DNA from: Bacteroidales bacterium
GTDB lineage: Bacteria > Bacteroidota > Bacteroidia > Bacteroidales > UBA932
Assembly: GCA_024401715.1 (NCBI GenBank)
Contig: JAKSKO010000005.1
Location: 1-53,315 of the forward strand
DNA length: 53,315 nt
Direction of reading: 5' to 3'
Below, piece after piece: positions 1-53,315 of this stretch. The translations under genes were made by a program, and so were the position numbers. The notes under the pieces were generated by a model. The model had not been told where the DNA came from and searched no databases. It worked only from the letters and a program-made list of their open reading frames with translations. Each line of letters opens with the position of its first letter. Position 1 is the first letter of the stretch.

Positions 1-142
1 TTATGCAACGCCCCGCCCGGGGCATTACACCACCATCATCCTATCTCCACATCGTCTGCAGCGGCAACAGCGGCCGGGAGGAAGGACGTGCAGAAGGTGA
101 AGCCCAAAAATCAGCTGTAATAATTCTATTATAATATAGAAT
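1..142. other. Intergenic stretch at left edge with two inverted repeats
   Basis: No convincing gene is visible here. A GC-rich inverted repeat (GCCCC / GGGGC) lies near positions 10-23. A perfect 7-bp AT-rich inverted repeat, ATTCTAT / ATAGAAT, lies at 123-142, directly after the mmdB stop codon. The second could be a weak 3' processing or termination hairpin for the mmd operon, but it has no clear U-tract. Confidence 0.35.
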
Positions 143-1285
143 CTAGCTGAGGAAGCAGAGGAGGATACCGGCGGCCACGGCGCTGCCTATGACGCCGGCA
201 ACGTTAGGGGCCATGGCATTCATCAGAAGATGGTTTTTAGGGTCGAATTCCCTGCCTACGGTCTCTGATACGCGGGCGCTGTCCGGAACGGCAGATACGC
301 CGGCATTGCCTATCAGAGGGTTTATCTTCCTGTCTTCACTAAGGAAGAGGTTCCATATCTTCACGAACAGAACGCCGCAAGTGGTTGCAATTATGAAGGA
401 CACCAGACCCAGCCCGAAGATAAGGGCGGAGCGTCCCGTAAGGAACTTGTCTGCCTGGGTGCTTGCGCCCACGGTGAATCCTATCAGAATGGTTACGACG
501 TCAATCAGCGGGCCGCGTGCGGTTTCGGCCAATCGGCGCGTTACGGTGCTCTCCTTCAACAGGTTACCGAAGAACAGCATACCCAGAAGCGGCAATCCGC
601 TTGGCACTATCACTGCGGTGAAAATAAGACCTATGATAGGGAAGATGGCCTTCTCCCTCTGCGAAACCTGGCGCGGGGTTGGCATCTTTATCAGACGCTC
701 TTTCTTCGTTGTGAGCAGCAGCATTATCGGCCTCTGGATTACAGGCACCAGCGCCATATATGAATAGGCTGATACTGCAATGGCGCCCATCAGGTCCGGT
801 GCCAGCTTGGAGCTTAGGAAGATGGCTGTTGGGCCGTCGGCACCGCCTATGATACCTATCGCACCGGCCTCTGCAGGCATGAAACCAAGGCTGAGGGCCA
901 GCAGATAGGCCCCGAATATGCCCATCTGTGCCGCAGCGCCAATAAGCATAAGCCTGGGCTGCGAAATAAGGGCCGAAAAGTCTGTCATTGCACCTATCCC
1001 AAGGAAGATGAGTGGCGGATACCAGCCATAGCGCACGCCGGAATATAGGATATTAAGAACTGAGCCTTCCTCGTAGATGCCTATGTTCATGCCCTCCACA
1101 AAAGGGATGTTGCCCACTATCATGCCGAAACCTATGGGCACAAGAAGCAATGGCTCCCACTCCCTGCGTATGGCAAGGGTGATGAAGGTGATGCCTATGA
1201 CAATCATCAGGGCATGCTGCCATGTGAAGTTCGGGAAAGAAGTGTATGCCCAGAACTGTTGTAAACTTTCAAATATATTGTTCAT
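143..1285 (-). CDS. mmdB: Na+-translocating decarboxylase beta subunit (MmdB/OadB/GcdB family)
   Basis: This 380-residue polytopic membrane protein is the Na+ channel of biotin-dependent decarboxylases. It decarboxylates carboxybiotin and moves Na+ out of the cell. Family signatures are visible: GGADGPTAIFLSSKLAP near residues 145-162, the loop IQRPIMLLLTTKKER, and GNAGVSAVPDSARV near 328-341. Length is normal for the family (about 375-435). Its ATG shares one base with the TAA of the upstream biotin-carrier gene (TAATG), so the two are probably translationally coupled. With the carboxyltransferase at the head of the operon, the substrate is most likely methylmalonyl-CoA. Glutaconyl-CoA or oxaloacetate cannot be excluded from this subunit alone. 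Confidence 0.93.
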   Translation of the reverse strand: MNNIFESLQQFWAYTSFPNFTWQHALMIVIGITFITLAIRREWEPLLLVPIGFGMIVGNIPFVEGMNIGIYEEGSVLNILYSGVRYGWYPPLIFLGIGAMTDFSALISQPRLMLIGAAAQMGIFGAYLLALSLGFMPAEAGAIGIIGGADGPTAIFLSSKLAPDLMGAIAVSAYSYMALVPVIQRPIMLLLTTKKERLIKMPTPRQVSQREKAIFPIIGLIFTAVIVPSGLPLLGMLFFGNLLKESTVTRRLAETARGPLIDVVTILIGFTVGASTQADKFLTGRSALIFGLGLVSFIIATTCGVLFVKIWNLFLSEDRKINPLIGNAGVSAVPDSARVSETVGREFDPKNHLLMNAMAPNVAGVIGSAVAAGILLCFLS

Positions 1286-1851
1286 TACGCAATAGTCACA
1301 ATTTTAGCACCTTCCAGCACGGAATCGCCCACCTTTATATGTATGGCCTTCACAGTGCCGGCCTTCTCCGCCTCTATGGCGTTCTCCATCTTCATCGCTT
1401 CCAGCGTTGCCACCCTCTGGCCCGGCACAACATGGTCTCCAACGTTCACGCTTATGCCTATGATAACTCCCGGCAAAGGACATATCACGGTTCCGCTGCT
1501 CATTGTGTGCTGACGGCTTGCAGGGTCTGTTGCAATTAGATATTCATCGCTGTGGGCCGATGCAAAGCCCAGTTTCACGTTCATCGGGATGATAACTGGG
1601 GTAGGAAGCTGTCCGTATGGCTGTGAACTGCGGTTTATGGTAATGACACCGCTTTCCACATCGTGTGCTTCCTCTTCTTTCACAGGCTCCGGAATCTCGT
1701 TTGGCCTGATGTTCTTTGCATGCTTAAGCCGATACTCGAAGTACTTGCCCATGAGTGTGTAGCCCATGGCCAGCAGAAGCAGCGCCGCAAACACAACGCA
1801 GATGCACACTCCCGCCAGAACAAAGCCGTATGGTCCGTAAAGATTCTCCAT
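1285..1851 (-). CDS. Decarboxylase gamma/biotin carrier fusion protein
   Basis: The 188-residue protein has two parts. Residues about 8-35 form one transmembrane helix (YGFVLAGVCICVVFAALLLL), as in OadG/MmdD small subunits. Residues about 110-188 are a biotinyl domain with the attachment motif EAMKM, biotin lysine K154. A variable linker joins them. In many relatives the anchor (delta/gamma) and the biotin carrier are separate proteins; here one chain does both jobs, tethering the swinging biotin between MmdA and MmdB. It sits 3 nt after mmdA and overlaps mmdB by one base. Assignment of the biotin domain is firm; equivalence of the N-terminal helix to OadG is by position and shape. Confidence 0.9.
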   Translation of the reverse strand: MENLYGPYGFVLAGVCICVVFAALLLLAMGYTLMGKYFEYRLKHAKNIRPNEIPEPVKEEEAHDVESGVITINRSSQPYGQLPTPVIIPMNVKLGFASAHSDEYLIATDPASRQHTMSSGTVICPLPGVIIGISVNVGDHVVPGQRVATLEAMKMENAIEAEKAGTVKAIHIKVGDSVLEGAKIVTIA

Positions 1852-1854
1852 ATC

Positions 1855-3417
1855 TTACAAAGGCAGGTTGTCGTGCTTCTTGCACGGATTCTTCTGATCC
1901 TTGTTCTCCAGCTGCACCAGTGCGCGCGCAATGCGGAAACGTGTGTTTCTTGGCTCTATCACGTCTTCCACATAACCAGATTCCGCTGCCTGGTACGGGT
2001 TGTTGAAGAGTGCGTCATACTCGGCCATCTTCTCCTCCTTGAACTTCGCCTTCTGCTGCGGGTCTTCAATGGCCTTCAGCTGTTTTGCGTAAAGTATCTC
2101 CACTGCTCCCGATGCACCCAGCACGGCGATGTTTGCGCTTGGCCATGCATAGTTTACATCGCCCCTTAACTGCTTGCAGCTCATTACGATATGTGCGCCG
2201 CCATAGCTCTTGCGCAGGGTGACGGTTACCTTCGGGACGGTGGCCTCGCCATAGGCGTACAGCAGTTTTGCGCCGTTGCTTATTATGCCTGCATATTCCT
2301 GCTGCGTGCCGCAAAGGAAGCCCGGTACGTCAACAAGAGTTACCAGAGGGATGTTGAATGCGTCGCAGAAGCGTACAAAGCGTGCCGCCTTGCGTGAGGC
2401 ATTGATGTCCAGCACACCTGCAAGCACCTTAGGCTGGTTGGCAACAACGCCAACGGATTTTCCTCCTATGTGCGCAAAGCCAACGATAATATTGCGCGCC
2501 CAGTTCTTGTGCACCTCCAGGAAGCCCCCGTCATCCACAATCTCGCCAATGACGTCGTACATGTCATAGGCCTGGTTCGGGTTTTCCGGAATAATCTCGT
2601 TAAGACGGTCCGATACCCTGTCAACCGGGTCCTTCGTAGGAAGCTCCGGAGCCTTGCTTTTCCAGTTCTGGGGCAGGAAGCTTAGCAGGGCCTTTATCAT
2701 ATTGATGCCCTCTGTCTCATCCACAGCCGAAAAATGGGCCACGCCGGATTTCGATGCATGAACCGATGCTCCGCCAAGGTCTTCCTGGTTCACGTCCTCG
2801 CCTGTAACCTGTTTCACAACAGCAGGGCCGGTGAGGAACATATAGGAGCTGTTCTGGATCATTATGTTGAAGTCTGTGAGGGCGGGGGAGTATACCGCAC
2901 CGCCTGCACATGGGCCGAAGATGCCGCTTATCTGCGGAATCACACCGCTGTTCATTATATTGCGCTGGAATATCTCTCCGAAGCCGGCAAGGCTGCTGAT
3001 GCCCTCCTGTATGCGTGCTCCGCCGCTGTCGTTAAGGCCGATGAGGGGTGCGCCGTTCTCGCGCGCCATATCCATAACCTTGCAGATCTTGCGGGCCTGA
3101 ACTTCGCCAAGGGAACCTCCATTCACCGTGAAGTCCTGTGCGTATACAAACACCTGGCGTCCGTTTATTGTGCCCTGGCCGGAAATCACGCCATCTCCGT
3201 CAAAGCGGCTCTTGTCCATGCCGAAGTTGCTGCAGCGGTGCTGTACGAACATATCGTACTCCTCGAAACTGCCTTCGTCCAGCAGCTGGGCCAGCCTTTC
3301 CCTGGCTGTGAATTTTCCCTTGCTGTGCTGCGCTTCAATCCTCTTCTCTCCACCGCCCAATTTTGCGTTTGCACGGCGTTCCACCAGCATTTTTATGTTA
3401 TCTGTCTGTTTAGTCAT
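1855..3417 (-). CDS. mmdA: Methylmalonyl-CoA decarboxylase carboxyltransferase subunit
   Basis: The protein is about 520 residues and belongs to the acyl-CoA carboxyltransferase family (PccB/MmdA). It transfers the carboxyl group of methylmalonyl-CoA to biotin on the downstream carrier protein. Two crotonase-like halves are visible, with GLNDSGGARIQEG, GPCAGGAVYSPALTDF and QVTGEDVNQEDLGGA in the first and the acyl-CoA site region DVPGFLCGTQQE in the second. The ATG at 3417 (MTKQTDN) is preferred over an in-frame TTG at 3441, because that TTG lies inside a TAnnTTTG promoter box. It heads the operon mmdA - gamma/biotin carrier - mmdB, which in Bacteroidales serves succinate-to-propionate fermentation coupled to Na+ export. 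Confidence 0.92.
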   Translation of the reverse strand: MTKQTDNIKMLVERRANAKLGGGEKRIEAQHSKGKFTARERLAQLLDEGSFEEYDMFVQHRCSNFGMDKSRFDGDGVISGQGTINGRQVFVYAQDFTVNGGSLGEVQARKICKVMDMARENGAPLIGLNDSGGARIQEGISSLAGFGEIFQRNIMNSGVIPQISGIFGPCAGGAVYSPALTDFNIMIQNSSYMFLTGPAVVKQVTGEDVNQEDLGGASVHASKSGVAHFSAVDETEGINMIKALLSFLPQNWKSKAPELPTKDPVDRVSDRLNEIIPENPNQAYDMYDVIGEIVDDGGFLEVHKNWARNIIVGFAHIGGKSVGVVANQPKVLAGVLDINASRKAARFVRFCDAFNIPLVTLVDVPGFLCGTQQEYAGIISNGAKLLYAYGEATVPKVTVTLRKSYGGAHIVMSCKQLRGDVNYAWPSANIAVLGASGAVEILYAKQLKAIEDPQQKAKFKEEKMAEYDALFNNPYQAAESGYVEDVIEPRNTRFRIARALVQLENKDQKNPCKKHDNLPL

Positions 3418-3438
3418 AGTATCGTTTATAATAACTTG

Positions 3439-3446
3439 CAAATATA
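3439..3446 (-). promoter_or_regulatory. Candidate -7 box (TATATTTG) for the mmd operon
   Basis: On the minus strand the sequence reads TATATTTG, a perfect TAnnTTTG match, 22 nt before the mmdA ATG at 3417. No clean TTTG -33 partner is seen at the expected distance. Confidence 0.5.
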
Positions 3447-3451
3447 CAAAT

Positions 3452-3482
3452 TTTGCAACGAAAGTAAAAATGACTAACTTTG
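3452..3482 (+). promoter_or_regulatory. rnpB promoter (Bacteroidota type)
   Basis: TTTG at 3452-3455 and TAACTTTG at 3475-3482 are separated by 19 nt, matching the -33 / -7 layout of primary Bacteroidota promoters. The RNase P RNA begins about 18 nt downstream. Confidence 0.7.
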
Positions 3483-3500
3483 CAAATCTTTGAAATAAAA

Positions 3501-3833
3501 CAAGGTGGGGCGAGTTGTCGATGGGGGTATCCTTTCCTATGGAATGGTACCCATTCCATAGGAAAGTCCGGACAAGTAGGGCACCCTGCTGTGGAAAGCA
3601 CAGGTGGGAGTAATTTCAGGCAATCCGTAACAGAGACAGACCGCCAGCGATGGTAAGGGTGAAACCGTGAGGTAAGAGCTTACGCTGCAGCATAGCGATA
3701 TGTTGCAGGGACGGAGCCAGGGCTTGCAAGACCAAATATATCGGCACTATGGGCACTGCCCGTGCCCGCCGAGGGGTAGGTTGCGAAGATAAATGACAAC
3801 ACAAAACAGAAACCGGCTTACGGCTCCGCCTTG
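3501..3833 (+). ncRNA. rnpB: RNase P RNA, type A (rnpB), complete
   Basis: This is the catalytic RNA that trims tRNA 5' leaders. Helix P1 is formed by CAAGGTGGGG (3501-3510) and CTCCGCCTTG (3824-3833). Universally conserved blocks appear in order: GGAAAGTCCGGAC (3561-3573), ACAGAGACAGACCGCC (about 3629-3644), GGTAAGGGTGAAA (3652-3664), GTAAGAGCTTAC (3672-3683), AAGACCAAAT in J15 (3728-3737) and ACAGAAACCGGCTTA (3806-3820). The P17 hairpin GGGCAC/GTGCCC (3751-3767) has loop TGCCC, which pairs with GGGCA (3579-3583) to form P6. A T-tract (3834-3840) follows P1 and ends transcription. The stop codon of the convergent adenosine deaminase gene overlaps this T-tract. The region holds no protein gene, although reading frames cross it. 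Confidence 0.95.
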
Positions 3834-3838
3834 TTTTT

Positions 3839-4801
3839 TTACATTTTCCTTAATTTTTCCTTGATTTCTTCAGGGGCGAAAGAGATTTCTATCGCCTGCT
3901 TCTGCATTTCCATGATTTCGGCATCGGAATAGCAGAAGTTTTCTTTCAGAAGGCTGTATTCGCGCTCCAGTGTGGTGTTTTCAACGCAAGGATCATCGGT
4001 TGCCAGACAGAAACGTATGCCACGGCGTTTGAATTCCAGGATAGGTATCTCCTTAATGTCCTTGTATACACCGGTGCAAAGGTTGGAGGTTTGGCACACA
4101 GTAAGAGGAATGTTCTTCTGCTGCAGAAGGCTCATGGCCTCATCGCTAAGGGATGCCTGCACGCCGTGGTCTATGCGTGACGCACCAAGGTTTATGGCAT
4201 CTATAACGCTCTGCACGCCGTTTATCCTGGTTTCCCCGGCATGTATGCTAAGCGGAACGCCTGCCTGCCTTGCATGTTCAAAGAATGGGGCGTAGGAGGC
4301 TATGTCATATGTTCCGTCATCGCAGGCAAGGCCCATTGCCACAACACCCTTGCCATGATATTTAACAGCCAGACGGGCGGTCTCCATATTCTTGTCGTAT
4401 AGGGCGTCAAAAACCAGCCTTATGCAGCACAGGATGAAACGGGCGGGAACAATACTGTCGTCCAGGCCTGCAATGGCTGCCTGCAGGGCCTCTTCCTGGC
4501 CAAGGCCTCCATCCATGCAGAATATCGGGGCGAAATGAATTTCCGCGTATTCTATCCCGTTTTTCTTAAGGTCTTGCAGCAGATTGCGTACGCATTGGGT
4601 GATAGCCTCTTTTGTTTGCAGCAGGCTGCAAGGGTAGTGGAATTTGGTGAGGAACTCCGCCAGGGAATCGTTACCCGGCCTCACCTGCATTTTCTCTCTA
4701 AGTTCTTCATCTCCAAGAACAGGAAGTCCCTGCATTGCCGCAAGCATTCTGGCCGATTCAAATGAAACGGCTCCGTCAAGGTGTATGTGGAGGTCTATCA
4801 T
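3839..4801 (-). CDS. add: Adenosine deaminase family protein
   Basis: The 320-residue protein fits the metal-dependent adenosine/adenine deaminase family, which converts adenosine to inosine in purine salvage. Visible motifs are the metal-binding HIHLDG (residues 5-10), SIHAGET (about 185-191) with the metal-binding His, RIDHGV with the substrate His, and LATDDP near the C-terminus with the metal-binding Asp. Length is close to bacterial Add (about 330). It is encoded convergent with rnpB, and its TAA lies in the rnpB terminator T-tract. HicAB lies just upstream in the same orientation. It is one of the genes between the complete rnpB and the partial rnpB copy. Adenine versus adenosine specificity cannot be told by eye. 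Confidence 0.85.
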   Translation of the reverse strand: MIDLHIHLDGAVSFESARMLAAMQGLPVLGDEELREKMQVRPGNDSLAEFLTKFHYPCSLLQTKEAITQCVRNLLQDLKKNGIEYAEIHFAPIFCMDGGLGQEEALQAAIAGLDDSIVPARFILCCIRLVFDALYDKNMETARLAVKYHGKGVVAMGLACDDGTYDIASYAPFFEHARQAGVPLSIHAGETRINGVQSVIDAINLGASRIDHGVQASLSDEAMSLLQQKNIPLTVCQTSNLCTGVYKDIKEIPILEFKRRGIRFCLATDDPCVENTTLEREYSLLKENFCYSDAEIMEMQKQAIEISFAPEEIKEKLRKM

Positions 4802-4849
4802 TATTTATTTTCGCTGTGCAAATATCGCCAAATTATGCCGAAATCACAA

Positions 4850-5185
4850 CTAAACAACTGCTGCGTCAAGTGTTTTGCTTATGAATTTGTTTATTGTGAT
4901 TCCACTCATCATGGCTTTCTGTGCAATAAGACTGTGCGTCTTGGGGGATATCCTTATACTCAAAGTTCCTGAATATGTTTTTTCTGCTTTGATTCCCTGT
5001 TCTTTGCAGAATTCCAGATATTCATCAACAGTCTTGTGAAATTCTGAAACAAGTTCTTTTATTGTTTCAGCTTCATACGTGAGCAAAGAATTGACACCAA
5101 TTACTTTTCCGAAAAGGATGTTGTCTTCTATGCTATATTCTATACTTCCGAGGTATCCCTTGTATGTCAAGCATTCGTTATTCAT
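4850..5185 (-). CDS. hicB: HicB family antitoxin
   Basis: The 111-residue protein has the HicB layout: an N-terminal partial RNase H-like domain (YKGYLGSIEYSIEDN, residues 8-22) and a C-terminal ribbon-helix-helix DNA-binding segment (SGTLSIRISPKTHSLIAQKA, about 72-91). It should neutralise HicA and repress the operon. Its ATG overlaps the hicA stop by 4 nt (ATGA), so toxin and antitoxin are coupled with the toxin gene first, the usual hicAB order. Confidence 0.9.
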   Translation of the reverse strand: MNNECLTYKGYLGSIEYSIEDNILFGKVIGVNSLLTYEAETIKELVSEFHKTVDEYLEFCKEQGIKAEKTYSGTLSIRISPKTHSLIAQKAMMSGITINKFISKTLDAAVV

Positions 5186-5439
5186 AGCAATTCATTTTTT
5201 GTAAGCGTATCTATAATATTGTCAATTACGTACATCTTCAGTGTATTCGCCGGATGAGGAGTGTGAATCATTATTGTGATTCCCTTTTCACGATTGAGGT
5301 ATTTTACTCTTGAACCGGATGTCATTCCTTTATTATCCTTTTCAAAGCCCATAGAGTTTAATAGCTTGTCCAATTCATTAATTGTAAAATCTGTGGGGCG
5401 TCTTCTAAGTCTTTTAATCAGTTTGTCATTCTTTGTCAT
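5182..5439 (-). CDS. hicA: HicA family mRNA interferase toxin
   Basis: This 85-residue protein matches Bacteroidota HicA toxins, with a dsRNA-binding-like fold. The segments TSGSRVKYLNRE and IMIHTPHPANTLK correspond to the conserved GS[HR]..Y and H.PHP motifs. The usual GSH histidine is Arg here (GSR), as in the longer Bacteroidota subgroup, so catalysis likely relies on the distal His residues. HicA cleaves mRNA to halt translation. It is first in the hicAB operon and has its own promoter-like box 13 nt upstream. Confidence 0.87.
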   Translation of the reverse strand: MTKNDKLIKRLRRRPTDFTINELDKLLNSMGFEKDNKGMTSGSRVKYLNREKGITIMIHTPHPANTLKMYVIDNIIDTLTKNELL

Positions 5440-5451
5440 AAATTATTGGTG

Positions 5452-5459
5452 CAAATGTA
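5452..5459 (-). promoter_or_regulatory. Candidate hicAB promoter -7 box (TACATTTG)
   Basis: The minus strand reads TACATTTG, a perfect TAnnTTTG match, 13 nt before the hicA ATG. A possible -33 TTTG lies at 5475-5478, but the spacing (15 nt) is shorter than usual. Confidence 0.45.
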
Positions 5460-5572
5460 GTTAATTTTTGGTTACAAATTTCCTTTTTGCACTACAATTT
5501 TATGAAAAAGTATTCCAATGTTTACATTTCAAAGTAAGGTTTTGTGAATTTTGATGCTTTTTGTTTTTATTG

Positions 5573-5617
5573 AAAAAAAAGAAGGTGACCTTCAAGTCTT
5601 ACGACTATTGGGCCACC
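5573..5617 (-). terminator. Rho-independent terminator of the truncated lipoprotein gene
   Basis: On the minus strand GGTGGCC...GGTCACC closes a stem, with the inner stem AGTCGTAAGACT, followed by TTCTTTTTTTT. The plus-strand bases 5583-5606 recur exactly at 46743-46766. Confidence 0.75.
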
Positions 5618-5641
5618 CTCTTAATGATATATTGGAGATTG

Positions 5642-6376
<735 letters not shown>

Positions 6377-6513
6377 TGTTGCAGGGACGGAACCAGGGCC
6401 TGCAAGACCAAATTTATCGGCATTATGAGTACTGCCCGTACTCGCCGAGGGGTAGGTTGCGTAGATAAATGGCAGCACAAAACAGAAACCGGCTTACGGC
6501 CCCGCCTTGTTTT
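6377..6513 (+). pseudogene. Partial second copy of the rnpB 3' end (137 nt)
   Basis: Bases 6377-6513 align without gaps to 3701-3837 of the complete rnpB, with 12 differences (about 91% identity). The J15-P18 region and the ACAGAAACCGGCTTA block are intact. In P17 the stem GGGCAC/GTGCCC has become GAGTAC/GTACTC with loop TGCCC unchanged; that is two compensated base pairs. The 5' two thirds of the RNA, including the P1 5' strand and P4 5' strand, are absent, so it cannot be functional. It directly abuts the truncated lipoprotein gene and is in direct orientation relative to rnpB. Confidence 0.92.
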
Positions 6514-6540
6514 ATAAAAAAAAGACCCCGTGTGGGGCCT
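6514..6540 (-). terminator. Terminator of the three-lipoprotein operon
   Basis: On the minus strand GGCCCC-ACAC-GGGGTC forms a 6-bp stem, followed by eight T, 7 nt after the stop codon of the 164-residue lipoprotein. Confidence 0.85.
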
Positions 6541-6546
6541 TTTCTT

Positions 6547-7041
6547 TTAAAACTCTCCTTCATAATTGAAACTGAACGGCTTGCCGTCGCGCAGTATTAC
6601 ATCCATCTCTATCTTGTAGGCGTTTTTGCCTGACGCCTTCTTTATTTTCATCTTGCCGCTCTGGGGTGCAAAATAAGGCGAGTAATAGTGGCTCAGATCC
6701 TCAAAGAGGATGACGTAATCTATCCTGTTGCTAAGGCTTGGGTCGCCGAAATCTAATTCCCTTCCCATATTGTAATCGGGAATCATTATATTGAGGTAGG
6801 AATTGTACGGCTTTTGCGGCTCGCGTGCAATCAAAAAGGTGTAATAACCTTCTTCAAATGCCGCTCCCAGCGTATGTACGGAGTATTCCTTGCCGTCGTA
6901 AGTGTATGAGCAGAGGGGAGTAACGGGTACTTCCTTTATTACCTCCTTGTCAACATAAACAATCTCGGTTTTTGTGCAGGAGCAGAATGACAGGGCCCAT
7001 AGAATGACGGCTGCCATTAATGTTATTCTTGTCTTTTTCAT
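6547..7041 (-). CDS. Small lipoprotein with one copy of a calycin-like module (unrecognised family)
   Basis: The 164-residue protein starts with a type II signal peptide and lipobox LSFCSC (Cys22). The mature part begins TEIVYVDKEVIKEVP, echoing the 434-residue protein two genes upstream (ENEIIKEVP). The remainder is beta-rich and ends with the motif SGKMKIKKASGKNAYKIEMD...FSFNYEGEF. The same pattern (G-x-[ILM]-x-[IV]...Y-x-[IV]...Y/F-x-G-x-[FL]) recurs in the two upstream lipoproteins, so I infer this is a one-module member of that set. It is last in a three-gene operon, starting 3 nt after the previous stop. No function can be assigned; location is probably the outer membrane. Confidence 0.75.
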   Translation of the reverse strand: MKKTRITLMAAVILWALSFCSCTKTEIVYVDKEVIKEVPVTPLCSYTYDGKEYSVHTLGAAFEEGYYTFLIAREPQKPYNSYLNIMIPDYNMGRELDFGDPSLSNRIDYVILFEDLSHYYSPYFAPQSGKMKIKKASGKNAYKIEMDVILRDGKPFSFNYEGEF

Positions 7042-7044
7042 TCC

Positions 7045-8451
7045 TTACTTGATATAAACCGGTGTTCCCTTGTACTCCATCTTGATGGCTGTCTTTGATG
7101 AATGCAGAGGGTAGATGTTGGCAAGCTGGCAGTGCAGAAGGCCTGTCTGTGGATTGTATTCGTGGCAGATGAAAGAGCCTGTGTCCAGATTATCCTTGTT
7201 CCATGTATTGCCGTCATAGCTTACGCAGAAGACCTCCTTGTCTGTGCTCAGACCAACGCTAGTTCCCCATTTGCTTGCCGAAATCCTTATGATCAGAGGG
7301 TCGGCTTCTTTGGCTGCGGCAACGGTGGTGATGCCTTCCGCCTGCAGCATATACACTTCGGCCACTTCTGAGCTCAGGTCAACCACACATGACTTGATTG
7401 TGTAGTCTTTGTTGTTGTAAGTGAATTTGTTGTCAATCGGACGCTGGATGCTCAGATCCTTGAGAGTACCCTGGAATACCACGTCAAGCGTTGTGTCTTC
7501 CATCTCTTCGTACATATCCACGGCCTTTGCTCCGGATACAACAATCTCGTACTCGTATTGGGCAATTTCCTTTATCATGATGTTGCCGCTTGTGATGAAC
7601 CATTCGCTGTTGAAGTCCCTCACCATTATTTCCAGATCGCCGGATTTTATGCTGTCTGCAATATCGTGGCTCTTGCCGTCGCAAAGAGCCTTGGATGGCA
7701 GGACGCCAAGGTATGTTGTCCTTTCCAGATCCTCGCCCCACTCAATTTCTCCCGATGAAAGGTACATTGCAAGAGGAGCGTCTGCAAGACCGGTCTCTTC
7801 GTAAAATGCGGCACGTACCGGACGGCTGAAATCACCCCACTGGAACACGCTGTCGTTCTCTCCGCCCGGAGTGTAATCGCAGTTGCAGCTGAACCAGAGA
7901 TAACCCCCGCTGGCAAGTTCCAGTTTGGCCTCTGCATGGGCTTCATTCTTCTCTTTGTCTATATCAAACTCCAGGTGGCCTCCGGTGATGGCCTCGTCCT
8001 TGTTGATGTCGTCAATACCAAAGTGGATGACACTCAGGAAGTTGGCCCCAAGCATCCAGTGCATTGTCTCTGTGTTGATGTCAACCTTCTGGTTAAGCAG
8101 CGGGGACATCACGGAAATGCCAAAGACGTTGCAATTGTCCGGAAATGAGTATTCGTCACTTGTGAGAAGCTCTTTTGACAAGCCAGGGATATCGGCAAAA
8201 TACAGGGTGTAGAAACCTGCCGATGAAACAAAGCTTGCCGCGCTTTTCATTTCAACTTTTTTCACCAGTTTCTCTTTGCCGTCCACAACGGTTACGTAGG
8301 CCATGCAATTGCTTGGCTCCCATTCATCTTTTATTTCTGGTTTTTCCGGCTGCGGAGTTGGTTCAGGTTCCGGTTTTGGGTCTGGTGAAACAGGTTTGCA
8401 TGCGAATACGGTGAGCATCGCAGCAGCAAAAAGTGTGATGTATTTTTTCAT
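7045..8451 (-). CDS. Lipoprotein with about three calycin-like modules (unrecognised family)
   Basis: The 468-residue protein has a type II signal peptide with lipobox TVFAC (Cys18) and a Pro/Glu/Lys-rich spacer (residues 20-42). Three roughly 130-150-residue beta-rich segments follow (about 45-195, 205-330, 335-468). The first two end with G-x-[LI]-x-[IF]...YLWFSC or ...VVFQGTL. The third opens with YNNKDYTIKS, resembling YDGKEYSVHT in the downstream 164-residue protein. It is the middle gene of an operon, 8 nt after the previous stop and 3 nt before the next start. Surface lipoprotein of unknown function; a role next to the TonB receptor locus is only suggested by position. Confidence 0.75.
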   Translation of the reverse strand: MKKYITLFAAAMLTVFACKPVSPDPKPEPEPTPQPEKPEIKDEWEPSNCMAYVTVVDGKEKLVKKVEMKSAASFVSSAGFYTLYFADIPGLSKELLTSDEYSFPDNCNVFGISVMSPLLNQKVDINTETMHWMLGANFLSVIHFGIDDINKDEAITGGHLEFDIDKEKNEAHAEAKLELASGGYLWFSCNCDYTPGGENDSVFQWGDFSRPVRAAFYEETGLADAPLAMYLSSGEIEWGEDLERTTYLGVLPSKALCDGKSHDIADSIKSGDLEIMVRDFNSEWFITSGNIMIKEIAQYEYEIVVSGAKAVDMYEEMEDTTLDVVFQGTLKDLSIQRPIDNKFTYNNKDYTIKSCVVDLSSEVAEVYMLQAEGITTVAAAKEADPLIIRISASKWGTSVGLSTDKEVFCVSYDGNTWNKDNLDTGSFICHEYNPQTGLLHCQLANIYPLHSSKTAIKMEYKGTPVYIK

Positions 8452-8459
8452 GATTCTTC

Positions 8460-9659
8460 TTATTTCCAGTCAATTATAATCTTGTGTGAAGGATTGCTGC
8501 AATCCTTGAGTTCGGCTTTGATGACGGGGGAGTCCGAGCCTTCTTGGTATGATACAAAGACGTTTCCGTCTGTGACGCGGCCGTAATCGCCCTGCCAGTA
8601 TCCGCTCGATGCCAGGTTAAAGTACCAGCTGCCCTGGAGGGTTGTGAAATAGTAGTGTGGATAGCCCTCAAGCACCTTGAACGGCCAGATGTCGGCTCCG
8701 TCTATACCGTAGTTTGGCAGGCGTTTTACAATCTTGTATTCGCCGGCGGGAATCTTTCCGTTTGCATCGGGATTCACAAAAAGGTCAAGCAGCATTACCG
8801 GGCCTTCGCCTTCCATCTTTATCGGGCTTGACTTGTACGGCATCTCAAAGTTTACGTCGTTGCCGCTCAGGAATACCCTGTAGTTGCTGTAGCGCGGAGG
8901 GTTCTCGTAACGGTACTGGTCGCCGCGGTCAAAAATGCTGAGTTTGGGAAGTTCGGCCCTAGTGAGGGTGATATCCTTGGAAAGGGAAGTGTCCGGCGCG
9001 CCGGGGAACTCGTAATCTTCTATCTGGGTAAAGTCGCCCTTGAATACGAAATATCGTTTTGTGAAGGTTCCGTCCACAAGCATGCCCTCTACCGTGTATT
9101 CGTTCTTCGCCTTGTCGTAAGCTACGTTGAAATCGCCCTCCATGAACATCAGGGGCTCATAACTGCTCTTGTCCAGATCTACGAAATAGGATCCGTAGCT
9201 GCCCCAGAGCTTGCCGTAATAAGGATGGTCAAACTCGTTGTCGTAACCGAATTCCCACTGGCCTATCTGCAGTTCGGAATAAGAGTCAGGCTCGGTGTAG
9301 TGCTGGACCATCACGCCCCAATCCTCTTTCCTGCCTTTTGAAATTTTGGTCTGCAGGCAGAGTTTTACAAGCTGGCCGTCGCCGCTGTATGTGTCGGTGC
9401 CGAGGTCATAAGTGGCACTTTTGCCGGTGTAAAGCATGAGATACCAGCGGTCCACCAGTTCCGAATATGCGCCGTAGAATTGCGCCTCGGCTCTTGTGCA
9501 GAAAAGGGTGTCGGCTTTCTGGCCCTGGAGGTCAGGATAAGAGGGCACCTCTTTTATAATCTCGTTCTCTACTGTTTCAATCTTGGTTTTGCATGCCGAT
9601 GCCATTGCCAGCATTGCGGCCGCAACCATTGCAAACTGTGTTAATTTCTTGATTTCCAT
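8460..9659 (-). CDS. Lipoprotein with two calycin-like modules (unrecognised family)
   Basis: The start at ATG 9659 (MEIKKLTQFAMVAAAMLAM) gives a 399-residue protein with a type II signal peptide and lipobox ASAC (Cys23). A longer upstream frame has no signal peptide and crosses a terminator, so it is rejected. The mature protein begins KTKIETVENEIIKEVP, like its small operon partner. Two beta-rich segments are visible, the first ending GDFNVAYDKAKNEYTVEGM...YFVFKGDF and the second ending with GNVFVSYQEG...KIIIDW. First gene of the three-lipoprotein operon; function unknown. Confidence 0.77.
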   Translation of the reverse strand: MEIKKLTQFAMVAAAMLAMASACKTKIETVENEIIKEVPSYPDLQGQKADTLFCTRAEAQFYGAYSELVDRWYLMLYTGKSATYDLGTDTYSGDGQLVKLCLQTKISKGRKEDWGVMVQHYTEPDSYSELQIGQWEFGYDNEFDHPYYGKLWGSYGSYFVDLDKSSYEPLMFMEGDFNVAYDKAKNEYTVEGMLVDGTFTKRYFVFKGDFTQIEDYEFPGAPDTSLSKDITLTRAELPKLSIFDRGDQYRYENPPRYSNYRVFLSGNDVNFEMPYKSSPIKMEGEGPVMLLDLFVNPDANGKIPAGEYKIVKRLPNYGIDGADIWPFKVLEGYPHYYFTTLQGSWYFNLASSGYWQGDYGRVTDGNVFVSYQEGSDSPVIKAELKDCSNPSHKIIIDWK

Positions 9660-9692
9660 TCCGCAAATATCGCCAATTTGCGCAAAAATTAC

Positions 9693-9728
9693 AAAAAAAG
9701 AACGGAGCCCCACGGCTCCGTTCTTTTG
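9693..9728 (-). terminator. Rho-independent terminator after the BACON lipoprotein gene
   Basis: On the minus strand GAACGGAGCC-GTGG-GGCTCCGTTC is a perfect 10-bp stem followed by seven T. It separates the TonB receptor operon from the three-lipoprotein operon. Confidence 0.92.
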
Positions 9729-9744
9729 GATATTATGGTGATTG

Positions 9745-12207
9745 TTATTTGTAGAACTCAACACCGTTGAACTGGATGTATTTGTTGCTTGTGGCTGTAA
9801 CAGTCACATTGAAGACAAATTTGTAGTAGCAGTTTGCTGGGAAACCACCCTCTGGGATAATCTCAATCTCGCTTGTTGCTGCTGGTGTGAATGGAAGCTC
9901 TTTTGCCTCGCTGAAATCCTCTTTTGTTGAATAAACAAGTGTTGCAGAATTTACAGTGATGTCATTCATGAAACCAAAGGCAACAACAATCTTTGAAAGA
10001 GTAGTGCTCCATGCAGTTTTTGTATAAACTGTACGATCTACACCTTCGAGTGATTTGCCACCGATACGCCATGGGTGCATTGTTGAGTTACCCTGGAGGT
10101 TCCATACGATACCGTCAACCTCGATATCACAGTTGCCTGCATATGAGTTGTTAGAACCGTCAGGAACGTTGGCAGTCTCAAGAGAATATACAAGCTCACC
10201 TGGCTCTGGCTCTGGACCAGCGAATGGTACATATTCACCTTTTTCAAATGAGCCCATTGCTGTAATGAGAGTTTTGCCGTCCTCGCCAATCTGGAAACCG
10301 ATTGTACCGTCAAAAGCAGAACCGAGGTTCTCTGTTGCATCGTATGTGTATGCACTTGTCATGACATCTTCCCACCAGATACCTTCTTTGTCACCATTTG
10401 CAAAATAGCAGTTCTCTTCGTCCATGAAAGTAAGGATTGCAAAGCCGCCATCTGGGTCATTGGCATACTGATACCATGATGTCTCTGCAAGACCAATCTC
10501 TGGCTCTGGCTCTGGTTCTGGCTCTGGACCTGGAGTGCCTTCTTCGTACTTAACAAATACAACATTTGCATGACTTCCGCTGCTGCGGCTTACAAGATAA
10601 CCCTCTACTACGTATGTTTTACCGTTCTCGATACCTGCCTTCTGTTCAGCTGTACCCTGGTAAAGAGAGAAATCATGTGTGTCTCCCTCTGAAATCAGGA
10701 AGTTGTAGTAGTTACCACTGATTGAAGCGGTTGCAGTGAAGGTAATGTATTCTGCGAAATCATTGGCTGATGAAGAAACATATGCATCAAGTTTCGCCTT
10801 GTCATATACTACAGGCTGCGGATAGGTAAACTCGGCTGTACCATCTTTGGTTACAGTACAGTTTCCGCCTTCAAGCTGGAGTGCACCACCGTAATAAGTC
10901 ACTTTTGTACAGTTGATGACAACCTTTGTTCCGATAGGATACTCTGTTGCGTCAAAACCGCTGGCAAGGTAGTACAGTACAGAAGCAGTACCGTCTGAGA
11001 CTACAAAACCTCTTGCGTTAATGGCTGTAACCACCCCCTCGATATAACATGGGTTATTAAGGGTTATATCTTTGATGTCGCCTTTGTTACCACCCTGGGC
11101 AACTGAGAATTTAGCATCGCCAGAGTATGTTTTCTCGCCCTGTTTGAGCGAGGCTGTGATTTTTACTTCTGCACTTCTAGGAGCGCCATTATTTGCTGCT
11201 GCCTTGAATATGAGGCCTTCATTGTTTGTTCCGTAGTAGCTCAACCAATCAGCATCAAAGTCGACTTTGATCTGGTCTGCATTGATCTTTGCCTTGACAA
11301 TGAATTCGGTCTCCTCTTTCTCAACAGAAACAGACTGACTCTCGAGTTTGATAACCTCTGGTGCAGGATCTTTTGCTTCAACCAGGTAAGGAAGAAGAGC
11401 TTTGTCCTGCTTAGAGTTGTAAGCACCCCATGTTGAGTAGCCGGTTGAATACTGAATCCATTTGCCCTGAGTGGAAGTAATGTAGTACTCTGTCTCGGAA
11501 TCCTGCTCTACGCTCCATATCATTGCTTTTCCTTTCTCTGATGTGCGGTAGAAGTTGTTGTACTTGCCCGCAGCATCCTGATAGAGGTAACCTCCTTCAA
11601 CATCCTTGATAATGTAACCGCCATCAACAGCTTCGAATGTGAAAATGTTATTGGCAGTGGAAGACAGATCAGGGAATTTACCGCTGGCTGGCTCACATGA
11701 TACGTAACCGTATGAACCGGCATCGTCAATAGATGCAGTGCAGTGCTGTGATGCAAGCCATGAGCCATCTTCCTGCTGGAACATAAGCCAGTATTTGCCT
11801 GCCTTAAAATCAGGATATGGTGACGGAGCACCAGCCTCCATGTTGAATAAAACGAATTGGCTCTGTCCCTCACAGATGATCTCAATCTGGCATTTTGCTG
11901 CTTTTTTGCGAGCATCAGGAGAAGTGAATGTGACTTTTGTTTCGCCTCTCAAACCAACAAGAGGTTCAATTGTGAGGCCTTCTGGGAAAGCAGATTCTTT
12001 TTTATTTTTTACAACAACAGAGTCAACTATATGCCAATCTGCAGTTGCGTTTATTATAAGTGTTGCAGTTCCGCCCATTTTGTCAATTGAGACAAAGGTT
12101 TTATCCACTTTCAGTACATCAAGACTGTCGCGTTTAACCTCCTTGGTACATGAAGCAAATATGGATGCACCCGCAACAAGGGCGTATATGATATTTCTAA
12201 GTTTCAT
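9745..12207 (-). CDS. BACON/OB-fold multidomain surface lipoprotein
   Basis: The 820-residue lipoprotein (lipobox IFASC, Cys20) shows in order: a BACON-like domain (about 32-127), a beta-rich domain (about 130-290; YPDFKAGKYWLMFQ...), a second BACON-like domain (about 298-385), an OB-fold-like pair (about 388-570; PCYIEGVVTAINARGFVVSDG), a Pro-Glu linker, a roughly 85-residue domain starting LAETSWYQYA, a short PEPEP linker, and a C-terminal domain (about 675-820). BACON domains often bind glycans or mucin. The last domain is shared with the truncated gene at 5642-6376. It follows the TonB receptor by 20 nt in the same transcript and probably forms its surface partner, in place of a SusD. Confidence 0.82.
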   Translation of the reverse strand: MKLRNIIYALVAGASIFASCTKEVKRDSLDVLKVDKTFVSIDKMGGTATLIINATADWHIVDSVVVKNKKESAFPEGLTIEPLVGLRGETKVTFTSPDARKKAAKCQIEIICEGQSQFVLFNMEAGAPSPYPDFKAGKYWLMFQQEDGSWLASQHCTASIDDAGSYGYVSCEPASGKFPDLSSTANNIFTFEAVDGGYIIKDVEGGYLYQDAAGKYNNFYRTSEKGKAMIWSVEQDSETEYYITSTQGKWIQYSTGYSTWGAYNSKQDKALLPYLVEAKDPAPEVIKLESQSVSVEKEETEFIVKAKINADQIKVDFDADWLSYYGTNNEGLIFKAAANNGAPRSAEVKITASLKQGEKTYSGDAKFSVAQGGNKGDIKDITLNNPCYIEGVVTAINARGFVVSDGTASVLYYLASGFDATEYPIGTKVVINCTKVTYYGGALQLEGGNCTVTKDGTAEFTYPQPVVYDKAKLDAYVSSSANDFAEYITFTATASISGNYYNFLISEGDTHDFSLYQGTAEQKAGIENGKTYVVEGYLVSRSSGSHANVVFVKYEEGTPGPEPEPEPEPEIGLAETSWYQYANDPDGGFAILTFMDEENCYFANGDKEGIWWEDVMTSAYTYDATENLGSAFDGTIGFQIGEDGKTLITAMGSFEKGEYVPFAGPEPEPGELVYSLETANVPDGSNNSYAGNCDIEVDGIVWNLQGNSTMHPWRIGGKSLEGVDRTVYTKTAWSTTLSKIVVAFGFMNDITVNSATLVYSTKEDFSEAKELPFTPAATSEIEIIPEGGFPANCYYKFVFNVTVTATSNKYIQFNGVEFYK

Positions 12208-12227
12208 AATAAATAGTAAGCTTCAGA

Positions 12228-15200
12228 TTAGTTGAACATGTATTTGATACCGATAGAAGCATACCAGCACTGGCCAAGAGCATGGCTAGGAACGAATGTC
12301 TCAACATTGCCGTTAACACCTTTTGGTGTAGAGAATGTTGCATAGCCTTCGCTGTCCATACCTTCGTATTTTAGAATGTGGCCACCTTCTGCAGAACTGT
12401 CGACAGCAGGGTTGAAGTATTTGGACACGCCCCAGCTGCTGTTGAAGAGGTTAAGAAGGTTCTTGACGTCAAGGCTAAGCTGGAGAGTGTTCATGTTCTT
12501 GCCTGCAGGAATCTTGAAGTCGTGCTTGTAGCTGAAGTCTACGCGGTGTACCCATGGAGAGTATACGCTGTATGCCTCTGCATACTGGCCCTGATGCTTG
12601 CTGAGGTATTTGTCCTTGTGGACATATGCCATGAAGCGGTCTGCGTCATCCTGAGTCTTGAAACGGAAATCACCAGTACCAACGCCAACCTGGTCATCTG
12701 TAGGGATGTAGAGTGCGTCATAGTTGTAACCGTCACCGTTCATATCGTTTGTAGTCATGTATGAGTAGCTGTTGCCGCCTCTCCATGCCTCATAGATGAA
12801 GTTGTAGTGGTTGTTGCCCTTGTCGTGAAGGGTAAGAGTGGCAACTACACGGTCCGGAGTAACATACTGGCTGTTGTGGAGCTTGATGTGGTTAGGGCCC
12901 TCGTATGTAGGAACGTATGTGAATGCAGACTCAGCTGCAGAACCAGGCATACCTGTAATCTCTTTGTTTACAGTGTGAGTGTAGGCAGCGTAGATGGAAA
13001 TCCATTTTGCAGGGCTCATGTTCAAACTTGCGCTTGCGCTCCAGCCATAACCCTTGTTGGTGTTCTCAAGAACGAATGCCTTGGTGCCTCTGCGGAAGTT
13101 CTCAGGATAGAGAGGACGATCATCAGCACCATTGTGACGAACGAAACCGCCGATGTCCATTATGCTCCAGTCAGAGATGCATACGCCATTAACAGTCTTG
13201 TTGAAGATACCCTCAACACCGATAGAGAATGGGAATGAAGTAGGGAAGGCATAGTCAATTGCCAAAGATGTTTTCCAAACCTGTGGCATCTTGAACTTAG
13301 GATCAACTGCGTTCACTGCAGAAGGAACTGTACCGTCTTTAGGAGAGATAGAAGTAGGATAACCCATTTCTCCCAATTTGCCGAGCAGAGCAGCTATGCT
13401 TGCATTGCCATTGGCGTCTGTAACAAGGCCTCCTTTGAATGCACCGAGGGCAGCCTGAACGTCCGGGTAGTTTTTGGATACTGAAGCAGGAAGTTTGGCA
13501 GTTGGACCAATCTGAGCCTGGTACTGAACCATACCGCCGTTTGTAGGCATGTTGGTGAAGAATACCAATGGAAGACGGCCGCTGAACAGACCTGTACCAC
13601 CACGAACCTTCAGGCTCTTGTTGCCAAGAACGTCCCATGTGAAACCGATACGTGGAGAGAAGGTGATACCTGCATTCGGCCATTTGCCTGTGTCGATGTG
13701 ACGCTCGTTGCCGTTTGCATCAGGATAGTTCAGATCGTAGATAGCCTGGTTTGTCATAAGGTCTTTGTTGTCGAAGAACAGACCGTCGATACGCAAGCCG
13801 TAGGTGAGTTTGAAAGTGTCGGTTGCCTGCCACTCGTCCTGAGCGTAGATACCGGCTTTGTGGAACTGTACGCGGGCTGCTGGGTTCTGCTCGCCGTCAT
13901 AACCGTAGGTGAGACATACTACATCAGGAGCTGCTCCATTGATGAAGTCGTCAACTGATTTGTAGCGGTAGTAACCTGTACCGTTACGCATGTATGCGTT
14001 GTCGGCCATCTGGTACTCGTAGCTTGCACCTGCAGTGATCTTGTGGCTGCCAAGGTAGATGTTAACGTCATCTTTCATGTTGAACACGTTGTTGTGCACA
14101 CCGTTGTTCCATGTGAAGAGCTCGTAACCAAGTGCCATGTAGTTGTCACCGTCTTTCTGGATATCGATGAAAGGGAACGGAGTGGAGTTTGTTCCGCGGA
14201 CATCGTCAAGTTTGGAGAATGTTGCAAGGAACTGGTTTGAAATGGTGTTGCTGAAACGGCTGTTCAAATCCAGTGAGGCACTGTGCACAATATTGTCCAT
14301 AGAGTACAGAGAGTTTGCAAAGGCCATGGAGTTCCTTGAAAGACGGCCGGATGAACCACGTGCACCACCATCCATTGATGTTGCGTTTGTGCTGTTCCAA
14401 CCACGGTTGAGGGTGTAGTTGTAACGTACTGCAAGGCGGTGCTTGTCTGTGATGTTCCAGTCCAGACGGGCAAGGATCTTCATGTTGGTCTCTGTTGCAG
14501 GATAGTTTGTGTATGAACCTGTGTCATAACCATATTTGTTCATGACATGTTCCTTAACTCTCTGCATGTCGGCCTCTGAAGTTCTGGAGATGTAGTTATC
14601 AGGATCGGCTACGCCGTCTTTTGAAGCTCTCCAGCGGTTAACCTCGGTTGGCTTCAGGGTGTACTCGAAGTTACCGAAGAAGAAGAGTTTGTTCTTTACG
14701 ATAGGACCGCCGAATGTGGCACCGTAAGTGGTTGTGCGGTCTTTTGCGCGTGCGCCGCTGATCTGCTCGCCGTAAACAGTGTCACCGCGGAGGAACTCGT
14801 TCCTGTGGTAAACGTAAGCGCTGCCCTTGAAGGTGTTTGTACCTGATTTGGTGATGGCGTTCACACCACCGCCGATGAAGTTGGTCTGGCGTACGTCATA
14901 CGGGCTGATAACCACCTGCATCTCCTCGATAGCGTCGATAGAGATTGGTGAACCGCCACCAGGGAGGTTTGAAGAAAGACCGAAGTTGTTGTTGAAATCG
15001 GCACCGTCCACAGTGAAGTTTGCAGTACGGCCGTCAGAACCTGCGAAGCTCATGCCGTTACCGCCGTAAGGTGAAAGACGGGTTACATCTGTGATGCTGC
15101 GGCTTACTGTAGGCAGATTGGTGATCTGGCTGTTGTTGATGTTTGTTGCCGCACCTGTCTTCTCTGCTGCGAATTTTGATTTTGCCTCAGAAACAACAAC

Positions 15201-15563
15201 TGCCTCGTCCAGAATTTGAGTGTCTTCAATAAGTTTGACATTCAGAGCGTAGGACTCGGCAAGTGCAAGAGTGATGTCGGTGTAAGATGCATCCTTGTAA
15301 CCAAGGCAGCTAACCTCAACGGTGTAAGGACCGCCGGCACGCATACCGTTGATGTAGAAGATACCATCGACATTGGTAACAGCATGATACTGTGTACCAG
15401 ATTCGGTGTGAACGGCAATCACTGCCACACCGGGGATTGCTTCGCCATTGTTGTCGGTAACTTTACCGTTCAATGCCGAATTTGTGATCTGCGCGTAGGC
15501 AGATGACACAAAGACAATGATTCCTACAAAAGTAGAAATCAAACATTTGAGAGTTTTGTTCAT
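12228..15563 (-). CDS. TonB-dependent outer-membrane receptor, Oar-like
   Basis: The 1111-residue protein has a signal peptide (cleavage near SSAYAQ), an N-terminal carboxypeptidase-regulatory-like domain (LNGKVTDNNGEAIPGVAVIAV, residues 31-51), a TonB plug region (about 120-290; FTVDGADFNNNFGLSS) and a 22-strand-type barrel ending in an aromatic-rich terminus (YASIGIKYMFN). It lacks SusC hallmarks, and the next gene is not SusD, so an Oar-type receptor for large or unknown ligands fits better than a SusCD glycan importer. It has its own strong promoter and is followed by the BACON lipoprotein. The divergent gene encodes a GH3 enzyme, hinting at a glycan-related role (inference). Confidence 0.9.
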   Translation of the reverse strand: MNKTLKCLISTFVGIIVFVSSAYAQITNSALNGKVTDNNGEAIPGVAVIAVHTESGTQYHAVTNVDGIFYINGMRAGGPYTVEVSCLGYKDASYTDITLALAESYALNVKLIEDTQILDEAVVVSEAKSKFAAEKTGAATNINNSQITNLPTVSRSITDVTRLSPYGGNGMSFAGSDGRTANFTVDGADFNNNFGLSSNLPGGGSPISIDAIEEMQVVISPYDVRQTNFIGGGVNAITKSGTNTFKGSAYVYHRNEFLRGDTVYGEQISGARAKDRTTTYGATFGGPIVKNKLFFFGNFEYTLKPTEVNRWRASKDGVADPDNYISRTSEADMQRVKEHVMNKYGYDTGSYTNYPATETNMKILARLDWNITDKHRLAVRYNYTLNRGWNSTNATSMDGGARGSSGRLSRNSMAFANSLYSMDNIVHSASLDLNSRFSNTISNQFLATFSKLDDVRGTNSTPFPFIDIQKDGDNYMALGYELFTWNNGVHNNVFNMKDDVNIYLGSHKITAGASYEYQMADNAYMRNGTGYYRYKSVDDFINGAAPDVVCLTYGYDGEQNPAARVQFHKAGIYAQDEWQATDTFKLTYGLRIDGLFFDNKDLMTNQAIYDLNYPDANGNERHIDTGKWPNAGITFSPRIGFTWDVLGNKSLKVRGGTGLFSGRLPLVFFTNMPTNGGMVQYQAQIGPTAKLPASVSKNYPDVQAALGAFKGGLVTDANGNASIAALLGKLGEMGYPTSISPKDGTVPSAVNAVDPKFKMPQVWKTSLAIDYAFPTSFPFSIGVEGIFNKTVNGVCISDWSIMDIGGFVRHNGADDRPLYPENFRRGTKAFVLENTNKGYGWSASASLNMSPAKWISIYAAYTHTVNKEITGMPGSAAESAFTYVPTYEGPNHIKLHNSQYVTPDRVVATLTLHDKGNNHYNFIYEAWRGGNSYSYMTTNDMNGDGYNYDALYIPTDDQVGVGTGDFRFKTQDDADRFMAYVHKDKYLSKHQGQYAEAYSVYSPWVHRVDFSYKHDFKIPAGKNMNTLQLSLDVKNLLNLFNSSWGVSKYFNPAVDSSAEGGHILKYEGMDSEGYATFSTPKGVNGNVETFVPSHALGQCWYASIGIKYMFN

Positions 15564-15598
15564 AAGTTTTTATATTTTTATGAATTATATTCCGAGTG

Positions 15599-15630
15599 CA
15601 AAATTACTCTATAAAATAGAGTTGTGCAAA
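15599..15630 (-). promoter_or_regulatory. Promoter of the TonB receptor operon
   Basis: On the minus strand TTTG (15630-15627) and TAATTTTG (15606-15599) are 20 nt apart, a near-perfect Bacteroidota promoter. It predicts a leader of about 30 nt before the receptor ATG at 15563. No equally good box was found for the divergent bglX. Confidence 0.8.
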
Positions 15631-15777
15631 AAAAACGTTAAAAGTTTTCAACAAATTTGGCCTGAGCTGTTAAAAACTTTATTGCGGCAATGTATTCGTT
15701 TTTTTGAATGAAATTCCTATCTTTATATGTTTTGATTTCGAACATCCCGAAATTTAATCTATAAACATACTGTACTT

Positions 15778-18075
15778 ATGAAAAAAATTCTTTTGATTCC
15801 TGCGCTTCTCATGGCTTTGGCAGCCTGCAAATCGGGCGTACCAGCTGCCATAGAGAAGGATGCAGAGCTGGAGGCCAAGGTGGAGAAGACTCTCAAAGGC
15901 CTTTCACTGGAGCAGAAAGCCGGACAGCTTGTCCAGATTACCCTTGACGTGGTTTACGACCACAAGAATGCTTGCGTAAACAAGGAGCGCGCAGAGGAGG
16001 TTATCGGAAAGTATTATGTAGGTTCCATCCTTAACGTTCCCGGCAACTTTGCCCAGGACCGCCAGAAATTCAATGAGATTGTTAAGGATCTCCAGGAGGT
16101 TTCAATGCGCGCCATCGGCGTACCTTGCGTTTACGGCCTGGACATGATCCACGGTGCCAGCTATCTTGCGGGCTCCACACTTTTCCCTCAGGAGATTGCG
16201 CTGGCATCAAGCTTCAACCCTGCACATGCAAGCAATATGGGTGAGATCATGGCTTACGAGACCCGCGCAGCTTCAACTCCATGGATTTTCTCTCCTGTTA
16301 TGGACCTTGGCCGCGATCCGCGCTGGAGCCGTCATTGGGAGAGCTGGGGCGAGGACCCTTATCTGCAGACTGTAATGGCCGAGGCCGAGACCAGAGCCAT
16401 TCAGGGCGACGACCCTAACCATGTGGACGAGTATCACGTTGCAGCATGTATGAAGCATTATATGGCTTACGGTGTGCCTGTAACCGGCAAAGACCGTACC
16501 CCTGCAGTTGTCACCCCTACAGACCTCAAAGAGAAATTCTTCCGTCCTTTCAAGGCTTGTGCACAGGCCGGTGTTCTTTCCGTAATGGTTAACTCTGCCG
16601 CTGTGAACGGCGTTCCTACACACGCAAACAAAGAGCTTGTAGAAGGCTGGCTTAAAGAGGGACTGAACTGGGACGGCCTTGTAGTTACAGACTGGGCGGA
16701 TCTGGACAACCTCTTCAACCGCGACCACGTTGCAGTAGACAAGAAAGACGCTATCCGCATCGGTATCAACGCAGGCATCGATATGATTATGGATCCGTAT
16801 GACGTAAGCGCATGCACACTCATCTGCGAGCTTGTCAAAGAGGGCAAGATCTCTCAGGCACGCCTTGATGACGCCTGCAAACGCGTTCTCCGCATGAAAT
16901 ACCGCGTGGGTCTGTTCGACAACCCTATAGGCAAGGATTACAAAGAGCTGGACAAGTTCGCCTGCGACGAGTTCGTTGCTAAGGCACGCCAGGCCGCTCT
17001 GGAGTCTGAGGTCCTTCTGAAGAACGAGGGTTCCATCCTCCCTTTGAACAAGAACGCACGCATACTTGTTACAGGTCCTAACGGCAACAGCATGCGCAGC
17101 CTTAACGGCGGTTGGTCATACACTTGGCAGGGCCAGTTCAACGAGCGCTACACAGAGCAGTACAACACAATCTATGAGGCTCTGGCAGCCAAATTCAACA
17201 ATGTGAAATATGTTGCCGGCGTAAAATACAATGATAACGGCAACTGGTGGGAAGAGGATGCAAGCGGTATCAGCGCCGCTGTTGCAGCAGCCTATTCGGC
17301 CGATGTAATCGTTGCATGTATAGGTGAGAACAGCTATTGCGAGACTCCGGGCAACATGGACGACCTCACACTCAGCGCAAACCAGCGCCAGCTTGTGAAG
17401 GCTCTTGCAGCAACAGGCAAACCTATCGTTATGGTTCTGAATGAGGGCCGTCCTCGCATCATCAGCGAGATAGAGCCTCTTGCAAAAGCCGTTGTTGACG
17501 TCATGCTTCCTTCAAACTATGGTGGTGACGCCCTTGCAGAGCTTCTTGCAGGCGATGCAAACTTCAGCGCAAAGCTTCCTTTCACATATCCTAAGTACGT
17601 TCACTCTCTGCATACATATGACTACAAGGTTTGTGAGCACCGCGAGACAATGGAGGGCGCATACAACTATGACGCAATCATGGATGTACAGTGGCCTTTC
17701 GGTTCAGGTCTCAGCTACACTACTTACGAGTATTCAGACCTTAAGGTAAACAAAGCCGATTTCACTGCAAAGGACAATCTGGAGTTCACTTTCACAGTTA
17801 AGAACACCGGCAAGGTTGCGGGTACAGAGCCTGCTCTGCTGTTCTCCAGCGATCTTGTTGCTTCCCTCATTCCGGACGTTAAACGCCTCCGTGCCTTCAC
17901 ACGTGTTTCTCTGCAGCCGGGCGAGAGCAAGGAAGTAACACTCACAGTCCCTGCAAAAGAGCTTGCATTCGTAGGCCAGGATATGAAATGGCACCTGGAG
18001 GCAGGCGAGTTCCGTGTAAGCGTAGCTAACCTTTCGGTTATGCTTAACTGCACAAAAGACGCAGAGTGGGAATAA
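15778..18075 (+). CDS. bglX: Glycoside hydrolase family 3 beta-glucosidase, lipoprotein
   Basis: The 765-residue protein resembles periplasmic BglX, a GH3 beta-glucosidase that releases terminal glucose from beta-glucans and aryl or diglycosides. It has a lipoprotein signal with lipobox LAAC (Cys17). Domains are a (beta/alpha)8 barrel (about 35-380) with KHYMAYG and the nucleophile Asp305 in VTDWAD, an alpha/beta sandwich (about 400-620) and a fibronectin III-like domain (about 660-750). Length is normal. It is transcribed away from the TonB receptor and followed after 18 nt by a DsbD-N-like gene. Exact substrate is not predictable. Confidence 0.92.
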   Translation: MKKILLIPALLMALAACKSGVPAAIEKDAELEAKVEKTLKGLSLEQKAGQLVQITLDVVYDHKNACVNKERAEEVIGKYYVGSILNVPGNFAQDRQKFNEIVKDLQEVSMRAIGVPCVYGLDMIHGASYLAGSTLFPQEIALASSFNPAHASNMGEIMAYETRAASTPWIFSPVMDLGRDPRWSRHWESWGEDPYLQTVMAEAETRAIQGDDPNHVDEYHVAACMKHYMAYGVPVTGKDRTPAVVTPTDLKEKFFRPFKACAQAGVLSVMVNSAAVNGVPTHANKELVEGWLKEGLNWDGLVVTDWADLDNLFNRDHVAVDKKDAIRIGINAGIDMIMDPYDVSACTLICELVKEGKISQARLDDACKRVLRMKYRVGLFDNPIGKDYKELDKFACDEFVAKARQAALESEVLLKNEGSILPLNKNARILVTGPNGNSMRSLNGGWSYTWQGQFNERYTEQYNTIYEALAAKFNNVKYVAGVKYNDNGNWWEEDASGISAAVAAAYSADVIVACIGENSYCETPGNMDDLTLSANQRQLVKALAATGKPIVMVLNEGRPRIISEIEPLAKAVVDVMLPSNYGGDALAELLAGDANFSAKLPFTYPKYVHSLHTYDYKVCEHRETMEGAYNYDAIMDVQWPFGSGLSYTTYEYSDLKVNKADFTAKDNLEFTFTVKNTGKVAGTEPALLFSSDLVASLIPDVKRLRAFTRVSLQPGESKEVTLTVPAKELAFVGQDMKWHLEAGEFRVSVANLSVMLNCTKDAEWE

Positions 18076-18093
18076 TCCTCTTATATTAATACA

Positions 18094-18594
18094 ATGGCAC
18101 TTCCTGTTGTAAATTGGACAGTCTCCGCCTCACAGTTGGATGGCAATCTTTGGAATGTGACTGTGAGCGGAGTCATTGCTCCCGAATATCATATTTATGA
18201 CGTTTCCCAGGACCAGGAGGGGGCTAACCCCACCGTCATCATAATCAACGGCGGTTCCGATGCCCACACCGTTGGAGACCTTCAGGTCCTGTGTCCTGTG
18301 GAGCGCAGTGCAGACGAGACTCTGGGTTATCAGATAGGAACGATAAGCGATACGGCGCTGTTTTCCCAGCAGGTGATGCTGGATTCCGATTCCGCCGACC
18401 TTGAAGTTTACATTGAATGGATGGCCTGCACGGAAAATGCCTGCACACCGCTGGACGATACCACAATCACCGTGCATATAGGCAAGGAGGAAAATTCCTC
18501 AAACCCTTATCACCTGGCCGGTTTTGCCTGCGGAATTCTTATTGGAGCCCTTCTTGTATACCTTGGTATACGGGCCGGTAAGAGAAAGAAATAG
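18094..18594 (+). CDS. DsbD N-terminal-like domain protein with C-terminal membrane anchor
   Basis: The 166-residue protein resembles the N-terminal immunoglobulin-like domain of the thiol reductase DsbD. The Cys pair in WMACTENACTPL (C-x4-C) corresponds to the redox pair that passes electrons to periplasmic partners. A single transmembrane helix (about 141-160) and a basic tail (AGKRKK) end the protein, replacing the transmembrane and thioredoxin domains of full DsbD. No N-terminal signal peptide is obvious, which is odd for an extracytoplasmic domain; the C-terminal helix may be the only targeting signal. It is downstream of bglX with an 18-nt gap and upstream of a strong terminator. Confidence 0.72.
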   Translation: MALPVVNWTVSASQLDGNLWNVTVSGVIAPEYHIYDVSQDQEGANPTVIIINGGSDAHTVGDLQVLCPVERSADETLGYQIGTISDTALFSQQVMLDSDSADLEVYIEWMACTENACTPLDDTTITVHIGKEENSSNPYHLAGFACGILIGALLVYLGIRAGKRKK

Positions 18595-18616
18595 CAGCAG
18601 TGATATCCACAAACAA

Positions 18617-18646
18617 AAAAAAGAAGCCGCGAGGCTTCTTTTTTTT
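18617..18646. terminator. Bidirectional terminator between the DsbD-like gene and atpK
   Basis: AGAAGCC-GCGA-GGCTTCT is a perfect 7-bp stem flanked by A and T tracts on both sides, so it can end transcripts from both converging operons. Confidence 0.92.
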
Positions 18647-18665
18647 GTTTGATTGTTTGCTGGTC

Positions 18666-19100
<435 letters not shown>

Positions 19101-19107
19101 TTATTGT

Positions 19108-20958
19108 TTATTTTTTCAATGCGTTATAAAGTCGTCCCTTGCCCTCGTAACCGCTGTTCTTGAAATACTCTACGAAAGTAAGACGCAGCGGGTGCACGAA
19201 AGCACCAAGACAGGACATAAGCAGGTTCAGCACATGGCCGAACAGCAGGATAAGCACAAATGGCACCCAGTGCCATGTAGGGGCATCTCCAAGCACCATG
19301 TTTCCAAGGTTGTTGAACGCGCCGCCCAGCATGCCGCCAGCAAGTCCCAGGGCATACAGACGTATGTAGCTTAGAACGTCACCAAGGATACCGGTGGCCA
19401 TGTTGTAGCTGTCCCACAGGCCTGCGCCAATGTTCAGCAGAGGATTGCGTCCAGGAGTGTTGAAGATGAATATCGCAAGGCCGGAAACCACTGCTATGCC
19501 TATGATGATGGCGTTCAGTACATTCTGCGGAAGCACGCCCATCGCGCCAAGTATTGCGCTTGCAATGCCTCCCAGGATAAGCAACAGCCATCCCCAGGTG
19601 CTGATGTTCTCTTTGAATCCGAAACGCTGGGTGTAAAGCACAGCCTTGATTGTCATTGCAAGGCAGAGGTGGAATACACCTATGCCAAGGGCCAGAATCA
19701 TCTGCAGCGCGTATGCCGATCCGCCAACCTGGATGTCACCGGTAAGCATCATGGCGCGAAGCTGCTGCGGAATCCATTCCATTGTGCTAAGATCCATGCC
19801 GAAGGCTGTTCCAAGGAAGAAGCCGACAATGGTTGTTGCAACGCCCAGAACTGCTATGAGCTTGCCAAGGCCGTCAAACATGCCTATGTTCACAATCTTC
19901 CTGTCCTGCAGTATACCATATATTATAAGTATAAGGCCGTAACCGGCATCACCCATACACATGGCAAAGAACAGCAGGAAGAACACTGCAAGAACTGGAG
20001 TAGGGTCCCATTCTCCGTACACCGGCATGCCGTACATTCCTGTAAGGCACTCGAACAGGCTTGCAAACTTGTTGTTCTTCAGCTTGATAGGAGGATTGTC
20101 CTCTTCACGCGCCTCTTCTGCAAACCACAGTATGTCCATGCTGTCGAATGCCTGCTGCAGACGCTGGTCCTCCTCTACAGGAGCGAAGCCCTCGAAGGTG
20201 CAGATGTATCCGTCTGCCGCGCTTGTGGCCTCTGTTCCTGCAAGATAGCGGTCCAGATCGGCAGTTTTGCGTTTCAGGCCACCACGCATGTGGTCCAGAT
20301 GCTGCTCTTTCAGGCAAAGCAATCTGCCTTTCTGCTGTATGGCTTCTTTCTCCAGGGCGTCGATGGCCTCCTTAGCCTCCTTGACGCTGGTTTTCGGAGC
20401 CGGAATCTCTGCGATAGGGAAGCTGTATTCTGCATCCGAAGGGGCAGCAACCACGAAATACAGGTTTCCGTCCTCCTCTGAAATCACTTCCACAGCCCAG
20501 TCCTGTTCCCATGCGGGGTCGTACTGCTTCTTTGCAATGCAGTGGAAATGCAGCTCTATGCCTTTGGCATTCAGCTCTTTGATTGCATCCAGACTGAATT
20601 CTCCCCACGGGGCACAGCCTTTCAGTACTTTCAGTGCAGCGGCATGCTCTGCCTTTATCTGGTTCAGCCTGTCCACTGCGGCAAGGGTGTTCTGCATCTT
20701 GCATCCCTCAATCACAGTTGTCTTTGAGGCAGCAGCAATTGCTTGGAAATCAGCTTCCTTGCTGTAGTCCAAAGCCTCCAGTACGCCAATTGCGCGGCGT
20801 ATCTTCAGGGTTTTCTCCAGCATTGCAGAACTCTTGTCGTCCACAGGTTTGCGTGAACGTGCTATGTCCACAACCCCAAGCTCCTGCAACTGGTGCAGGA
20901 AGTCCTCGCTTTGCCCGTTAAGCATTACGAAGCCGTATTTTGTCATCTGTGAAATCAT
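19108..20958 (-). CDS. atpI: V-type ATPase subunit I (stator membrane subunit a)
   Basis: The 616-residue protein forms the stator half-channel of the V-type ATPase. A cytosolic N-terminal half (about 1-310) contains coiled coil (residues 180-235), followed by a C-terminal half with seven or eight transmembrane helices, including ILALGIGVFHLCLAMTIKA and YIRLYALGLAGGMLGGAFN. The latter holds the conserved Arg that faces the rotor Glu. Its ATG overlaps the upstream subunit D stop by 4 nt, and atpK follows after 22 nt. Length is typical (about 600-650). Confidence 0.93.
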   Translation of the reverse strand: MISQMTKYGFVMLNGQSEDFLHQLQELGVVDIARSRKPVDDKSSAMLEKTLKIRRAIGVLEALDYSKEADFQAIAAASKTTVIEGCKMQNTLAAVDRLNQIKAEHAAALKVLKGCAPWGEFSLDAIKELNAKGIELHFHCIAKKQYDPAWEQDWAVEVISEEDGNLYFVVAAPSDAEYSFPIAEIPAPKTSVKEAKEAIDALEKEAIQQKGRLLCLKEQHLDHMRGGLKRKTADLDRYLAGTEATSAADGYICTFEGFAPVEEDQRLQQAFDSMDILWFAEEAREEDNPPIKLKNNKFASLFECLTGMYGMPVYGEWDPTPVLAVFFLLFFAMCMGDAGYGLILIIYGILQDRKIVNIGMFDGLGKLIAVLGVATTIVGFFLGTAFGMDLSTMEWIPQQLRAMMLTGDIQVGGSAYALQMILALGIGVFHLCLAMTIKAVLYTQRFGFKENISTWGWLLLILGGIASAILGAMGVLPQNVLNAIIIGIAVVSGLAIFIFNTPGRNPLLNIGAGLWDSYNMATGILGDVLSYIRLYALGLAGGMLGGAFNNLGNMVLGDAPTWHWVPFVLILLFGHVLNLLMSCLGAFVHPLRLTFVEYFKNSGYEGKGRLYNALKK

Positions 20959-21560
20959 AGCTGTTCCTCCTCTTCTGCGGCATGTCTTTCCTTCACTATC
21001 TTCTGGGAAGCCTTGCTTAGGTTCTCCTCATCCTCCATGAATCGTTTGATCTTTCGGATAGCTTCCTGATAGCCCGGAATCTGCACCTTTTCGTATAGGT
21101 TCACTTTCTGGGTGGTTTTCTTCCTGGCGTATTCCAGAATGCGCGCCTTCTCTGCGTAAACTTCGCTTTGGATGCCCATATGGGACAGCCTTTTAAGTAT
21201 CCTTACGCCATCGGCATACCAGGCAGGGGCCTGGAAAGCGTTGAATTCGCCAATTTCATATATAACTTCACCCAGCTCCGGCACTTTCACACCTGCAACC
21301 TTTCCTATGCTAAGTTCCACATCCTTTATCCTTATGAGATCCGGCTGGAACTCGTTCCACAGGGCGGCAAGGTAATCGAACTCCTTCATCTCCATCAGCA
21401 GTTCTTCCTGAACTCTCAGTGATGCCTGTTTGATGGCATTTGCAGACAGACGAAGGGCCGACTCCTTGTTCTTCAGTGTAGGGAGTGCCTTCTGACGCAT
21501 CTTGAGCCCTTTGCCCAAGTTGTTCAGAGATGTCTTGTTATATTGGAATTTAATTGCCAC
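20955..21560 (-). CDS. atpD: V-type ATPase subunit D (central stalk)
   Basis: Subunit D is the long coiled-coil rotor shaft coupling A3B3 to the K ring. The protein is about 201 residues when started at GTG 21560, giving (M)AIKFQYNKTSLNNLGKGL, which matches the usual N-terminus of Bacteroidota homologues. An in-frame ATG at 21575 would add five residues. KNKESALRLSA and the C-terminal helix with RKTTQKVNLYEKVQIPGYQ are characteristic. It overlaps the end of atpB by about 11 nt and is coupled to atpI by an ATGA overlap. Confidence 0.92.
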   Translation of the reverse strand: MAIKFQYNKTSLNNLGKGLKMRQKALPTLKNKESALRLSANAIKQASLRVQEELLMEMKEFDYLAALWNEFQPDLIRIKDVELSIGKVAGVKVPELGEVIYEIGEFNAFQAPAWYADGVRILKRLSHMGIQSEVYAEKARILEYARKKTTQKVNLYEKVQIPGYQEAIRKIKRFMEDEENLSKASQKIVKERHAAEEEEQL

Positions 21561-22872
21561 GCCAGTACTTGTCAATCAGGTTTTGTTTGATACCTGTCTC
21601 CGCCTTGGTGAAGTATTTGCCGAACAGAGTCCATGCGGTGTCCAGCATTTCGTCAAGGCCCAGGTTTACGTCAACTGCCAGAAGCTCTGTTGCATAGGCT
21701 TTGGCATAATCCAGACAGCGGAGGTCATAGTCGCTGAGGTCGAAACCGTTCTCCATCTTTGTCTTTGCATTCTGGGCATCGGCGTAAAGACGTACGGATG
21801 CGTTCATGACCTGGCTGTGGTCCTCACGGGTTTTCTTGCCCTGAACCAGCTGTTTCAAACGTGAGAGGGAACGGAAAGGATCCACGATAACCTTGCCTGA
21901 ATCGGCATCGGCACGCAGGAAGAGCTGGCCTTCTGTGATGTAACCGGTGTTGTCCGGGATTGCGTGGGTGATGTCACCGTCATTAAGGGTTGTGACCGCG
22001 ATGATGGTGATTGAACCTCCGTCAGGAAGCTGCACGGCCTTCTCGTAGATCTTTGCAAGGTCCGAATAGAGGGAACCCGGCATAGAGTCTTTTGAAGGGA
22101 TCTGGTCCATACGGTTGGATACGATTGAAAGGGCATCGGCATACAGTGTCATGTCTGTAAGCAGCACCAGCACCTTCTCGTTCTTCTCCACAGCGAAATA
22201 CTCTGCGGCGGTGAGGGCCATATCAGGGATAAGAAGCCTCTCTACAGGCGGCTGCTCTGTTGTGTTGATGAAACAGATGATCTTGTCCAGCGCGCCTGCG
22301 TTCTCGAATTCGTGACGGAAATAAAGGTAGTCGTCATTGGTAAGACCCATGCCGCCAAGGATAATCTTGTCTACATCGGCACGAAGGGCAACCTGCGCCA
22401 TTACGTTGTTGTATGGTTGGTCCGGGTCCGCAAAGAAAGGAATCTTCTGGCCGGAAACCAGGGTATTGTTCAGGTCTATGCCCGCAATACCGGTTGGAAT
22501 GATCTCCGATGGCTGTTTGCGCTTGTACGGGTTCACCGACGGGCCGCCAATCTGGCGTACTTCGCCCTCAACCTCAGGGCCGCCGTCAATTGCGTGGCCG
22601 TAGGCGTCAAAGAATCGGCCGGCAAGTGCGTCCGAAACCTTGATTGTTGGAGGTTCGCCAAGGAAAGTTACCTCGGCATCGGTAGGGATGTGCTCTGTAC
22701 CTGCGAAAACCTGCAGTGTAACAGCGTCACCTTTTGTTTTTACAACCTGTGCCAGACGGTTCTGCACTACGGCAAGCTCGTCGTTTGATGCTCCGGGAGC
22801 ATTCAGCACAACGGTAGCCTTGGTGATTGCACCAAGCTGCGTATAAGTTTTCTGATATAATTTACCTGCCAT
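21550..22872 (-). CDS. atpB: V-type ATPase subunit B
   Basis: The 440-residue protein is the non-catalytic nucleotide-binding subunit of the A3B3 headpiece. Recognisable features are the N-terminal beta-barrel, EGEVRQIGGPSVNPYKR, the ligand-site segment SGQKIPFFADPDQPYN in place of a canonical P-loop, and LLTDMTLYADALSIVSNRMD. It overlaps the 3' end of atpA by 11 nt. Length fits the family (430-460). Confidence 0.94.
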   Translation of the reverse strand: MAGKLYQKTYTQLGAITKATVVLNAPGASNDELAVVQNRLAQVVKTKGDAVTLQVFAGTEHIPTDAEVTFLGEPPTIKVSDALAGRFFDAYGHAIDGGPEVEGEVRQIGGPSVNPYKRKQPSEIIPTGIAGIDLNNTLVSGQKIPFFADPDQPYNNVMAQVALRADVDKIILGGMGLTNDDYLYFRHEFENAGALDKIICFINTTEQPPVERLLIPDMALTAAEYFAVEKNEKVLVLLTDMTLYADALSIVSNRMDQIPSKDSMPGSLYSDLAKIYEKAVQLPDGGSITIIAVTTLNDGDITHAIPDNTGYITEGQLFLRADADSGKVIVDPFRSLSRLKQLVQGKKTREDHSQVMNASVRLYADAQNAKTKMENGFDLSDYDLRCLDYAKAYATELLAVDVNLGLDEMLDTAWTLFGKYFTKAETGIKQNLIDKYWRGN

Positions 22873-24616
22873 ATTGCTCTAATAGTTTTTCCAATTCTGT
22901 TTCGTAATTTTTGAACTGCTGGCTCTGGAACTCGGAGTAGTTCATCTGGCGGAGGATGTTAATCATCTCCTTGAAGCCCTTGCCGCACTGCTCATAGTCG
23001 TCAAAGCTGTATTTGCGATCACACAGGTCCAGCACTTTGCCCAGCATGTATTTCTGGCGGCCCAGCGGACACAGGGAGTCTATTGCGTCGAATGCGTCCT
23101 GCTGCAGGATTACGAAGTCCAGAAGCTCGCTCTTCCAGAACATCTCGTGGTAACTCATAGGCACGCCGTCATCACCCAGGATGTTGATCTGGTCTGCGGC
23201 ATCCTTGCCCTTGCGTATGATGTTCTTGGCCTTGTTCACTTTCTCCACCCAGCCCTGTTCTATTGCATTGTCCAGATATTCAACGATCTCCGGATACTCC
23301 AGATATTTCGAATATGAGTCTATAGGGTTCACGGCAGGGTAGCGTTTCTTGTCCGCACGGTTCTGCTCCAGTGCATAGAAACAGCGGGCCGCCTTCTTCG
23401 TACTCTCCGTAACAGGCTCTTTCAGGTTACCGCCGGCAGGGGACACCGTACCGATGAAGGTAACGCTGCCTCGTGCGCCGTTGTTAAGGATAACCATGCC
23501 CGAACGTGCATAGAAGTTGGAGATGATTGATGAAAGGTCCACAGGGAATGCATCGGCACCCGGAAGCTCCTCCATACGGTTACTCATCTCACGCAGAGCC
23601 TGTGCCCAGCGTGAGGTGGAGTCTGCAAGCAGAAGCACCTTCAGACCCATCGCGCGGTAGTACTCGCAAATTGTCATCGCTGTATATACAGAGGCCTCAC
23701 GTGCTGCAACAGGCATGTTTGAGGTGTTGCAGATGATGGTGGTACGCTCCATCAGGTGGCGTCCAGTGTGAGGGTCTATCAGTTCCGGGAACTCTGTGAA
23801 GATCTCCACAACCTCGTTGGCACGCTCTCCGCAAGCAGCCATCACTATCACGTCGGCGTCACCCTGCTTTGCAATTGCATGCTGAAGCACGGTCTTGCCG
23901 CAGCCGAAAGGACCGGGGATGAAACCTGTACCGCCCTCTGCAATAGGATTTAGTGTATCTATTACGCGCACGCCTGTCTCCATGATGCGCTCTGGCCTTG
24001 GTTTTTCCTTATAGCATTTGATGGCTACCTTCACCGGCCATTTCTGGCTCATTGTAACGGTGTGCTCTGTGCCGTCCTGGGCAAGCAGCGTTGCAATGGT
24101 GTCGTTGATGGTATATTCGCCTTCAGCTGCCAGAGTCTTAACCGTATACGTTCCTTCAAAAGAGAACGGAACCATTATTTTGTGAGGCAGCCAGCCCTCT
24201 TTCACCTCTCCCAGCCAGTCTGCGGCGGAAACAGTGTCGCCCTCCTTGGCAATAGGAGTGAAAGCCCATTTCTTGTTTGCGTCCAGTGCAGCAGTGTATT
24301 CTCCGCGTTTGAGGAATACGCCTGTCATGGTGGTGAGGTCGTTCTGCAGACCGTCATAACAGCTGGAGAGCAGGCCCGGACCCAGGCTTACCTCAAGCAT
24401 TTTCTGTGTGAATTCCACTTCATCGCCGTTCTTCACGCCGCGGGTGCTTTCGAACACCTGCACGGAGGCGTTGGCGCCGTTCACCTTGATGACCTCGGCC
24501 ATAAGACGGGTGCCGCCTGTTGCGATATAGCAGATCTCGTTCTGACTCACAGGACCGTCACACAATACGGTGACCAGGTTGGAAACAATGCCTGTGACTT
24601 TTCCCTTTGTTGTCAT
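22862..24616 (-). CDS. atpA: V-type ATPase catalytic subunit A
   Basis: The 584-residue catalytic subunit carries the Walker A motif GPFGCGKT near residue 235, followed by the catalytic Glu in CGERANE and the Walker B region VLLLADSTSRWAQALREMSN. The V/A-type-specific non-homologous insert precedes the P-loop (about 115-185). It hydrolyses or makes ATP in the cytosolic head. It lies 5 nt downstream of the DUF2764 gene. No genes for subunits C, F or G are present, as is usual in Bacteroidota V-ATPase clusters. Confidence 0.95.
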   Translation of the reverse strand: MTTKGKVTGIVSNLVTVLCDGPVSQNEICYIATGGTRLMAEVIKVNGANASVQVFESTRGVKNGDEVEFTQKMLEVSLGPGLLSSCYDGLQNDLTTMTGVFLKRGEYTAALDANKKWAFTPIAKEGDTVSAADWLGEVKEGWLPHKIMVPFSFEGTYTVKTLAAEGEYTINDTIATLLAQDGTEHTVTMSQKWPVKVAIKCYKEKPRPERIMETGVRVIDTLNPIAEGGTGFIPGPFGCGKTVLQHAIAKQGDADVIVMAACGERANEVVEIFTEFPELIDPHTGRHLMERTTIICNTSNMPVAAREASVYTAMTICEYYRAMGLKVLLLADSTSRWAQALREMSNRMEELPGADAFPVDLSSIISNFYARSGMVILNNGARGSVTFIGTVSPAGGNLKEPVTESTKKAARCFYALEQNRADKKRYPAVNPIDSYSKYLEYPEIVEYLDNAIEQGWVEKVNKAKNIIRKGKDAADQINILGDDGVPMSYHEMFWKSELLDFVILQQDAFDAIDSLCPLGRQKYMLGKVLDLCDRKYSFDDYEQCGKGFKEMINILRQMNYSEFQSQQFKNYETELEKLLEQYGR

Positions 24617-24621
24617 ATCTG

Positions 24622-25227
24622 TTATTTGATAGTTTCAAAGTTAATATCTCCATAATTGCCGCGTATGTCCTTCACCAGTTTTGCAAGGAGTTTGCGGCCT
24701 TCTTCCTCGTCCAGGGCCAGCCAGCGCTCTATGATGCACAGCTTGGCCGCAATGGCAAGGATGTTTTCCAGACGGAAATTCATCATCAGGGTGATTTCGT
24801 CTGTCTTCGCCCAAAGATAGTCGTCAATGGCCCTTTCCCTTTCCAGGAGGTTGTTCACCTGGAAGATTGCGGCTATTTTCTTGCTGTCCGGGCTCTCGGG
24901 AGCGTTTTCAATATGCATCACATCCTTTCCTTCCGGACGGTCCAGTGCCTTGTTAAGGTATTCCACCTTGGCATTGCGCAGGGCAAGGTCGGCTGCAAAG
25001 TAGCTGCGTGTGAAAACGTTTTTCGCAGCAAAGGCTTTGCGGTAGAATTCCTCGCACAGGTTGGCCGGGGTGAATCCGCTGCACACAAAGTCCAGGGCTT
25101 GCCTGTCTTTGCCGCCAAGCTGGGATTTAATCCACTCCAGCACCGATGCTGTGCTGCCACCCTCCGGTTTGAATGAAGGGCTTAGCACGGGGATGGATGC
25201 CACGATATATGTGTAATTGTTATTCAC
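24622..25227 (-). CDS. DUF2764 family V-ATPase-associated protein
   Basis: The 201-residue protein begins NNNYTYIVASIPVLSPSF, typical of DUF2764, a family found almost only between atpE and atpA in Bacteroidota and spirochaete V-ATPase operons. It is helical and soluble with no signal peptide. By position it likely takes the place of subunit C (or its linker role), but this is inference. It overlaps the end of atpE by 8 nt. Confidence 0.82.
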   Translation of the reverse strand: MNNNYTYIVASIPVLSPSFKPEGGSTASVLEWIKSQLGGKDRQALDFVCSGFTPANLCEEFYRKAFAAKNVFTRSYFAADLALRNAKVEYLNKALDRPEGKDVMHIENAPESPDSKKIAAIFQVNNLLERERAIDDYLWAKTDEITLMMNFRLENILAIAAKLCIIERWLALDEEEGRKLLAKLVKDIRGNYGDINFETIK

Positions 25228-25825
25228 CGAACAAAACTTTACGTGTTGCAGGGCGCAGGTATTCGCGTATCAGTTCGTTGAAGGTCTCGTCGCTGAAGGA
25301 TACATAGTAACCGCCGTCTTTCGGGCCCACATTGAAGCCGCCTTTGAGGTTCTTGCTTACGCTTACCTCAACACCTTTGCCTATTGCTTTTGATACTTCC
25401 TGTTTTGCGTATGCTTCCAGATTCTTCATGCTTTCCGGAAGAATGAGGTTCAAATCGCAGGACTTTTCCGTGCTGAAGGCCTTTGCCACAGCCAGAATGG
25501 TCTCTTTTACGAATTCTTCGTTTGATAGTGCTTCGGCAACCGTCTTGTCCACGCTCTGGCACAAAACCGCATTCTGGATTGCAGATTTTGTTACGTCAAG
25601 AGCCTGGGCGGAAGCCATCTTAAGGTCTGAAGCCGATTTTGCAGCGATGTCTGCGGCTTTGGCCTGGGCTTCGGCAACAATTTTCTCTGCCTGCGCCTGG
25701 GCCTTGGCAACCATGTCATCGGCTTTCACTTTAGCCTCTGCAAGAAGCTGCTCTGCCTGCTCACGGCCTTTTGATAGGCCTTCCTGATACAGGCGATCTG
25801 TTAGTTCCTGGAGTTTGTTTGACAT
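25220..25825 (-). CDS. atpE: V-type ATPase subunit E (peripheral stalk)
   Basis: The start at ATG 25825 (MSNKLQELTDRLYQEGLSKG) gives 201 residues. A longer open frame upstream runs into the nth gene and is not used. Residues about 8-95 are a long Ala/Lys/Glu-rich coiled coil (EQAEQLLAEAKVKADDMVAK), and the rest is the globular C-terminal domain that binds the A3B3 head. This is the peripheral stalk subunit. It starts 15 nt after nth, so the V-ATPase genes may be co-transcribed with ftsE and nth. Confidence 0.9.
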   Translation of the reverse strand: MSNKLQELTDRLYQEGLSKGREQAEQLLAEAKVKADDMVAKAQAQAEKIVAEAQAKAADIAAKSASDLKMASAQALDVTKSAIQNAVLCQSVDKTVAEALSNEEFVKETILAVAKAFSTEKSCDLNLILPESMKNLEAYAKQEVSKAIGKGVEVSVSKNLKGGFNVGPKDGGYYVSFSDETFNELIREYLRPATRKVLFGE

Positions 25826-25839
25826 AATAATATATGGTT

Positions 25840-26478
25840 TTATTTGTTTTCTTTCTGATATCCCTTGCACCATTCCTTCAGGCCGCACTCTTCGCAATAG
25901 GGGTTGCGTGCCGTGCACACATAGCGTCCGTGAAGGATTATCCAGTGGTGGGCAATCGCCCTTATCTCTTCCGGAATGTTTCTGGTGAGGTCTTTCTCCA
26001 CCTGGTCCACATCCTTGCCCAGGGACAGTCCCAGCCTTCTTGAAACGCGGAAAACGTGGGTGTCCACCGCAATTACAGGGGCACCGAAATAGATTGATGC
26101 CACAACGTTTGCTGTCTTGCGTCCTACGCCGGGAAGTGTCATCAGTTCCTCAACTGTCTTTGGAACCTCGCCCCCGAAATCACTTACCAGCTTCTGCGCC
26201 ATGGCAATGAGGTGCGTTGTCTTGGAATTGGGATAGGATACGCTTCTTACCAGGTTGTACAGGCAGTCGTGGTCTGCCATTGCAAGCGCCTGCGCGTCCG
26301 GATAGGCCTGGAAAAGGGCCGGGGTAACCATGTTCACCCTCCTGTCCGTGCACTGGGCCGACAGCATTACCGCCACCAGAAGCTGGAATGGGTTCTGGTG
26401 CTTCAGCTCTGAATTGGCCTCCGGACGGTTCAGCTTGAACCAGTTGATTATGTTTTCGTATCTTTCCCTGGTTGTCAT
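25840..26478 (-). CDS. nth: Endonuclease III
   Basis: The 212-residue DNA glycosylase/AP lyase removes oxidised pyrimidines. Visible are the helix-hairpin-helix LMTLPGVGRKTANVV with the catalytic Lys, the catalytic Asp in VDTHVFRVSRRLGL, and the 4Fe-4S cluster loop C-x6-C-x2-C-x5-C (CTARNPYCEECGLKEWC). ATG 26478 is chosen because it overlaps the ftsE stop (ATGA) and starts at the family N-terminus (MTTRERYENIINWF). Upstream in-frame codons lie within ftsE. Confidence 0.95.
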   Translation of the reverse strand: MTTRERYENIINWFKLNRPEANSELKHQNPFQLLVAVMLSAQCTDRRVNMVTPALFQAYPDAQALAMADHDCLYNLVRSVSYPNSKTTHLIAMAQKLVSDFGGEVPKTVEELMTLPGVGRKTANVVASIYFGAPVIAVDTHVFRVSRRLGLSLGKDVDQVEKDLTRNIPEEIRAIAHHWIILHGRYVCTARNPYCEECGLKEWCKGYQKENK

Positions 26479-27176
26479 TGCTGCTGCTGGTTTTCCGATG
26501 TTTTTTCTATGCATTGCTTGTCTGCGCACAGGAATACGCGTCCCGGGTACTGTTCCACAATCTGGTTGTTGTGCGTAACCATCACAATGGCAGTTCCGTG
26601 TTCCCTGTTTATGCCGCGCAGGAGTCTCATGATTTCGTCCGATGTTGCGGCATCCAGATTGCCGGTGGGCTCATCGGCTATTATTATTTCCGGATCGTTA
26701 AGAAGGGCGCGGGCTATGGCAACGCGCTGCTGCTCTCCGCCGGATAGCTGGAAAGGCATCTTGTGGGCCTTTGTGGCCATGCCTACGTCTTTCAGCACCT
26801 TTTCTATCCTTTGCCTTATCTCCAATTTGTCTTTCCATCCGGTGCAGCGCATCACGAAGTCCATGTTGTCCCACACGCTGCGTTCCATAAGAAGCTGGAA
26901 ATCCTGGAACACCACGCCCATGCGGCGTCGCAGAAGGGGAATGTCGTTTTCCCTGATGCCGGCAAGGTTGAAGCCGCATACGGTGCCGGTTCCTTCGGTT
27001 AGCGGGTTTTCGGCAATCATTGTGCGTATGAGGGACGTTTTGCCGGAGCCGACCTTTCCAACAATGTAGACGAAATCGCCTTTGCAAACCTCCATGCTGA
27101 CGTCAAAAATCACGGGTGTTTCCGCGTTGCATATCCTGGCGTTTGCGAATTTTATGATTGGAGAAGTATCGGGCAT
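26475..27176 (-). CDS. ftsE: Cell division ATP-binding protein FtsE
   Basis: This 233-residue ABC ATPase has Walker A GKVGSGKTSL (residues 41-50), signature LSGGEQQRVAIARALL, Walker B IIIADEPTGNLD and a switch His in MVTHNNQ. FtsE works with the membrane protein FtsX to control peptidoglycan hydrolases at the division site. No ftsX is adjacent, as is common in Bacteroidota. It leads a run with nth (4-nt overlap) and probably the V-ATPase genes. A different ABC exporter role is possible, since small ATPases of this family look alike. Confidence 0.88.
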   Translation of the reverse strand: MPDTSPIIKFANARICNAETPVIFDVSMEVCKGDFVYIVGKVGSGKTSLIRTMIAENPLTEGTGTVCGFNLAGIRENDIPLLRRRMGVVFQDFQLLMERSVWDNMDFVMRCTGWKDKLEIRQRIEKVLKDVGMATKAHKMPFQLSGGEQQRVAIARALLNDPEIIIADEPTGNLDAATSDEIMRLLRGINREHGTAIVMVTHNNQIVEQYPGRVFLCADKQCIEKTSENQQQQ

Positions 27177-27197
27177 AACATTTTATGGCTATCTCAA

Positions 27198-27205
27198 CAA
27201 ATATA
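27198..27205 (-). promoter_or_regulatory. Candidate ftsE-nth-V-ATPase promoter -7 box (TATATTTG)
   Basis: The minus strand reads TATATTTG, a perfect TAnnTTTG, 21 nt before the ftsE start. No clear -33 TTTG was found. Confidence 0.5.
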
Positions 27206-27218
27206 GTAAAATTTTCAT

Positions 27219-27226
27219 TAAATTTG
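27219..27226 (+). promoter_or_regulatory. Candidate promoter -7 box (TAAATTTG) for the TPR gene
   Basis: TAAATTTG matches TAnnTTTG exactly and lies 19 nt before ATG 27246. It is divergent to the ftsE box. Confidence 0.5.
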
Positions 27227-27245
27227 TGAAAATTTAGGAATGATT

Positions 27246-30227
27246 ATGAATAAGATTTTCTGCTCTGTATCGGCTCTTCTGTGCAGCTTCATGCTGTGCG
27301 CGGCCGACGGTGATTTCAACAGGGCCCTATCCCTATACCAGAACGGTTTGTATGCCCAGGCCATGAGCCTTTTCCAGTCCATGCCGGAGTACGGAACCGA
27401 TCCGATGGTGGACGGTTATGTGGTTCTCTGCGCCCAGAAACAGCACAGCAGGGGCTATGAAAAACTGGTGGCCGGCTATCTGGACAGGTATGCCAGCTGC
27501 AGTCTTTGCCGTGATATAGAGAAAGAGCTGGCCTTCGACCATTTCGACAGGCATAACTACCGGCAGGCCCTTGATATCTTCAACAGGTATTCCATTTCGG
27601 ATTACGAGAAGAAACATCGTGCGGAATATCTTTTCAAGAAAGGCTACTGCTGTTTCGTGCTTGACGATTTCGATCCCGCCCTCAGGGAATTCGGCAGGGT
27701 TGAGGCCCTTAGCATGAACGACTATACCGCTCCGGCCCAGTATGTTTCCGGCTATATCCTTTACGGACGTGCGGAATTCGCCCCGGCTCTTGACAAGTTC
27801 CTGCTTTCCGCAAGGGACGAGCGCATGCGGGACATCTCAAATTACTATATCGTGAACTGCTACTTCGAGCAGAAGGATTATGACAACGTGATTTCCCTTG
27901 GAGAGCAGCTTTTCCAGCAGGAAAACACTCCGGCGGAAAGGAAGGCCCGCCTGGCACGTCTCATATCCGAATCGTATCTGGTTAAGGGAGACAAGGATAT
28001 GGCCCGCCAGTTCTACGGCGTGTCGGAAGACGGTAGCGCCAAGACAAGGGCGGATTATTTCTATGCCGGTTCCCTCATGTATGCGACAGGTGACTACAAA
28101 GAGGCGGTGGAGAATTTCAATCTGATGGGGGAGAAGACCGACTCTCTTGGCCAGATTGCCCTTTACCAGTCTGCGCTGGCATATCTGCAGATAAAGAACA
28201 AGGTGGCCTCCTATGAATCTTTCCGTCAGGCCTCACAGCTTTATTATGACACCAAGATAACGGAAGATGCCTTCTTCAATTATGCCAAGCTGGCCTTTGA
28301 CCTCAACGGAGACTCGTCCGGTTTTGCAGACTATATGGCAAGGTATTCAGACAAAGTGAGGGGAGAGCAGATTTATTCCTACATGGCCCTCGCCGCCCTT
28401 TCGGACAAGGATTACCAGTCTGCCATAGACAATTATGACAAGATAGACGAACTTCAGGGCCAGGATAAGGGTAACTATGTGAGAGCCAATTACCTTAGAG
28501 GTGCGGAACTGCTTAACGGAGGCTCCTACCGCAAGGCTTCGCAGTGCTTTAAGGCCGTCACCTATTATTCCGACAGGGATGAGACCGTAAACCAGCTTTC
28601 ACGTTATTTCCTTGCCGATTCATACTACCGCAACGCGCAATACTCCGACGCCCGCAAGAGCTATACGGAGCTTTATAATGCATCGGCCCTTTACGGCCTT
28701 GTGCAGTCTGAACTTCTGGCCTATAATATCGCTTATTCCTATCTGAAGGAGGAGGATTATGTGAATGCCGGCCGATGGTTCGAAAAATATTGCGCCGACG
28801 GTGGCAAAACCTATGCGAAAGATGCGTCCATACGCAAGGCGGACTGCCTGTATGTGCAGAAATCCTATGCCGATGCCATTAAGGCCTATCAGGAGGTTCT
28901 GGACAATTATTATGATGTGAATGACATCTATCCGTACTATCAGGCCGCACTCTGCCAGGGCCTGGTTTACAGCGGAACCAACAGGAAGACCATCGCCGCA
29001 AACAGGAAAAAGAAAATAGAGATGCTTTCAAAGGTGATGGAGGCCGATTCTTCGGCCCTGTACTATGGTGAGGCCTGTTTCGAGCTTGGCAAGACCCAGC
29101 AGGCGGACAAACGTCTGAAAGAAGCGGTGGCAACATACAGGAGCCTTACACAGAAACTGCCGCAGAGTCCTTACGCCGCACAGGCCCTGTTGGAAATTGG
29201 TACCATCAAACGCACTTCCGGCGATTCAAAGGCCGCCCTGGAGGCATACAAAACCGTTGTGGAGACTATGCAGAACTCCGGTTATGCGGAAGATGCGCTT
29301 CTTGCCATAGAGTCTGTGTATCAGTCACAGAATGCGCCAAAGAAATATCTGGAATATCTGGAGTCCATAGGCCGTGGCGCCACAAAGACAGAGGAGGAGA
29401 AAGAGGAGATGATTTATTCTGCTGCAGAGCAGATTTATTTCTCGGACAATTACACCCAGGCCCTGATTGCCTTTGAGGAGTTCCGCAAGGCATATCCGGA
29501 ATCCGGAAAGACAGTTGCAAGCTGGTATTACACCGGATGTTCGTATGAAATGCTTCACGATAAAGAGCAGGCCTGTGACGCCTTCATGAAGGTTATGCAG
29601 GCTCCTGAAAATGCATATACGCAGAATGCCATGCGCTCATATGCTTCCATAAGCTACTCGCTGGAAAATTATGACGATGCGTTCAGGGTTTACAGCACTC
29701 TTGCAGAGCAGGGCAAACAGCCTTCAACCGTTCACGATGCCAAACTTGGAGTGATGCGCAGTGCCTGGAAATCAAAGAGGTACGGTTTGTCGGCCGATTA
29801 TGCCACAATGGTCATTGCCGATACTTTGTCCAATGCCGATGTGGTGCGTGAGGCAAAGATGACAAAGGCAAGGAGCCTGCTTAGCGTAAGCCGCAGGGAC
29901 GAGGCCTTTGCGGTGCTTGAAGACCTCTCTGCAGAGGTTAAGACCCCGGAGGGAGCGGAGGCTGCCTACATGATTATCGTGGACCTTTACGACAGGGCGG
30001 AATTCGACAAGGTGAAGGATAAGGTGTATGCCTTCTCCGATTCGGGAACCAACCAGCAGTACTATCTGGCCAAGGCCTTCATAGTGCTTGGAGACACTTT
30101 TGCCGAGGAGGGCAGGCTGAAACAGGCCAAGGCCACGTTCCAGAGCATTGCAGAAGGATATTCGGACAATGCGGAAATCAATGAAGAACTTAAGATGCGT
30201 CTGCAGAAATTGGAGGAGATGAATTAG
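27246..30227 (+). CDS. Exported TPR-repeat protein
   Basis: The protein (about 993 residues) starts with a signal peptide (MNKIFCSVSALLCSFMLCAA); a second ATG lies two codons upstream. From about residue 25 to the end it is a string of tetratricopeptide-like helical pairs, e.g. YASISYSLENYDDAFRVYST and AEQIYFSDNYTQALIAFEEF. Such periplasmic TPR scaffolds bind partner proteins. It is separated by only 4 nt from an outer-membrane barrel gene, so the two very likely act together. The pair precedes gyrB. No enzymatic motif is seen. Confidence 0.85.
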   Translation: MNKIFCSVSALLCSFMLCAADGDFNRALSLYQNGLYAQAMSLFQSMPEYGTDPMVDGYVVLCAQKQHSRGYEKLVAGYLDRYASCSLCRDIEKELAFDHFDRHNYRQALDIFNRYSISDYEKKHRAEYLFKKGYCCFVLDDFDPALREFGRVEALSMNDYTAPAQYVSGYILYGRAEFAPALDKFLLSARDERMRDISNYYIVNCYFEQKDYDNVISLGEQLFQQENTPAERKARLARLISESYLVKGDKDMARQFYGVSEDGSAKTRADYFYAGSLMYATGDYKEAVENFNLMGEKTDSLGQIALYQSALAYLQIKNKVASYESFRQASQLYYDTKITEDAFFNYAKLAFDLNGDSSGFADYMARYSDKVRGEQIYSYMALAALSDKDYQSAIDNYDKIDELQGQDKGNYVRANYLRGAELLNGGSYRKASQCFKAVTYYSDRDETVNQLSRYFLADSYYRNAQYSDARKSYTELYNASALYGLVQSELLAYNIAYSYLKEEDYVNAGRWFEKYCADGGKTYAKDASIRKADCLYVQKSYADAIKAYQEVLDNYYDVNDIYPYYQAALCQGLVYSGTNRKTIAANRKKKIEMLSKVMEADSSALYYGEACFELGKTQQADKRLKEAVATYRSLTQKLPQSPYAAQALLEIGTIKRTSGDSKAALEAYKTVVETMQNSGYAEDALLAIESVYQSQNAPKKYLEYLESIGRGATKTEEEKEEMIYSAAEQIYFSDNYTQALIAFEEFRKAYPESGKTVASWYYTGCSYEMLHDKEQACDAFMKVMQAPENAYTQNAMRSYASISYSLENYDDAFRVYSTLAEQGKQPSTVHDAKLGVMRSAWKSKRYGLSADYATMVIADTLSNADVVREAKMTKARSLLSVSRRDEAFAVLEDLSAEVKTPEGAEAAYMIIVDLYDRAEFDKVKDKVYAFSDSGTNQQYYLAKAFIVLGDTFAEEGRLKQAKATFQSIAEGYSDNAEINEELKMRLQKLEEMN

Positions 30228-30231
30228 GCTT

Positions 30232-31935
30232 ATGAAAAATCTGAAATCATATATCATTCTTGCGGCCATGGGTGCGACGGTTTGCGCCTATGCCCAAAAC
30301 AAGAATCTGAACCAGACCGTTCAGGTTACCAACAGTTATGACAACCGCCTTAAGGCTTTCGACAAGGAGGTGGAGAAGGTGATTGTGCCGGACAGCCTGT
30401 ACAGGTTCGACTATAATTTCGATTATACGGGCTTCGAAAAGCCATATCAGGGCAACAGGGACTTCAATCCCGTGTATACGGATCTGGAGATGGCTGCAAG
30501 GCCTTACGACGGCAAACGCGTGTATCTGAAAGCCGGTGCTGGTTACACACTTGCACCTATGCTGGATTTTGCAGCCACCCTGAAGGACAAGGGAGCTTTC
30601 AAACTGGGCACGCATGCCAATTTCGATTCCTACTTCGGCAAGCACAGGAAAATCCTTGTGAATGAAGATATGCTTCTGCCGCAGGGAAAGGAGAAATGGT
30701 TCGGCTACAGGGCCAAGGCGCGTGCAGGCTTTGATGCAAGGGCAGATTTCAAGGGTTCCAGCCTCCAGTTCAGCCTGGACTATGAAGGGGCCTTCGGCAA
30801 ATCTTCTCTTTACAACGCTCCTGGGGCTAAGCCCCTTGGAGGCAGAATGTACAATGGTGCCGCTTTCCAGCTGGGTTTCGATACCCATTTCAGCCCGGAG
30901 TCCGTGTTCCGTCTGTCCTTCGACCTTGCCTATGCCTTCGGCCAGGACAAGACTGATGTTTCCGATCCGTCCATGGATGTGCGCGAGCACAATGCCGATG
31001 CCAGATTCCTGCTGGGTTTCCGTCTTGGAAATGCCGGTGCTCTGGAGGTGGATGTGAAGGGTAATTACACTCTTGACGGGGGCGCTCTCATTCCTGGTGG
31101 CTGCAATGCCTTCAATGCCGTCGTGAATCCGCGATATCACTTCAGCAGGGGCAGGTTCCAGCTTGGCGTGGGCCTGGGATTGGGTATTTCCGGTCTGAAT
31201 GGCGAGGATGCCCAGGCCATGAGTTCTCCGTTTGTTCTTTGGCCAACCCTGTCCATGAACTGGGGGCTGGTTCCAGGACGCTTCGATTTTTATATGATGG
31301 CCGACATGAACAGCTATGCCTACGGCTCCAGAAGGGATGCCATGGGCCTGAATTATTATCTTTTCCGTTCTTCCCTGTACAATGTGAGGGATATGGACGT
31401 GAATCTGGGCTTCAAGGGAAATATCGCACAGATGTTCGACTATAACATTGGTTTCGGCTATAACAGGCTGCTGGATTCTCCGCAGTTCAGGGTGGATGAT
31501 TTTTCCTGCCCGGGCATAGTGGCTCAGAACCTTGATGACATCTATGCGAAGATAGACAGTCACGGAAAATTCCGTCCTTTCAGCATTGACGGCGCTGTGA
31601 AATACAACCTGTATCTTAATGCCGACAAAGTGGGCAAGGACGGCTTCATGCCTTCCGTTCCACCTGCACTTCTGGCGAATCTGGATATGAAATACGTGAT
31701 ACTGAAACGCATAGGTCTGGGTATAGGTGCAGATTACAGAAGTTCCTACAAGGCAGGGGATTACAGCACTCCATTTGTACTGGACCTTCATGCAATTGCC
31801 GATTACCGTATTTCAAATACCACAAGCATTTTCCTGAAGGGAGAAAACCTGCTTAACCGTGCCAATCAGTACATCCCTATGATTGCCCGTGCCGGTGTGT
31901 GCGTTACTGCCGGCGTGGTCTTGAATTTTAACTAA
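30232..31935 (+). CDS. Outer-membrane beta-barrel protein (TonB-receptor-like)
   Basis: The 567-residue protein has a signal peptide ending in CAYAQ, a short N-terminal periplasmic region (about 25-75) and a long stretch of alternating strands rich in Gly and aromatic residues. It ends GENLLNRANQYIPM...GVVLNFN, like the last strands of TonB-dependent receptors. It is shorter than true TonB receptors and no plug domain is apparent. It is co-transcribed with the TPR protein, suggesting a two-part envelope complex. Function unknown. Confidence 0.8.
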   Translation: MKNLKSYIILAAMGATVCAYAQNKNLNQTVQVTNSYDNRLKAFDKEVEKVIVPDSLYRFDYNFDYTGFEKPYQGNRDFNPVYTDLEMAARPYDGKRVYLKAGAGYTLAPMLDFAATLKDKGAFKLGTHANFDSYFGKHRKILVNEDMLLPQGKEKWFGYRAKARAGFDARADFKGSSLQFSLDYEGAFGKSSLYNAPGAKPLGGRMYNGAAFQLGFDTHFSPESVFRLSFDLAYAFGQDKTDVSDPSMDVREHNADARFLLGFRLGNAGALEVDVKGNYTLDGGALIPGGCNAFNAVVNPRYHFSRGRFQLGVGLGLGISGLNGEDAQAMSSPFVLWPTLSMNWGLVPGRFDFYMMADMNSYAYGSRRDAMGLNYYLFRSSLYNVRDMDVNLGFKGNIAQMFDYNIGFGYNRLLDSPQFRVDDFSCPGIVAQNLDDIYAKIDSHGKFRPFSIDGAVKYNLYLNADKVGKDGFMPSVPPALLANLDMKYVILKRIGLGIGADYRSSYKAGDYSTPFVLDLHAIADYRISNTTSIFLKGENLLNRANQYIPMIARAGVCVTAGVVLNFN

Positions 31936-31951
31936 AAATTTCCTATATTTG
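31921..31951 (+). promoter_or_regulatory. gyrB promoter
   Basis: TTG at 31921-31923 and TATATTTG at 31944-31951 are 20 nt apart, a good Bacteroidota promoter 25 nt before the gyrB ATG. Its -33 part overlaps the end of the preceding coding region. Confidence 0.7.
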
Positions 31952-31976
31952 TCCGTTTATTATAAAGACGACAGAT

Positions 31977-33968
31977 ATGAGCGAAATTAACGAGTCAATC
32001 GGACAGAATCAGGATTATTCAGCAGGCAGCATTCAGGTCTTGGAAGGCCTGGAGGCTGTGCGTAAAAGGCCGTCAATGTATATCGGTGACGTTGGCGAGC
32101 GCGGTTTCCATCATCTGGTTTACGAGGTTGTGGATAACAGTATCGACGAGGCTTTGGCCGGATACTGCAACACGGTTAATGTAACCATCAATGAGGATAA
32201 CTCAATCACCGTAAAGGATAACGGCCGAGGCATCCCTACAGGCATGCACCCGAAAGAGCACCGCAGTGCCCTGGAGGTTGTGCTTACTGTGCTTCATGCC
32301 GGCGGTAAGTTCAACAAGGATTCATACAAGGTTTCCGGCGGTCTGCATGGTGTGGGTGTGTCCTGCGTGAACGCCCTTTCCGACGCCCTCACCGCGGAGG
32401 TTCACCGCGAGGGTAAGATTTTCATCCAGAAATACAGCAAAGGCAAGCCTCTCACACCCGTGGAGGTTATCGGCGAGGCCCAGGATACAGGTACCATCGT
32501 AACCTTCCATCCGGATCCGGAGATATTCCAGGTGTCGGTTTACAAATACGACACCCTTGCTGCACGCCTCAGGGAACTTGCATACCTGAACAAGGGCATC
32601 ACCCTTACGCTTGTGGACAAGCGTGAGATCGTAGAGGAATCACATGAGGACGGCAGCGTTACAAAAGACTTCCGTCAGGATGTGTTCTACAGTAAGGACG
32701 GTCTTCAGGAGTTCGTAAGCTATCTTGACGGCGGCGCAGACCATATCATTCCTCAGCCTATCCATCTTGAAACCACAAAGATAATCCCGATTGAAATCGC
32801 TCTTCAATATAACTCTGGTTTCAGTGAGAAGATATACTCTTACGTAAACAATATCAACACCATAGAGGGTGGTACACACCTTCAGGGTTTCCGCATGGGC
32901 CTCACCCGTACACTGAAGGCTTATGCAGACAAGAACAACATGCTTAGCAAGCTTAAATGCGAGCTTAGCGCAGAGGACTTCCGCGAGGGCCTCACAGCCG
33001 TTGTTTCGGTTAAGGTGGCAGAGCCTCAGTTCGAGGGCCAGACCAAGACCAAGCTGGGTAACCCGGAGGTTGTATCGGCCGTATCTCAGGCAACAGCCGC
33101 TGCGGTGGAGCAGTATCTGGAGGAGAATCCGAAGGAGGCCAAGCTCATCGTGGACAAGGTTGTGCTTGCCGCCACAGCGCGCCATGCGGCACGTCAGGCC
33201 CGTGAGATGGTGCAGCGCAAGACAGTGATGACAGGTGCCGGCATGCCTGGCAAACTTTCGGACTGTTCTTCACGCGACCCTGAAAAATGCGAAATCTTCT
33301 TCGTCGAGGGTGACTCTGCAGGCGGAACTGCCGTAAGCGGCCGTGATTCGTCCATCCAGGCCATCCTTCCTATGCGCGGTAAGATTCTCAACGTGGAGAA
33401 AGCTCCTATGCACCACGTGTTCGAGAATCAGGAGATCAAGAACATCTACACCGCCCTTGGCGTTACCATCGGCACGGAGAATGATCCTAACGAGCTTAAT
33501 CTCAGCAAACTGCGCTACAATAAGGTTATTATCATGACCGATGCTGATGTGGACGGCTCGCATATCGACACCCTGTTCCTCACCTTCTTCTTCCGCTATA
33601 TGGTGGATCTTATCCGCAACGGTCACGTTTATCTTGCAACTCCGCCTCTCTACCGTGTGAAGAAGAAAGGCACCAAAACCAAGGAGTTCGAGAAATACTG
33701 CTGGACAGAGGAAGAGCGCATTGCCCTTATCGAAGAGTTCGGCGGCACCAATAACGTAAGCGTCCAGCGCTACAAAGGTCTTGGTGAGATGAGTGACGAG
33801 CAGCTCTGGGAGACAACAATGAACCCGGAGACACGTCTTCTGCGTCAGGTTACCATAGAGAATGCTGCCGAGGCAGAGCGTACTTTCAGCATGCTTATGG
33901 GTGACGACGTTCCGCCAAGAAGGGAGTTCATAGAGAAGAACGCCCACTACGCAAATATCGATGCATAA
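31977..33968 (+). CDS. gyrB: DNA gyrase subunit B
   Basis: The 663-residue ATPase subunit of gyrase contains all GHKL motifs (EVVDNSIDEALAGYC with the Mg-binding Asn; DNGRGIPTG; GGLHGVGVSCVNALS), the transducer domain, and the TOPRIM domain with EGDSAGGTA and MTDADVDGSHI. The C-terminal QRYKGLGEMSDEQLWETTM contacts GyrA. The length fits bacteria without the large proteobacterial insert. It is followed after 29 nt by the serine palmitoyltransferase gene. Confidence 0.97.
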   Translation: MSEINESIGQNQDYSAGSIQVLEGLEAVRKRPSMYIGDVGERGFHHLVYEVVDNSIDEALAGYCNTVNVTINEDNSITVKDNGRGIPTGMHPKEHRSALEVVLTVLHAGGKFNKDSYKVSGGLHGVGVSCVNALSDALTAEVHREGKIFIQKYSKGKPLTPVEVIGEAQDTGTIVTFHPDPEIFQVSVYKYDTLAARLRELAYLNKGITLTLVDKREIVEESHEDGSVTKDFRQDVFYSKDGLQEFVSYLDGGADHIIPQPIHLETTKIIPIEIALQYNSGFSEKIYSYVNNINTIEGGTHLQGFRMGLTRTLKAYADKNNMLSKLKCELSAEDFREGLTAVVSVKVAEPQFEGQTKTKLGNPEVVSAVSQATAAAVEQYLEENPKEAKLIVDKVVLAATARHAARQAREMVQRKTVMTGAGMPGKLSDCSSRDPEKCEIFFVEGDSAGGTAVSGRDSSIQAILPMRGKILNVEKAPMHHVFENQEIKNIYTALGVTIGTENDPNELNLSKLRYNKVIIMTDADVDGSHIDTLFLTFFFRYMVDLIRNGHVYLATPPLYRVKKKGTKTKEFEKYCWTEEERIALIEEFGGTNNVSVQRYKGLGEMSDEQLWETTMNPETRLLRQVTIENAAEAERTFSMLMGDDVPPRREFIEKNAHYANIDA

Positions 33969-33997
33969 TCAAGTCCAATTTTTAAAAATAAAGCAAA

Positions 33998-35257
33998 ATG
34001 GATATTTTTGAAAGAATTGCCAATAACTCCGGCGGCCCAATCGGCCAGTATTTCGAGCAGGCTGCAGGTTATTACGTATACCCGCGCCTTGAGGGTGAAC
34101 TAGGCCCTCATATGATGTTCAACGGCCAACCGGTTCTGAACTGGAGCCTTAACAACTATCTTGGCCTTGCAAATCACCCGGAGGTGCGCAAGGAGGATGC
34201 ACGCGCCGCTGCAGAGTGGGGTCTTGCATATCCTATGGGTGCCCGCATGATGAGCGGCCACACACGTTACCACGAGAAACTGGAGAGGATATTCGCCGAT
34301 TTCGAGAAGAAGGAGGACGCATTCCTTTTCAACTTCGGCTACCAGGGAATCATGTCTGCCATCGACGCCCTTGTTAACCGTCACGACGTTATCGTTTACG
34401 ATGCAGAGGCTCATGCATGCCTTCTGGACGGCATTCGCCTTCACATCGGCAGCAAATACAAATTCCGTCACAACGATATTGAGGATTGTGACAAAGTTCT
34501 TGCACGTGCATGCGAAGAGGCCGAGAGCCATGGCGGCGGCGTGCTCCTTATCACAGAGGGTGTTTTCGGCATGACAGGTGCGCTGGGCAAACTGGACAAG
34601 ATTGTAGCCCTGAAGCAGAAATACAACTTCCGCATCTTTGTGGATGACGCCCATGGCTTCGGTCTGCTTGGAGAGCACGGCCGCGGTACATCAGAGCAGC
34701 TGGGCTGTATGGACGGCATAGATCTCTATATCGGCGCTTTTGCGAAGTCCATGGCTTCAATAGGCGGTTTCATTGCCGGTCCGCGCGCCATCATCAACTA
34801 TCTGCGTTACAACATGCGCAGCCAGATGTATGCGAAATCCCTTCCTATGCCTCTTGTACTTGGCAATATCAAACGTATGGAGATCATTGATTCTCCGGAG
34901 GGTGACGAACTTCGTGCAAAATGCTGGAAGATTACCCACGCCATCCAGAAGGGTTTCGTTGATGCCGGTTTCGATATTGGCGAGGCTGAGGCTTGCGTAA
35001 CTCCGGTTCATATCAAGGGCGGTCCTGCACAGGCCAGCAAGATGGCCAAGGACCTTCGTGAGAACTACCATATCTTCTGTTCTATCGTTGTTTACCCTGT
35101 TATCCCTAAGGGTATGGTTATCTTCCGTATCGTTTCAACTGCGGCTCACACCATGGCCGATGTGGAGGAGACTCTGAATGCCTTCAAGGAGATCAAGCGC
35201 AAGCTGGATGCAGGCTGCTACGATGGCGATGATATCGCTGCAATGAAGATTGACTAA
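33998..35257 (+). CDS. spt: Serine palmitoyltransferase-like alpha-oxoamine synthase
   Basis: The 419-residue PLP enzyme condenses an amino acid with acyl-CoA. Features are NNYLGLANHP, the substrate-loop region MGARMMSGHTRYHEKLE, EGVFGMTG, DDAHGFGLLGEHGRG, and PLP-binding Lys250 in GAFAKSMASIGG. The length and the GARMMSG loop resemble Bacteroides serine palmitoyltransferase, first step of sphingolipid synthesis. The alternatives BioF (8-amino-7-oxononanoate synthase) and Kbl are less likely, because the next gene is a reductase of the right kind for 3-ketosphinganine. Confidence 0.83.
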   Translation: MDIFERIANNSGGPIGQYFEQAAGYYVYPRLEGELGPHMMFNGQPVLNWSLNNYLGLANHPEVRKEDARAAAEWGLAYPMGARMMSGHTRYHEKLERIFADFEKKEDAFLFNFGYQGIMSAIDALVNRHDVIVYDAEAHACLLDGIRLHIGSKYKFRHNDIEDCDKVLARACEEAESHGGGVLLITEGVFGMTGALGKLDKIVALKQKYNFRIFVDDAHGFGLLGEHGRGTSEQLGCMDGIDLYIGAFAKSMASIGGFIAGPRAIINYLRYNMRSQMYAKSLPMPLVLGNIKRMEIIDSPEGDELRAKCWKITHAIQKGFVDAGFDIGEAEACVTPVHIKGGPAQASKMAKDLRENYHIFCSIVVYPVIPKGMVIFRIVSTAAHTMADVEETLNAFKEIKRKLDAGCYDGDDIAAMKID

Positions 35258-35269
35258 GCGTTTCTGCCG

Positions 35270-36088
35270 ATGAAAGCGGAATTTTTCAAAGACAAGGTAA
35301 TTATCATCACAGGGGCAAGTTCGGGTATCGGACTTGCCTGTGCGCATCTATTCGCATCCTATGGCGCGAAGCTTGTTCTTGGTGCCAGAAGGGTGGAGAT
35401 ACTGCAGGCCGAAGCGGAAAAAATGCCGTCTGAAGTGCTTTGCTGCAAGGCCGATGTTTCCGTTGAGGAAGATTGCAGGAATCTTGTACAGACTGCAGTG
35501 GACAGATTCGGACGCGTGGACATTCTTGTTAACAACGCCGGCGTTTCAATGCGTGCGATGTTCAGGGATTTGGATCTGAAGGTTATCAAAAGCCTTATGG
35601 ACATCAATTTCTGGGGAACGGTCTACTGCACCAAATATGCGCTTCCGTATCTTCTGGAATCAAAGGGCAGTGTTGTAGGTGTGATTTCCGTTGCCGGTTT
35701 TGCCGGTCTTCCGGGACGCACCGGATACAGCAGCAGCAAGTATGCGATACGCGGCTTCCTGGATACCCTGCGCATAGAGCATCTGTATGACAATCTGCAT
35801 GTTATGGTGTTCGCTCCGGGCTTCACAAGTTCCAATGTGCGCAATGTGGCCCTTACCGCCGATGGCAGCGCCCAGGGTGAGACTCCGCGCGACGAAAGCA
35901 AGATGATGAGTGCAGAGGAATGTGCCCTTCATATGGCAAAAGGCCTGTACAGGCGCAAGAACCAGGTGGTCCTTACACCTATAGGCAAGCTTACCGTTTT
36001 CATGCACAATCTTTTCCCCCGTTTCACAGACCGTATGGAATTCAGCTATATGGCCAAGGAACCTAACAGTCCTTTCAAGAAGAAATAA
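35270..36088 (+). CDS. SDR-family reductase, candidate 3-ketodihydrosphingosine reductase
   Basis: The 272-residue classical short-chain dehydrogenase has the Rossmann motif TGASSGIG (14-21), NNAG, and the catalytic Tyr153-x3-Lys157 (YSSSK). It resembles the DHRS7B/KDSR-like branch. It lies 12 nt after spt and 15 nt before the HD-domain gene. Placement next to spt makes reduction of 3-ketosphinganine the best guess, but this is inference; SDR specificity cannot be read by eye. Confidence 0.8.
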   Translation: MKAEFFKDKVIIITGASSGIGLACAHLFASYGAKLVLGARRVEILQAEAEKMPSEVLCCKADVSVEEDCRNLVQTAVDRFGRVDILVNNAGVSMRAMFRDLDLKVIKSLMDINFWGTVYCTKYALPYLLESKGSVVGVISVAGFAGLPGRTGYSSSKYAIRGFLDTLRIEHLYDNLHVMVFAPGFTSSNVRNVALTADGSAQGETPRDESKMMSAEECALHMAKGLYRRKNQVVLTPIGKLTVFMHNLFPRFTDRMEFSYMAKEPNSPFKKK

Positions 36089-36103
36089 AATTTTACCAGG
36101 GTA

Positions 36104-38143
36104 ATGAATTCAGCCAAAATCATAGGATCTCCGAAGATACTTATCCCGCTGCTTACAATGCTGGCGGTGCTAACCGTTTCCATGCCAAGGAACGGCGAGT
36201 TCGAATATCATTACCGCAAGGGCGGCAACTGGAATTATGAAACTCTGGTTGCTCCTTTCTCTTTCCCTATCCTGAAGACTCAGGAACAGATTCTTCAGGA
36301 GAAGGAGCATATGGGCTCTGTGTATGTGCCCTATTACAAGTTCCAGCAGAATGTATACAGGGAGGTCTCGGATAATATAGACAATGTTCTTGGTATGGAT
36401 TATCCGGAGCTTTCCCACAATATCATAAGCAGGCTGGAAAAATTCTACGAAAAGGGAGTGTTGCCGGAACATCAGTCCTTGCTGGGAATGGAGGCCGACA
36501 GGTCTGGGGAAGTGGTTTTTGTCCAGAAGAACAAGCATGCCTCAAAGATGGCAATGGAAGAACTATATACCATTGCAGACCTGCATGAGGAGATCCTCTC
36601 GGAGATTGCCGCTGAACTTCCGGATGTTGATGCAGAGACTATGTACAGGGATTTCAGTCTTAATGCAGTCCTGCGTTCCAATCTGGAATTCGATCGTCAG
36701 ACCACGGAACTTGTCCACAAGGAGTCTGCGGAGTTCATTTCTCCCACTTCGGGCACTTTTCCTGCCGGTGATGTCATAGTTACCACCGGGGAGATCATTA
36801 CATCGGACATTGCCCAGATTCTGGATTCATTCAGGGCCGAATTTGAAGAGACAGTGGGCTACAGCGGTCCGAATTATTTGCTGTGGCTGGGTAATTTCGG
36901 AATTGCACTTATCCTGTGCATTCTGGTGTTCACCCTTATTTTCTTCACTCACGAGAACTCACTGAAACATTCCAACGAGTTCATGTTCATAATCACGATT
37001 TTCGTGATTGCATGCGAAGTTGCCTTTTTCAGCAGTCGTTTCCCTGCAATGGCCTGCTACCTTATCCCGTATCCTGCATTCGCCCTCTACTACATAGGCT
37101 TTTTCAGGAACAGGTTCGTGCTGCCGCTGTATGTGCTTTGCCTTCTTCCCGTGCTGTTTTTCATGCAGAACGGCACTGAGATGTTCATCACCTACCTTTT
37201 CTCCGGTTTCATAGGAGTGTTCGCGTTCGAGCATTTCAGCCGCGGCTGGAGGCAGTTTGTGTATGCCTTAATCATTTTCTGCTCTACTTTACTGTCCACC
37301 CTCATATACCGCCTGTTCACCGGTTCCATTGTAATCTTTGATTTTACGGAAGTCGGCTATATGGCGCTGGGTGCTCTGTTCTGCGTTGCGGTTTATCCTC
37401 TTACATATCTGTTCGAGATTATCTTCAATCTGATGTCGGCAAGCAGGCTTGTTGAACTTACAGACACCAGCCGTCCTTTGCTTAGAGAACTTGCAGACAA
37501 GACCCCGGGTACATTCCAGCATTCTCTTGCCGTGATGAATATGGCCGATGCCGCTGCACGCAGTGTGGATGCCAATGTGCCGCTTATACGTGCGGCTGCC
37601 CTGTACCACGATATAGGAAAGATAATGAACCCAATGTGTTTCGTGGAGAATCAGGCTCCTGGTGTGAAGTATCACGATCTTCTCACACCTAAGGAGAGTG
37701 CCCAGGATATCATACGCCATGTCCAGGACGGCCTCACCCTTGCAGAGAAGTACGGAGTTCCGAAGGTCCTGCGTGATTTCATCACCACGCATCATGGCAC
37801 AACCACGGCCGGATATTTCTGGACCAAATACCTGAATGAGGGAGGCAACCCTGCCGATATAGCCTCTTTCACCTATCCCGGACCAACGCCAAGAAGCAAG
37901 GAGCATGCCATCATCATGTTCTGCGATACCTTGGAAGCCGCTTCACGCACGCTGGACGATTTTTCGGCCGAAAAGGTGTCGGCTTTTGTGGACGGAATCT
38001 ACGAGAGCAAGTTCAATGCAGGCCAGTTTAATGATGCAGAGCTTACCCTTCACGAATTAAGCGTCCTGAAGGAGACTCTTAAGAATTATATAGTCCAGGT
38101 ACATCACGGACGTATAGTTTACCCCAAAAGAAGAAAGAAATAA
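36104..38143 (+). CDS. 7TM-HD family phosphodiesterase (PgpH-like)
   Basis: The 679-residue membrane protein has an N-terminal helix, an extracytoplasmic 7TMR-HED-type domain (about 45-265), seven transmembrane helices (about 268-455) and a cytosolic HD domain. The metal motif HDIGK begins at His502, with QHSLAV upstream and ITTHHGTTTAGYF and EAASRTLDD downstream. Relatives such as PgpH hydrolyse the second messenger c-di-AMP, which controls K+ and osmotic balance. It is part of the spt-SDR run. Confidence 0.9.
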   Translation: MNSAKIIGSPKILIPLLTMLAVLTVSMPRNGEFEYHYRKGGNWNYETLVAPFSFPILKTQEQILQEKEHMGSVYVPYYKFQQNVYREVSDNIDNVLGMDYPELSHNIISRLEKFYEKGVLPEHQSLLGMEADRSGEVVFVQKNKHASKMAMEELYTIADLHEEILSEIAAELPDVDAETMYRDFSLNAVLRSNLEFDRQTTELVHKESAEFISPTSGTFPAGDVIVTTGEIITSDIAQILDSFRAEFEETVGYSGPNYLLWLGNFGIALILCILVFTLIFFTHENSLKHSNEFMFIITIFVIACEVAFFSSRFPAMACYLIPYPAFALYYIGFFRNRFVLPLYVLCLLPVLFFMQNGTEMFITYLFSGFIGVFAFEHFSRGWRQFVYALIIFCSTLLSTLIYRLFTGSIVIFDFTEVGYMALGALFCVAVYPLTYLFEIIFNLMSASRLVELTDTSRPLLRELADKTPGTFQHSLAVMNMADAAARSVDANVPLIRAAALYHDIGKIMNPMCFVENQAPGVKYHDLLTPKESAQDIIRHVQDGLTLAEKYGVPKVLRDFITTHHGTTTAGYFWTKYLNEGGNPADIASFTYPGPTPRSKEHAIIMFCDTLEAASRTLDDFSAEKVSAFVDGIYESKFNAGQFNDAELTLHELSVLKETLKNYIVQVHHGRIVYPKRRKK

Positions 38144-38166
38144 TAATTAAATACATCTGATAATTT

Positions 38167-39192
38167 ATGAAAATCACAAGCAAAAAGGTAGACGATCTCA
38201 ATCAGATCCTCACACTAAGCATCGAGGCTGCGGATTACGAGCAGGCTCGCAAGAAAAAACTGAACGAGCTTCAGAAAAAAGCCGAGATTCCTGGCTTCCG
38301 CAAAGGCAAGGTACCTGCATCCCTGATAGAGAAATTCTATGGTGAAAGCGCTCTTGGCGAGGCTGTAAACACAGTTGTAGGCGAGGCTCTTCAGAACTAT
38401 GTAAATGACAAGAAGTTGAATATCATCGGCGAGCCTCTTCCTGTAGAGGAGAAGCTGCAGCAGGAGTGGAAAGCAGGCAACGATTTCAAATTCCAGTTCG
38501 AGATAGGCCTCACTCCGGAGATTAACCTTGAGTTTGCAAAGACAGACGAGCTTCCTTTCTATAATGTTACCATCAGCGAGGAAGACAAGAACAAACTTGC
38601 AGAGGGTTACAAGAAACAGCAGGAGGCTGCAGAGGCTGCCGCCAAGGAGCAGGGCCAGGAGGCACCGGCTGCAATGAGCGATGAGGAGCTTGCAAAGCAG
38701 GTAGAGTCTCAGCTGAAGAACGATTACAAACAGGCAGCTGAGTTCCGTTTTGAGAAAGACGTCAGGGATTTCTGCGTTAAGAAAGCTGATGTTAAGGTTC
38801 CGGAGAAATTCCTCCGCCGCTGGCTTATCGTTGCCAATGAGGGCAAGTTCACCGCAGAGGATATCGACAAGGATTTCCCTGGCTTCATAGAGGACTACAA
38901 ATGGCAGCTTTGCGTTGCAGCTCTCACCAAGAAGTTTGAGGTTAAGCTTGAGGAGAAAGACCTCATGGAGGAGGCAAAGAACTTTGCACGCTACCAGTAT
39001 TCTATGTACGGTATCATGAATGTTCCAGAGGACGCTCTGGAGAGCTTTGCAAAGAATATCCTTCAGGATCAGAACAATTTCCAGCGCATAGTAGAGAATG
39101 TTCAGACCAAGAAGGTTATCGCCGCAGTAAAAGAGCAGATCACCGTTAAATCAAAGAAGATCTCCACCGAGAAATTCCGCGATCTGAAATAA
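38167..39192 (+). CDS. tig: Trigger factor-like chaperone lacking the PPIase domain
   Basis: Trigger factor binds the ribosome exit tunnel and shields nascent chains. The signature PGFRKGKVP (residues 42-50) that docks on L23 is intact, and the C-terminal helical arms are present. At 341 residues it is about 100 shorter than typical. After the N-terminal domain (about 1-120, ending EINLEFAKTDELPFYN) it passes directly into helices and an Ala/Glu/Gln-rich linker, with no FKBP-type PPIase domain. It ends at a strong terminator. Confidence 0.9.
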   Translation: MKITSKKVDDLNQILTLSIEAADYEQARKKKLNELQKKAEIPGFRKGKVPASLIEKFYGESALGEAVNTVVGEALQNYVNDKKLNIIGEPLPVEEKLQQEWKAGNDFKFQFEIGLTPEINLEFAKTDELPFYNVTISEEDKNKLAEGYKKQQEAAEAAAKEQGQEAPAAMSDEELAKQVESQLKNDYKQAAEFRFEKDVRDFCVKKADVKVPEKFLRRWLIVANEGKFTAEDIDKDFPGFIEDYKWQLCVAALTKKFEVKLEEKDLMEEAKNFARYQYSMYGIMNVPEDALESFAKNILQDQNNFQRIVENVQTKKVIAAVKEQITVKSKKISTEKFRDLK

Positions 39193-39210
39193 CCCTTTCA
39201 ACAAAATAGA

Positions 39211-39247
39211 AAGCCGGCCAGAATTTGCTTCTGACCGGTTTCCTTTT
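39211..39247 (+). terminator. Terminator after tig
   Basis: AAGCCGGCCAGAA (39211-39223) pairs with TTCTGACCGGTTT (39229-39241), with one mismatch and one wobble, followed by CCTTTTTT. Confidence 0.85.
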
Positions 39248-39255
39248 TTCTATCC

Positions 39256-39325
39256 CCCGGACATCGTTCCTTCCGGCGGTGGTGCTTCCGATGTGAAAAG
39301 GAAGTCCGGGTAATGCGCAGCAAAC
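39256..39325. repeat. Dispersed island repeat, copy 1 (longest)
   Basis: The segment CCGGACATCGTTCCTTCCGG...CAGCAAAC recurs in part at 40641-40681, 46263-46297 and 46469-46506. Part of it (AGGAAGTCCGG, 39299-39309) recurs inverted as CCGGACTTCCT at 39498-39508, so copy 1 may be one arm of a roughly 210-bp inverted-repeat structure ending just before the lipoprotein stop codon. The rest of 39326-39488 has no recognisable gene; short frames across it look spurious. Confidence 0.7.
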
Positions 39326-39509
39326 CCGTCGTCCTGTGCTGACGCACACCGGCTTGGAACTTTGTTCATTGCACGATTGAAAGCTGCTCTTTCGATTCAC
39401 CATTCGCTGCGCTCATTATCGAAACCCGCGACGCTTCCAATCGCACACTGAACTTCGTTCCCCACGCCATGGACTAGGGACGTTTGCCCGCACATCACCG
39501 GACTTCCTA

Positions 39510-40301
39510 TCATTCCGCCTGTAACTTTGCGAAATAGAAGGAAATATCCCTATCCAATGTTGTATCCCTCTCAAGTTGAAGAATATAGCTTTTGTTCAAG
39601 ACTTCTTTGAATACAAGATATCCGTTATCTTCAAATCCAATATGGTTGGATTGGAACAGATTCTCGTCATTCAATTCGATTACAGTGCCTTCCAGCTCAT
39701 CATCGTAATGCCAATTGAGAATGTCTTCCCAATTTTCATAATCGCTATAGTATAACAAGCCTTTTCCCCCGTTAACTTCTTTGATGAAAAACGGTTTCTG
39801 CTCCAGCCTTAGCCCCTTAATTTGTAGTATATCCGGTATTTGTTCTTCAAACAAAAATTCAATATCCGGCCGGCCATCTGGCACCAGTTGCAATTCGGCC
39901 CTATACACGCACCTGTATTTTTCCGGGTCTATGTCTTTCGGCGCTACTGTATTGCAGACAAATAGAACTCGGAATATAAAATCAACCTTTGATGTTTGTA
40001 GAATGACCTTACCACTTGAGTGGTCGGTAACCCGACATTCAAAACAATGTAAAAGAAAGTCGGAAATCGTTACATCGTAGCCGATAATATTATCATTTAT
40101 TTCATTTGTACCAGCGCTAGTTACTACTCCAGTATTGCTCTTTGGATCATAGACCACTGTAGGGTTTGAGATTTTCAAATAGTATGATGAATTGATAAAC
40201 CTCGGATCCTGACTCCTGTTATTGGAACCGCCCCCCCCACAGCTGATTACTGCAAATGTCAGGCTCGTAATTAAAAACAATTCTAAGGACTGTCTTACCA
40301 T
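39510..40301 (-). CDS. Lipoprotein of unknown function next to an Rhs tip, with a G8 tract
   Basis: The 263-residue protein has a type II signal peptide with lipobox VISC (Cys21), followed by Gly-Gly-Gly-Gly encoded by an eight-G run (C8 on the plus strand, 40231-40238). The mature part is mixed alpha/beta with no motif I recognise. It begins 3 nt after the stop of the Rhs tip fragment, the position usual for an immunity or partner protein of a polymorphic toxin, but the lipoprotein signal is unusual for cytosolic-toxin immunity. Codon use is more AT-rich than in the flanking housekeeping genes. Confidence 0.65.
   Translation of the reverse strand: MVRQSLELFLITSLTFAVISCGGGGSNNRSQDPRFINSSYYLKISNPTVVYDPKSNTGVVTSAGTNEINDNIIGYDVTISDFLLHCFECRVTDHSSGKVILQTSKVDFIFRVLFVCNTVAPKDIDPEKYRCVYRAELQLVPDGRPDIEFLFEEQIPDILQIKGLRLEQKPFFIKEVNGGKGLLYYSDYENWEDILNWHYDDELEGTVIELNDENLFQSNHIGFEDNGYLVFKEVLNKSYILQLERDTTLDRDISFYFAKLQAE
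40231..40238. repeat. Homopolymer C8/G8 tract within lipoprotein codons 22-24
   Basis: Eight consecutive C on the plus strand (G on the coding strand) directly after the lipobox Cys codon. Slippage by one base would shut the gene off, as in phase-variable surface genes. Confidence 0.6.
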
Positions 40302-40304
40302 AAC

Positions 40305-40595
40305 TTAAAAAACAACTGGTTCGGCGACGCAGAGAAATAAACCCAAATAATCAGTATTCCCTTTATGAGATTTCATCATTTCAGACACTAGTGACTCGTT
40401 TGTTTTAATAATTGCGGAAATCACTATTTTGTCGGGATACAATTTTCTAATAACCTTCCCGTCCGGGTCTACAAATATAACAGGATTATTGTTACAAAAT
40501 GCATACGGGGACAGATAATAGTACTTTTCTGCCATCGGGTCCGGTGAATTCCACCTTGCATTCTCCGGATTGTACAGTCTGGCGGGATAGTTCAA
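40305..40595 (-). pseudogene. Orphan Rhs core C-terminal fragment with variable tip
   Basis: The first 45 or so residues are the Rhs-repeat-associated core end: YPARLYNPENARWNSPDP, YYYLSPYAFCNNNPV and FVDPDGK. About 50 residues of non-core tip follow (IRKLYPDKIVIS...VAEPVVF). An intact Rhs protein would be over 1000 residues; the sequence upstream is a dispersed repeat, not Rhs. The apparent start is a TTG (40595), and the frame continues openly a little further upstream with no good start. It is best read as a displaced or leftover Rhs tip with its downstream partner lipoprotein. Confidence 0.75.
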
Positions 40596-40640
40596 GTAGT
40601 TCTTTCCGGAGAGGGAAAGGCTGCGCTTTTGCTTTAACCG

Positions 40641-40681
40641 CCGGACATCGTTTCTTCCGGCGGTGGTGCTTGCAATGAAAA
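40641..40681. repeat. Dispersed island repeat, copy 2 (partial)
   Basis: Shares CCGGACATCG and TTCCGGCGGTGGTGCTT with copy 1 at 39256-39288, with a few differences. It directly abuts the 5' edge of the Rhs tip fragment. Confidence 0.65.
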
Positions 40682-40699
40682 ATGTATTAGTCGGATTTA

Positions 40700-41068
40700 T
40701 TATTCACAGAAATTTACGTAATTCGTGAGAGTCCATTTATTATTACAGTGACGGAATACAAGTTCATAGCTTTCGCCTTCCTGATTTTTGATGTCAACAA
40801 TAATAGCATTATTGCTCAGCTGTCTATGATTGACCACTGAATTACGTGGAATTGAGATTGGAGTCCAATCTCTTTTCTCTATGCATTATTCCTTTATACC
40901 ATAGTCCTGGGAATAGGTAATGTGCATGAGAGGGAACTGTATATGTTCTATCTGTACACTTGCATCATTATGGAACAGCATAAAGAAGTCAGAAAAATCC
41001 TCTGTGTTTGATTGACATGAAATTAGGCACATCGGGAATAGCCCCCAAAGTATTATAAAACGTTTCAT
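40700..41068 (-). pseudogene. DUF4348-like lipoprotein gene with an in-frame nonsense codon
   Basis: Read through a single TAA (40888-40886), the frame gives a lipoprotein of about 121 residues (lipobox LISC, Cys18) that aligns along its whole length with the next gene upstream: HNDASVQIEHIQFPL versus NNDANVQMEHIQFPL, and ESYELVFRHCNNKWTLTNYV versus MFYELVFRCLDGNWVLTDYV. The TAA replaces a Glu codon of the paralogue (GLREE versus GIKE-stop), so one G-to-T change explains it. Only the first 60 residues would be made. Family assignment to DUF4348 is tentative. Confidence 0.8.
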
Positions 41069-41086
41069 GGAATTATCCTATATTAA

Positions 41087-41467
41087 CTAATTACTCATAT
41101 CAACATAATCCGTTAGAACCCAGTTACCATCAAGGCATCGAAATACAAGTTCATAGAACATGCCTGTATCGGGATATTCAATGCTTAAGACAACAGCACT
41201 CTTGCTTAGTTGCCTGTATTTAGCTATAACCGAATCAAGTGGATATGACAACGTTGTCCATTCACTTTTTTCTATACTTTCCTCACGCAGACCGTAATCC
41301 TCGTCTATGAAACACATAAGAGGGAACTGTATATGCTCCATCTGCACGTTCGCATCATTATTGAATGATACGAAAAATTCAACGAATTTCTGTTCGCGTG
41401 AACTACAAGACAGTAGAAAAATTTGAGATATTACGAGAAATGGAGGCCGTAAACCAAACTGTGTCAA
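41087..41467 (-). CDS. DUF4348-like lipoprotein, 5' end altered by the adjacent transposon
   Basis: The 126-residue frame has lipobox LLSC and the same fold as its broken neighbour (NNDANVQMEHIQFPL; YELVFRCLDGNWVLTDYV). The first residues (TQFGLRPP) do not match a normal signal-peptide start and come from sequence just outside the transposase gene; the only upstream start is a TTG. I infer the native start codon was lost when the IS256-family element inserted. It could still be made at low level as a lipoprotein, since a hydrophobic stretch and Cys remain. Role unknown; immunity or adhesion are possibilities. Confidence 0.6.
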   Translation of the reverse strand: MTQFGLRPPFLVISQIFLLSCSSREQKFVEFFVSFNNDANVQMEHIQFPLMCFIDEDYGLREESIEKSEWTTLSYPLDSVIAKYRQLSKSAVVLSIEYPDTGMFYELVFRCLDGNWVLTDYVDMSN

Positions 41468-41502
41468 GCAAGGATAATAGTATTATTTTTGTAACACAGT
41501 TT
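41456..41502. repeat. Inverted repeat upstream of the transposase
   Basis: AAACTGTGT (41456-41464) and ACACAGTTT (41494-41502) are a perfect 9-bp inverted repeat, six bases before the transposase ATG. It may be a terminal or subterminal transposase site, or a hairpin that limits translation. A matching right-end repeat was not found. Confidence 0.6.
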
Positions 41503-41507
41503 AAATC

Positions 41508-42716
41508 ATGGAAAAAGATTTCAATGAACTGAAAGCCCGGATTCTTGAGGAAATCAAGGCCGGCAAGCCTCTTTTTGGCAAGGATGGAGCATTGGCTCCA
41601 ATGATTGAGAACATTGTTAACGCTGTACTTGAGGGCGAGATGGATGCCCATCTGACTCAAGAGACCAGAGAGTCGGGCAACCGTCGCAACGGCAAGATGG
41701 ACAAACAGGTGCGCACGCCTTTGGGAGACATCACCGTCAGCACTCCTCGCGACCGCGATGCCTCGTTTGATCAGCAGTTCCTCAAGAAGCGGGAAACGAT
41801 GCTGTCGGAGGGTATGGCTGAACGCATTATCGGCCTCTATGCCCTTGGCACCAGCACAAGAGACATATCCGACTGGATGGAGGATACAGTGGGAACATCC
41901 GTGTCGGCAGAAACTATCAGCGCAATAACCGACAGAGTACTCCCGGAACTTGAAGCGTGGCGCAACAGAACACTCGATGAGGTGTATCCCATCGTTTGGC
42001 TCGATGCTGTTCACTATAAAGTGATGGATGACAAGAACAGAGCTGTCACCCGTGCCATCTACAATGTGCTTGCAATCGACAAGGATGGTCACAAGGACCT
42101 TATTGGCATGTATGTCTCCAAAAGCGAAGGCGCCAACTTCTGGCTGAGCGTTCTGACGGACCTTCAGAACAGAGGTGTGAAAGACATTATGATTGCATGT
42201 ATCGACGGTCTCAGCGGCTTTCCGGATGCCATCAAGAGTGTATTTCCGAATACTGCAATCCAGCTCTGCATCATACACCAGATACGCAATAGCATGAAGT
42301 TCGTTGGCAGCAAGTATCAGAAGGAGTTCATGGCCGATCTGAAGCCAGTGTATGGCGCCGCCACAAAGGAAGCGGCCGAACTGGCTCTTGACAACCTTGA
42401 GAGCAAATGGGGCGAGCAATACCCGATTGTCATCAAGTCCTGGCGCGACAAGTGGGACAAGCTCAGCGAGTTCTTCCAATACACACCCGCCATACGTAAA
42501 CTCATCTACACCACCAATACCGTTGAAGGCTATCATCGGCAGATACGTAAAGTCACCAAGAACAAAGGGGTCTTTCCTAATGATACGGCCCCTGTCAAGC
42601 TTGTTTATCTGGCCTACCGCAATATCCGCAAGAAGTGGACAATGCCTATCCCCAACTGGGCAATCATATCCCAGCAGTTGGCTATCAAATTCGGCGACAG
42701 ATATCGCATAATGTAG
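41508..42716 (+). CDS. IS256-family transposase (mutator type)
   Basis: The 402-residue transposase contains the IS256 DDE triad: Asp166 (WLDAVHYK), Asp233 (IACIDGLSGF) and Glu340 (TTNTVEGYHRQIRK), plus CIIHQIRNS between them. The N-terminal DNA-binding region includes EMDAHLTQETRESGNRRNGK. The gene looks intact and full length (family 390-420). Element ends could not be set: the left end lies near 41440-41465 in the lipoprotein gene, and no convincing inverted match or target duplication is visible on the right. A 492-residue open frame on the opposite strand is a shadow. Confidence 0.95.
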   Translation: MEKDFNELKARILEEIKAGKPLFGKDGALAPMIENIVNAVLEGEMDAHLTQETRESGNRRNGKMDKQVRTPLGDITVSTPRDRDASFDQQFLKKRETMLSEGMAERIIGLYALGTSTRDISDWMEDTVGTSVSAETISAITDRVLPELEAWRNRTLDEVYPIVWLDAVHYKVMDDKNRAVTRAIYNVLAIDKDGHKDLIGMYVSKSEGANFWLSVLTDLQNRGVKDIMIACIDGLSGFPDAIKSVFPNTAIQLCIIHQIRNSMKFVGSKYQKEFMADLKPVYGAATKEAAELALDNLESKWGEQYPIVIKSWRDKWDKLSEFFQYTPAIRKLIYTTNTVEGYHRQIRKVTKNKGVFPNDTAPVKLVYLAYRNIRKKWTMPIPNWAIISQQLAIKFGDRYRIM

Positions 42717-42998
42717 AGTCAGAGACACTTGTAAAATCTGCAATTTTCCAGAAATTGTTAGAATTACAAGGAATTGCAAGATATAATTCGTATTTTCGCG
42801 ACCATAAAAATAAACAAAGACTCTATGCTTTATAACCACAACATAATTGAAATCAAGCTTCCTACCGTCTGGGGGGGGCAAATAAGTGTCTGTAAATCTT
42901 TAGTCATTATACAAACGCAGAGGAGCTACACCTTGAAAGGGTGAGGCTCCTCTGCGTTTGTATGTCTGGATTGGAATCAACAAACAATATTCGATATT
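42717..42998. other. Intergenic region after the transposase: G8 tract and 18-bp hairpin
   Basis: The region holds an AT-rich stretch, a possible short reading frame from 42823 (starts MLYNHNIIEIKLPTVWGG) broken near a run of eight G (42871-42878), and a long perfect inverted repeat (listed separately). The frame resembles nothing I recognise. No transposon end could be pinned here. Confidence 0.4.
42909..42963. repeat. Perfect 18-bp inverted repeat (hairpin)
   Basis: Arms ATACAAACGCAGAGGAGC (42909-42926) and its exact complement (42946-42963) enclose a 19-nt loop with a smaller CACC/GGGTG pairing. There is no U-tract, so it is not an ordinary terminator. It lies 36 nt before the small peptide gene on the plus strand and could be in its leader. 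Confidence 0.85.
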
Positions 42999-43124
42999 AT
43001 GGAATCAAAAAACATGTTCAACAACTATGATTCTCCTGCTATCACGATAATAGAAATGGAGAACGAGAGTATACTTTGCCAGAGCGCTCCTGTTGACCTT
43101 AACCCATTAGGACCATGGGAGTAA
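42999..43124 (+). CDS. Small peptide (41 aa) upstream of the BspA-like lipoprotein
   Basis: This 41-residue frame starts at ATG 42999, ends at TAA 43124, and lies 20 nt before the lipoprotein start. Its core NYDSPAITIIEMENESILCQ matches the 47-residue peptide at 52164-52307 (KYIAPEIEVIDIEAGAEICQ): Y-x2-P-x-I-x-[IV]-I-[DE]-[MI]-E-x4-[LI]-C-Q. Both sit just ahead of a surface lipoprotein. It has no signal peptide. Function unknown; short peptides of this type occur ahead of fimbrillin-like genes in Bacteroidales (general recollection). Confidence 0.7.
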   Translation: MESKNMFNNYDSPAITIIEMENESILCQSAPVDLNPLGPWE

Positions 43125-43144
43125 TCTTAAAGGAGGGAAGAAAG

Positions 43145-44965
43145 ATGAAAACAATTTCAAGAATATTCGGCACAGTTGCTGCCATCGCAGCACTCACAGC
43201 TTGTAACAAAGAGATTGTTCCCGTAGAGTCGGTTGTTCCAGATAGAATGCATAAAATAACTCTGGACATTTCCGCAAAGCCTGACACCAAAGTCGTTATG
43301 GACGCAGATGGCGCAGGAAATCTCTATTGGTACGGTGAGGAGAGTATAGCAGTAATTTTTGACGGCAGTACCACTGCTTATAAATTTGATGCGACTGCAT
43401 CCGATAAATCAACGTCAGCCACCTTTACAGGTGAAGTTGCCCAGGGACTTACCAAGGACGACATCATAGCTGTCTACTACCCTTACATAGATAATCAGGC
43501 AACATCTTATAGTGCAAGCGTCCCCACTACGCAGGTGAACAGCGGAGCTATCAATACCACCACAGGCTGCTACAGCATCAAGTTTCCTCTTCACTGGGTC
43601 AAATCCGGCAGTGATAGCGACATCAAGCTTACTGCTCCCGAGAATTCCGCTGTCCTCTTTGTTGACAAGAAGTATGTCAAGCCTGTTGAGGAAGGCGGTG
43701 AAAACGTAGTAAAGGTCCATGTTGAAGCGAATTCTGATTATGAAGCTGACTATACAATTGTAATGAACGGGGCCGATGAGGATCTCATCTTTGCCATCAA
43801 TGTTCCCGAAGGCGGCGCAAAACTGCCTGCCGTCCTTGTGAATTTCAGAGAAGACCTCTACTTCGGAGAGGAACTCAGTACCAAGGAATTCAAGACAATT
43901 GAAGCCGGCAAACGCTACAAACTCAGCGAGCCTGAGTATCTTACATTCAGGGCGTTGGAAGACAACTGCGATATTGTTTTCCAGGACTACGAAGGAACTG
44001 CATATAGGATATTTTCTCTCGAAGAGGGTAAAGGCGAGTGGATAGTGGATCAACTCTGGGGAGAAGTCAACCAGAACGAGCGTGTGCAATTCAAGGTTGC
44101 GGACGGCATAGAACGTGGTATGATTTCATATTTCATTTTTCACGCACACGCGGCTCACACTTGGAGCGGCAGTATCATGTCTTTGATTAATACGGACATG
44201 GAGGAAGACGCATTCTCTTTTGCTTTCGCAGACTGTCCCGGCATGAGGATAGCTCCCAAACTGCCTGCCACAAAAATCTCTGTTCGATCCTATCAAGGCA
44301 TGTTCCAGTATTGCGAAAACCTTACAGTAGCTCCTGAACTTCCTGCAGTAGAGGTGGCTGAAGACTGCTATGGAGACATGTTTTCACAGTGTGCTGCATT
44401 GGTGGAGGCTCCTGAAGTACTGCCTGCTCTAAAGCTTTATGAAAATTGCTATGCAGATATGTTCTATGAGTGCACATCTTTGGTCAAAACACCTCGTCTT
44501 CCCGCAACAGAATTAGGAAACTACTGTTACATGTCTATGTTTTCGGGGTGTACATCACTCGAAACAGCAACTGAACTCCCGGCTACAAAAGCGACTCAAG
44601 GATGTTATGAAAGCATGTTTGAGAACTGTTCATCACTTGTCACTGCTCCTGAGTTGCCCGCAACAGAGCTCGCATCAGAATGCTATGCCTGGATGTTTTA
44701 CGACTGTTCATCTCTGGCAAATGCACCTGTACTTGCCGCAGACGCCTTGTATTACAGAAGCTATGTAGGCATGTTCCAAAAATGCGGGAACATCAACAGT
44801 ATTACAATGCTCGCAACCTCAGGAATTAACGCCGACAGTATCAGTGCGTTTATGAGAGATGTCGCTGCAACCGGCACAATCACCCTTAAAAATGAAAGTG
44901 CGAAGAACATCCTGAACAACATCGGCATAATACCTCAAGGATGGACCATAGAGATTGCACAATAA
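43145..44965 (+). CDS. Lipoprotein with fimbrillin-like N-terminus and BspA-type leucine-rich repeats
   Basis: ATG 43145 follows a Shine-Dalgarno-like AGGAGGG and begins a lipoprotein signal (MKTISRIFGTVAAIAALTAC, Cys20); an earlier ATG at 43115 overlaps the small peptide gene and lacks this. The 606-residue protein has an N-terminal half (about 35-270) resembling fimbrillin-like domains, a middle segment (about 275-365), and seven tandem units of about 26 residues (about 365-550) of the form LPAT-x5-CY-x2-MF-x2-C-x-SL-x3-PE. These are BspA-like LRRs that form adhesive solenoids. It ends with a short cap (GIIPQGWTIEIAQ) and a terminator. Confidence 0.85.
   Translation: MKTISRIFGTVAAIAALTACNKEIVPVESVVPDRMHKITLDISAKPDTKVVMDADGAGNLYWYGEESIAVIFDGSTTAYKFDATASDKSTSATFTGEVAQGLTKDDIIAVYYPYIDNQATSYSASVPTTQVNSGAINTTTGCYSIKFPLHWVKSGSDSDIKLTAPENSAVLFVDKKYVKPVEEGGENVVKVHVEANSDYEADYTIVMNGADEDLIFAINVPEGGAKLPAVLVNFREDLYFGEELSTKEFKTIEAGKRYKLSEPEYLTFRALEDNCDIVFQDYEGTAYRIFSLEEGKGEWIVDQLWGEVNQNERVQFKVADGIERGMISYFIFHAHAAHTWSGSIMSLINTDMEEDAFSFAFADCPGMRIAPKLPATKISVRSYQGMFQYCENLTVAPELPAVEVAEDCYGDMFSQCAALVEAPEVLPALKLYENCYADMFYECTSLVKTPRLPATELGNYCYMSMFSGCTSLETATELPATKATQGCYESMFENCSSLVTAPELPATELASECYAWMFYDCSSLANAPVLAADALYYRSYVGMFQKCGNINSITMLATSGINADSISAFMRDVAATGTITLKNESAKNILNNIGIIPQGWTIEIAQ
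44215..44800 (+). repeat. Tandem BspA-type leucine-rich repeats (seven units)
   Basis: Seven imperfect coding repeats of about 78 bp, each encoding LPA(T)...CY..MF..C.SL...PE. The last is the most diverged (LAADALYYRSYVGMF). They are protein repeats, not CRISPR. Confidence 0.8.
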
Positions 44966-44988
44966 CAGATTCTCCTTCTTGGTTTCAG

Positions 44989-45020
44989 AAAAGCGCCGGG
45001 CAAATGCTCAGCGCTTTTTT
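44989..45020 (+). terminator. Terminator after the BspA-like lipoprotein
   Basis: AAAAGCGC (44989-44996) pairs with GCGCTTTT, followed by TT; loop of 14 nt. Confidence 0.75.
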
Positions 45021-45157
45021 ACTTTCATGGCATAGCGGAAGGAGTCGAATTCAGAGTATTTGCGGCGGCCGGTGATGGAGATGTGTACCGCGCGCGGAAA
45101 GTACATAGATTCAAGTTTATGCTGGTTTTTCACCAACGAACCGGGAAAATTCGTATC
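45008..45157 (-). pseudogene. Possible 3' remnant of a lost gene
   Basis: A 49-codon frame on the minus strand has protein-like composition (FPRAVHISITGRRKYSEFD, then FRYAMKVKKR and TGA), but no start, and an in-frame TAG bounds it upstream. It looks like the C-terminal scrap of a gene. I do not recognise the family. Confidence 0.3.
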
Positions 45158-45423
45158 CTATGAAGGATAGTGGAAAATCCTGCAACTTTTGACCCCCTGA
45201 TGTCGCAAAACACCTCCGACAAGGAAGTTGCACTGAAGCCCTGAAGCTTAGACTACACTTGAAGCCATGGAAAATGTAATTCCTGATGGTTGGGCTGATA
45301 ATATCGCCCTGTAACAGGTTACTTCACACTCAAATGAATATGCGGTCACCTTTTCGGTGGCCGCGTGATGTTTATCCTGCATTAAGAGCCGTAACACAAC
45401 TCTTGTAGCCTTGCATATATGTC

Positions 45424-45455
45424 AGAGAGGATGGCGCCTGGGCGCCATCCTCTCT
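45424..45455. repeat. Perfect 15-bp palindrome with 2-nt loop
   Basis: AGAGAGGATGGCGCC (45424-45438), TG, then its exact complement (45441-45455). No adjacent U-tract on either strand. It could form a cruciform or a very stable RNA hairpin. Confidence 0.9.
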
Positions 45456-45498
45456 GCTCGTTCTCCAGCCACAATCATCTTCAAATCATAAAAAGACC

Positions 45499-45528
45499 TT
45501 GCCTAAGACAAATTTATTAGTATCTTTG
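45499..45528 (+). promoter_or_regulatory. Promoter-like site without a downstream gene
   Basis: TTG at 45499-45501 and TATCTTTG at 45521-45528 are 19 nt apart, a full Bacteroidota promoter pattern. No plus-strand gene follows; two short hairpins do. Confidence 0.5.
45509..45516 (-). promoter_or_regulatory. Minus-strand -7 box (TAAATTTG) facing the hairpin region
   Basis: The minus strand reads TAAATTTG, a perfect match. It would transcribe leftward into the hairpin-rich stretch. No clear -33 element. Confidence 0.35.
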
Positions 45529-45649
45529 CATCAATGCAGCCCCAGCTGCACCCATCGAAATCACGCGCTGACACAGTTCAGCGGACGCCCCCGAGAAATG
45601 ATAAAAAACGTTCCATATAGCTATCCAATTACTATCAAGTTTATTGAAC

Positions 45650-46195
45650 CTATACCATTTTAGCTAAGCCCTCGATGCAGGAGGGCAGCACCTCTTCGAG
45701 ATAGAATTTCTTTGCGGACTCTCCTGTAAATTGGGCATACCACCCATCTTCATCCTCCTTAATGGAAGCATAACGCTCATATTCACGAATTTCCTTTTGA
45801 GAAGGTTTCTCTTTCCCGAAATAATGCTTGTTGTCTATAGAAACAGGATACAATGTGATAAGGTACACACCGCTTCCACAAATCCACTCTCCGATACATT
45901 CTTTCTTCATGAGATGTTTCCTCATCCAAATATGAGTAATGAATGATATTTTGTCTATTGGGTATGATGATATTACTCCTTTGATATCATTCACATCAAT
46001 AGGGAAATACCAGTCACGGGATGTATTATCTTTCAAATATATCGGGACTTCATCAAACTCGCTAGGTGCAGCAAATGAATGCTCACTTGCAAATATATTA
46101 TCTTTCAGCTTCAATCTCTGACGACCACCCATCTTGTCGCCCAACTCACGATTCTTTTTCCAACTAGTCTGTTTGCGAAAGTCCTTTCCGTTCAT
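45650..46195 (-). CDS. Hypothetical protein, 181 aa
   Basis: The protein has no signal peptide or membrane segment, a basic N-terminus (KQTSWKKNRELGDKMGGRQR) and a mixed alpha/beta body with several aromatic residues (SRDWYFPIDVNDIKG, GEWICGSGVYLITLYPVS). I do not recognise the family. It stands alone in the island between the hairpin-rich region and repeat-rich DNA, with AT-rich codon use unlike the core genes. A role as an immunity or accessory protein is possible but unsupported. Confidence 0.6.
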   Translation of the reverse strand: MNGKDFRKQTSWKKNRELGDKMGGRQRLKLKDNIFASEHSFAAPSEFDEVPIYLKDNTSRDWYFPIDVNDIKGVISSYPIDKISFITHIWMRKHLMKKECIGEWICGSGVYLITLYPVSIDNKHYFGKEKPSQKEIREYERYASIKEDEDGWYAQFTGESAKKFYLEEVLPSCIEGLAKMV

Positions 46196-46262
46196 AATTG
46201 AGGCTTTTGGGTAAATTGCAATTTATCGGTGTAAATATAGTGAATTTGCAGCAAACTGTATC

Positions 46263-46506
46263 TTCCGGCGGTGGTGCTTCCGATGTGAAAAGGAAGTTGG
46301 TCAATCTTTTGCCGATATTTCTGCTTCCTGTCCACAAAAAGGGCCTTTCCTGTGGATAGAACGGTCAATTTGATGTTTCTGTCCACAAAAAGGGCCGTCC
46401 CTGTGGATACAACTTCCCCGAGACAATGAAGTTGTCGTCAAACGTCACCATCTCCAGGCTGGTCCCGGCCGATGTAAAAAGGAAGTCCGGGTAATGCGCA
46501 GCAAAC
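46263..46506. repeat. Dispersed island repeat, copies 3 and 4, split by an insert
   Basis: 46263-46297 matches the left part of copy 1 (39271-39305), and 46469-46506 matches its right part (39288-39325). Both halves contain CCGATGT-x-AAAAGGAAGT, so copy 1 appears split by about 170 bp flanked by this 18-bp direct repeat. The insert carries two 30-bp hairpin units. Confidence 0.7.
46329..46409. repeat. Two 30-bp direct repeats, each a TCCACA/TGTGGA hairpin
   Basis: Units 46329-46358 and 46380-46409 share 28 of 30 bases and are spaced by 21 bp. Each begins TGTCCACAAAAAGGGCC and ends CTGTGGATA, forming a short stem. The TATCCACA ends match eight of nine bases of a DnaA box. Confidence 0.8.
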
Positions 46507-46733
46507 TTATAATTCCAGGGGATCACGGCGGGCTAAAGCCCTGCTGTGAGGGCCGCTAGCATCAACATGCTCGCTGTAAACACCCTCAAGACCCCCGGGC
46601 AGGGAAAGGGGGATGGGGCCCGCAAGATACGAGTTATCGCGAAGCGATGACGAAGGAGATTGTGGGAGGGGCCGAAGTGAGGCGAAGCCGAACGGAGTTC
46701 CGACGATGACTCAGCCTGCGAACAATGTAGAAC
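46507..46733. other. GC-rich intergenic stretch without a recognisable gene
   Basis: It contains many short inverted pieces (GGGCTAAAGCCC, ATCGCGAAGCGAT), but no start, no long frame with protein-like composition and no RNA family I recognise. Confidence 0.4.
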
Positions 46734-46777
46734 AAAAAAAGTAGGTGACCTTCAAGTCTTACGACTTTTTAGTCACC
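46734..46777 (-). terminator. Orphan terminator, second copy of the 5.6 kb terminator
   Basis: On the minus strand GGTGAC...GTCACC with inner AGTCGTAAGACT is followed by TACTTTTTTT. Bases 46743-46766 are identical to 5583-5606. No minus-strand gene lies immediately upstream of it, so it probably marks the end of a deleted gene. Confidence 0.7.
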
Positions 46778-46875
46778 CCCCCTTTATACCGGGCCGCTTT
46801 CGCAAGAACTGGATGTGCGAAACCGAAATTCGTCTGGCGCGCTTAGCCTTGTTATACGACGTTCTAAAGCCTATT

Positions 46876-46908
46876 TTTGCTGCATTCAGCAGGATTTTGC
46901 TATATTTG
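46876..46908 (+). promoter_or_regulatory. Promoter of the DUF5106/thioredoxin-like gene
   Basis: TTTG at 46876-46879 and TATATTTG at 46901-46908, 21 nt apart, give a leader of about 30 nt before ATG 46945. Confidence 0.75.
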
Positions 46909-46944
46909 CAAAGTTAATTATGCTCAGTTTGCCTTAATTTGCCG

Positions 46945-47796
46945 ATGAAACGTTTTGGAATATCCATAATTGTGACGCTTGTAGTGGCGATGATGGCTAT
47001 GGGACCGATGGCGATGGGGCAGAATTTCCAACTGCCAAGGCCTCCAAAAACACTCACGGGCGTTCCGCAAAGGGCGGGCTGGATAGTGGAGCATTACTGG
47101 GATAATGCCGATATGGCCGCCCTGGCGCAGGAAGAGGCGGGAACTCCATCGGAGCTGGAACAGGCCTTTGTGAATTATCTTGCTCTGTTTCCGCTGACAG
47201 AGAGCGACAGCCTGTGCAATTCGGCCGTCACGGCAATGATGCATAGGGCAGATTCGGCAAATGCCAGCAGGGAAGTGTTCGCCCTTGCCAACAAATATCT
47301 CTTCGATCTGGATTCTCCCATGGCTAATGAGGAGCATTTCCTGTTCTTCCTGAATGCCGCAAAAAGCTGCAGGGGCATAAGTGCCATGCAAAGGCAGGAA
47401 TGTGCCTATATGGAATCTGTTGTTGCAAGCAACAGGGTAGGCAGCGAAGTGGCCGATTTCAGTTTTGAGACCTTGGACGGCAGCCTGAAGGATTTTTCCG
47501 AAATCCCCGGCCAGCGCATATTGCTTCTATATGAAATAGCTTGCAAGGATTGTATGGCCATGATACAGCGCCTTAAGGAATCCAGCGGCGTTACAATTGT
47601 GGCTGTTGCCGTGAATGCCAGCCGCGAAGCCTTCCGAAACTTTGCACCAAGCCTGCCATCAGATTGGATTGCCGGCTGGGACAGCACTCACAGCATCAAC
47701 GGCGGCGCCTTCGCCATACGCAAGCTTCCGGATCTCTACATGATTTCTCCTTCCAATACCGTTCTCCAGAAGCATCTATTAGAAGGCATGAAATAG
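46945..47796 (+). CDS. Exported DUF5106/thioredoxin-like protein
   Basis: The start at ATG 46945 gives 283 residues with a signal peptide (MKRFGISIIVTLVVAMMAMG...AMGQ); an in-frame TTG six bases upstream is unlikely. The helical N-terminal half (about 45-155) resembles DUF5106, and the C-terminal half (about 160-283) a thioredoxin/redoxin fold: VGSEVADFSFETLDGSLKDF, then LLLYEIACKDCMAMIQRL with a CxxC pair (CKDC), and PDLYMISPSNTVL near the end. It probably acts in periplasmic thiol chemistry. It is convergent with the epimerase-like gene. Confidence 0.82.
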   Translation: MKRFGISIIVTLVVAMMAMGPMAMGQNFQLPRPPKTLTGVPQRAGWIVEHYWDNADMAALAQEEAGTPSELEQAFVNYLALFPLTESDSLCNSAVTAMMHRADSANASREVFALANKYLFDLDSPMANEEHFLFFLNAAKSCRGISAMQRQECAYMESVVASNRVGSEVADFSFETLDGSLKDFSEIPGQRILLLYEIACKDCMAMIQRLKESSGVTIVAVAVNASREAFRNFAPSLPSDWIAGWDSTHSINGGAFAIRKLPDLYMISPSNTVLQKHLLEGMK

Positions 47797-47817
47797 CGGG
47801 ATTCTTCCGGTGAGAAA

Positions 47818-48471
47818 TCAGCGGCCCAGGCGTATGATGTCGGCAGGGGAGATTTCGAAGCGTTTGTATCCGGATTCGTGCACGCGAATGATTGCATTGC
47901 ACATTTCCTTCATGGTGCAGTAGAATCCGAAGATACGGCCCAGAGGGTAGAATATCAGGGCTCCCTTCTGTGCTTTCATCTGTTTGTTCTTCTGGCCCTG
48001 GAACGGTGCCATAAGCATTGGGCGCCATCCGAAGGCGTGCTTGAAGCCCATATTGTTCACGGCTTGCTCTGTGCTGCTTTTCACCTTCTGCCACTGTTGT
48101 TTGCCCTTTGCACTGGTGCCGTAGCCTGATACGTATATGAAGGTCATTTTCTCCTTATCGGGAAGTATTTCTGCGAAGTGAACAGGGATGGTGTTGCTTA
48201 TCATGCGGTAAACATCGGCCGGGGTGCCCACAGAAGTGATTCCGGCGGCAAAAAAGCATATGTCATAGCCGGAAAGACGCTGGTCTGTGCCCTTCAGGTC
48301 TAGCAGGTCCGGCACTATCAGTTCTTCCAGCTTTGGATGTGAATGGCCACAGCTGCGCCTTGAAACGGACAGCACTTTTTCTATTCTTTCATCGGCCAGC
48401 ATTGCAAGAAGGACGCCTTCTCCCACATATCCGGTTGTTCCGGTAAGAATCACTTTCAGCTTTTTTCCCAT
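47818..48471 (-). CDS. NAD(P)-binding epimerase/NmrA-like protein
   Basis: The 217-residue protein has an N-terminal Rossmann motif (VILTGTTGYVGEGVL, residues 7-21) and segments FFAAGITS and FIYVSGYGTSAKG typical of short atypical SDRs. The usual catalytic YxxxK is not clear, so it may be a regulatory or non-catalytic binder. It is the last of a likely operon: large lipoprotein, SDR, this gene (26-nt gap). Confidence 0.8.
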   Translation of the reverse strand: MGKKLKVILTGTTGYVGEGVLLAMLADERIEKVLSVSRRSCGHSHPKLEELIVPDLLDLKGTDQRLSGYDICFFAAGITSVGTPADVYRMISNTIPVHFAEILPDKEKMTFIYVSGYGTSAKGKQQWQKVKSSTEQAVNNMGFKHAFGWRPMLMAPFQGQKNKQMKAQKGALIFYPLGRIFGFYCTMKEMCNAIIRVHESGYKRFEISPADIIRLGR

Positions 48472-48497
48472 AGTTTTACGTTTTATCTTATTTTACA

Positions 48498-49268
48498 CTA
48501 CTTCAGATACTTGCCATATTTTGTGGCAAGGCGGGAGAGAAGGGCATCGGGCAGTAGGGGAGAAACTGCAACGGTGAGATGGTTCAGAAGGCCGGGGAAT
48601 ACGCGTTTTCTTCTCTTGAACATGCCGTTGAGGGCCCTTGACGCTGCGGCCTCGGGGCTTATCATTACGCCCAGCCCAAGCATCCACTTGCGCATCTTTT
48701 CCGGGAATCCGAAGAGTGGAGTGTCCACTGCGCCGAATACCGCAGTTGTTACGCTTACGCCGGTACCGCGGCATTCAATCCTGAGGCTGCGGGAATAGCT
48801 TTTTACGAAACGTTTGGTGTTGCCGTACATCCCTATCAGCGGCCAGGCCATCCATGCGCAGATGGAAGAGACGTTCAGCACATATCCGCAGCCCCTTTCC
48901 TGCATCTGCGGCACAAAGGCGCGGCAAAGCAGAAGGGGAGTTACGCAGTGCAGCTGCATCATTGTTGCAAGCTTTTCCGGGGCTGTCTCCACAATGGGAG
49001 AGACGAACAGCATTCCGGCATTGTTTACCAGAACTTCCACCCTGGCATTATTGCTGTCGGCTATTTCCTTGATGCGCTGCGCGGCATCCGGGGCGGAAAG
49101 ATCCATCTGCACCTTAATGATTTCTGCCGATTCCATCTCCCTGCATAGCGAATCCAGCGCACTCGGGTTGATGTCCACGGCAATTATGCCGTATCCTTTC
49201 TCTGCCAGCAGCTTGGCATAGATTCTTCCCATGCCAGATCCTGCTCCTGTAACAACTGCGTAGCCCAT
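48498..49268 (-). CDS. Short-chain dehydrogenase/reductase
   Basis: ATG 49268 is preferred since it starts directly at the Rossmann strand (MGYAVVTGAGSGMGRIYAKL) and lies 2 nt after the lipoprotein stop. The protein has 256 residues, with the cofactor motif TGAGSGMG, LVNNAGML and the catalytic Tyr/Lys in MYGNTKRFV. The C-terminal helix region (FPGLLNHLTVAVSPLLP) suggests membrane association, as in lipid or steroid-type SDRs. Substrate unknown. Confidence 0.87.
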   Translation of the reverse strand: MGYAVVTGAGSGMGRIYAKLLAEKGYGIIAVDINPSALDSLCREMESAEIIKVQMDLSAPDAAQRIKEIADSNNARVEVLVNNAGMLFVSPIVETAPEKLATMMQLHCVTPLLLCRAFVPQMQERGCGYVLNVSSICAWMAWPLIGMYGNTKRFVKSYSRSLRIECRGTGVSVTTAVFGAVDTPLFGFPEKMRKWMLGLGVMISPEAAASRALNGMFKRRKRVFPGLLNHLTVAVSPLLPDALLSRLATKYGKYLK

Positions 49269-49270
49269 GG

Positions 49271-52162
49271 CTATTCTAGCTCCTGCGGACGCGGTTCGGT
49301 CCAGACCTTGTATACGCGCCACTTGCCGTAGGTGTCCACATGAGAATTATGGGTGTTGAATATAGGTTTTGGTGTTTCTCCGTATTCTGCAGCGCCTACC
49401 CTGGATGTCATATAATTGAGACTGCTCTCTTTTTTTGCCTTAAGGAATATGTCATATCCGCTGTTGCCTGCATTCTCAGCTGTAAGCAGGGTGGCACTGG
49501 CAGACTCCTGTGTTGTAGATACCAGCGGATATATTGACACGGTTTCTGTACTTCTCCAAAGATAATTGCCAAATGTGTTTTTCAAGACAAAACCACCTTC
49601 TTTTTTCTCCAGGGTCCAGAACATCTTGCCATATTTGCCCAGAGGGTTTATGTCAAGAGCAGTATCACTATTACGGATTTGTGTGTCAAAGGCCCAGAAC
49701 GGAGACTTTGAAAACGGTACTGTTGATTTCTGTCCGTCACCATTGAAGTTGAACGCTCCGTCGCTTGGGTTGGAAGTATAATTGCTGTTGGTACAGTGTA
49801 GAATAAGCGTGTCCTTAACGCTGCTTTCAGACGTTGTGGTGAGCGCATTCAACTCTGTATCTTTCAGTGCCTTGACCTTCACTATCCTTGTGGTTTTCGC
49901 GCTGATTGAGATGTCGTGTGTTACGTTATTTATTGTGTATGTATAGCTTGTTCCGTCTGATGAATCCGGATTAATTTGTGTATCACCATGCATTACTACA
50001 GGAGCTCCGTCAAAGCTGCCGTATAAAGGGTCATCAATGCTTAATGTTGTGTTGTAGTTGATGGTCGATCCATCAACATCGTTGTCCGGATTGCTGCATG
50101 TTATTCCTGAAGAAAGATCTTTTGTGATGACATGGCTTCCTGTTCTTCCAACAACCTGGTTTGAACCATTGGTGGCCCCTATGTTGAATGCTGCAGTGTT
50201 CTGCATATCCAAAGCATCCTGATCTGAGGTGCTTACCATGTATATCATGGTTGCAAACGCGTAATTGTTATTGTCGTTTGCGTTGTCCCTGAAACCGAAT
50301 ATCGCAAGACCAGGTGTCCTGTTCTCGTGTAAATATGAGCTTTCTGAGGTACTTACTATATCTCCTGCAGCAAATGGATTCACGGCGGGATTGAGGTCGC
50401 CGAGTCCGTAATTCGTAAACAATTTGGATGCTCCCCAGTTCAGAAGAGATCCTGCATTGTTCTTTATGGCATCCTTCATAACGAAGAATCCTATGAAGGT
50501 ATTGGCAGGGAATATCTCGCTTGTGAACCCTTCGGAGTTCGTATATAACAATTGGATTGTGGAATATTCTGCTATTGGAGCTTTTGTAGGGTCTCCTATA
50601 TTCGGTGGTGTTCCAATATCATATCCACCAGTTTTGCTTCCACCATAATTGAATGGAACATGATCCCCGCGTGAGACATCTGGGAAGACTATATATTTTT
50701 TGAAATTCGTATTCTTTGGCTGTGATACCTCATCCGATGTCTGGTATGGAAAAAAGTAGTATCCCAACAGATTCCTGTCCCATGCATTTTCAGAGATGAA
50801 AGTCACGTACACCTTACTGTCTTTGGTTATTTTCATTGTCTTGCCGGCATTGGTGCTGTTTCCCGGGCTCTTGAACAGTTTTCCCAGGAAATTAGGGGTG
50901 TTGTTGCCCCTGCTGGGTGTATAATCAAGCTGCATTTTGCCGGTAAATTCAGCCTGCTTGTCCGATGTTCCCAATAATTCGAATAACTGTGACGGAACAT
51001 TGCTTTCTGTCATGCCGTCAGCCGCAATGATGCGCTGGTCAGGGTCGTATGGCTTGCCGTATTCGTTCCATGTGCCCAGAAGTGAGCTTACGCCGAAGGC
51101 TGTGCTGATAACTGTTGCCGGCGGCACCAAAGACATATTTCTGGTGGCGCGGTAGATCTTTCCGTTCGTGAACGCCTCCAGCTGCTTGCTTTCCTGTGCG
51201 TCAGGTTCGTCCTGGCCGGGGAATGAGCGGAATTCGCTGTAGAAAGTGTTTTCTCCCACATTTGCAGTGATGCGGAACTTGGAAGAGAACACGTTCAGAT
51301 TATGTGCGCTGCTGCAAAGAACATATGCCACCTTGGTTTTCCCCTCATTGCCTCCGTCTGCCCATGAAGTTAGCTGTAATTCAGTAAGATAATCGCTATC
51401 ACTATTGTTTGTTCCTTCCGTAGGATTTGCAAAACCGCTGTTGTTCACCATCCATAGGTTTGCCGCTTTGAATTCTTTCGGGAACACTTTGTCATTAGCC
51501 CCACGTTTCATTGTGGAAAGCAGGATTTTGTCGTTGGAGCCGAGAGTATTGGGTGCTTCTTCCTGGAAATTCATCACAAGCTTTACAACGTATGCCGTGT
51601 TTTCCAGGCTTACAATGCTGTTGTCCTCCTGGCTTTCCTTCCATACGAAAGGCATTATATTGCCCAGCCCTTCCAGGGTTCCATCCTGGCTGCTCCAGTC
51701 TATTGTTCCCTGGGCAGCAGGTGCCGTGCCTTCCGTTATCTGTTGTTCTTTCGATGAAAGAGAAGGATAAACATATGCATACCTTTCTCCCTCTGCTTTT
51801 GCAAGTATCTGGCCGTGAAAAGTCCTTTTGCCATCTGCCCCTGCTTCATCGGACACCATGTCTCCGGCGTAAAATGCCCCGTTATCTTTCAAGATATAAA
51901 CGGAAATGCGTTCTTCACCTTCGGCGTTCCATGCGGGAGACAGTTTGATTCCTGATCCACCGTCAGATACCTCGCTTATAGAAAGCTTTGTCTGTCCTTC
52001 CAAAGCAGGTGTGAAACTGTGGTCCACCAGTTTACGGACAATTCTGTCCGTGTTTTCCATATTGTTGCCCTCCTGGTTCTCTTCACGCCCAAGCTCTCTT
52101 TTGCAGGATTGTGCCGCCAATAGTGCAGTGCATATGGCAAGCGGGATAAACAGTCTTCTCAT
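49271..52162 (-). CDS. Large fimbrillin-like surface lipoprotein
   Basis: ATG 52162 begins a lipoprotein signal (MRRLFIPLAICTALLAAQSC, Cys20) and gives 963 residues. The N-terminal third (about 35-360) resembles fimbrillin-like domains (SVYILKDNGAFYAGDMVSDE). A middle region (about 380-650) with PANTFIGFFVMKDA and TPGLAIFGFRDNANDNNNY is reminiscent of DUF4114. A beta-rich C-terminal region (about 690-963) follows. It starts 1 nt after the stop of a 47-residue peptide gene and is followed by the SDR gene. Probably a cell-surface adhesin or fimbrial tip component; domain calls are tentative. Confidence 0.78.
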   Translation of the reverse strand: MRRLFIPLAICTALLAAQSCKRELGREENQEGNNMENTDRIVRKLVDHSFTPALEGQTKLSISEVSDGGSGIKLSPAWNAEGEERISVYILKDNGAFYAGDMVSDEAGADGKRTFHGQILAKAEGERYAYVYPSLSSKEQQITEGTAPAAQGTIDWSSQDGTLEGLGNIMPFVWKESQEDNSIVSLENTAYVVKLVMNFQEEAPNTLGSNDKILLSTMKRGANDKVFPKEFKAANLWMVNNSGFANPTEGTNNSDSDYLTELQLTSWADGGNEGKTKVAYVLCSSAHNLNVFSSKFRITANVGENTFYSEFRSFPGQDEPDAQESKQLEAFTNGKIYRATRNMSLVPPATVISTAFGVSSLLGTWNEYGKPYDPDQRIIAADGMTESNVPSQLFELLGTSDKQAEFTGKMQLDYTPSRGNNTPNFLGKLFKSPGNSTNAGKTMKITKDSKVYVTFISENAWDRNLLGYYFFPYQTSDEVSQPKNTNFKKYIVFPDVSRGDHVPFNYGGSKTGGYDIGTPPNIGDPTKAPIAEYSTIQLLYTNSEGFTSEIFPANTFIGFFVMKDAIKNNAGSLLNWGASKLFTNYGLGDLNPAVNPFAAGDIVSTSESSYLHENRTPGLAIFGFRDNANDNNNYAFATMIYMVSTSDQDALDMQNTAAFNIGATNGSNQVVGRTGSHVITKDLSSGITCSNPDNDVDGSTINYNTTLSIDDPLYGSFDGAPVVMHGDTQINPDSSDGTSYTYTINNVTHDISISAKTTRIVKVKALKDTELNALTTTSESSVKDTLILHCTNSNYTSNPSDGAFNFNGDGQKSTVPFSKSPFWAFDTQIRNSDTALDINPLGKYGKMFWTLEKKEGGFVLKNTFGNYLWRSTETVSIYPLVSTTQESASATLLTAENAGNSGYDIFLKAKKESSLNYMTSRVGAAEYGETPKPIFNTHNSHVDTYGKWRVYKVWTEPRPQELE

Positions 52163-52163
52163 A

Positions 52164-52307
52164 TCAGCAATCTCCTCCGAAACCAAATCCTTCCCTAAAT
52201 CCCAATTCTCTGTTGTTGCTGTCCTGGCAGATTTCCGCCCCAGCCTCTATATCTATCACCTCAATCTCAGGTGCAATGTATTTTCCTGTAACTTTCACTT
52301 TAATCAC
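52164..52307 (-). CDS. Small peptide (47 aa) upstream of the fimbrillin-like lipoprotein
   Basis: The frame runs from GTG 52307 (or GTG 52298) to TGA at 52164 and ends one base before the lipoprotein ATG, so the two should be translationally coupled. Its core KYIAPEIEVIDIEAGAEICQ matches the 41-residue peptide at 42999-43124. The tail is Gly/Phe-rich (REGFGFGGDC) and ends in Cys. It lacks a signal peptide. Both start codons are GTG, so the exact N-terminus is uncertain. Function unknown. Confidence 0.65.
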   Translation of the reverse strand: MIKVKVTGKYIAPEIEVIDIEAGAEICQDSNNRELGFREGFGFGGDC

Positions 52308-52328
52308 TCAGATGTTTTTTATTTTTGT

Positions 52329-53315
52329 TTATTCGGCAAGGAACGCGCAGATTGCGTCTATGTCCGATGCCGGGAAAGATATCTGCTCTCCGCTTGCAAG
52401 GTTCTTTATGTTCACGTTTCCGCCGGCAACCTCATCGGCACCACAGATGCTAAGGAAAGGTATGGCCTTGCGGTCTGCATAGTCGAACTGCTTTTTCAGC
52501 TTCGATGCATCGGGATAAATCTCGCATGCAATGCCTTTTGCGCGCAGTGCGGCAGCCACAGGAATCACAAAGCGTGTCTCGTCGGCGCCCATGTTGGCGA
52601 AAAGAAGGGTGGAGGCGGCGTCAAGGCCGGCAGGGAAGAGATTCAGGCCCAGAAGCACATCGTAGATGCGGTCTGCGCCGAAAGAGATGCCCACGCCGCT
52701 CATGTTAGGAAGGCCGAAGATGCCTGTGAGATTGTCGTAACGGCCGCCGCCGCATATGCTGCCAATCTGGAAATCCAGGGCTTTAACCTCGAAGATGGCT
52801 CCGGTATAGTAGTTAAGGCCGCGCGCAAGGGAGAAGTCCAGCTCCACCTCGCATTTCACTGCGGCTGCTTTGATTAGGCCGAAGAGCTCTGTGATCTCCT
52901 GCAGGCCCTTGCAGCCTGTCTCGCTGCTCTGCAGGATAACGCCCATCTGCTGCAGCTTCTCCTCTGTGCTGCCCTCAAGGGAAAGAACAGGGCGCAGAAC
53001 TGCAACGGCATCGGCGGTGAGCCCGCGCTCCAGAAGCTCTGCCTCCACAGCCTCAAGCCCAATCTTGTCTATCTTGTCTATTGCAACGGTGATGTCCACC
53101 ATCTTGTCCGGGAATCCGCATACCTCTGCAAGGCCTGCAAGCACTTTGCGGTTGTTCACCTTCAGGCAAACGCGCACGCCAAGGGCGCTGAAAACCTCGT
53201 CCACCATCTGCACCATCTCCAGCTCTCCAAGCAGGCTGTTGGAGCCGATGGAGTCTGCGGCGCACTGGTAGAACTCGCGGTAGCGGCCCTTCTGCGGACG
53301 GTCTGCACGCCATAC
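52329..53315 (-). CDS. hisS: Histidyl-tRNA synthetase, partial (N-terminus beyond the window)
   Basis: This class II synthetase charges tRNA-His. The visible part covers motif 2 (VWRADRPQKGRYREFYQC, at the window edge), the His-specific loop LARGLNYYTGAIFEV, CGGGRYDNL, motif 3 GVGISFGADRIYDVL and the C-terminal anticodon-binding domain. About 328 residues are present; roughly 110-130 N-terminal residues lie outside. It is encoded upstream of the small peptide and lipoprotein in the same direction. Confidence 0.96.
   Translation of the reverse strand, partial: VWRADRPQKGRYREFYQCAADSIGSNSLLGELEMVQMVDEVFSALGVRVCLKVNNRKVLAGLAEVCGFPDKMVDITVAIDKIDKIGLEAVEAELLERGLTADAVAVLRPVLSLEGSTEEKLQQMGVILQSSETGCKGLQEITELFGLIKAAAVKCEVELDFSLARGLNYYTGAIFEVKALDFQIGSICGGGRYDNLTGIFGLPNMSGVGISFGADRIYDVLLGLNLFPAGLDAASTLLFANMGADETRFVIPVAAALRAKGIACEIYPDASKLKKQFDYADRKAIPFLSICGADEVAGGNVNIKNLASGEQISFPASDIDAICAFLAE

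Follow-up and report, generated by a model that had tools for sequence, protein, structure and literature searches.

rnpB and the second copy of its 3' end

The stretch of DNA analysed here (the window, 53,315 nt) lies on contig C45 of a Bacteroidales genome assembly designated G000, which comprises 1.98 Mb in 79 contigs and was estimated to be 90.27% complete with 0.57% contamination. The window carries a complete gene for a bacterial class A RNase P RNA, rnpB, which matches Rfam model RF00010 with 171.7 bits and represents an ordinary member of this class. The 3' part of the gene (copy 1) recurs downstream in direct orientation (copy 2), 2676 nt away from start to start (Table 1). The copies align over 137 nt without gaps; 125/137 positions (91%) are identical, leaving 12 mismatches. 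A complete rnpB accompanied by a gap-free partial copy had been described in an earlier note on this DNA, and both features are confirmed by our searches. Live gene and fragment are the only two rnpB matches in the assembly.

Copy 2 is homologous to the last 137 nt of the class A RNA, but differs from it in that the 5' two thirds are missing and in that its score against RF00010, 42.7 bits, lies below the curated cut-off of 100. This score led us to reject it as a standalone RNase P RNA. Chance similarity was likewise rejected (E 1.1e-50 within its own genome). The fragment lacks the 5' strands of helices P1, P2 and P4 as well as the specificity part and therefore should not work alone. Nothing was found to suggest any function for it. 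The helix names used throughout (P1, P2, P3, P4, P12 and P17) are those that we take to apply to the base pairs derived from RF00010. Positions 3532–3566 of the live gene form a perfect 16-nt inverted repeat with a 3-nt loop, an enlarged hairpin that is presumably P3, and the gene is preceded by a TAnnTTTG-like motif, which we take to be a promoter.

Table 1. Features at the rnpB locus of the window.
Feature	Position	Strand	Remarks
rnpB, complete bacterial class A RNase P RNA gene (live copy)	3502..3836	+	RF00010, 171.7 bits, model 1–367
5' strand of P4 (CAAG) with A3575	3573..3576	+	pair list from Rfam structure; G at this position in 44/44 aligned relatives and in G035, A in G006
Copy 1, repeated 3' part of live rnpB	3701..3837	+	direct repeat; T3724 pairs with A3575
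add, adenosine deaminase-like gene	3839..4801	-	stop codon directly behind repeat; PF00962, 5e-66; TIGR01430, 224.2 bits (cut-off 216.55)
HicB-like antitoxin gene	4850..5185	-	PF05534, 1.1e-17; GC 0.36
HicA-like toxin gene	5182..5439	-	PF07927, 7.1e-08; GC 0.34
Lipoprotein-type gene, last 244 codons, beheaded at junction	5642..6376	-	no stop inside; own start gone
Junction lipoprotein-type gene/rnpB fragment	6376..6377	.	sequence
Copy 2, apparent 3'-terminal fragment of a second rnpB allele, no RNase P RNA by itself	6377..6513	+	91% to copy 1; 42.7 bits

The 2.7-kb segment between the copies holds add, hicB, hicA and the end of a lipoprotein-type gene, and no recombinase gene. Similarity to add was detected in only 3/20 other genomes, at 23–28% identity; in wider genome contigs 94 stretches fitted a pattern for the protein, of which 0 were confirmed. 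The beheading of the lipoprotein-type gene, also reported earlier, is borne out: the reading frame is cut at 6376, stays open for 244 codons and has lost its start. Over 162 aa its product shares 64% identity with the C-terminal end of the protein encoded at 9745–12207. By sequence comparison the joint at 6376/6377 is non-homologous, and what follows the fragment does not repeat what follows the live gene. Behind the headless gene, positions 5526–5622 constitute a short dispersed repeat, perhaps of a terminator family, pieces of which (34–49 nt, 85–97% identity) are present on eight other contigs of the assembly (C9, C15, C16, C23, C55, C67, C70 and C76).

Base pairing and divergence of the two 3' ends

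For comparison, the rnpB 3' end was searched in 101 genomes of the genus including the window's own, and was found in 86. A second search with a stricter threshold covered 400 genomes drawn from the larger genus and yielded the 3' end in 306 and no match in 94. Sixty rnpB neighbourhoods were fetched, of which 50 entered the 3'-end alignment, 44 the full-length alignment and 50 the count of first genes behind rnpB. Loci L034, L055, L059, L061, L117 and L119 are in the 3'-end set and were left out of the full-length alignment. Judged by mmdA, the nearest relatives among the 400 genomes drawn are G087 (84% identity) and G035 (83%), which served as sister species.

The base pairs that span the repeat were used to compare how the present 5' part fits either 3' end. 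Of the 40 pairs linking the 5' two thirds to the repeat, copy 1 forms 37 as standard pairs and copy 2 forms 35; inside the repeat 14 of 15 pairs are standard with either copy. In P4, the pair 3575/3724 is A-U in the live gene and becomes A.C with the C of the fragment. This pair is G-C in 45 of the 46 relatives inspected and A-U in one (G006), while A.C never occurs. The second pair broken by the fragment, 3621/3716, provides no evidence, because C.A is its commonest state among the relatives (11/44). P1 favours the fragment by one pair (3509/3825, G-C instead of G-U), whereas P2 favours the live copy, with two A-U pairs over G-U. As the C of the fragment would leave A.C in P4, a state absent from the 46 relatives, the fragment resembles the 3' end of a different rnpB allele from within the window's own small clade; the portion of copy 1 up to 3724 appears to belong with the present 5' part. 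The proposal that the two 3' ends stem from two different alleles thus gains support, since the fragment does not complete the P4 pair of the live gene.

G006, whose gene is split over two contigs, has the lone T at 3724 among 50 relatives and carries the matching A in its 5' part, and so shows the two sides of the P4 pair changing together. Its loci L060 and L059 (contigs C12 and C5) represent a second, apparently independent CAAG/CTTG (A-U) form of P4 in the genus. The A-U pair at 3575/3724 has therefore arisen at least once elsewhere and could, in the window, also postdate the junction.

Next to pairing, we considered which copy had changed. Polarisation by G035 and G087 assigned seven changes to copy 1 (3716, 3724, 3747, 3754, 3764, 3786 and 3825) and three to copy 2 (3738, 3752 and 3766), with two sites ambiguous (3796 and 3799). 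Two compensatory double changes in P17 had previously been attributed to the fragment. Both are real, but the fragment's line accounts only for pair 3752-3766 (gene G-C, fragment A-U); at pair 3754-3764 (gene C-G, fragment U-A) it was the live gene that changed. At position 3738 all 50/50 relatives have A and the fragment has T, which we read as a sign of lost constraint. Four-fold sites of six window genes diverge from G087 by 1.1–1.5 (Jukes-Cantor; a row for oadB versus G035, with 26% identity from a wrong-strand reading, was discarded), the rnpB 3' third by 0.31–0.35. Four-fold sites thus diverge about 3–5 times more, and a dead copy should therefore change about 3–5 times faster than the gene. 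The chance that at most 3 of 10 changes fall in a dead copy is P 0.004 at a 3-fold rate, 0.02 at a 2-fold rate and 0.17 at equal rates; if both ambiguous sites are given to copy 2 (at most 5 of 12), the values are 0.014, 0.07 and 0.39, respectively. Because the fragment has fewer changes than the live gene, with one compensated P17 pair on either side, it is unlikely to have been drifting as a dead copy ever since the two sequences diverged, a statement that rests on small numbers and two sister species and fails if the right part of copy 1 is foreign. The 7 changes in copy 1 versus 3 in copy 2 also agree with the earlier view that the fragment is not an old dead duplicate. A dead fragment drifting since the split is unlikely as the sole account, given these counts and the rate test.

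The affinities of the copies were further assessed with trees. In a tree of the 3' third, copies 1 and 2 are neighbours on a branch without support value, but they do not form a pair when the tree is computed from 3725–3837. The copies share nine states against both sister species. Within the first 24 nt of the repeat they differ at 2 sites only, compared to 6–12 in the six relatives shown, while over 3725–3837 copy 1 has 10 differences from copy 2, 12 from G087 and 13 from G119 and is thus roughly equidistant from all three, an unevenness along the repeat that weighs against two alleles of one small clade. Topology tests were run on 14 chosen rows with 5000 resamplings, a number flagged as too few by the program. 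In the approximately unbiased test on these short sequences, 'copy 1 with copy 2' obtained p 0.47 on the 137 nt and 0.37 on 3725–3837, and 'copy 2 with G035 and G087' 0.50 and 0.62; neither grouping was separated from the other. Grouping of copy 1 with G119 and G154 was rejected on the 137 nt (p 0.02), but not on 3725–3837 (p 0.051).

Gene neighbourhoods of rnpB in related genomes

In G087, a rimO-like cluster is followed further on by oadB, mmdA, one gene, a gene for an NADH:flavin oxidoreductase-like protein and rnpB (names read from sequence). G035 has mmdA and the same oxidoreductase gene up to a contig end; on another of its contigs (C119, locus L034) nth and an FtsE-like ABC gene come immediately after rnpB, without the intervening V-ATPase operon present in the window and in G087. 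In the window, mmdA directly precedes rnpB; the oxidoreductase gene is absent there, with only a 66% homologue on C23. The window's nth (25840–26514) comes after the V-ATPase operon, which is also the order in G087. Judged by this gene order, both flanks are clade neighbours of rnpB, mmdA with reference to G087 and nth with reference to G035. The first gene behind rnpB belongs to 31 families in the 50 neighbourhoods with sufficient room, a count made from crude gene calls of which several start inside rnpB and are doubtful. It suggests that gene content behind rnpB turns over. Neither a donor nor an unrecombined locus was found among the genomes examined; as the nearest mmdA of the 400 genomes drawn is only 83–84% identical, donor and recipient cannot be assigned.

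Two further similarities to G087 were recorded. The 19 nt that open the window's rnpB sit directly on the oxidoreductase stop codon in G087 (L033, 11649–11667), as if the genes were co-transcribed; the Rfam match there begins at C19:19773, 125 nt further downstream, leaving a long extra stretch before the match. Moreover, 46526–46593 of the window matches the end of the G087 contig that carries rnpB (87% over 68 nt).

Origin of the fragment

Genomic islands at the 3' ends of tRNA and tmRNA genes use site-specific tyrosine recombinases, and in canonical integration the intact gene consists of the host's 5' part and the 3' end brought by the element. The window resembles such islands in that a direct repeat of the 3' end of an RNA gene bounds the segment on both sides and the gene is whole. 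It differs in that the contig has no PF00589 match, that the 137-nt repeat contains 12 differences and that the 5' part pairs in P4 with its own end. The three PF00589 matches of the assembly are on C39, C44 and C62, so the earlier statement that no integrase remains holds for the contig as far as this family is concerned. Seven long frames from these integrase loci, possibly encoding chromosomal recombinases, had no match in the window or in the 60 neighbourhoods and recovered only themselves as a control; with so few queries this is a weak test of low sensitivity. Exact-match searches of IMG/VR with a clade pattern and with a general motif yielded no contig. Among 20 window proteins scanned against Pfam, the only recombinase was a Mutator-family transposase. 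Its gene (41508–42716; PF00872, 3e-98) lies between multi-copy repeats (39251–39821, 40453–40577 and 45637–46500) that recur with up to 99–100% identity on C7 and also on C14, C26, C37, C44 and C56. No report of rnpB as an integration site was found: in excerpts from PMC2516327, PMC2386152, PMC3541175, PMC8776855, PMC5462765, PMC4256840 and PMC2705793 rnpB figures as a marker, an annotated RNA or a promoter, and excerpts from PMC2996960 and PMC3053259, retrieved for partial rnpB copies, contain nothing bearing on this case. Given the missing integrase and viral matches together with the P4 pairing, the description of the repeat as a classic trace of site-specific integration is not supported, and rnpB is not a demonstrated attachment site here.

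Integration by a single crossover of the Campbell type, through RecA or a since lost site-specific recombinase, is unlikely as well, but accounts for several features. An insert carrying a partial rnpB would have recombined within 3725–3746, so that the live gene took the 3' end of the insert and the fragment is the host's own 3' end. Integration is weakened because the 5' part and the live 3' end share the unusual A-U pair in P4; a crossover to the right of 3724 escapes this objection. It would also explain why clade states at 3747, 3754, 3764 and 3786 are found in the fragment and not in the gene. Right of 3746 the fragment indeed shares with G035 and G087 states that are rare among the 50 aligned relatives (counting G035 and G087 themselves, 3747 T in 2, 3754 T in 2, 3764 A in 2 and 3786 T in 3). 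Copy 1, for its part, agrees with G119 and G154 in having 3747 C and 3786 A, in a region of uncertain P17 alignment. The clade neighbour nth on the right flank, the G-C pair 3509/3825 formed with the fragment, the scarcity of add in the 20 other genomes compared and the AT-rich hicAB point in the same direction. The view of the fragment as the host's own end is thus opposed by P4 pairing and favoured by the clade states beyond 3746 and by the nth flank. G035 has rnpB next to nth without the segment, yet this locus also lacks the V-ATPase operon and further genes, and no relative has the same flanks. Besides the absence of recombinase and viral matches, it argues against this integration that the left end of the repeat, which would have arrived with the insert, resembles the window more than any other part does, unlike what a foreign origin would give, and that copy 1 does not group with G119 and G154 on the 137 nt, although it may do so on the right part. 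An old tandem duplication, in which two full rnpB genes worked for long before the second lost its 5' two thirds, or in which gene conversion kept a dead fragment similar, is improbable. It fits the neighbouring position of the copies in the 3'-third tree and their nine shared states. However, among the matches listed every second rnpB copy in another genome of the genus lies at a contig end, fragment and gene are not followed by copies of one sequence, and gene conversion should not leave 12 differences including a P4 mismatch.

It is also rather unlikely that the contig is a chimera, in which one species supplied 1–6376 and the remainder (6377 onwards) stems from a sister-species contig with its start inside rnpB. 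Other assemblies of the genus do break at rnpB, where contig ends overlap exactly by 99 nt (G003) or 141 nt (G106 and G006), lengths that are k-mer-like, and further contigs begin or end inside the gene. The 9% difference between the copies exceeds what we would expect between strains, and two strains of the clade would yield the halves in just this order. Two rnpB matches per genome were obtained in 5/101 genomes (G000, G003, G005, G006 and G098) and, in the second search, in 5/400 (G000, G003, G106, G256 and G301). Outside G000 the second matches, among the matches listed (G301's place not among them), are all at contig ends; the ends overlap exactly by 23 nt in G005 and differ in G098 (83% over 253 nt) and G256 (99% over 287 nt). 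They look like assembly breaks or mixtures, not second genes. The locus pairs L053/L054, L117/L118 and L059/L060 are cases of this kind, in which the contigs are interrupted within rnpB and overlap exactly by 99 or 141 nt. Against a chimera, the window contains no N and no repeated 55-mer, and the longest exact match between the copies is 25 nt. Window positions 1–55 equal the ends of C23 and C8, in C23 over 55 but not 56 nt; from this exact match, the assembly graph was probably built with k=55. In such a graph the copies would stay separate, and the join would have required spanning reads unless it resulted from gap closure. Contamination is low (0.57%), and beyond repeats and one paralogous stretch the assembly has no diverged second copy of 6514–46500. 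Repeats that recur on other contigs of the bin lie in each half as well as in the middle: 1–82 (94%, C20), 45637–46284 (99%, C7) and the dispersed repeat at 5526–5622. Such repeats make a chimera less likely, but only to a degree, as a sister species could share them.

The likeliest explanation, to which we give a probability of roughly 0.45, is that a second rnpB allele, belonging to the same small clade, left its dead 3' end at 6377–6513 in a recent and partly illegitimate recombination. Incoming or resident DNA with a complete rnpB, add, hicAB and the lipoprotein-type gene would have been joined to a chromosome whose rnpB was cut mid-gene, at the hairpin 3687–3706 (presumably P12). Exchange would have been homologous on the mmdA/rnpB side and illegitimate on the other, beheading the lipoprotein-type gene, and the cell would keep one working rnpB, with fragment and headless gene as scars. 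The absence of a stop from 244 codons of the headless gene suits a recent cut. Homology-facilitated illegitimate recombination of this kind is described for experimental transfers in PMC3240628. The event proposed here is alike in combining homologous exchange at one end with an illegitimate join at the other (6376/6377), and differs in being deduced from one assembly, where a homologous joint would leave no mark in the absence of a donor sequence.

For metagenome assemblies, rnpB emerges as a break point, and a partial second copy found there may be either biological or artefactual. Provided that the junction is genuine, the fragment is a datable scar, the base pairs across the repeat assign 3' ends to 5' parts, and an RNA gene can report on recombination between species. 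One may even speculate, although we consider it doubtful, that in this genus the conserved core of rnpB regularly serves as an entry site for DNA exchanged between species, by which the 3' end and the genes behind it are swapped and 3' fragments remain as scars. If so, the window would represent one such event at an early stage, and the gene turnover behind rnpB, with its 31 families in 50 neighbourhoods by crude gene calls, would be the long-term trace of this process.
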